A stretch of 30,640 nt of DNA from a virus. The notes under the pieces are model-generated. The model searched no databases. It was not told the DNA's origin and saw only the letters and a program-made list of their open reading frames with translations. The stretch is taken from positions 1-30,640 of IMG/VR virus record IMGVR_UViG_3300045135_002892; one strand, given 5' to 3'. This document shows positions 1 to 30,640 of this stretch, piece after piece (the first letter of the stretch is position 1; the number at the start of each line of letters is the position of its first letter). A program made the translations under genes and the position numbers.

Positions 1-9
1 TTTTTTTTT

Positions 10-2103
10 CTAGGCCACCGCTTCGGCGAAGTAGGTGGCGAAGATACGCTTGGACTTTTTACTGCTTGAGTGTTTCTTAAAGGCAGTCTTAATTTCATTT
101 GTCTTTGCAGAATCCTTTACTTCAAATTCGTCATCGACTGCATCAATTTTTCCGTTCAAAACGAAATAGGTATCGTACCCAGTTTTTTCAATGGAGACAA
201 AACCATTCTTACGGTATACTTTTATCTTTTCCTTGGCCTCTTCCTGACACTGAGGTATGTAATATTTTGTTTGGTATCGCAAGTCGCGACTTGTATTACA
301 GATGAAATAACCTACAGTGTTATAACCTTTGCTTTGCACGTGAGCCAGAAGCTCAGGAGTACAAGAACGATATGTACCGCATTTAATAAATTTGTTATCG
401 ATTTTAACCTTAGTGGATTTGTTCCACGCACTTTCTTTGAATTCCAAGCCGTGGCTATCGCCATCGGTGATTGTCATAAAGGTAACCTTTTCAAGACCAT
501 TTGCTGCTTTAAAGCGATCAAGTATTTTGTTCATCACAAGCAAGGTGTGGTCAAGCGGAGTACCACCTAAGGTGTCATAACCTCTACGAAACAAACGGCG
601 GAGTGCCATGCCAAGGTACATAAGGCGAACCGCTTCGTTGAACTCAGACTTTTTCATTTTAGAAGATAACTGATGAACAATGATAGCTTGATCCATTATG
701 ACCTGATTTAACCCTTGTGTAGGTTGTAAGTTAGACTCAAGATAATGACCAGAAGTAAATGAGTAAATGTCAAACGGTATGTTCGCTTTACGGCAAAACA
801 TAGCTAAGGTAATGGCTTGGTCAATGACATTCTGAATGACAGAACCCATTGAGCCAGAAAAGTCAATGATAGCGACAATGCCATGTGATTTCCCTTCAGG
901 GATTTCAGTGTTTGATAAGAAGATGTTATCTGAAAACTTATATGAAGATAACTTAGTCATATCAAGCTTGCCAGTTTTTGATTCCTTAGCACGAGACAGT
1001 TGAGACGCACGCTTACGCATTTCAAATTCACGAGCCATAAGATTCGTAAATTTCTCGGCTTGTCCGATAAACTCATTAAAATTCTCAGTAGTATCAACCA
1101 ATAAATAATCATTAGTGCTAAGAGATGCAATGTTATCACGACGGAAATTCATTACTTCTTTATAGTTAACAATAAGGTCGTTAACATCGTAGCCATCAAT
1201 ACCGTATGATACATTTATAGAATTTCCATAGCGATCCTTTTCAATTAAAGAAGATTCCTTTTTACGGAATGTATCATCAGTGTACGTTTCCATTTCGTCA
1301 ATTGCAGGATCGTTAGAAGATTCTGAATCCAAAGCAGGTTTTTCTCCAGTCCCTTTAGATTCCTCAAGAGAACCGCCGCCGTCAGGTGTTTCATCTGACT
1401 CTTCAGCTTCATCAGAAGAACCAGCACCGCCTTCTGCAGACATTTCTTCGGACTCTTGAGTATCCTCAGGAGCAAATGTTGACGAACCTTCTTGAAAGGT
1501 ATTATCCTGATCATAGCCAGTTGTATCAGAAGGAGGCGGAGTACAATCGTTATCTTTGGTGTTTAACCATTCATAGATTTCCTGACAAACCAAAAGAACT
1601 TCGTCAAAGGTTTCAGGAGTATATGCAAGATCAAAATAGTACTGTTCTTCGTCGGTAAAATCAACATCGATTAACGTACGTAGCTTTGCCTTAATATTTA
1701 GACGGTCCATAAAAGACAGAGTATCGATACTACGAGTTGAAAGACCGAAGAAATCTTTTTCGCTAAGTTCCTTATAACCGGTGATAAATGAACGGCGGAG
1801 TCCTGGGTAGCGAGTTTGAATCAGTTTTTCAATACGAATATCTTCGATGATATTCACAAAAGCTCGAGGAAAATCGAACTTGCGAGTTGATTCGTGCCAA
1901 CCATCAGCGGGCGTATAAAGAGCATGACCGACCTCATGGCCAGTCATTAGATCGTATAGGTCTTCAGAAACATTATCCCATACAGGAAGGAACAGCACAC
2001 GATTCACAACATCAAATGCGGCTGTGTCATAGTTACCATGACGGATGTCAATGTTCTCGTTCGAGAGCAATCGCGCGAGAATTGATTTCTTTTGACTTAA
2101 CAT
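10..2103 (-). CDS. vWA-domain protein with N-terminal HExxH zinc-protease motif
   Basis: 697 residues. The N-terminal third has a zinc-protease signature, HEVGH at residues 56-60, followed about 27 residues later by acidic residues (NIIEDIRIE) that could supply the third metal ligand. The middle, about 190-290, is acidic, low-complexity and probably disordered. The C-terminal half is a von Willebrand A domain with a complete MIDAS: DFSGSMG near 413, GGTPLDHT near 510 and TITDGDSHG near 545. vWA proteins of this shape often partner with MoxR/CobS-type AAA+ ATPases. A CobS-like ATPase is a common gene of marine T4-like phages and could lie just beyond the left edge, but that is inference. The start is supported by GGAGG 7 bases upstream and by an early-type promoter about 20 bases further up. 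It follows gp46 after a 101-base gap. The family assignment is good; the substrate is unknown. Confidence 0.75.
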   Translation of the reverse strand: MLSQKKSILARLLSNENIDIRHGNYDTAAFDVVNRVLFLPVWDNVSEDLYDLMTGHEVGHALYTPADGWHESTRKFDFPRAFVNIIEDIRIEKLIQTRYPGLRRSFITGYKELSEKDFFGLSTRSIDTLSFMDRLNIKAKLRTLIDVDFTDEEQYYFDLAYTPETFDEVLLVCQEIYEWLNTKDNDCTPPPSDTTGYDQDNTFQEGSSTFAPEDTQESEEMSAEGGAGSSDEAEESDETPDGGGSLEESKGTGEKPALDSESSNDPAIDEMETYTDDTFRKKESSLIEKDRYGNSINVSYGIDGYDVNDLIVNYKEVMNFRRDNIASLSTNDYLLVDTTENFNEFIGQAEKFTNLMAREFEMRKRASQLSRAKESKTGKLDMTKLSSYKFSDNIFLSNTEIPEGKSHGIVAIIDFSGSMGSVIQNVIDQAITLAMFCRKANIPFDIYSFTSGHYLESNLQPTQGLNQVIMDQAIIVHQLSSKMKKSEFNEAVRLMYLGMALRRLFRRGYDTLGGTPLDHTLLVMNKILDRFKAANGLEKVTFMTITDGDSHGLEFKESAWNKSTKVKIDNKFIKCGTYRSCTPELLAHVQSKGYNTVGYFICNTSRDLRYQTKYYIPQCQEEAKEKIKVYRKNGFVSIEKTGYDTYFVLNGKIDAVDDEFEVKDSAKTNEIKTAFKKHSSSKKSKRIFATYFAEAVA

Positions 2104-2128
2104 AGTGTTTCCTCCATTTGATATAGCT

Positions 2129-2160
2129 ATTTTATCAAAGTAGAAGACAATTGTATATAG
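2129..2160 (-). promoter_or_regulatory. Early-type sigma70 promoter for the vWA gene
   Basis: Read on the minus strand: CTATATACA (2160-2152), a 17-base spacer, then TAAAAT (2134-2129). This matches, with two changes, the CTATTTACA-17-TATAAT pattern seen twice near 5707-5788, which resembles T4 early promoters (GTTTACA at -35). Predicted start near 2122, about 20 bases before the ATG and next to its GGAGG site. Confidence 0.55.
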
Positions 2161-2204
2161 CCAGTTTAGAATATTTTAATCTAAAAAGTGAATTCTATAT
2201 AACC

Positions 2205-3932
2205 TTATGTTATTAACATCTTACTAAAATTGCGATCTTTCTTAAATTCTATCTTCGAACGGAACTTTCCATCTAAAGCATCGCCCTTATGACTGATAAC
2301 AAAAACATTGGTTTGAGTATCATCAAAGGAACGAATAATCTTAAGTAAGTTATCAATACCGTCGTTGTCCAACGAAGAGTCAAACGTTTCGTCAAGAACA
2401 AGAAGGTTTGTCGATGTGGAGTTCTTCATTTTAGCAATTTGACGCCATGTAAACAGCAAGCTTAAGTCAATCCGTTGTTTTTCACCTTCAGAAAATGAAG
2501 CATAGTTAAAGTTATCACGATGACGTGACTTAATCGTTTCGCTAAAGTTTTCATCAAGATTAAACGATACAAAGAAATCCATTGTCTGCAAATACTGATT
2601 CACTAAAGTATTCATCGCAGGCAGGTATTCTTTAATGATTTTTGTTTTAATACCAGTGTCTTTAAGCATTTCGCTTGCCACTGCATTATAACTGCGCTCC
2701 TCAGATAGCGAAAACTTGCGATCAGACAGCTTTGCTTGATCTTCAAGCATGTCATTTAAAATGTTTCGCTGATCATTAAGATCGTCTGTGCCTTCTTTTA
2801 AGGAATCAATCTCGTCTTCAATGACTGCGATCTTTTCACGAATCTTTTCAATGGATCGGTTATTGGACTCAATAATGTTCTGCTTTTTTGTGATTGCTAA
2901 GATCGTTTGATTTAAATGAGTAATCAGATCATTGGTTTCAGAATATTCGTGGTCTGCCTTTTCAATCGCCTCTTTAAGCTCCTTTGCCTTTTTAGATGCA
3001 TGTAATATTTTTTGTTCTTTAAAGTCGTATGCGATATCCTGATCGCATGTTGGGCACTGATCATTTTCCTCAAAGAACTTGGCTTCTTTTACAAGAGTAA
3101 TAACTGATGATTTAAAATTGGTTCTATAAGAATTAATCGAATCCAATCTTTTGTTCAAAGATTTCATTTCGTCTTCTGTTCTTTTTTTATTTGATTTAAT
3201 GTAATCAGAGCATACCTTATTTTCTTTAAGATACTCGGCTATTTCATTTTTAAATTCTTTAACCTGATCCTTTTTATATTCTATTTGCTCGCTGTTAAGT
3301 TCATCAATGTCTTTAAGGTATTTTCTTTGTAATGAAATCTTTTCTTTAGTTAAATTGATTTGGTACTCTAAATCGTTAAGCTGCTCTTTTACCTTTGCGG
3401 TTCTTTCTTTTAAGATAACATTCATTTTAGAAAAAATGTTAATATCTAAGAGATCTTCAATGACTTCACGGCGATGGTGAGCAGGTAACTGCATAAACGG
3501 AATAAACGATGAAGATCCAAGAACGACAATCTGATGAAACGATTTATGATTTAACTTAAGAACATTTTGCTCAAGGTATTTCTGATAGTCCTTTGCTGCA
3601 GCAGACTGATTAATCATATTGCCGTTCTGATAGATTTCAAATTTGTTTGGTTTCATTCCGCGAACGACTTTAAACTCGTGTGCTCCAATTTTGAATTCTA
3701 TTTCAACTTCGCAGTTTTTATTATTAACGCTATTCACAAGCTGCGGCTTATTAATCGAGCGGTGTGGTTTACCAAACAGAGCAAATGATAACGCATCAAG
3801 CAATGTTGACTTACCCGCTCCGTTATGACCTACAATTAAAGTGGTAGGGGAACGGTTTAAATCAATTTGCGTAAACTCATTACCTGTACTTAAAAAGTTA
3901 CGCCATTTTATGCTACGAAATACAATTGCCAT
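2205..3932 (-). CDS. 46: Recombination endonuclease subunit gp46 (RAD50/SbcC-like)
   Basis: 575 residues. ATPase subunit of the phage gp46/gp47 complex, which resects DNA ends for recombination-dependent replication and host DNA breakdown. Visible features: Walker A GHNGAGKST at 35-43; two long coiled-coil arms around a zinc-hook CPTC near residue 292; ABC signature SFSEGEKQR near 480; Walker B LLVLDETFDSSLD near 510-522; and a switch histidine in VISHKGD. The length is close to T4 gp46 (560). Its ATG overlaps the gp47 stop by one base (TAATG), so the two subunits are probably translationally coupled. No terminator is seen after it. Confidence 0.96.
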   Translation of the reverse strand: MAIVFRSIKWRNFLSTGNEFTQIDLNRSPTTLIVGHNGAGKSTLLDALSFALFGKPHRSINKPQLVNSVNNKNCEVEIEFKIGAHEFKVVRGMKPNKFEIYQNGNMINQSAAAKDYQKYLEQNVLKLNHKSFHQIVVLGSSSFIPFMQLPAHHRREVIEDLLDINIFSKMNVILKERTAKVKEQLNDLEYQINLTKEKISLQRKYLKDIDELNSEQIEYKKDQVKEFKNEIAEYLKENKVCSDYIKSNKKRTEDEMKSLNKRLDSINSYRTNFKSSVITLVKEAKFFEENDQCPTCDQDIAYDFKEQKILHASKKAKELKEAIEKADHEYSETNDLITHLNQTILAITKKQNIIESNNRSIEKIREKIAVIEDEIDSLKEGTDDLNDQRNILNDMLEDQAKLSDRKFSLSEERSYNAVASEMLKDTGIKTKIIKEYLPAMNTLVNQYLQTMDFFVSFNLDENFSETIKSRHRDNFNYASFSEGEKQRIDLSLLFTWRQIAKMKNSTSTNLLVLDETFDSSLDNDGIDNLLKIIRSFDDTQTNVFVISHKGDALDGKFRSKIEFKKDRNFSKMLIT

Positions 3933-4993
3933 TATACAACCTCTTCGTTGATCGCTTCGGTATAAAGAGATCTCATCAATACTTTAATCTTGTCTTTATT
4001 GAAATCCGTTTCAACTGCATCAACATACGAATCTAACAAAACAGTTGTATCCTCTACAGATATCGAACCGCCTTGAACATTTTCACCAATAAACTCATCA
4101 AACGTTTCCGCAATTTTCAATTCATGAATATCTGCTTCGTTAATACGATCAATAAACTTATCGAATGCATACGGATCTTTTTTCTTTACAACCACTACTT
4201 TCACAAATTTATTTTTCAATTGCGATGTATCATAATTATTATAATCTATTTCTTCGTCATTGTAAAATACTTTTTTAAACAAAATTCGTGGATTGCGAAC
4301 TGGTGTAAGCTCACGTGTTTCGGTATCAAAAATATGGAAATACTTAGGGTCATCGGCATCTGACCAATTAAACTCCATCTGTGAGCCAAGATAGTGAACA
4401 TGGCCTTGCTGAGATTTAGTATGGAAATGGCCTGACATAACTAATTCAAATCGATCAAATAATGAAGCTTCCATTCCGTGCGTATTCTTTACACCTTTCA
4501 TCATTTCAAAACCATTTAGCTCAAAATGACCACCAATGATTGATGCCTTTGTTTTTGAAAGAAACTTAGTAAAGTCAGAATAGTTTTCGTTATTAATCCA
4601 AGGGATCAAAGAAACCTTACATCCATTGTAATCCAATTCAACAGGGTCCATGTGGATCGTAACACAATCGGTATAGTAACCTAGCAATTCTTTTAATGAA
4701 CAAAGATCATTGGTTGATTTGTAAAATACATCATGGTTACCAGCAATAACATCCATGTGGATTCCATACCGTCTTAATGGCTCCAAAAAGATTTTACGAT
4801 TACGATGTAAGGCTTTAAAGTTAATGTACTTACGATGGTCGTAATAATCGCCAAGATGCCAAATGTTTTTGATTCCATTTTCCAAAAGATACGGAAAGAA
4901 CACTTCGCTATAAAATTCTTCTTGGTAATCCATAAAGATGTCAGAGCTGTTGCGTATCCCACAGTGCGTATCCGATATTACCGCAATTTTCAT
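3932..4993 (-). CDS. 47: Recombination endonuclease subunit gp47 (MRE11/SbcD-like)
   Basis: 353 residues, near T4 gp47 (339). Calcineurin-like metallophosphoesterase acting as the nuclease partner of gp46. The metal-binding motifs are all present: SDTHCG (D8, H10), LGDYYDHR (GD at 48-49), GNHD (85-88) and SGHFHTKS near 190. The C-terminal part (after about 230) would be the RAD50-binding region by family knowledge. The start codon overlaps the stop of a 20-codon ORF (ATGA), and the stop overlaps the gp46 start (TAATG). Confidence 0.96.
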   Translation of the reverse strand: MKIAVISDTHCGIRNSSDIFMDYQEEFYSEVFFPYLLENGIKNIWHLGDYYDHRKYINFKALHRNRKIFLEPLRRYGIHMDVIAGNHDVFYKSTNDLCSLKELLGYYTDCVTIHMDPVELDYNGCKVSLIPWINNENYSDFTKFLSKTKASIIGGHFELNGFEMMKGVKNTHGMEASLFDRFELVMSGHFHTKSQQGHVHYLGSQMEFNWSDADDPKYFHIFDTETRELTPVRNPRILFKKVFYNDEEIDYNNYDTSQLKNKFVKVVVVKKKDPYAFDKFIDRINEADIHELKIAETFDEFIGENVQGGSISVEDTTVLLDSYVDAVETDFNKDKIKVLMRSLYTEAINEEVV

Positions 4994-5052
4994 AATTTAA
5001 TTACCTCAGGATCTTTTTTCAAAAACCATTTTGATTTATTTGTTGCTTTCAT
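4990..5052 (-). CDS. Possible 20-residue leader peptide upstream of gp47
   Basis: A 20-codon ORF (MKATNKSKWFLKKDPEVIKL) in the 109-base gp55-gp47 gap. It has GGAG 7 bases before its ATG, and its TGA overlaps the gp47 ATG. gp47 itself has no good ribosome site of its own, so this ORF may act by translational coupling. The peptide is lysine-rich and I do not recognise it. It may not be a functional protein. Confidence 0.35.
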   Translation of the reverse strand: MKATNKSKWFLKKDPEVIKL

Positions 5053-5102
5053 TAATTCACTCCATCCATAATATATCTTACCAGCGAATTGCAATCTTCA
5101 TA

Positions 5103-5678
5103 TTAGTTTTCTTCGAACCCCATGAAAAGTTCTAAACCTTTTTTCTTTTCATTCTTTGAGAATTCTTTAATTGCGCTATCTTGTTTATGGATATAATCAA
5201 TCCGCGTACGAAGTTCATCCATGAATGTTAGTTCGCTTTCAGGAATGTATTCTTCGTTTTCACCGAAATGTAAAAACTCTTCGTAGCCTGCCGTTTCAAT
5301 ATATTTCATTTTAACGTCGTGTTGTTTCTTTTCTTTCTGTATCCGCCTCAAAAAGGCATAATATGTAATCTGTGTAAAATAAGAGAATGCATTAGGCGCA
5401 CCAGTTCGCGTGGTTTTACTGATGTCGTAATTTAATATCGCCTTAAGATTATTTTCAACCGCATCCATTACCATTTCTTCGCGATACGTATAACGAATAA
5501 AATTAGACTTGTGAGACAAGCCTTCGGCAATCTTAAGAAAGCATTCGGCAATATAATCTGGAACAATAGGTATCGGTTCGCCTTTTTCTTTTGCCTCATT
5601 TACCTTTTCAACATACGCAAAGACTGCAGCTGAAAACTCTTTATTATTGACATAATGGGGTTTTTCTTTTTTAGACAT
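5103..5678 (-). CDS. 55: Late transcription sigma factor gp55
   Basis: 191 residues (T4 gp55 is 185). It binds host RNA polymerase core and recognises TATAAATA late promoters, many of which occur in this window. The recognisable core is the middle of the protein, including NAFSYFTQITYYAFLRRI, the sigma region 2-like helix, followed by a basic KEKKQ stretch. There is no region 4, as expected for this family. AGAGG lies 8 bases before the ATG, and an early-type promoter starts about 22 bases upstream, which suits a regulator needed before late transcription. It is preceded by a 140-base control region and followed by gp47/46, the usual marine T4-like order. Confidence 0.92.
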   Translation of the reverse strand: MSKKEKPHYVNNKEFSAAVFAYVEKVNEAKEKGEPIPIVPDYIAECFLKIAEGLSHKSNFIRYTYREEMVMDAVENNLKAILNYDISKTTRTGAPNAFSYFTQITYYAFLRRIQKEKKQHDVKMKYIETAGYEEFLHFGENEEYIPESELTFMDELRTRIDYIHKQDSAIKEFSKNEKKKGLELFMGFEEN

Positions 5679-5706
5679 AATGTTAGCCTCTTTAATATTT
5701 AGATCT

Positions 5707-5738
5707 ATTATACTATAGATCAGAAGGTTTGTAAATAG
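5707..5738 (-). promoter_or_regulatory. Early-type sigma70 promoter for gp55
   Basis: Minus strand: CTATTTACA (5738-5730), a spacer of exactly 17 bases (5729-5713), then a perfect TATAAT (5712-5707). Predicted start near 5700, giving a 22-base leader that contains the AGAGG site of gp55. AT-rich DNA lies upstream, as in T4 early promoters. Confidence 0.8.
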
Positions 5739-5765
5739 AAAATATTTTTGTTTTAGCTATTTACA
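5730..5765. repeat. Inverted repeat joining two divergent promoters
   Basis: TGTAAATAG (5730-5738) and CTATTTACA (5757-5765) are perfect 9-base inverted copies, 18 bases apart. Each arm is the -35 element of one promoter, so the repeat is explained by a mirror-image promoter pair. It could also be a binding site for a dimeric regulator. Confidence 0.6.
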
Positions 5766-5788
5766 TTTCGCAAATTGTGTGATATAAT
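5757..5788 (+). promoter_or_regulatory. Early-type sigma70 promoter pointing rightward
   Basis: Plus strand: CTATTTACA (5757-5765), a spacer of exactly 17 bases, then TATAAT (5783-5788). Predicted start near 5795. It is followed by a G-rich ribosome-site-like stretch (5800-5813) and an ATG at 5822 that opens only seven codons. All genes to the right are on the other strand, so the RNA would be antisense to the 119-residue gene and uvsW. Confidence 0.6.
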
Positions 5789-5818
5789 AATATAGTTCCC
5801 GGGGAGGGTAGAGGTATA

Positions 5819-6178
5819 CTAATGGAAAACAGTATCTTTAGGTAATGATATATCATATTCATCAGGTTCATCATAATTAGCCGTTGCTATATTTATAATC
5901 GTTTGTAGGTACTGTTCTTTAGTATTTAGATCGACCTCAACATGTGATACAATATGGAATTTATTTAAAACAATAAAATCAGTATCAGACAAAGGAAACC
6001 ATTCTTTAAAATGATATGAATATGATTCACCTGTCATTATCGGTACCAAAACCAACGGAGCTTCAATTACATAATTATGTTCTTGCTTTTTAGATAATAA
6101 TGCTACAATCTCATCCCCTGTACTCATTTTAAAATGGTGAATGTTTAAAGATTTTGCCTCTTCACGAATAGAACTCAT
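5819..6178 (-). CDS. Conserved-type hypothetical protein between uvsW and gp55
   Basis: 119 residues, function not recognised. It has no signal peptide or membrane segment. The N-terminal half (KMSTGDEIVALLSKK, then VIEAPLVLVPI) has the alternating beta pattern of small Sm-like barrels reported in T4-like phage hypotheticals; this is a weak fold guess. The C-terminus is acidic. The start overlaps the uvsW stop (ATGA), so it is probably translated together with uvsW. In marine T4-like phages one or two unknown small genes often occupy this position. Its last codons overlap the region read by the rightward promoter near 5783. Confidence 0.75.
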   Translation of the reverse strand: MSSIREEAKSLNIHHFKMSTGDEIVALLSKKQEHNYVIEAPLVLVPIMTGESYSYHFKEWFPLSDTDFIVLNKFHIVSHVEVDLNTKEQYLQTIINIATANYDEPDEYDISLPKDTVFH

Positions 6179-7674
6179 ATCGGTACCTCAAATATGTTGT
6201 ACTTGAATTTTTCTCGTGCGTATATTTTTATACGTTCTCCAGAATGTTTTAACGTATAATTCTTTTTAGACTTCCAATGAAAATCATCTGCTATATCATA
6301 TAAAACGGTTATTCTTCCATCATCACTCTTTCTCAAACCTCGCCCAATTGACTGCAATATTTTGATTTGAGATTTACTTGGAGAAGCAAATATAATATTG
6401 TGTAGGTTACGAATATTTATCCCAGTTGAAAATGTACCAAGAGAAGCAACAATAATTGCATTCTTTTCTTTTTCGGTAATCTTACGAACCTGCTCTCGTG
6501 TATCAACATCGGTGGCACCTGACACAAAAAAGATTTTACGACGTTCATGAGCTTTTGCTTTAATGATATCATATAAAGGTATGCCATGCTTTTTCACTAA
6601 CTGAAACAATATAAGAGTATTACCATCTTGATCCAAAGCCAAATTAGCGATAAACTTATTTCGCTTTTCATGCGATACAATGTAATCAATTTCGTCTTGG
6701 TATTTCATTTTACATACCATCTGACGAATAGGATCTTCATATTTAAGAAGCAGTACATTGATTTCAAGATTAGCCAAAGCGCCTGAGTCCATTAATTCAC
6801 GAGTACTTGTTACTTTATAACATACTCCAAAGTGGCCTTCAAGAACTAACTTATGTACCTGTGATCCGTCTAGTGTACCAGTTGTACCGATACGATATTC
6901 CGCTTCTTTACATTTTGACATGATGCTAGTTAAAGACTTTGCTTTAAATGTATGAGCTTCATCACCAACAACCATACCAAATTGAGCAAACCATGGCGTA
7001 TGTAATTTGTAAATTGATTGCCAAGTACTAATAATGATTCTTTCTTCTTTGGCTATCTTTGGCTGTCCGGCATAAATGCAATGGCAAAGCTTTTGAGCAT
7101 TAAATGTATCGTCAAATTCTGAATAGTCAGCAAAGTCCCCGTACATCTGTTTGACTAACGATGTTGTTGGAACAACAATTAAAACTTTTTGGTTCGGGTG
7201 TTCTTCAAGAAAGTATCGAATCAATGAGTAAATGATAAATGATTTACCTGAAGCAGTAGGACTTAAAAGCAATGCTCTTTTATGAGATAGCGCATGGTAA
7301 ATTGCATCTAACTGGTAATCCCGATGTTCAATCTTTTCTCCTTTTGATGTATATGTACCTTCTTCAAGGAATTTCATATCTACATCATATTGAATTCCTG
7401 GGAGACCGTAATAATTATCATGGTTTAATTCAATTGTGTAATCACGGACGGCCGCAAACTCGTATAGGTATTTTAATAAACCACCTGGGAGTTCACGATC
7501 ACGACTATTAAATAATCGTATTAGGCCGTCCCAAAGCTTATTTCTGTAGGCTGGGGAAAACTGATACCCTTCTGCATAGAACGAAAAAAAGTTAACCAAT
7601 TCATTTAGTGTAGACGGCTCTGCGTCTACATGTAAAAACGCATGGTTCTTTTTATGTATAGAGATTACGCTCAT
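6175..7674 (-). CDS. uvsW: RNA-DNA/DNA helicase UvsW
   Basis: 499 residues (T4 UvsW is 503). Superfamily 2 helicase that unwinds R-loops and branched DNA, shutting off origin-dependent replication and aiding recombination repair. The N-terminal domain includes FFSFYAEGYQFSPAYRNKLW, matching the T4 N-domain. Helicase motifs: SPTASGKS (138-145), DEAH (238-241), GTTGTLDG, ASLGTFSTGIN and the arginine-finger motif QSIGRGLRKSDDGR. The ATG at 7674 is chosen because it overlaps the UvsY stop (TAATG) and the protein then begins like T4 UvsW. A longer in-frame extension to 7701 would run into uvsY. Confidence 0.96.
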   Translation of the reverse strand: MSVISIHKKNHAFLHVDAEPSTLNELVNFFSFYAEGYQFSPAYRNKLWDGLIRLFNSRDRELPGGLLKYLYEFAAVRDYTIELNHDNYYGLPGIQYDVDMKFLEEGTYTSKGEKIEHRDYQLDAIYHALSHKRALLLSPTASGKSFIIYSLIRYFLEEHPNQKVLIVVPTTSLVKQMYGDFADYSEFDDTFNAQKLCHCIYAGQPKIAKEERIIISTWQSIYKLHTPWFAQFGMVVGDEAHTFKAKSLTSIMSKCKEAEYRIGTTGTLDGSQVHKLVLEGHFGVCYKVTSTRELMDSGALANLEINVLLLKYEDPIRQMVCKMKYQDEIDYIVSHEKRNKFIANLALDQDGNTLILFQLVKKHGIPLYDIIKAKAHERRKIFFVSGATDVDTREQVRKITEKEKNAIIVASLGTFSTGINIRNLHNIIFASPSKSQIKILQSIGRGLRKSDDGRITVLYDIADDFHWKSKKNYTLKHSGERIKIYAREKFKYNIFEVPI

Positions 7675-8117
7675 TATGCCCCACTTGTGAACTTCCGCCA
7701 TTCGATGGCATTACGTACTGATTGATGACGCCACTTAATTTGATCCATAATTTCTTTTAAGGAATCCACACACATTTTCAATTGCTCAACTTCAATATTC
7801 ATTTCTTGGATATGTGGATCTGCATCGTAATAATAATCCATTTCGCCTTTAAGAATTTTTAAACCATTTAGTGCATCATACTCCCATCCAAGAGCATCCA
7901 TTTCATCTTTTGAAAGTTTACCGTTATACCATAAAAACTTATTCTTTAAAAGTACTTTAAAGTCCATTTCCTTTCGCATAAGCTTATGGCGATAAAAATT
8001 GTAAATGTCAAGGTATTTTGCATGAAGCTTTGCGCTATCAATTGAAGCTTCATCTAAATTCATTTCATTAATTTGCGAGTCTTTTTTCCACATGGCCATA
8101 ACTTCATCAAATCGCAT
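7674..8117 (-). CDS. uvsY: Recombination mediator UvsY
   Basis: 147 residues (T4 UvsY is 137). It loads the UvsX recombinase onto gp32-coated single-stranded DNA. The protein is helical and charged, beginning MRFDEVMAMWKKDSQI, with the family pattern DSAKLHAKYLDIYN..KLMRKEMDFKVL, and ends in a helix with KWRHQSVRNAIEWRKF. The assignment also rests on position, immediately before uvsW with a one-base overlap. GGAGATGTT precedes the ATG. A late promoter box lies 32 bases upstream, overlapping the stop of the preceding gene. Confidence 0.9.
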   Translation of the reverse strand: MRFDEVMAMWKKDSQINEMNLDEASIDSAKLHAKYLDIYNFYRHKLMRKEMDFKVLLKNKFLWYNGKLSKDEMDALGWEYDALNGLKILKGEMDYYYDADPHIQEMNIEVEQLKMCVDSLKEIMDQIKWRHQSVRNAIEWRKFTSGA

Positions 8118-8148
8118 AACATCTCCATAATTAAGTAATATACGAAAT

Positions 8149-8156
8149 TATTTATA
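8149..8156 (-). promoter_or_regulatory. T4-type late promoter for uvsY-uvsW
   Basis: Exact TATAAATA on the minus strand, 32 bases before the uvsY ATG and overlapping the stop codon of the upstream gene. Predicted start near 8143. This gives recombination genes a late supply in addition to any early read-through. Confidence 0.75.
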
Positions 8157-8661
8157 ACAGCTTATAATAAGAGTATTCAAATGTAACTGAAGCAGTAAGG
8201 TAGTTTATGTCAGGCGTATTAGATTCAAATGTTAGTGAAGATAATGAAATAGGGTATGCATCAACAAATTGTATTTCTTGCACTACATTATTGTGAGATG
8301 ATAAAATCATTAAAGTAACATCACGAACTTTTCCATCGCCAAATTCTGAATTCTTTGTTAATTGACCAATAATCCAATCATGTATTTCACGATAATTTTT
8401 TAGGTTTTCATCAACAAGAAATGTGAGTTCTAAAGGAGAGTATGTAATCTTATCGCCAGCTGCGCCAATATTTCTCATCATTGAATTCGTTGGAGCCGGA
8501 GACAATGAAATGTCTGGAATACTGGCAGTCTGAACCAAGTATTGTACATTTTGGTATGTGGTGTTATCAATAACTAATTTGAACGCATTAGGCGCCAAAA
8601 AATTAATATCAGGATTTTTTAGATTATTTGCATTTAAATCTATATTATTCTCATAAGGCAT
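8152..8661 (-). CDS. Tail-tube-fold protein in the gp3 (tail terminator) position
   Basis: 169 residues. In marine T4-like phages the slot between gp23 and uvsY holds the tail completion protein gp3. The sequence resembles the tail tube protein of this same phage: the ending AYPISLSSLTFESNT...VTFEYSYY parallels gp19 (IWPSNVSSIDVSYDSEN...VEFQVTYW), and both open with a segment about values 'SIPDISLSPAPTN' / 'QLPASIIAPITVP'. It is therefore a gp19-family paralog, either a gp3-like terminator or a gp54-like tube initiator. It has its own late promoter (8689-8696) after the gp23 terminator. The ribosome site is weak (AAGAG). Confidence 0.65.
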   Translation of the reverse strand: MPYENNIDLNANNLKNPDINFLAPNAFKLVIDNTTYQNVQYLVQTASIPDISLSPAPTNSMMRNIGAAGDKITYSPLELTFLVDENLKNYREIHDWIIGQLTKNSEFGDGKVRDVTLMILSSHNNVVQEIQFVDAYPISLSSLTFESNTPDINYLTASVTFEYSYYKLL

Positions 8662-8688
8662 AATTTAAATCTCTTAATAGTCTAACAT

Positions 8689-8696
8689 TATTTATA
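8689..8696 (-). promoter_or_regulatory. T4-type late promoter for the tail-tube-like gene
   Basis: Exact TATAAATA 28 bases before the ATG at 8661, just after the gp23 terminator. Predicted start near 8682, a short leader. Confidence 0.75.
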
Positions 8697-8699
8697 CAA

Positions 8700-8726
8700 T
8701 AATAAGAAAGGGGGCCGAAGCCCCCA
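8700..8726 (-). terminator. Rho-independent terminator after gp23
   Basis: Minus-strand stem GGGGGC-TTCG-GCCCCC (8725-8720 and 8715-8710) with an exceptionally stable UUCG tetraloop, followed by TTTCTTATT. It separates the abundant gp23 transcript from the next gene. Confidence 0.9.
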
Positions 8727-8734
8727 ATCCACGG

Positions 8735-8754
8735 TTCCCTAAGGTAGTAGGGAA
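8735..8754 (-). other. Second stem-loop between the gp23 stop and its terminator
   Basis: TTCCCTA (8735-8741) and TAGGGAA (8748-8754), a perfect 7-base inverted repeat with a 6-base loop. There is no T-run. It probably folds in the 3' untranslated end of the gp23 mRNA and may stabilise it. Confidence 0.5.
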
Positions 8755-8773
8755 TTCGTTACCTAATTATAAA

Positions 8774-10123
8774 TTAGGCAGATGCATCAAGCAAGTTAGA
8801 CACTGCGAAGATGCGGTAGTAGTCGTTGTTACGAACACCTGACAATGCACCAGTGAATGGGTTCGCGATCATGCCGTAGCGAGTCTTGAAGCCAATCTTA
8901 GGCTGGAACGTATTCTCACCAACAGCGCGAACCATTGTTAGAGGTACGTATGGGCAGTAGAACATACCAGCATCGTAAGCATTTGAACCTTTATAGCCAA
9001 CAGTTACGTAGTTAACAGTTGCATAAGGATCAAGATAAACTTTCATGCCACCAGGAAGAGTACCAACCATTGTAGTTCCAGTTACATCTGAAGAGATAGG
9101 AGCAGCACCGGCCATTGCGCCTGCATAGTCCATCATGCCAACTGCAGAAAGCAGAGCAGCAACATCAGCAGATACAACAACGAAGTTACCTTTGCCACGA
9201 CGAGTAGCAATAGCAATCTGATTCGCTTCACGTTGGATGTGAATCATCAAACCTTTTACTTTCTCTAAAGACCAACGGCCATCAGCATCAGCACTCAGGT
9301 CGAAAGTACCTTTAACGGCGATTTCAGCCTGCTGTGCGCCAAGCTTAGCACGAGAGTTGATAGTACGTACAACTTCGCGGTTGATTTCAGCAAGAATTTC
9401 TGAAGACAGGATGTTAGCCAATTCGCTTTCAGCGTCCAAACCGTGAACTGCTTTAAGGTCTTGAGCCAATTCCATAGTGTATTCAGCTTTTAGTGCACGA
9501 GTCTTAGCTTCAACAGAAGTTTTCTCGATGCTGAATGCCATTTCGTTGAACTGAGTATCAGTCGAACCAAGAGCTTCACCTTGAGCCGTGGTCATACCAG
9601 TACCGAAACCAAATGCATCGTTTACGTCATCAGCTGGAGTAGTATCAACACCACCCAAAGAAGATGAATCAGCACCTTGAGCACCACCTTCTTCACCTTG
9701 AGTATTGCCTGCGTCGTTAACAGATGAACTAGCAAAACCAGTATCAGCTTCGTTGAACAGAGCTTCAGTTCCACCTTGCGTGCTGTACTTAGACTTCATT
9801 GCGAATACAAGACCAGTAGGACCAGTCATTGGCTGTACACCGCAAAGATCATAAGCGATCAGATTAGGCATAGCGCGACGTACCAACGAGATCAATACGG
9901 GATCCCACTTAGCAACACCGCCAGTGTCAGGCATAGCGCCTGCAGCGTTAGCAGGAGTTTCTGAAAGGAATTGTTGCTGGCCACGCTCTTCAGCAAGAGC
10001 ACGCTCGGTGTTCTCAAGAAGTACAGCAGTAACAGCTTTACGATGAGAATCAGCGAAAGTACCCGCTTCTTCTGCATTTAATACTGGAGACCATTTCTCC
10101 ATAAGTTGTTCTGATTTAAACAT
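8774..10123 (-). CDS. 23: Major capsid protein gp23
   Basis: 449 residues, HK97-fold capsid protein. Hallmark MGMVRRAIPNLIAFDICGVQP of T4 is clearly matched by LISLVRRAMPNLIAYDLCGV, and PMTGPTGLVFAMKSKY follows. The N-terminal delta region should be removed by the gp21 protease; the best site is FLSE|TPAN after E55, by analogy with T4 FLTE|A. AGGAG precedes the ATG. No separate late promoter box is seen, so it is probably read from the gp22 promoter at 11164. A strong terminator follows. Codon use is cleaner and more GC-rich than its neighbours, as expected for a highly expressed gene. Confidence 0.98.
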   Translation of the reverse strand: MFKSEQLMEKWSPVLNAEEAGTFADSHRKAVTAVLLENTERALAEERGQQQFLSETPANAAGAMPDTGGVAKWDPVLISLVRRAMPNLIAYDLCGVQPMTGPTGLVFAMKSKYSTQGGTEALFNEADTGFASSSVNDAGNTQGEEGGAQGADSSSLGGVDTTPADDVNDAFGFGTGMTTAQGEALGSTDTQFNEMAFSIEKTSVEAKTRALKAEYTMELAQDLKAVHGLDAESELANILSSEILAEINREVVRTINSRAKLGAQQAEIAVKGTFDLSADADGRWSLEKVKGLMIHIQREANQIAIATRRGKGNFVVVSADVAALLSAVGMMDYAGAMAGAAPISSDVTGTTMVGTLPGGMKVYLDPYATVNYVTVGYKGSNAYDAGMFYCPYVPLTMVRAVGENTFQPKIGFKTRYGMIANPFTGALSGVRNNDYYRIFAVSNLLDASA

Positions 10124-10151
10124 TTTATTATTCTCCTAATGAGTGTGTAAT

Positions 10152-11045
10152 TTAGTTAGACTTTTTCAGGGCAGCAAGGTAAGCAGCCATAGAGCCAGTA
10201 ACTTGTTGGTTATTTGCGTTTTCATCGACTTCAACGGTTTCCTCGTTAATTACGACGTCTGATTTGAAATATGACTCTTTGATAGCTTGTACTTTCTTAG
10301 AGAAATCTTCAACAGATTCGAATTCAACTGATTCAACTAAGCCTTTCAGTTTTTCAGCTTGAGCAACAGATAGACCTTCAGATGATTCTACAATAACTTT
10401 TTCTTTTAACAGCTGATCAACTTGCTCGTTTAAAGCAATGTTACGATCAATTGCGACATTGTATTCTTCTTCCAAAGATTCTACTTGCTGAGCCAATTCT
10501 TCCAAAATATCTTCCTTACCTTCAGGAACTTCAACATAATGCTCAGTAAATACTGATTTAAGTGAATTCATGAATGATTCGGCAATTTCAGAACGTAGGC
10601 CAGACTCAATTGCTAATTGATTTTCTTCTACCCAAGATTCAACAACATAGTTAAGGTAACCATCTACCTTATCTACGAGAGATTCTTTAATGGCAGCAGT
10701 TTCTTCTTCCAAGCGCTCAGCATACTGTTCTTCCAAACGGTTAACATGCTCAGACAACTTAGATTTCAGAGCTGCTTCAAAAATCAAACCAGCCTTATCA
10801 CGAAAGCCTTCTGACAATGTAGCTTCAGATTGTACAAGAGCATCAAGATCTTCTTTGAAGTTCTCTTCCATCTCGTCTTCATCTTCATCTTCATCTTCGT
10901 CTTCGTCGTCCATTTCGTCTTCTTCTTTGCAAGACTTCTTGGCTTCTTCTAACGACTCATCTTCGTCCAAAAATTCCTCGTCCAAAGCTTCAACTTCTTC
11001 AACGAGATCATCTTGGAGGTCGATGTCTTTTTCTAATTGTGACAT
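10152..11045 (-). CDS. 22: Prohead core scaffold gp22
   Basis: 297 residues. Internal scaffold of the prohead, later degraded by gp21. The first third is strongly acidic, with a run of alternating D and E near residues 45-60 encoded by a hexamer repeat. The rest is a predicted long coiled coil (LEEQYAERLEEETAAIKESL and following). Placement between gp21 and gp23 fixes the role. AGGAG lies 9 bases before the ATG. The leader is about 113 bases from a late promoter and begins with a small stem-loop. Confidence 0.93.
   Translation of the reverse strand: MSQLEKDIDLQDDLVEEVEALDEEFLDEDESLEEAKKSCKEEDEMDDEDEDEDEDEDEMEENFKEDLDALVQSEATLSEGFRDKAGLIFEAALKSKLSEHVNRLEEQYAERLEEETAAIKESLVDKVDGYLNYVVESWVEENQLAIESGLRSEIAESFMNSLKSVFTEHYVEVPEGKEDILEELAQQVESLEEEYNVAIDRNIALNEQVDQLLKEKVIVESSEGLSVAQAEKLKGLVESVEFESVEDFSKKVQAIKESYFKSDVVINEETVEVDENANNQQVTGSMAAYLAALKKSN
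10874..10910. repeat. Hexanucleotide repeat in gp22
   Basis: Tandem tcttca/tcttcg units coding (minus strand) for the D-E run of the scaffold. Prone to slippage in steps of two residues, so the acidic tract length may vary between isolates. Confidence 0.8.
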
Positions 11046-11137
11046 TATATTACTCCTATTGAGTTAAAGTTTGAGGAGGAAATTACCTGTTGCAACTTCA
11101 GTCCCGCTAAAACCACTATACCCATTATGATATTACA

Positions 11138-11156
11138 AAAGGTCTCAATAACCTTT
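11138..11156 (-). other. Stem-loop at the predicted 5' end of the gp22-gp23 late RNA
   Basis: AAAGGT and ACCTTT arms (6 bases, 7-base loop) start within a few bases of the start predicted from the late promoter at 11164-11171. Weak by itself; it gains weight from similar 5' stem-loops at other late promoters in this window. Confidence 0.45.
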
Positions 11157-11163
11157 AGTAATT

Positions 11164-11171
11164 TATTTATA
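11164..11171 (-). promoter_or_regulatory. T4-type late promoter for gp22-gp23
   Basis: Exact TATAAATA immediately after the gp21 stop, 119 bases before the gp22 ATG. Predicted start near 11158. Confidence 0.8.
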
Positions 11172-11822
11172 TTAAAGAGAATTTAAAAAATTCTTAAACA
11201 TACGGATTGAATCGTCTGTGCCAATTTTCTTATAGTTTTCTTTAATATATTTTTTCTGTGTCTCAACAACTTGTTGAGTAAATACTCCATGGCGTTCATC
11301 GTAAATCCAATCAACACCTTCCATAATACCATTTACGAATGCTTCATGCGCAGAAGGATCTTGAACAATATCAACCGTGTTTAACATAAAGTCTTCACCG
11401 ACCATGTTAATACCATTTTTTGATACTAATGAACCCATACCACGAGATGACACGCCTAACTGAACCCCGCCTTCCATAAGTCCTTTAGCTATCATCCCCA
11501 TTGGAGTATCTAAAATCTTTGCCTTACCGATTACATTATCGCCGTCCCACTTTAATTCGGTAATTAAGTGAGATACTTTGTCCAAATTAATTGTAGGACC
11601 GTCAGGATGGTTTAGCTCGCCAACCGCTCGGCCTTTATTAATTTGTGTTTCAGTATAACTTTGAACTGCCTTTTCCATTACTGCTTTAGGATACACTCGG
11701 CCGTTTCGATTCTTTTTATTTGCTTGCATGAATATGCCAGTAATGTACATATTCTTTTTATTACCGGCAGCTTCTGTAATATATTCTAATTGCTGATCAA
11801 TATGTTCGGTGATGAGTTTCAT
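11172..11822 (-). CDS. 21: Prohead core protease gp21
   Basis: 216 residues (T4 gp21 is 212). Serine protease that matures the prohead by cutting gp22, gp23, gp67, gp68 and itself. Visible motifs: NRNGRVYPKAVM near 38-49; the catalytic histidine H72 in GELNHPDGP; and the catalytic serine in GVSSRGMG (S125/S126, of which S125 aligns best with the nucleophile of the S-x-R-G type). VDIVQDPSAHEAF is also typical. It follows the 89-residue gene by one base, and the late promoter of gp22 starts at its stop codon. Confidence 0.96.
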   Translation of the reverse strand: MKLITEHIDQQLEYITEAAGNKKNMYITGIFMQANKKNRNGRVYPKAVMEKAVQSYTETQINKGRAVGELNHPDGPTINLDKVSHLITELKWDGDNVIGKAKILDTPMGMIAKGLMEGGVQLGVSSRGMGSLVSKNGINMVGEDFMLNTVDIVQDPSAHEAFVNGIMEGVDWIYDERHGVFTQQVVETQKKYIKENYKKIGTDDSIRMFKNFLNSL

Positions 11823-11823
11823 A

Positions 11824-12093
11824 TTAACCTCTTGGGTACGCTAATGGAGTAAGTAATACGGTTGTAGCTGCAGCAAATACTTTATCAGTTGGCTTCTTAT
11901 TAAATAAAAGAGTTCCGCCAGCAACCAATGTTGTAGAGCCAACAACAACATCATTCGCATCAACTATAGTTAGAAGGGCAGGCGCAGTATTAGTATTTAC
12001 CGCACGAAATACTTTACTATTAGATAAATCATTAGCATTAGCTAAAAGAATCGGAGCAGCTATTTCTGCGCCTATAAGTGTAATTGAAGACAT
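11824..12093 (-). CDS. Small unknown protein between gp68 and gp21
   Basis: 89 residues, function not recognised. It consists mostly of short hydrophobic beta strands (APALLTIVDANDVVVGSTTLVAGGTLLFNKKPTD), which suggests a small beta-sandwich, possibly a minor capsid or decoration protein. It lacks a signal peptide, cysteines and clear membrane helix. It begins 3 bases after the gp68 stop with AAAGG just upstream, so it is translated with the prohead genes. T4 has no gene in this place. Confidence 0.75.
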   Translation of the reverse strand: MSSITLIGAEIAAPILLANANDLSNSKVFRAVNTNTAPALLTIVDANDVVVGSTTLVAGGTLLFNKKPTDKVFAAATTVLLTPLAYPRG

Positions 12094-12096
12094 CCT

Positions 12097-12306
12097 TTAT
12101 TTCCCCATTAATTCGGTAAAATCTTTAATTGCTTTTTCGGCTTCTTTTTCTGATTTAAAGACGTCCAATTTGTCACCATCAATATATGCAACAAATTTAT
12201 TTCCAGATTTTTCAATCTTTGCTTCATACCCTTTTTTACCAACCTTAAAAGTTTTAATGCCTTTTTCGATAATCAAAGATTGTCTAAATTCTTTAAGAGT
12301 TTTCAT
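12097..12306 (-). CDS. 68: Prohead core protein gp68
   Basis: 69 residues beginning MKTLKEFRQSLIIEKGIKTF and ending KAIKDFTELMGK, lysine-rich. The position directly after gp67 and before the gp21 protease, and the character of the N-terminus, indicate gp68, an internal prohead core component in T4. The start at 12306 is chosen because the upstream in-frame extension would lie within gp67; the two genes overlap by 14 bases. It is shorter than T4 gp68 (141), so the identification rests partly on position. Confidence 0.7.
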   Translation of the reverse strand: MKTLKEFRQSLIIEKGIKTFKVGKKGYEAKIEKSGNKFVAYIDGDKLDVFKSEKEAEKAIKDFTELMGK

Positions 12307-12463
12307 TTGAATCCGCCGCTTGGTTAAACATGGCTTGTGCCACCTCTGCTCTCTTTGCATCAAGAGCTGCAATTACTCTTGTAGCAATTTCACTTTCAAA
12401 TTCTGTTTTTGCTTGGGCATTATTTCCGTTTGCCAACGCATCAATTAAATTTTCTACTGTCAT
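12293..12463 (-). CDS. 67: Prohead core protein gp67 (PIP)
   Basis: 56 residues, short of common ORF cut-offs. MTVENLIDALANGNNAQAKT followed by a segment ending VAQAMFNQAAD parallels T4 gp67 (MEGLIEAIKSNDLVAARKLF ... KIAIARNFL). In T4 it is an internal core protein cut into an internal peptide. The long acidic tail of T4 gp67 is missing here; this copy ends DSNENS. AGAGAGG lies 8 bases before the ATG, and a late promoter box is 22 bases upstream. Confidence 0.82.
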   Translation of the reverse strand: MTVENLIDALANGNNAQAKTEFESEIATRVIAALDAKRAEVAQAMFNQAADSNENS

Positions 12464-12484
12464 AACTATAACCTCTCTTTAGTA

Positions 12485-12492
12485 TATTTATA
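12485..12492 (-). promoter_or_regulatory. T4-type late promoter for gp67-68-21
   Basis: Exact TATAAATA between the last accessory gene and gp67. Predicted start near 12479, giving a leader of about 15 bases that contains the AGAGAGG ribosome site. Confidence 0.8.
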
Positions 12493-12499
12493 TCTATCA

Positions 12500-12721
12500 C
12501 TATCTCAATGCAATATCTTGCGTTTTAGTAGCAACTTTATTAAGTTTATGTCCAGCTGAACCATTAGTACTATAATTATTTAGTACGGCTTGCCAAACAC
12601 TATCGCGTATTGCTTGAATATCGTTATTTGTAATATTTACACCCAATGCTTCAACTCGAATTAAGTCAACAATGTTAGAACGCGTCAATGATACTGCTAC
12701 TACTACATCTTCGTCACTCAT
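12500..12721 (-). CDS. Small virion-module protein, paralog of the neighbouring C-terminal domain
   Basis: 73 residues. Nearly the whole protein matches the last 70 residues of the 198-residue gene two places upstream: VSLTRSNIVDLIRVEALG versus ISLTRSNLIDVVVVEPVA; IQAIRDSVWQAVLNNYSTNG versus IASIADAVWNEPIDDHTNAG; and HKLNKVATKTQ versus QKLKKSLNKTQ. The AVW...H..AG..G.KL pattern is common at the ends of phage tail and fibre proteins. Exact role unknown. AGGAG lies 6 bases before the ATG. Confidence 0.72.
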   Translation of the reverse strand: MSDEDVVVAVSLTRSNIVDLIRVEALGVNITNNDIQAIRDSVWQAVLNNYSTNGSAGHKLNKVATKTQDIALR

Positions 12722-12723
12722 AA

Positions 12724-12924
12724 TTATCTCCTAGGTTTAAATTCCCAACTATTTGGAATTTGAGAAATCAAATGCGTCAGTCCATTAGCACGATTCTCTA
12801 ATACTTCAATTTGGTTCATCTTTTCAAAAAGCAGTTCTTCGTTGCCTTTTCGTTCTTTTTGTAAAAGTAGTTCAAGTGATTTTACTTTACTTTTAAGTTG
12901 TAAAATCTCGTCTTCTAATTTCAT
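12724..12924 (-). CDS. Small coiled-coil protein
   Basis: 66 residues, function not recognised. Residues 1-50 show continuous leucine heptads (MKLEDEILQLKSKVKSLELL) and should form a coiled coil; the tail ISQIPNSWEFKPRR is not helical. The ATG overlaps the stop of the preceding gene (TAATG), so it is translated with the virion proteins. It may be an oligomerisation or chaperone partner for them. Confidence 0.7.
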   Translation of the reverse strand: MKLEDEILQLKSKVKSLELLLQKERKGNEELLFEKMNQIEVLENRANGLTHLISQIPNSWEFKPRR

Positions 12925-13520
12925 TATATTCTCGCAATGTATTGAGTTTTATTTAGACTCTTCTTCAACTTCTGCCCAGTAGTACCAGCGTTGGTATGAT
13001 CGTCTATAGGTTCATTCCAAACAGCGTCTGCGATACTAGCAATGTCAGCAGGTGATATTGTGGCTGCGACAGGTTCTACAACCACAACATCAATCAAGTT
13101 AGAACGAGTTAAAGATATCGTCACGTTTGATTCTGGTATGATTGGATTGCCACCGGCTTCACGAGTATATATGTTTCCATTAATTGTCAACACATAGCCA
13201 TCATTAGAAGCCCATGGAACTATTCTCCACCCATTCTCTAGAAAGAATGTTGCTCCAAGTTTTTGATTAGCAGTAATATCGTCACCACCAACTACAGTAA
13301 ATGCTTGTAGATATGCAGTTGGATGTGGATATTCTGGTGATCCTAATTCCCATTCTTTCCATGCTGAATAGATGTCAACTTTTACATCTAATTCAGTAAC
13401 ACCTTCGTTCACATATATCAGCTTATTTCTTGCGTCAAATGCGACTTTTTGGTCAGGATACCCACCTTCATCAGTGGGTAGCCATTGCCACCAAGTACCG
13501 TAGAAGGTGCTAGACCACAT
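12924..13520 (-). CDS. Virion protein with GW-type structural domain and C-terminal AVW module
   Basis: 198 residues. The first 125 residues (FDARNKLIYVNEG, DIYSAWKEW, ATFFLENGWRIVPW, TINGNIYTREAGG) form a beta-rich domain seen in tail-associated proteins of many myoviruses; shortened forms of the same pattern occur in the two largest accessory proteins here. The last 70 residues are a second module shared with the 73-residue gene. The start at 13520 overlaps the upstream stop (TAATG). An extension to 13541 is possible but would lie inside the upstream gene. Probably a tail or neck decoration; role not established. Confidence 0.7.
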   Translation of the reverse strand: MWSSTFYGTWWQWLPTDEGGYPDQKVAFDARNKLIYVNEGVTELDVKVDIYSAWKEWELGSPEYPHPTAYLQAFTVVGGDDITANQKLGATFFLENGWRIVPWASNDGYVLTINGNIYTREAGGNPIIPESNVTISLTRSNLIDVVVVEPVAATISPADIASIADAVWNEPIDDHTNAGTTGQKLKKSLNKTQYIARI

Positions 13521-15601
13521 TACTGATTGACCTCTGCCCAACCAATATTGAAGTGAACAGTAATATCACCAGCAGTGGCTGCATTAGCAATAGTAGGTGC
13601 TAATGGTTTAGCAACAATAACAAAATACATTTGTTGCCCATAGTCTGCTCGCATTCTACCCGCACTTGTAACAGTTAATCCATTTGTATTCACTGGTGTA
13701 TTGAATTCAATGTCAGTATACAATTCAGCAGTATTTATTGAAGTGATTCTTAGATAGAATTCTTGACCACCATTTTCTGTATAGTTTAATACACTAGCGG
13801 CAGTACCAGTAACATCATAGATACGAACTGGATAACCTTCACGTTGTCTTAAAATAGAACTCATAGCATAGCTTGTCGTTGTTCCTGTTGTTATACTTAC
13901 AATAGCATGATCTTGTGTTCCGCCATTCTCGGCATAGTTCTTAAATGCACCATTCTGGAAATCGACATAAACATCTGCGGTAGAATTACGTGAATATCCA
14001 CGCATATATGCAGCAAGGACGTGTGAACCACCACCCCATAATTTCGGTCTATCTGCCAATGTGTAGTTTGCTGACTTGAAAACTTCAACTGAATTATCAG
14101 AAGTCACATTGACAGGAACTAGCCAAGCAGTAGCTGCATCAGTGATTTCATCTTGATTAATAGAGAATGCTTTATTGCCGCCCCCAACAACAGCATCTAC
14201 ATACACTTCAAGTTCTATGAGTGCTTCGGTGCCATCGGCGTGATATGCTATTGCCTCAATATAGTTCGGAAGGTACAGACCTCTGTTTACGTTTGTTGAA
14301 GCAACAGTTTTAACTGGAGTAAGAACACCCAATAGTTCGTATTCAGCACCATTCTCAAGACTTGTAGGATCAAAAGTCTTTGTGATAGTTTCTAATCTAT
14401 TTGTTCCAGTTTCTGCTAATACAACATCGTGTTCAGTATGTACAGCGGCACACCATGCGGCAATTACACTGTCAGTTAACTGTGTACCAACATTCTTTTG
14501 AGATATACAAATTGGCAATGAACCAGATTGTGAGTGTGGTTTGCCACTATTGTTCGCACCTTCATGATAGTATTCATGAATAACAATACGTTGTCCACGA
14601 TAATATGTTCCGAAACGAATACGACCAGCACCTAACCACTGAATATCAATCCAATAGATATTATCATCAGTCAGTCGAAGATTCATCTGTGACTGACCAG
14701 TACCATCAACTTTATCTAAATTAAATTCGTCTTGTGTAATAACAGTTTCAGTCACTGTTCCTGTAGCACTTGATCGAATTACAAGTTTAAGACCACTTGT
14801 AGAATCATCTGAGCGGAACATATAACCATTATTGGAGTCGAAGTATCCCCAGTTTCTTGTACATCCATCTTTACCTTCGTCACTCAAGGCAACTGTCATA
14901 ATTGCTTCTTGAGAATATCCAGGAAAATAGTGATGATATGTATTAGTTGTATGAGCAGCTAAGTCGTAACCAAGTGCTGAATCAGGCGTTCCAGTACCAG
15001 GAACGCCAGCAGGACAAATAACTTTAATTGCTCGTAAGTCGTTGTCATGCTCAACACGACCATTGCCTACTCGTTTAGTAGAGAAGTCTCTTGGTAAAAC
15101 GTTATAAGCGAAAACATAATCACCTAGTGTAGTACCACCCGAAACACGTAATCGACCAAAGGCATCAAGTTGTGGTAGACCTTCTGAGAATCTAACATTC
15201 AACGAGCCAGTTTGGTCAACGTTCGCCACGTTATGTGGAGAAGATCCGCCTGATATTTGAGTGTAGGGAATATGAATAAGTTCGTCAGAAGTGACAGTCG
15301 CAACAGTAACACCTTCATATTGAATCAAGTCACCCGACTCCAATGAAAGATTTGCAAAGTCACCTGATCCAGGGAACTTCATACCGACATAACCAGTATC
15401 ACTATTTGGTCCAGCGAAAATGGTTACAGCAGCACCACTAAACAAAGGTGTGGCACTACGAAGAATAGTGTATTCTTGTTCTAATTGCCAAATATGATTG
15501 CCGACTCGACTAGAATATCCCACACGATGAAATGGTTCATGTCGAATTTTTTTACCAGTACTATCTGGTGGGACTTGTACGTAACTTCTTTCGCCTGACA
15601 T
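13520..15601 (-). CDS. Large virion protein with lectin-like beta-sandwich
   Basis: 693 residues, no transmembrane segment or signal peptide. The central part (about 160-370) has a pattern seen in many phage structural proteins: LPQLDAFGRLRVS, GYFDSNNGYMFRSDD, then WIDIQWLGAGRIRFGTYY, and RQRIVIHEYYHEG-like strands. These suggest a jelly-roll or lectin-like fold that could bind a surface glycan. The C-terminal third is also beta-rich. The gene follows the 57-residue gene with GGAG 7 bases before the ATG and overlaps the next gene. Virion location is likely; receptor binding is inference. Confidence 0.65.
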   Translation of the reverse strand: MSGERSYVQVPPDSTGKKIRHEPFHRVGYSSRVGNHIWQLEQEYTILRSATPLFSGAAVTIFAGPNSDTGYVGMKFPGSGDFANLSLESGDLIQYEGVTVATVTSDELIHIPYTQISGGSSPHNVANVDQTGSLNVRFSEGLPQLDAFGRLRVSGGTTLGDYVFAYNVLPRDFSTKRVGNGRVEHDNDLRAIKVICPAGVPGTGTPDSALGYDLAAHTTNTYHHYFPGYSQEAIMTVALSDEGKDGCTRNWGYFDSNNGYMFRSDDSTSGLKLVIRSSATGTVTETVITQDEFNLDKVDGTGQSQMNLRLTDDNIYWIDIQWLGAGRIRFGTYYRGQRIVIHEYYHEGANNSGKPHSQSGSLPICISQKNVGTQLTDSVIAAWCAAVHTEHDVVLAETGTNRLETITKTFDPTSLENGAEYELLGVLTPVKTVASTNVNRGLYLPNYIEAIAYHADGTEALIELEVYVDAVVGGGNKAFSINQDEITDAATAWLVPVNVTSDNSVEVFKSANYTLADRPKLWGGGSHVLAAYMRGYSRNSTADVYVDFQNGAFKNYAENGGTQDHAIVSITTGTTTSYAMSSILRQREGYPVRIYDVTGTAASVLNYTENGGQEFYLRITSINTAELYTDIEFNTPVNTNGLTVTSAGRMRADYGQQMYFVIVAKPLAPTIANAATAGDITVHFNIGWAEVNQ

Positions 15602-15612
15602 TTATTACTCCG

Positions 15613-15786
15613 TTATACGTCTAAATCAACGTACAATTTTGATAATTCTGTACGAAGTGTGTTATAGTGTCTCATTACAGTCATGGGTTCTATTCCTTCA
15701 AGACCTTGAGGAATAACAACATTGATAAACTGTTCAAAATAATCAACAGCTTCGTCTAATTTTTTCTTTGCTTCTAAATCTGTCAT
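15613..15786 (-). CDS. Small helical protein in the accessory virion block
   Basis: 57 residues (MTDLEAKKKLDEAVDYFEQF and so on, ending SKLYVDLDV), below usual ORF cut-offs. Function not recognised; mainly helical and acidic. AAGGA lies 6 bases before the ATG. It sits between a terminator and the 693-residue virion gene, with only 11 bases to the next start, so it is probably translated with that gene. Confidence 0.65.
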   Translation of the reverse strand: MTDLEAKKKLDEAVDYFEQFINVVIPQGLEGIEPMTVMRHYNTLRTELSKLYVDLDV

Positions 15787-15799
15787 ATCAATTCCTTAT

Positions 15800-15832
15800 A
15801 ATAAAAGATGGGGGGGGGAAGTTCCCCCCTCC
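15800..15832 (-). terminator. Rho-independent terminator after the 746-residue virion gene
   Basis: Minus-strand stem of six G:C pairs (15829-15824 with 15818-15813), a 5-base loop, then extra C residues and TCTTTTATT. The plus strand shows nine consecutive G at 15810-15818, a likely site of length variation or sequencing error. Confidence 0.8.
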
Positions 15833-15848
15833 TTTATAATATATATCG

Positions 15849-18089
15849 TTACACTGGATCGCTGAAGTTTCGTTCCAAAGGAGCAACTAGCGAGATAGTA
15901 GCACCAGTAGATTTAATCGAAGTTACCTGTGATTTCACATACTGTCCAGTATCAAGACCGATCGCAACTGCAACCACATCCACATCAGTACCAACTGTTC
16001 TTCCGCCAGTAACATCACCATCGTATGCGTATGAGAACGAGTATGTACTACCAGCACCGGCAACAGTTTCATCAGGAATGTTGTTAGAAATTGCGGTACC
16101 AACATCAGCACCAGAAGCATTCTTCACCTGCAATGCAGTCGCTTCTCCGAAGTTATCGCCGTTTGGGGTAGCATTGTAGTAAACATAGAAGATTGAGTCA
16201 GCGTCAGTCGCTAGGTTAGAGTTGAAGTTCAACGTTACTGTTACAACTCGTGGATATGCAAGAGCAGTAGAACCTGAGTAAGAAACATCGGTGTATTCTG
16301 TAAACTGTACTTGGTTCTGGTCAATTGAAGCAAGAGAGTCAATAAACACACCAGGCTTAGTTACAAGGTTGTCACCGACAAACTCAACAAGTAGTTCAGA
16401 AATAGCACCGTTACGAATTGAAGCGCCAGTAGCACCTTCATTCAACTGTCCAGTACGACGCAATGCCCACTGACAGAATTCGTAAACGTCTTCTACAGTA
16501 GTATTATTTGAAGCATCTACGTATGGAGTGCCAACATTAGCGTGTTGATCGTTAGCATCAATGATAACGTCAAATGCATAGAAAGCACCAGAGATTTCTC
16601 TCTCACCTTCGTATGCTGCTAGTACCGCAGTACCACCGTTTGCTGTATAGTCACCTACACCAGTTGCATCAAGAGAACCAGTAGTTGTTACTTTAAACCA
16701 ACGTCCCGCTGTATCCTTGTACACTTGACCCGCAGTAACAGTACCTGCAACAGCGGCACCAACGATATCATAAGGAACACCAGCCGAGAATTCAAGATAA
16801 GAAATCTGAATATCGTCGTATGGGTTAACAGAAGCAGGAATTGCACCATCTGCATCGATATCAGTATCAGCAGTTGTTGTAATTTTAATGTCTGTAGCGT
16901 TAGTAACAGGGAAACGATATACAATGTAAGTCATTGTCGTTACACCGATGTCTGCTAGAGATGCATCAGCATACGTCTTACCACGTTCACGAACGAAGAT
17001 CTTAAATGTTCCTCTACGATCTGCAACTAATGTTGCTGCACCAGCAGTTTCAGATACACCCGCTTCTACAATAGAAAGTGAGGTAGCAGTACCGTCAGCA
17101 GCCGCAGTGTATGTGCCGTCATTGCTATCAGTGTTAGTAACTACAATTAAATCGCCCGCTTTAAATACTGAAAGGTCAGTAGTAGTTGATGTAATTGTGT
17201 TAGTACCAGAGAATGCAATATCTAGATCGCCATTACCTGAAGCAACAGTCGCATCTGCACGAGCAAGAATAGCAACAGCTTCGTTAGCAGGACCAGTGTA
17301 AGTAGTGTTACTTACTTCTGCAACAGTAGAAGTAGACTGAACATAGTAAGGTTGGTCAACTTGGTCAACCAAGGTTCCCAATGTAATGACACCAGCATAT
17401 ACTTCTTTTACATAAGTGTTTTCAACATCTTTTACAGTCCAACCAGCGGTACGAATTAACTGTGATGATGTTGCAGTAAAGTCAGCATCAATTTGAGTTG
17501 ATTCTGTAGCGTTAGCGAATGGAGTGCCTGAAACAATTATTTGTGTCTTAGTTGATGATGCAACAGTACCAGTAATACCAGCATTAGATGTACCAGTGAT
17601 AGTGATAGTATCGCCAACTTCAAACTTACGAAAATCTACTGAAGCGTCTGTAGTATCAATTTGATTTTGATTTGCGATTGTTACTGTAGCAGTTTCACGA
17701 ACGACCTGTGTAAGTGCTTGAGCATCATCCAAATACCAACCATTTGACAATTCAAACTGTTCGTTCGTAATAGACAACATTGGGAAGTCAAACTTGGTGA
17801 TTGACTCAACGTTTTTCCAAAGATATTTCAAGAATGAGTATAACGCCTGACCAGTAATACCTGATCCTGCAAACTCGAAGTTATTTCCAGTTGCTGCCTG
17901 AAAATAGATTTTTTTGTTATTGCCGTCTACTACGATTTCACCGCCACCAGCGCCGCCGTCAGTGGTATAGACTCCCGTAGGACTCTCCGATACCTGATCC
18001 GCCAAAGCATCATTTGCTGTGTTGCTTCTTGGGGACAAGGCATCCAAATCTGTATACAGCAATGATGTGTTTAGATTTGAAAGTGCCAT
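15849..18089 (-). CDS. Large beta-rich virion protein (746 residues)
   Basis: Beta-rich, with repeated Thr/Ser/Gly/Ala strands and low charge, as in phage adhesins and tail-associated proteins. The N-terminal module includes VVDGNNKKIYFQ, ALYSFLKYLWKN and EQFELSNGWYLDD (about 55-120), similar to the virion protein at 12924-13520 and to the 971-residue neighbour. A later module has TVEDVYEFCQWALRRTGQL, and the C-terminus ends SLVAPLERNFSDP. Two Ig-like or jelly-roll stretches lie between (for example DTITITGTSNAGITGTV). It is preceded by a late promoter with a 5' stem-loop and followed by a terminator, so it is its own transcription unit. Role in the virion not established. Confidence 0.7.
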   Translation of the reverse strand: MALSNLNTSLLYTDLDALSPRSNTANDALADQVSESPTGVYTTDGGAGGGEIVVDGNNKKIYFQAATGNNFEFAGSGITGQALYSFLKYLWKNVESITKFDFPMLSITNEQFELSNGWYLDDAQALTQVVRETATVTIANQNQIDTTDASVDFRKFEVGDTITITGTSNAGITGTVASSTKTQIIVSGTPFANATESTQIDADFTATSSQLIRTAGWTVKDVENTYVKEVYAGVITLGTLVDQVDQPYYVQSTSTVAEVSNTTYTGPANEAVAILARADATVASGNGDLDIAFSGTNTITSTTTDLSVFKAGDLIVVTNTDSNDGTYTAAADGTATSLSIVEAGVSETAGAATLVADRRGTFKIFVRERGKTYADASLADIGVTTMTYIVYRFPVTNATDIKITTTADTDIDADGAIPASVNPYDDIQISYLEFSAGVPYDIVGAAVAGTVTAGQVYKDTAGRWFKVTTTGSLDATGVGDYTANGGTAVLAAYEGEREISGAFYAFDVIIDANDQHANVGTPYVDASNNTTVEDVYEFCQWALRRTGQLNEGATGASIRNGAISELLVEFVGDNLVTKPGVFIDSLASIDQNQVQFTEYTDVSYSGSTALAYPRVVTVTLNFNSNLATDADSIFYVYYNATPNGDNFGEATALQVKNASGADVGTAISNNIPDETVAGAGSTYSFSYAYDGDVTGGRTVGTDVDVVAVAIGLDTGQYVKSQVTSIKSTGATISLVAPLERNFSDPV

Positions 18090-18119
18090 TAATTCGTTCC
18101 TTTTTTTTATTTATTTTAA

Positions 18120-18147
18120 CTTACGAGAGTCGATTACTCTATAAGTA
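18120..18147 (-). other. Stem-loop at the predicted 5' end of the 746-residue gene RNA
   Basis: Minus strand ACTTA-(T)-AGAGT, loop AATCG, ACTCT-(CG)-TAAGT: ten paired bases with a small internal bulge. It starts at or next to the start predicted from the late promoter at 18152-18159. Confidence 0.55.
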
Positions 18148-18151
18148 TATT

Positions 18152-18159
18152 TATTTATA
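18152..18159 (-). promoter_or_regulatory. T4-type late promoter for the 746-residue virion gene
   Basis: Exact TATAAATA between the two large accessory genes; predicted start near 18146, leader about 57 bases, followed by AAGGAACG before the ATG. Confidence 0.78.
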
Positions 18160-18170
18160 ATAAAAACATT

Positions 18171-21086
18171 TTATAGATCTTCGTAGTTTCTATCAATTTG
18201 TTGTGAAACTGGAATCGATTGATTACTACTACTCAAAGTAAGTGCAGCACTTTGTGGTCTGCCTAAAGACAAAATGATGTAACTTAAATTCAAAACTCTA
18301 ATATAAACTGATATATCAGAAGAATAAGTATAGGTGTATACAAATGTGTTATTATCAGTTGTGCCCGATGTTGTTACTCCAGTAGTAGGAGAAGTTGCCA
18401 CACCGCCTGTTATATCTTCAACACCAGCAACAACAGTATTATCTGCATAGTTATGAATACGAATTTCGGTACCATCTTTCAATCCAGTCAATTCGAATGA
18501 CACAGTTTGTGGGGGAAATCTAGTAATACCGTTTGAATCAATTAATTGATAATTAGTATTATCACTTGATGCCATATTTGTTAAGAATACGCCTTGAGCA
18601 CCAAAGAATCGTCCACCCGCAAATGTTCCAAACGGTGCCTGTTTATTATCTACGGCACTAAATGTTGATTCACTAGCATTACGATACTCATAACCATTCT
18701 CACCATTGACTGTTTGCGAGAAGTCGAATGATGTAATGTATTTAGTATACTCATAAACTTCTTTAAGTGTTCTTCCATTACAATCAACAATAACATTATA
18801 AGGTTGATTGCCATTACCATCGCCAATATCTTGTGATGTAGCACCGAATGTGAATGATATATCTGTATATGTTGCAACAGTACCAGAAGCAGTTTGGTTG
18901 TTCAAATCGTCAAAGGTTGAAAGTGCAACAACACTTTGACCACCAACAGATAAGTCTACGAATGAATGATCGTATAAGTCCGTATATTCTCTTGCAAATA
19001 ACCAAACACCACCATCAATATTTGTGCCTGTATCGTCCGTTGATTGAATGAATGTACCGTCTTGAACTTTAACTAGAACATTAATATTACCATTTGGCCA
19101 CCAAGAAGTAAGAGCGGCATCCGATGCTTCAACACCTTGAACAATATAAATTCCTGTTCCTGTTTGTTGAGTACCAATTGTTCTGATATTTGACCATAAT
19201 AACGAGTTTGCGGCATCTTCAAACGATCCTTCATAAAGATATTTGTAATCAGTATCTTTAGCGCCAAATGTATAACCATTAATGAAGTTATACTGTACTC
19301 GTGTAATAGATTCAAATGGTACAGGAAATTGCATGAATGCTGTGGCGGCAAAAGTGTTCATCACAAACTCATACAAATCTTGACCAGTATCAATTGTACT
19401 TGTATCAGTATGAGGCAATGCAGAACCGCCAGACACAGTAATGGTGGATGTTCCAGTATTAATTGCCCATGTCTGATTGAGTGTTGGTACAGCAACTTGT
19501 TGTCTATCGTTGACCATTGTAACTAACTGAGACACCGAGCCAGAAGCCGTACCAAGAGTAGTTTCAAACGGTTTATCACCAAATCTTCTCACTCGAAGCG
19601 TAGTGTTGTTCGTACCGCTATAACTTTGTTGTGGTATGTTACCACTTGCATCAGTTGTTCCATTAAAGATAGTAATTGCACCATCATTCAACCAAACAAA
19701 AGCACCAGAGATATTTGCACCCAATTCATCTTTTACGTTAACATCAATAGTCTTAGCCTGAACTTGTACTGTAATCTGTCCAGTGTAAGATGCGCCACGA
19801 CGAATGCTTGGTGTAGTAATACCTGCAGGAATTGTAATAACAATATTCTGAGAAGAAGTTGCATTGATAAAAAGTGTTTCATTACCAGTGGAACCAGCAG
19901 TAAAGTCTGTGCCTTCAACACCAAGTGAACCAGTAGCATAACCAGTTGTGGTATGATTCCAAGTGTATGTTGCTGGTACAGTTGTTAATTCAATAGCATG
20001 ATTCGATCCATCACTTACGAATGTACAGGCACTTACATCTGTTAAACTATTAGATAATAAACTTGTCGCCGCAGTACTATTCGCAAATGTGCACCGAGTT
20101 ATAGTTGAACTACCTTGTGTTACAGTATTACACCGCCTAAAAGTCGTATCAAGCAAGGTGCTATTAGATTGAAATATGAAAGTGCTCATGTCAGTGAATA
20201 CACAAGTATCAAGAGATACTGTAGCATTGTCAATAACTTCAAATTCTCCTCTCGCAACAGTTCCAAGAGCAGAAATATTAATTGAGCTCCATTCCACATT
20301 AGAACTAGCATTATTGATTTCTATTCTGTTAAACGATGAACTTACAACGATTGTGTTGTCAATAACGATTACACGGTTAGAGTCTCTAAAATCTACTGCG
20401 GTTGCAGTTCCTAATGATAACAATCCTTTCCAGAGATACGAACCCGCCTGAAACTGAAAGAGTCCCCATCGATTTGTTAGTGCATCGTTTTGAGTTGCTA
20501 TACCTTCGAAGGTGGCATATCCATTAGCAAGATCACCATCAGTAACTACAATTTCTCCACGACCATATCGGATAACATCTAGGTTATAAGGTGAACCTTT
20601 CGATATCGCAGCAATTACATCACAACCGAAACCAACAATGCTGTAAGATGTGCCTGGAGCTCCCTGCTGGGTTCTACCTGTAGTAATAGTAGGATCACAA
20701 ACTTGGTTGGCCCAACCTCCATAGGGATTACGACCAAAACCACTTCCACCAATTGTCCAACGATAATAGGCATTAGTGGCGGTACCTACAATACCAACAA
20801 TACCATTATTATCAAAAGTATTTACCGCACCTGCTTGTAGAAAGTTTTGCCAAAAGAAAAACGCTTCACCAGCGGCAAGAGTTGTTCCTGTTCCACTAGA
20901 TACAATTGAACCAGTACCTGTCGTTCGTTGTTCAGCGGATGCGTGTCGAGTACCTTGAATGGGGTTGTCACCGTCTAGATCTTCGAATGCACGAGTCGCA
21001 GTATACCCAGTAACTTCGGTTACTGACGATGCAGTTTCAAAATCCTCAAAGTCTGTTAGATCGGTTGTGTATGATGCAGCCGCCAT
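18171..21086 (-). CDS. Large beta-rich virion/fibre protein (971 residues)
   Basis: The N-terminal 400 residues contain beta-helix-like repeats (NRVIVIDNTIVVSSSFNRI, WSSINISALGTVARGEFEVI, TTFRRCNTVTQGSSTITRCT), the pattern of right-handed beta-helix tailspikes. Next comes an Ig-like linker (IDVNVKDELGANISGAFVWL). The C-terminal 450 residues carry the same modules as the 746-residue protein: GQDLYEFVMNTF, TLKEVYEYTKYITSFDF, FLTNMASSDN and a terminal VSQQIDRNYEDL. It begins 11 bases after the collagen-like gene. A tailspike or fibre role is plausible, but no catalytic residues can be pointed to. Confidence 0.68.
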   Translation of the reverse strand: MAAASYTTDLTDFEDFETASSVTEVTGYTATRAFEDLDGDNPIQGTRHASAEQRTTGTGSIVSSGTGTTLAAGEAFFFWQNFLQAGAVNTFDNNGIVGIVGTATNAYYRWTIGGSGFGRNPYGGWANQVCDPTITTGRTQQGAPGTSYSIVGFGCDVIAAISKGSPYNLDVIRYGRGEIVVTDGDLANGYATFEGIATQNDALTNRWGLFQFQAGSYLWKGLLSLGTATAVDFRDSNRVIVIDNTIVVSSSFNRIEINNASSNVEWSSINISALGTVARGEFEVIDNATVSLDTCVFTDMSTFIFQSNSTLLDTTFRRCNTVTQGSSTITRCTFANSTAATSLLSNSLTDVSACTFVSDGSNHAIELTTVPATYTWNHTTTGYATGSLGVEGTDFTAGSTGNETLFINATSSQNIVITIPAGITTPSIRRGASYTGQITVQVQAKTIDVNVKDELGANISGAFVWLNDGAITIFNGTTDASGNIPQQSYSGTNNTTLRVRRFGDKPFETTLGTASGSVSQLVTMVNDRQQVAVPTLNQTWAINTGTSTITVSGGSALPHTDTSTIDTGQDLYEFVMNTFAATAFMQFPVPFESITRVQYNFINGYTFGAKDTDYKYLYEGSFEDAANSLLWSNIRTIGTQQTGTGIYIVQGVEASDAALTSWWPNGNINVLVKVQDGTFIQSTDDTGTNIDGGVWLFAREYTDLYDHSFVDLSVGGQSVVALSTFDDLNNQTASGTVATYTDISFTFGATSQDIGDGNGNQPYNVIVDCNGRTLKEVYEYTKYITSFDFSQTVNGENGYEYRNASESTFSAVDNKQAPFGTFAGGRFFGAQGVFLTNMASSDNTNYQLIDSNGITRFPPQTVSFELTGLKDGTEIRIHNYADNTVVAGVEDITGGVATSPTTGVTTSGTTDNNTFVYTYTYSSDISVYIRVLNLSYIILSLGRPQSAALTLSSSNQSIPVSQQIDRNYEDL

Positions 21087-21097
21087 TATTCTTTACC

Positions 21098-22279
21098 TTA
21101 ATTATACTCGTAGGTTGCTCTATCATTCCAGACTTTATCAAATGCAGACGAGTTGTCGCCCCATATAATTTCTATATCGTCACCAATTTCATACACACGT
21201 TTGATACGCCATACAGCAGCATCTCTGTCTGAACCAGGAACAGCTTCTCCAACGTATGTAAAGTCGCCTTCTACATCCACCAGTTTATCGTATTGCACTT
21301 CTAAGTCTGCCTTTAGTCTATTTATAATGTCTAAGAATGATTCAGAAACAAACTTTTGTTTTTCAGAATTAAACACAAGGACCGATTCCCCTTCAATAAG
21401 AGATCGACGCTTCATTTCAACGTCGCGGTTATCCATAATTGAATATGAACCACCTCCGCCGATACCGTCACCACTTGGGCGAGCAGCTAATTCCATCATC
21501 CTATTGTTTATATTTATTTTAAAATCATTAAAAAGTTTAGTCATATTCGATTCAAATTTCTTTGATTTCTTATCGGAATCGCTTATAGCATTTTCAATAT
21601 TACTTTTTAATTGTTCAACTTCTTTGGTAAAATCTAAATCAATTTGTTCTAACTTATTATCTATTTTTTCAACTAAAGGCTGAATATCAGGGGTATCGCC
21701 TTTAGTACCTTGCGGACCTATTGGACCTTGAGGACCAACTTCGCCCTTTAAACCTTGAGGTCCAATCTCTCCCTGTTCTCCTTTTGGACCCTGTTCTCCT
21801 CGCTCTCCTTGAGGACCTTGTTCTCCACGTTCACCTTTGTCACCCTTTTCACCTTGAGGGCCGACATCTCCTTTATCGCCTTTGTCTCCACGCGGACCCT
21901 GTTCTCCAATCTCACCTTTATCACCTTTTTCGCCTTGAGGTCCTTGAGGACCAATCGGACCTATTTCTCCTCGATCTCCTTTTGGTCCTTGCTCTCCGTC
22001 TCTACCGTCTCGTCCGTCAGAACCACTTTCACCTTGAGGTCCAACAGGTCCTGTATCACCTTTCTCACCCTTTTCACCTTGAGGACCATCATTTCCTCGA
22101 ACTCCAGGATCCCCTTTGTCACCCTTATCTCCTTTTGGTCCAACAGGGCCTTCAATTACAGAAATTTCTTCCTGTAGATCTGCAGCAAATTTAAATGCTT
22201 CATTTATTTTATCATCAGTTTCTTTACGAATCTTTTTATAAATCGACAAAATAAATGCATTATTTAAAAAGTCATTCAT
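21098..22279 (-). CDS. Collagen-like fibre protein
   Basis: 393 residues. A helical N-terminus (1-43, [17 protein letters not shown]) is followed by 51 uninterrupted Gly-X-Y triplets (44-196), a coiled-coil stretch (about 200-265) and a globular C-terminus that ends [17 protein letters not shown]. Collagen triplets make a trimeric rod, and coiled coil next to them usually sets the trimer. The protein is probably a whisker or fibre on the virion. It begins 3 bases after the gp20 stop, so it is co-transcribed with the portal gene, an unusual place for a fibre. Confidence 0.85.
21692..22150 (-). repeat. Collagen Gly-X-Y coding repeat (51 triplets)
   Basis: Nine-base periodicity coding for [12 protein letters not shown] and similar triplets with no interruption. 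Long open frames on the plus strand here are side effects of the repeat. Confidence 0.95.
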
Positions 22280-22282
22280 AAA

Positions 22283-23914
22283 TTAATCTTCTTCAATAAA
22301 CTTTGTCATACTCTGAATTAAACGCAATTGGCTTTGTTCCAACTCTGACTGCTTTTCATCTGAAACAGTTTCTTCTTCCTCAATCACATTAGGCGAATCA
22401 TATTCAACATGAGCAAAGTCAGCTTCTTCTTCGTCAGGAGCAGAACCTTCATCTTCAATTTGTTGAATGATTTCTTCAATTTCTTCATCAGTCTGCATAA
22501 GAATATTTTTACGTACCCATTCAGCCGAATAGTAACGACCAACATACTCATCTATTTCACGTAAAGTATTGATTCTTTCACGAAGTAATTCGGAATTCTT
22601 CATTTCCGCGAAATGAGAATCTTTAATAAAGTCAATTGAAATATCTTGACGAATATCTTTCCATTCTTCTTCGGTGACAATTCCTTTTAAAATTAATTGT
22701 GTTTTTAGTAAATCAATGAATAAAGCCGAAAACTTTTTACGAAGACGGTCAATAAACTTTTGGAATTTTAATTCATCACGAGTTGTTTCTGATGCGCGTC
22801 CTAAAGAAATCATTGCTTGGTTTTCAACATCTAATCTAGATGTTGGAACATTTAATGCACGATATAATTTCTTTTGAAAATACATGATATCTTCAATCTG
22901 ACCAAGGTTTTCTCCACCTGGGAGAGTTGTGATTTCCGTACCACGACCACCTTCACGGCGAGGAAGCCAAAAATCTTCAAGCATTGACATATGATTGGCA
23001 TTATTTTTCATTTCGCCTGTCGTTGCATCGTATACCATTTTATTACGATAACGATTCATAATTCCACGCAGATATTCTTCTGCTTTACCTTTCGGTAAAT
23101 TACCTACGTCAATATAAAAGATACGACGTTCAGGCGCTCTTGAAAGACGGTAAATAACAAGAGCATCTTCCATCATTCTTAATTGGTTAACAGGTTTTAA
23201 TGCTTTATGTAAGTATGAAAGAACCTGTGTTTTGGAAGGATCCAATAAACCTGATGTTATATGAGTAATAGAATCCTTTGCAATTTTTAATCCTGTATTA
23301 GCGCCAGTTGATGCACCGCCGATTCCATTCTGTTCATAAACAAAATATTCATCAACGTTTTTAACTATTTCAGCGCCAGTTCTTGGATCTTTTTCTTTTT
23401 GAATTTCTTTAACTTTACGAATTTTTGTGGCATCAATTGGACGAATTTCAATTAGGCCTTTTTTCGGATTATCACTATCAATAATTTTATGGTAGTATAA
23501 GCGACCTTCAACGTACCAACGTCTAAATATGTCAGATCCATACCAATTCATATTTAAAAGACTTGTTACATGATCAAATTCTTCACGAATAATTTTTTTA
23601 ACTCGGTCAGGTTGATCTAAATCATCAAGAATAATATCAACAGGGGTAGAATCTTCATCGTGGACAATTGCTTCATTTATGATATCTTCAATTGCAGCAT
23701 CACACTCTGGCTGTTGAGCAATATCGCGGTATCGGTATATAAGGTCCCTTTCATTTTGGGCCTTACCACCTTCCATGTCAAGATAGGCACCATAATGGCC
23801 GCCTGCGTTAACTACATAACCGCCATCATAATCATTATCAGATGGCACAAAAGAGACAACTTTCTCTTCTTTATCTTTATTCTTTTTTACTATTTCAAAT
23901 CCAAAAATTTCCAT
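22283..23914 (-). CDS. 20: Portal protein gp20
   Basis: 543 residues (T4 gp20 is 524). Forms the 12-subunit ring at the head vertex through which DNA is packaged. Hallmarks: RDIAQQPECDAAIEDIINEA near 70, DIFRRWYVEGRLYYHKIID near 135, LEDFWLPRREGGRGTEITTL and NLGQIEDIMYFQKKLYRAL near 310-350, and VPTSRL. The acidic C-terminal tail (residues 480-543) is long. The leader is about 85 bases from a late promoter at 24004 and starts with a terminator hairpin. GGAGAAAG precedes the ATG. Confidence 0.97.
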   Translation of the reverse strand: MEIFGFEIVKKNKDKEEKVVSFVPSDNDYDGGYVVNAGGHYGAYLDMEGGKAQNERDLIYRYRDIAQQPECDAAIEDIINEAIVHDEDSTPVDIILDDLDQPDRVKKIIREEFDHVTSLLNMNWYGSDIFRRWYVEGRLYYHKIIDSDNPKKGLIEIRPIDATKIRKVKEIQKEKDPRTGAEIVKNVDEYFVYEQNGIGGASTGANTGLKIAKDSITHITSGLLDPSKTQVLSYLHKALKPVNQLRMMEDALVIYRLSRAPERRIFYIDVGNLPKGKAEEYLRGIMNRYRNKMVYDATTGEMKNNANHMSMLEDFWLPRREGGRGTEITTLPGGENLGQIEDIMYFQKKLYRALNVPTSRLDVENQAMISLGRASETTRDELKFQKFIDRLRKKFSALFIDLLKTQLILKGIVTEEEWKDIRQDISIDFIKDSHFAEMKNSELLRERINTLREIDEYVGRYYSAEWVRKNILMQTDEEIEEIIQQIEDEGSAPDEEEADFAHVEYDSPNVIEEEETVSDEKQSELEQSQLRLIQSMTKFIEED

Positions 23915-23961
23915 TAAACTTTCTCCACTGCACCATTTGCAACCAACCTAAACTATCCCAT

Positions 23962-23990
23962 AGAAAAAAGGGGAGGCAAAGCCTCCCCCT
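23962..23990 (-). terminator. Rho-independent terminator after gp19
   Basis: Minus-strand GGGGAGGC-TTT-GCCTCCCC (eight pairs, 23988-23981 with 23977-23970), followed by TTTTTTCTA. It lies downstream of, not before, the gp20 late promoter, about 8 bases after the predicted start. Confidence 0.92.
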
Positions 23991-24003
23991 ATAGACTTTC
24001 TAT

Positions 24004-24011
24004 TATTTATA
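24004..24011 (-). promoter_or_regulatory. T4-type late promoter for gp20
   Basis: Exact TATAAATA 9 bases after the gp19 stop. Predicted start near 23998, immediately upstream of the terminator hairpin. Confidence 0.8.
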
Positions 24012-24019
24012 CAACTTAA

Positions 24020-24556
24020 TTAGGCAGTACCCGCAGTGTCAGTTGTATCAGAAGTCCAGTATGTTACTTGGAACTCAACAGTGAATTCTTCAATTGTGTT
24101 TTCGCTATCATAGCTTACATCAATTGAAGAAACATTAGAAGGCCAAATGCCGATGAAGTTATATGTCTTAACCTCATTACCTTGACGATCCAACTGACGA
24201 ACAATTGCATCACGATAGTAAGCATCTTCTTCTTCAGAAGATTTGTTGCTAGCGTGCTGGTTAATTGCGTTCATCCACTCTTCCATCTTGTTACGGATTG
24301 CGAAGTTAGTGTCGTTAAGAACAGTAATAGTCCAAGGTTCAAAAGTACGATCACCTGCAATCTGCAGCTGACGACCACGGAAAGGAACCGTGATCGGAGC
24401 AATGATTGAAGCAGGCAACTGGGCCGCTTTGACCAAAAATCCTTCTTCGGCAGTAAGAGAACCGCCAAGTGTAGGAATAATTACTTCGAAATAATTGGCT
24501 CGTGCACCACCACCGGTCAATGCACCTTTGAGCCTATCAATACTTAATTCAGCCAT
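24020..24556 (-). CDS. 19: Tail tube protein gp19
   Basis: 178 residues (T4 gp19 is 163). Inner tube of the contractile tail. Family features: NYFEVIIPTL near 21-30, VKAAQLPASIIAPITVPFRGRQL, FEPWTITVLNDTNFAIRNKMEEW and the final IWPSNVSSIDVSYDSEN strand region. Directly follows gp18 with GGAG 6-7 bases before the ATG, so it is read from the gp18 promoter. A paralog lies at 8152-8661. Confidence 0.96.
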   Translation of the reverse strand: MAELSIDRLKGALTGGGARANYFEVIIPTLGGSLTAEEGFLVKAAQLPASIIAPITVPFRGRQLQIAGDRTFEPWTITVLNDTNFAIRNKMEEWMNAINQHASNKSSEEEDAYYRDAIVRQLDRQGNEVKTYNFIGIWPSNVSSIDVSYDSENTIEEFTVEFQVTYWTSDTTDTAGTA

Positions 24557-24570
24557 TTTTTAACTCCTGA

Positions 24571-26493
24571 TTATTGACCAATGATTTCAGAGAACTCAAC
24601 GCCAGTACGAGTAGCTACAAAGTTCAGAGAAATAAAGTTAATAGAACGAGAAGGCTTGATGTAAATATCAGCAACAAAGCTGTTAGCATCAATAACTTCT
24701 CCAGTGTTGTTTGATTCATCGCAAACGACAGCAAAGTCAGTCATACCGCGACGGCTCTTAACATCACGCAAGAACGGCTCAACCGCATTGCGGAATGTTG
24801 CACGAGTAACGTCATCGTTAAATTCAAACAATTGGAATTTAGCCGCAGTGGCAATTGCTTTTTCCAATACAATAAACAAACGACGTACGTTGATACGATC
24901 GAATGCAGAAGGTTTGCTTTGCGCAGTTTTATCACCGAACAACACTGTACCTTCTCCAGGGAAAGTAACGATAGGGTTAACACGAGCCTGATAAAGATCG
25001 TCACGCTGCGTCTTGTTAGGGTTGAATGCAACCTTAGTTACACCGCGAAGTTGACCGCGAGTATAACCAGCAGGAGAGAACCATGCATCAGCTGTTTCGT
25101 CAGTGCGAGCACATAGACCAGCAATTGAAGATGAAGCAGGAATGTGAATATACTGATCATTATAGCGATCGTATACTTTCAATGCAGTTGAATCAAATAC
25201 TGCATAAGAGCTTGAACCTAAGCCATTTGCCCATGTAATTACGTCTGCAGCTGCAGTCGCATTATTTACAGTAGTAGCAATTGGAGGCGAAACAAACGCA
25301 ACGCAATCTTTACGTGAATCTGCGATATCCATTATGTGTTGAGAAACAGTAGAAGAAGATTCAGGCTGAATCAAAAGAGAAACATCTACAGTTTCAGTAT
25401 CAAGGAACAAGTCAAAACCGCCAGTGTAATCACCGTCAGCCAAACCACCAGAATCTACACCATTTGCTAGAGTGTAAGTAAGAATCGTATCAGATGTTAC
25501 ATATGTAGTACCTGTTACGTTAGCACTTGCATTTGAAAGATTTGCGTCGTCGTTCAGAATCCAAATGTATTTTGAACCACTGTTAATAACTTCCTTATAA
25601 TAATTGGAAGAGCCATCAGAATTTTTCGCGTCTAGGCCTTGAGACATAAACCCAAAGGTTTCAAGAATAGTTCCAGGGACACCTGTGAAATATCCGTTTT
25701 TGTCAACAACAACCATGTGCAATTCGTCATCTGAACCACCTCGATCAGCTGCGTAATCAGAAGTCCCTGGAGCACCGACAAATTGACCTGCATACTCCCA
25801 AGGACCACTAGAAGGTCCGCCAGTTGTATATGCAGTTGCATTTGTACAGACATGTACTTCAAGCGAGTTACCTGCAGCACCAGGGTACTTAGCAGCAACT
25901 TCACCTTTGTATACAGCAACCAAAATGGTTTCGTTCTGCTCGATCTGAGCAGTAGTTGCTTGGCTTAACGTAACCACGTTACCAGTGATATTGGAAACAG
26001 TAGTACCTGCTGCAATACCAGTACCAGTGCCATCAGTAACAACGTCACCGATAGTAATGCCGGATGCGTCATCAACTGTTACATCGGTTGAGCCAGAAAT
26101 AAGAGGTGAGTCTTGAACCGTTAATGTTACGTTTCCAGAAAACACTTGAGTGTCATACGAATCGCGATTATAAATTTTAACAACTGTGACAGCATCATCG
26201 TTAGATGCGTCAGATGTTGCATTGGTTGCAGAATCAGTTACTGCACGAACTGTGCGAAGAGCCGAACCGTACTTTAAAAAGTACGCTGCAGTTGTAAAGT
26301 CAACGGCATTTGATACAGTAGGCGTACCAAAAGTTGACTTCAATTCTTTTTCTGATGAAACCGTTGTTATTTCGTCAACAGGACCCCAAGGGAAATTACC
26401 GACAAATGCGGCAGCCGATGAAGATACTGCGGGAATAACATTGGTTAAATCAATTTCTTGTACCTGTACACCAGGAGAAACTTGAAATGCCAT
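24571..26493 (-). CDS. 18: Tail sheath protein gp18
   Basis: 640 residues (T4 gp18 is 659). Contractile sheath subunit. The N-terminus MAFQVSPGVQVQEIDLTNVI and AFVGNFPWGPVDEITTVSSE are diagnostic, as is the C-terminal core (PSAFDRINVRRLFIVLEKAI, then FEFNDDVTRATFRNAVEPFL). A Gly/Thr/Val-rich inserted domain near 115-190 (DVTVDDASGITIGDVV) would face outward. The ATG at 26493 is chosen over one at 26508 because GAGAGG lies between them at the right distance and the protein then starts as in relatives. A late promoter lies 62 bases upstream. Confidence 0.97.
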   Translation of the reverse strand: MAFQVSPGVQVQEIDLTNVIPAVSSSAAAFVGNFPWGPVDEITTVSSEKELKSTFGTPTVSNAVDFTTAAYFLKYGSALRTVRAVTDSATNATSDASNDDAVTVVKIYNRDSYDTQVFSGNVTLTVQDSPLISGSTDVTVDDASGITIGDVVTDGTGTGIAAGTTVSNITGNVVTLSQATTAQIEQNETILVAVYKGEVAAKYPGAAGNSLEVHVCTNATAYTTGGPSSGPWEYAGQFVGAPGTSDYAADRGGSDDELHMVVVDKNGYFTGVPGTILETFGFMSQGLDAKNSDGSSNYYKEVINSGSKYIWILNDDANLSNASANVTGTTYVTSDTILTYTLANGVDSGGLADGDYTGGFDLFLDTETVDVSLLIQPESSSTVSQHIMDIADSRKDCVAFVSPPIATTVNNATAAADVITWANGLGSSSYAVFDSTALKVYDRYNDQYIHIPASSSIAGLCARTDETADAWFSPAGYTRGQLRGVTKVAFNPNKTQRDDLYQARVNPIVTFPGEGTVLFGDKTAQSKPSAFDRINVRRLFIVLEKAIATAAKFQLFEFNDDVTRATFRNAVEPFLRDVKSRRGMTDFAVVCDESNNTGEVIDANSFVADIYIKPSRSINFISLNFVATRTGVEFSEIIGQ

Positions 26494-26554
26494 ATTGCTT
26501 CCTCTCATAGAAGTTATTAATGTGAATTCATAATACGATGTTTTTCAATATTTT

Positions 26555-26562
26555 TATTTATA
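26555..26562 (-). promoter_or_regulatory. T4-type late promoter for gp18-gp19
   Basis: Exact TATAAATA between the gp17 stop and gp18; predicted start near 26549, leader about 55 bases. Confidence 0.8.
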
Positions 26563-26566
26563 ATAT

Positions 26567-29506
26567 TTAATATTTAGACCAACTTGAGCTGCCTACCGAC
26601 CCATCCCAAACAATTTCTTCTTGAAATGAGTTTTCTTCAATACCCGAATCAATAAATCCAAACGGTACAAGCTGATCTTCAATCATTCTAACATTTTCAG
26701 AATGAATCATACTCTTAATATTAATATCTGTTAATTCCATAAAGAATGGGTTAGTTGTAAACCATGCGAACAATACCAAGTTCATTACCAAGTCGTCATG
26801 ATTACCTTTAGATGCCTCATAAGAAGACCCATTTGCTTCGAATGTCGATAATTCTATAATTGTCTGTTGGTCAGTCAGTTCTAACTTATCTTCTTCAATT
26901 AAGTCTTTAAGATTTGAACAACCAACTCGTTTTACTTTTCTTGTCATTGTCACGCCAATTGAATTTGCTTTGACTGCAGATTCAACAAAAACATTTTCAT
27001 ATTCCAATTCATAATATAGTCCGTTGCATACAATAACTCCTTGGTCATTCGATTCAATAACAACATAAGCATTATTATATACCTTAGCATATTTATATAT
27101 TATGTCAGGTAACAATAGTGGCGAGATTAAATTATCACGGTATACCGCAACCTGTTTAAATGGCTGCGCCGATACATCGATGATATTAAATGTAGAATAG
27201 TCCATACCTCGACCTTTTGCAACATCAACAAAACACATATAGTTATGATCTTCTTTTGGCTTTTCATAAACATTAATTGAGCCTTGCGTATATTCTGGTA
27301 AAGAAGCTCTTAATTGAAGAAGCTTATCACCAGAAATCAGAGTAGTTCCTGTGCCAACAAAGGTATTTCCAAATTCTTGATTAAACTGTATTTCCGATGT
27401 ATTCGCGATTGTTTGCTTTTTCCACTTTTCATCTCGACCAGGGACGTCCCACCAATCAACACGGAAAGGTTTATATTCATTGGTATTTTGTACTGCGCCT
27501 TCCCATAACTTATGAAATGTATTTCCTATACCGTTTGCGGTTGATGTAATAATAACTCGTGATGTTTTACCTGATGAAATAACAGGATAAGTTGAAGTAT
27601 AGAACTGTACATCATTATCAACAAATGCAAACTCGTCAAGGAATAGTAATGAAATAGACAGACCACGAATAGATGAACCCGATGTGGCCGATGCAATAAT
27701 TCTTGAGTTATTACTAAAATCTACATTGCCTTTATTTAATGCTTTACACCCAGGTTGTAAAAAGAACGGAATATTTTCGAGCATTAATGTAATACGAGCT
27801 AACATCTCCTTTGCGGTTGAACCTTTGTTAGCCAAAATAGCAATAGTTTTTTCAGAATGAAATAATGCATACCAAAGCAGATATGCACAAGATGAAATTG
27901 AATTATGGCTAAGAATTCCGTTTGAGTAGAACCTATGATTATCATGATTAACCCCAACGTCATACATGTGAATTGGGTTATTCAGATTAGTTACCGATTC
28001 AACAATACTAAAACCAGCATCAGTGCGTATCTTCTGACCGATGCTTAAGTTCTTCACAAAAGTTTCGTTACCGAATTCGTCAAACACCAAATGATTGTCT
28101 GCGCATATCAATTCATGGTTGTCTGATGTTTTTAGTTTAAACTGTTCGAACTTTACCGTTTTATGTACTTGATATAGTTCTTCATAACCAGTGTCACTTA
28201 ATATGTCAAATCCGAAACCTTCATATGACTCTATGAATTTTTCAGTATTTTGCAATTGTTGAAATGATACCGATACATCGTTGGTCCCTTTCCGGATTTT
28301 TGACAATGCGGGCAGATCAATATCGGTTTCGGCCGGTTCTTTGCCGCTTCTGAAAGATTCTGTTTGTGTTCTTCCGAAAGAGTTCGGCCTGTCAATGATT
28401 CCGATATTTTTTGTTTGTGTTCTTCCACCATCTCCCGCCCAGCAAGCGATTCCGATATCTTTTGTTTGTGATCTTCCGAAAGAGTCTGTCCACGTCTTAG
28501 TTCTGATAAATGTGCCTTGACTTCTGGCGCATTCATCCCGATCTTTATCTTTTGTTTGTGATCTTCCGACAGAGTTCGGCCTGTTAACGAGTCCGACATT
28601 CGTTCCTGTACTTCTGCAGTGAATCGTTTCGACATCATTTCCTGAAACTCGGCGTCCTCCCACCGTAGCTTCAGCGAGTTTGATATTTGGTCTTTCTGTT
28701 CTTGCGTTCGGGTTTTTCCAAGAAACCCTCTCGGGTGCACCTTGTGAGTTTTCCCATAGAAGGGATTCCCATCCCCAGACATTTTTTCTGATAACAGTTT
28801 GACCCACTCTGTGCGCAACTCTTGATACATCTTCGAGTTTTTCACCTTTAAACCGTCTCTCGTGTGAGTCATCATATGAAACGCGCTCACCATTGAAAAA
28901 TTTTCCATCGTAGTTTTTGGATACATTTTGGTCAATAGCAGATGACACAGGTAATGTTCTCGCGTCGTTAGCATCACAAGATTTTCTGAACAGTCGGTTC
29001 CACCACAGCTTTTTGGTATTATATGATGCATTTCCCCAAAATCTAAAGAATTCCTTTTGCGCTTCGACATCAGTGAATTGTATATCTTTGTGTACTTGTT
29101 TGCTAAAAACATAATCGGCCTTCCCACTGTATTTTGACTTATAGTTATTTATACTGGTGAAGATTTCGAAAAGTGTTTTGACTGTTATTTTTCTTGCGTT
29201 GCCATCTAAGAAATTGACATCTATGGTTGTGTCGGGGTGTACACATTTTCCGGACTGTCTACAAGCAAGAATAATTGAAAAACGATTACTATTGAAATGA
29301 TCAAACATTTCTTCTTGATATGGATAAAGATTAAATGGAACTAAACCTTCATCAAGATTAATAACTTTAACATACTTACGTGCAAAATATGCAGGATCCT
29401 TCATGCATTTTGCATATTCAATAACCTCGTCTTTGGTAAAGTTTGTTACAACACCATCTCTTTTAATACGAGGATTGCCAAGATACGAATCGCCATTATT
29501 CATCAT
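26567..29506 (-). CDS. 17: Large terminase gp17 interrupted by an in-frame intein
   Basis: 979 codons; 531 residues after removal of the 448-residue intein (88-535). DNA packaging motor. N-extein 1-87 ends [13 protein letters not shown], the start of the Walker A loop; the C-extein begins [14 protein letters not shown], so splicing restores GKS. Walker B is [11 protein letters not shown]. The nuclease domain keeps all three acidic motifs: [23 protein letters not shown] and KGNHDDLVM. Without splicing the ATPase cannot work. The first ATG lies 11 bases inside the end of the GIY-YIG gene and has no strong ribosome site of its own, so translation is probably coupled. Extein identity is certain. 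Confidence 0.96.
28231..29112 (-). CDS. HNH homing endonuclease nested out of frame in the intein
   Basis: 293 residues, in the +1 frame relative to gp17. The N-terminus [19 protein letters not shown] and the HNH core [34 protein letters not shown] are typical of phage homing endonucleases. NUMOD3 DNA-binding repeats follow ([48 protein letters not shown]), then a C-terminal zinc-finger-like CPHC...H...C. The ATG at 29112 is chosen because GGAAGG lies 6 bases upstream; the open frame extends to a GTG at 29127. A late promoter is 34 bases upstream. The region looks richer in GC than flanking gp17, suggesting arrival from elsewhere. It probably cuts intein-free terminase genes. Confidence 0.9.
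   Translation of the reverse strand: MFLANKYTKIYNSLMSKRKRNSLDFGEMHHIIPKSCGGTDCSENLVMLTTREHYLCHLLLTKMYPKTTMENFSMVSAFHMMTHTRDGLKVKNSKMYQELRTEWVKLLSEKMSGDGNPFYGKTHKVHPRGFLGKTRTQEQKDQISNSLKLRWEDAEFQEMMSKRFTAEVQERMSDSLTGRTLSEDHKQKIKIGMNAPEVKAHLSELRRGQTLSEDHKQKISESLAGREMVEEHKQKISESLTGRTLSEEHKQNLSEAAKNRPKPILICPHCQKSGKGPTMYRYHFNNCKILKNS
28362..28567 (-). repeat. Repeats coding NUMOD3 units in the HNH gene
   Basis: The 14-base core gtttgtgWtcttcc (plus strand) occurs at 28362, 28413, 28464 and 28554. The first three are spaced by exactly 51 bases (17 codons). The repeats show in both overlapping proteins: (R/G)[10 protein letters not shown] in the endonuclease and GRSQTKD/GRTQTKN in the intein frame. 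Confidence 0.85.
29146..29153 (-). promoter_or_regulatory. T4-type late promoter inside gp17 for the nested HNH gene
   Basis: Exact TATAAATA within the N-terminal intein coding sequence; predicted start near 29140, 28 bases before the HNH ATG at 29112, with GGAAGG in between. The arrangement matches the short leaders of other late genes here. Confidence 0.65.
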
Positions 29507-30236
29507 TATAAGGTATAGAGCCTTTCATTTTTTCAGCTAGCATTTTCTGAAGATCTGTTGTACTACCAACACATTTTTTATTTTTATGATAGCGGCCAAA
29601 GCTTTGACTGGTTATTGATTTATCACAATACGGACAATTAAACATCTTTCTTGATTTTGCTTTTTTGGATATTAAATTTTTTGTTGTCTCATTGTGGGTT
29701 TTACCATACATGCCATTTAATTCTCCCATAGATCCATACTTATCACTTCTTTCTTCTTTAGACATATTTCTATAATTCTCTAACAAAGTTTCTGAAGTTT
29801 TTCTTTTAGCTTCTTCGGTTCTATATGTACCAACACTATGGTGCTCAACTATAGAATATCTTTTCTTTAGCACTTTACTCATATGTTCTCTATACTCAGC
29901 TGTTTTCATATAAGATTTATCATCATATATTCCAGCTTCCCAATTGCGCTTAACAGTTTCAGAATCAACGCCGTCACCACCTTCTGTCAAATTCAACAGT
30001 ATCCCGTTATTATCTATATTCTTTCTACCCCATAATCTAATTAATCTTCTTTCTATGGCTAAAGCGCCAATATGTGTTAAATTAGTTTCACAAAAAACAA
30101 TTTTAGATTTATCTCTAGGCACTGAAACGCGGCCATGTTTAACAAAAGCTCGTTTACCTTTACCCTTTCCGATATAGTATGGTTTCCCAGTTTTAGAATT
30201 GATGTACGCGTAAACGTAATAAATAGTATCAGGCAT
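29496..30236 (-). CDS. GIY-YIG homing endonuclease between gp16 and gp17
   Basis: 246 residues. The GIY-YIG core is at the N-terminus ([27 protein letters not shown]), then [14 protein letters not shown], a middle linker, a NUMOD3-like unit ([16 protein letters not shown]) and a zinc-finger-like CPYC...H...C. The last 20 or so residues ([15 protein letters not shown] and on) do not belong to the endonuclease family: they match the C-terminus of gp16. The ATG at 30236 is preferred to a TTG at 30251 because GGAGG lies 8 bases before it. It ends 11 bases inside gp17, so gp17 translation may depend on it. Confidence 0.92.
29526..29570 (-). repeat. Second copy of the gp16 tail, fused to the endonuclease
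   Basis: Codes [15 protein letters not shown]. The other copy (30345-30389, in gp16) codes VGDTTSLQKMLRSKM: 11 of 15 residues identical, with many synonymous base changes, so the copies have diverged. Confidence 0.85.
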
Positions 30237-30268
30237 GATAGCATCCTCCAACGATGTTATTGTGTTTA

Positions 30269-30305
30269 GGAGAGGAGTGTATTCTTGGTCGGATCACTCC
30301 TCTCC
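30269..30305 (-). other. Stem-loop at the end of gp16
   Basis: Perfect 11-base inverted repeat GGAGAGGAGTG / CACTCCTCTCC with a 15-base loop. The gp16 stop codon lies in one arm. No T-run follows, so it is not a typical terminator. It begins next to the start predicted from the late promoter at 30314-30321. Confidence 0.75.
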
Positions 30306-30640
30306 GTCTATATTATTTATAATATTTCCGTTCTCAGATAAGTCCATCTTTGATCTTAGCATCTTTTGTAAAGAAGTAGTATCACCAACAAATAAATTGT
30401 TATTCGTAACAGGCGCATTTAGAGCAGGCGTATCTTGTTTGTTAATGTCTTTCTTTTTCTTTTGAAGATCCATTAACTTATCAGTAATTTCTGCATTCTG
30501 CTTAAGCATACCGGCCAAAACTTCAAAAGCTCGAGGATGTTCTGATTCACGCGCAACATCCATCATAAGGTCAATGGCTTCTTGACCTTTTTCAGCTAAG
30601 TTATAATATTGACTTCTTGCAAAATCGTAATCATCATCTA
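30294..30640 (-). CDS. 16: Small terminase gp16 (partial, start beyond the window)
   Basis: At least 114 residues; the frame is open to the right edge (DDDYDFARSQYYNLAEKG at the border), so the N-terminus is missing. It matches the second half of T4 gp16: D.Y...R.....L...G.....LMMDVA..SEHPRAFEVLAGMLKQN parallels T4 [20 protein letters not shown], then the long helix with KLMDLQKKKKDI and the final NNLFVGDTTSLQKM, where T4 has NATVFMGSPTELM. Ring-forming DNA recognition subunit of the packaging motor. After that conserved motif the protein ends in an extra DLSENGNIINNIDGEE, different from the copy of the tail at the end of the GIY-YIG gene. Confidence 0.9.
   Translation of the reverse strand, partial: DDDYDFARSQYYNLAEKGQEAIDLMMDVARESEHPRAFEVLAGMLKQNAEITDKLMDLQKKKKDINKQDTPALNAPVTNNNLFVGDTTSLQKMLRSKMDLSENGNIINNIDGEE
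30314..30321 (-). promoter_or_regulatory. T4-type late promoter in the gp16 end, driving the GIY-YIG gene and gp17
   Basis: Exact TATAAATA inside the last codons of gp16 (coding IINNI). Predicted start near 30308, followed at once by the 11-base stem-loop and then GGAGG and the GIY-YIG ATG. Confidence 0.7.
30345..30389 (-). repeat. gp16 C-terminal tail, copy within gp16
   Basis: Codes VGDTTSLQKMLRSKM; partner of the copy at 29526-29570 fused to the endonuclease. Confidence 0.85.

Follow-up and report, generated by a model that had tools for sequence, protein, structure and literature searches.

The stretch of viral DNA analysed here (the window; 30,640 nucleotides in full) carries on its minus strand a 979-codon frame (26567-29506) with zero internal stops, which encodes a T4-type terminase large subunit (TerL, gp17-like) matching the Pfam families Terminase_6N (E=1.2e-18) and Terminase_6C (E=1.1e-15). 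This precursor is composed of an N-extein (29246-29506), an intein and a C-extein (26567-27901). The intein is precisely inserted in a conserved gene: the N-extein ends with the residues ACRQSGK at the Walker A motif, which is interrupted between GK and S, and the TerL of the relative phage C48C1 is inteinless. Cys1 of the intein is gp17 residue 88 (29245) and its last Asn is residue 535 (27902), the junction consisting of SHN followed by Ser+1, the first residue of the C-extein (SISS). These boundaries agree with those of the initial annotation, and they give an intein of 448 aa and a predicted spliced TerL of 531 aa.

The intein blocks were aligned with 12 relatives, and the AlphaFold (AF2) model was built from 13 sequences only. 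From the alignment and the model, IntN is placed at 29113-29245 (minus strand; only the part 5' of the ATG of the nested gene described below), and it comprises Cys1, the first beta-strands with alpha1, and block A. IntC (27902-28243, minus strand) includes block B (CADNH, 28091-28105) and ends with NGILSHN (27902-27922); it matches NCBIfam TIGR01443 with 18.5 bits against a cut-off of 15.6. All the intein signature residues are present, i.e. Cys1, the block B His of CADNH, the penultimate His, the terminal Asn and Ser+1. In the model of the 448-aa intein the pLDDT is mostly 77-96 over IntN and IntC, residues 1-40 being at 77-94. The best Foldseek match is the VidaL intein (6vgv, E=7.5e-10); gp41-1 (6qaz) is also found with E<1e-8, and the model of IntN and IntC matches the Cat atypical split intein as well. 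It is clear from these sequence and model features that the element is an intein with a Hint domain, and its splicing activity is predicted.

Between splicing blocks A and B there is a second gene (28231-29112, minus strand), whose product has 293 aa from the ATG; a GTG extension reaches 29127. The first base of this ATG is the second one of a gp17 codon, which puts the gene in the +1 phase; its TAG stop sits within the codons of the conserved IntC motif EKFIES, and the overlap with the intein frame therefore takes in the entire gene (residues 45-339 of 448). The protein matches Pfam HNH (22.0 bits, cut-off 21.4), contains three NUMOD3 stretches (E=1.5e-11) and shows 36% identity to phage homing endonucleases. 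It is a predicted homing endonuclease, for which the intein-free TerL allele would be the putative target. The initial annotation had proposed that this HNH protein is made from a separate gene physically inside the intein, and the expression signals of the gene are in support of this. A T4-type late promoter, TATAAATA, lies inside IntN codons (29146-29153, minus strand), 41 nt 5' of the HNH ATG, and a Shine-Dalgarno-like GGGAAGG precedes the start (29119-29125, minus strand). The window holds 12 copies of this late promoter consensus, all of them on the minus (coding) strand, with 3.1 expected on both strands. The promoter is found at equal spacing in the window and in two relatives with a nested HNH gene (L011 and L119).

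Another ORF, GIY-YIG-like with NUMOD3, occupies 29496-30251 (minus strand) between gp16 and gp17. The C-terminus of its product is a repeat of the gp16 end (GDTTSLQKMLRSKM), as though an endonuclease gene had entered the 3' end of gene 16 and this end had been duplicated in the process.

Absence of stops in the host frame

Inspection of the open reading frames confirmed that the gp17 frame is stop-free across the whole HNH gene. The odds first given for such an event, (61/64)^293, do come to about 1e-6, but the null model behind them does not hold, and it was replaced by nulls that keep the HNH protein. With the codon usage of the phage, 32.0 host-frame stops are expected and the exact probability of finding none is 2.9e-20; with the codon usage of the gene itself this probability is 1.3e-7. 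Synonymous shuffling within the gene produced no stop-free sequence in 20,000 attempts (mean 12.1 +/- 2.3 stops, minimum 3, against an observed zero). The third frame of the gene is ordinary, with 21 stops observed and 19.9 expected.

In the +1 phase, every host-frame stop starts at the third base of an HNH codon. T is found at this position in none of the 87 codons that precede AA, AG or GA and in 55 of the 206 remaining ones. The change from NNT to NNC is always synonymous, and consequently any protein can be made stop-free in this phase. The other phase does not offer this freedom, as a Met codon before one for Lys, Asn, Thr, Ile or Met creates a TGA that cannot be avoided, and there are 3-7 such pairs in each nested enzyme. 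The +1 phase is the single one where all host-frame stops are removable synonymously.

The same analysis was extended to the relatives presented in the next section. All the nested enzymes tested, complete and partial, have zero host-frame stops against 8-23 expected, and none of 4,000 shuffles of each was stop-free. Ten enzymes from split loci contain 50-82 host-frame stops and six free-standing HNH homologues contain 18-34, in both cases near expectation. Besides, a scan of 73 endonuclease loci, picked by enzyme similarity only, detected nine with zero +1 stops, all of them in TerL inteins; the other 64 have 6-51 stops in the +1 phase, and none of the 73 is open in the other phase.

These results bear on the explanation by chance, according to which the open frame comes from an HNH composition poor in stops, or from an assembly or frameshift error that joined two frames. 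The HNH gene is indeed GC3-rich (0.47) and repetitive because of its NUMOD3 stretches, which lowers the stop rate. Nevertheless, 12 stops are expected even with its own codons, T is absent from the third position before AA, AG or GA in every nested case, and the homologues outside inteins are rich in stops. The repetition of the pattern in independent contigs with divergent enzymes also contradicts the frameshift error that the initial annotation had contemplated. The probability left to chance or to such an error is practically nil, and the low-stop-composition null is refuted by the synonymous shuffles and by both the free-standing and the split controls.

Relatives, mobility and changes of state

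Relatives were gathered by searches with IntC and with the endonucleases, and the TerL inteins at the same site were surveyed. The arrangement is real and not unique: a whole class exists, with a second endonuclease family and a second TerL site. At least 15 distinct nested loci were found, all in the +1 phase; their endonucleases belong to two families without relation to each other, and their inteins occupy two sites in TerL. Apart from the window, a nested HNH gene is present in L119 (65% HNH identity, partial), L050 and L011-L013 (44%). The frame stays open in L119, L050 and L011 although the HNH proteins are only 44-65% identical, in support of the proposal that one segment holds both a splicing-compatible frame and an independent endonuclease. 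Relatives with host-frame stops and an intact HNH gene were also sought, and none was found among the nested relatives, which all have zero stops. The second family is a vsr-like PD-(D/E)xK enzyme, nested in L091, L094/L099, L098, L100/L103, L101, L102, L114, L213/L215 and L219, with partial loci in L019, L090 and L093. At the second, unrelated TerL intein site, a nested HNH gene is found in L181 and L189.

Other forms coexist with the nested one. Contiguous mini-inteins, with 38-78 aa from Cys1 to IntC, are present in Ackermannviridae and in L021, L027, L039, L051, L077 and L111, and at most loci of the TerL site the intein is split, a vsr-like endonuclease has a gene to itself and IntC has its own ATG. 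In isolated phages (tblastn with IntC, vsr-like and HNH queries, and annotated regions) the nested form was not found, the forms detected being mini, split and fused only; genome contigs showed split or contiguous forms and none nested. All nested cases are thus metagenomic contigs, and the window's own element is carried by one contig only.

Several further arrangements were observed in these surveys. L056 has an apparently truncated nested endonuclease, in which 124 aa lie between Cys1 and IntC and a 99-aa ORF of the +1 phase retains the two ends of the enzyme. The terminase gene of L011 contains a second intein (L011:3348-4001 and its flanks), split by a GIY-YIG gene. In Krischvirus kaaroe, G2494 and JK32 (L256, L257, L263), and in Shewanella phage Thanatos-2 (L258), the IntN of the second-site TerL intein is joined in frame to an endonuclease-like region, and IntC lies in a separate ORF that overlaps the IntN-fusion ORF by about 12-20 nt. 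In Vibrio phage Va1 (L254), whose terminase is split, a vsr-like endonuclease is fused in frame to the N-terminus of IntC. Vibrio phage vB_VmeM-32 (L259) has two mini-inteins in one terminase gene, the N-part of the first being outside the start of the record.

The existence of so many split loci makes it necessary to consider that the window intein is functionally split, its IntN and IntC halves being made separately and spliced in trans, with an incidental open frame. Most relatives at the same site are indeed split, with stops after an IntN of about 36 aa and with IntC starting from an ATG. As for the nested loci with a vsr-like enzyme, the sequence AGGA(G/A)... and the ATG of this enzyme are written into the conserved IntN motif TIG(E/K)FYE, and several of these loci have an in-frame ATG (MSELSDRVERKF) directly before IntC, so they could also splice in trans. 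In contrast, neither an ATG nor a clear Shine-Dalgarno for a separate IntC is present in the window, L011 or L050, which leaves the open frame as the sole evident route to a full terminase in them; separate translation of IntC was rejected for the window on these grounds. Nor does the window show the two ORFs, the stop after IntN and the own start of IntC that characterise naturally split inteins. An unused frame should moreover hold 12-32 stops in the HNH region, where there are none, and the loss of the endonuclease takes place as in-frame deletions. A split intein is accordingly an improbable description of the element in the window.

Related to these deletions, L077 equals L100 minus 714 nt and L111 equals L094 minus 690 nt; in both, most of the endonuclease is gone and the host frame is kept. 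Two in-frame deletions would occur by chance about 1 time in 9, so this result is suggestive and not significant alone. A further mini-intein, L092, combines a deletion of the L094 type with the IntN start and IntC of the L098 lineage, and from this composition it is read as a recombinant between nested inteins.

The nested intein also moves as a unit, since an identical element is found within diverged TerL flanks. L101 and L103 share a 1,266-nt nested intein (1263 of 1263 compared positions agree), and the tract free of mismatches extends from -2 to +1280, coinciding with the intein ends. Identity between the two terminases is 67% on the upstream flank and 70% on the downstream one, and beyond them the two loci can hardly be aligned. 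These observations are relevant to the idea that the mobile element is a self-splicing intron with an HNH gene, the open frame being a by-product. HNH-NUMOD3 enzymes are typical of group I introns, and an NCBIfam group I intron endonuclease model matches below its cut-off. Against it, Rfam gives no match to an intron family, the element is bounded by Cys1 and by SHN followed by S or T, and both the mobile unit and the deletion derivatives retain the intein splicing blocks. The group I intron was rejected, being without an Rfam match, and an RNA element in general deserves hardly any credence.

In the IntC tree, at least four changes for the nested state and at least six for the mini state fall on supported branches; its deep forks are weak, and all that can be taken from it is that the nested, mini and split forms occur among one another. 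Such repeated changes imply that the three states interconvert. Judged by the sequences compared, the nested form is one state of an interconverting intein family, many of whose wider relatives are truly split.

Selection and structure in the overlapping frames

The selection check on both frames called for in the initial annotation was carried out by position-wise counts and recoding simulations instead of dN/dS, because the available pairs are saturated or nearly identical. Among the nested relatives compared, changes are concentrated at position 3 of the HNH codons, a pattern that indicates purifying selection on the nested endonuclease. In the host frame, the identity observed is close to that predicted by recoding alone, the two values being 0.39 and 0.31 for the window and L119, and 0.30 and 0.28 for L091 and L094. 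The excess of host-frame similarity in the window comparisons is mainly located in codons 1-60 of the endonuclease gene (z 2.3-4.0), with the exception of codons 1-30 in the comparison of the window with L050 (z 1.3). In the ~190 codons that follow, the host-frame identity in most cases departs by no more than 2 sd from the prediction based on the endonuclease proteins.

The structural model is divided in a similar way. Intein residues 47-87 (28985-29107, minus strand), which are encoded over the 5' part of the HNH gene, are predicted to form helices, the pLDDT being about 77-89 for most of these residues. Read in the host frame, the rest of the gene gives 247 residues (88-334; 28244-28984, minus strand) with a pLDDT mostly of 25-35. 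The intein-frame residues had been described as hydrophilic and without a known domain; most of them are presumably an unconserved and disordered spacer according to the model, but the first ~60 codons are more conserved than the endonuclease alone demands and include the helical segment. The helices and this extra conservation are what could be adduced for a functional domain in the host-frame peptide, with dual-protein coding along the whole length. Such a domain is very unlikely in view of the low pLDDT and the near absence of excess identity in the other ~190 codons, and natural relatives tolerate the loss of about 230 host-frame codons.

Proposed mechanism and known systems

The model that best accommodates these data, and in which we place high confidence, is a cis-spliced TerL intein with a complete endonuclease gene nested in the +1 phase between blocks A and B. 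It is backed in the sequences by an open frame beyond chance, by the conserved openness of both frames, by the expression signals, by the mobility of the unit and by the frame-keeping deletions. Ribosomes starting at gp17 would read through the intein frame and give a single 979-aa precursor, in which IntN and IntC would form the Hint domain and excise themselves with the spacer of ~290 residues, yielding the 531-aa terminase. The free endonuclease would come from late transcripts begun at TATAAATA and translated from the HNH ATG; it would cut inteinless terminase genes, the repair then copying the whole element. Selection for an essential terminase would keep the host frame stop-free and selection for homing would keep the HNH protein; the +1 phase would be used because the stops there need a T at a synonymous third position, removable by NNT to NNC. 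Splicing, translation of both products and DNA cleavage are predictions of this model. According to an earlier argument, the exteins would be hindered by a large insertion near residue 35-45 (PMC6801210), and for this reason efficient cis-splicing with an insert of ~290 residues is counted here among the steps that we infer.

The closest precedent for a hidden HNH gene is the ShiLan element, described in 2025 in an actinobacteriophage DNA methylase (PMC11855218). Both share evidence of mobility and an insertion through which the host frame stays open while an HNH gene is concealed in a different frame. However, the ShiLan element has no splicing motifs or Hint fold and is thought to stay in the non-essential methylase, and its HNH gene has a GTG start and no ribosome-binding site and is described as being in the third frame (PMC11855218). 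The window, on the other hand, contains a bona fide intein, with its self-splicing domain, in an essential terminase; the nested gene has a promoter and a Shine-Dalgarno, and stop avoidance has been quantified.

Among inteins, AceL-TerL and GOS-TerL resemble the window element in the terminase gene that they occupy, in the Hint fold and in a break point that follows the first alpha-helix and separates block A from block B (PMC13014065, PMC11766414); the insertion point in the window coincides with the S2 split site described for both (PMC13014065), and VidaL is the nearest solved structure. The difference is that AceL-TerL and GOS-TerL are split genes spliced in trans, whereas in the window one continuous frame runs through and the endonuclease gene lies over the would-be split point. 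As far as can be taken from a later account of the 'fractured gene' split inteins (Dassa et al. 2009, via PMC10448857), these also have a free-standing endonuclease gene between the halves, as do many relatives at the TerL site with their vsr-like enzyme. In that account, the halves are separate genes with stops, whereas those of the window are joined by the frame that remains open over the endonuclease. It has been proposed as a rule that all intein endonuclease domains lie at one conserved site (PMC6801210), from which the insertion in the window departs.

In canonical maxi-inteins, as in the window, the intein and its endonuclease travel as one element in a conserved gene, but the LAGLIDADG or HNH domain is in frame between blocks B and F, and that of the window is a separate gene in the +1 phase between blocks A and B. 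The intron endonucleases of T4, such as I-TevI, are expressed separately from a late promoter inside the intervening sequence, and the nested HNH gene is similar to them in having a late promoter within the element. I-TevI belongs to an RNA intron, so there is no need for an open frame through that element.

In the literature searched, no intein with an out-of-frame endonuclease was found, and older work may hold a buried earlier mention. Three kinds of element were already known, namely inteins whose endonuclease is in frame, split inteins accompanied by an endonuclease gene of its own, and a single hidden-HNH element that does not splice; an intein with a separate endonuclease gene lying over its own frame joins them. 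The simple rule of a +1 phase where NNT to NNC is silent, together with a clean statistical signature, offers a way to find further cases. Should splicing be confirmed, the site could also be of use for intein tools, as a natural position where a very long insertion is tolerated.

A broader view takes the nesting of an out-of-frame endonuclease to be a general condition of mobile inteins: a separate gene would invade a mini-intein in the +1 phase, become entangled with the essential frame and so be guarded against frameshift decay, and the nested form would stand midway between contiguous inteins and those naturally split at the atypical A/B site; the reasons for and against holding it seem to us evenly balanced. 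It is plausible in itself that the nested state is an intermediate in the origin or the loss of split inteins. Synthetic 'gene entanglement' stabilises endonuclease genes (PMC12455656), and the nested intein may be regarded as its natural counterpart: by analogy with the engineered case, sharing its DNA with an essential frame could shield the endonuclease from decay by frameshift. Two questions thereby become testable, namely the origin of naturally split inteins and the persistence of a selfish endonuclease gene.
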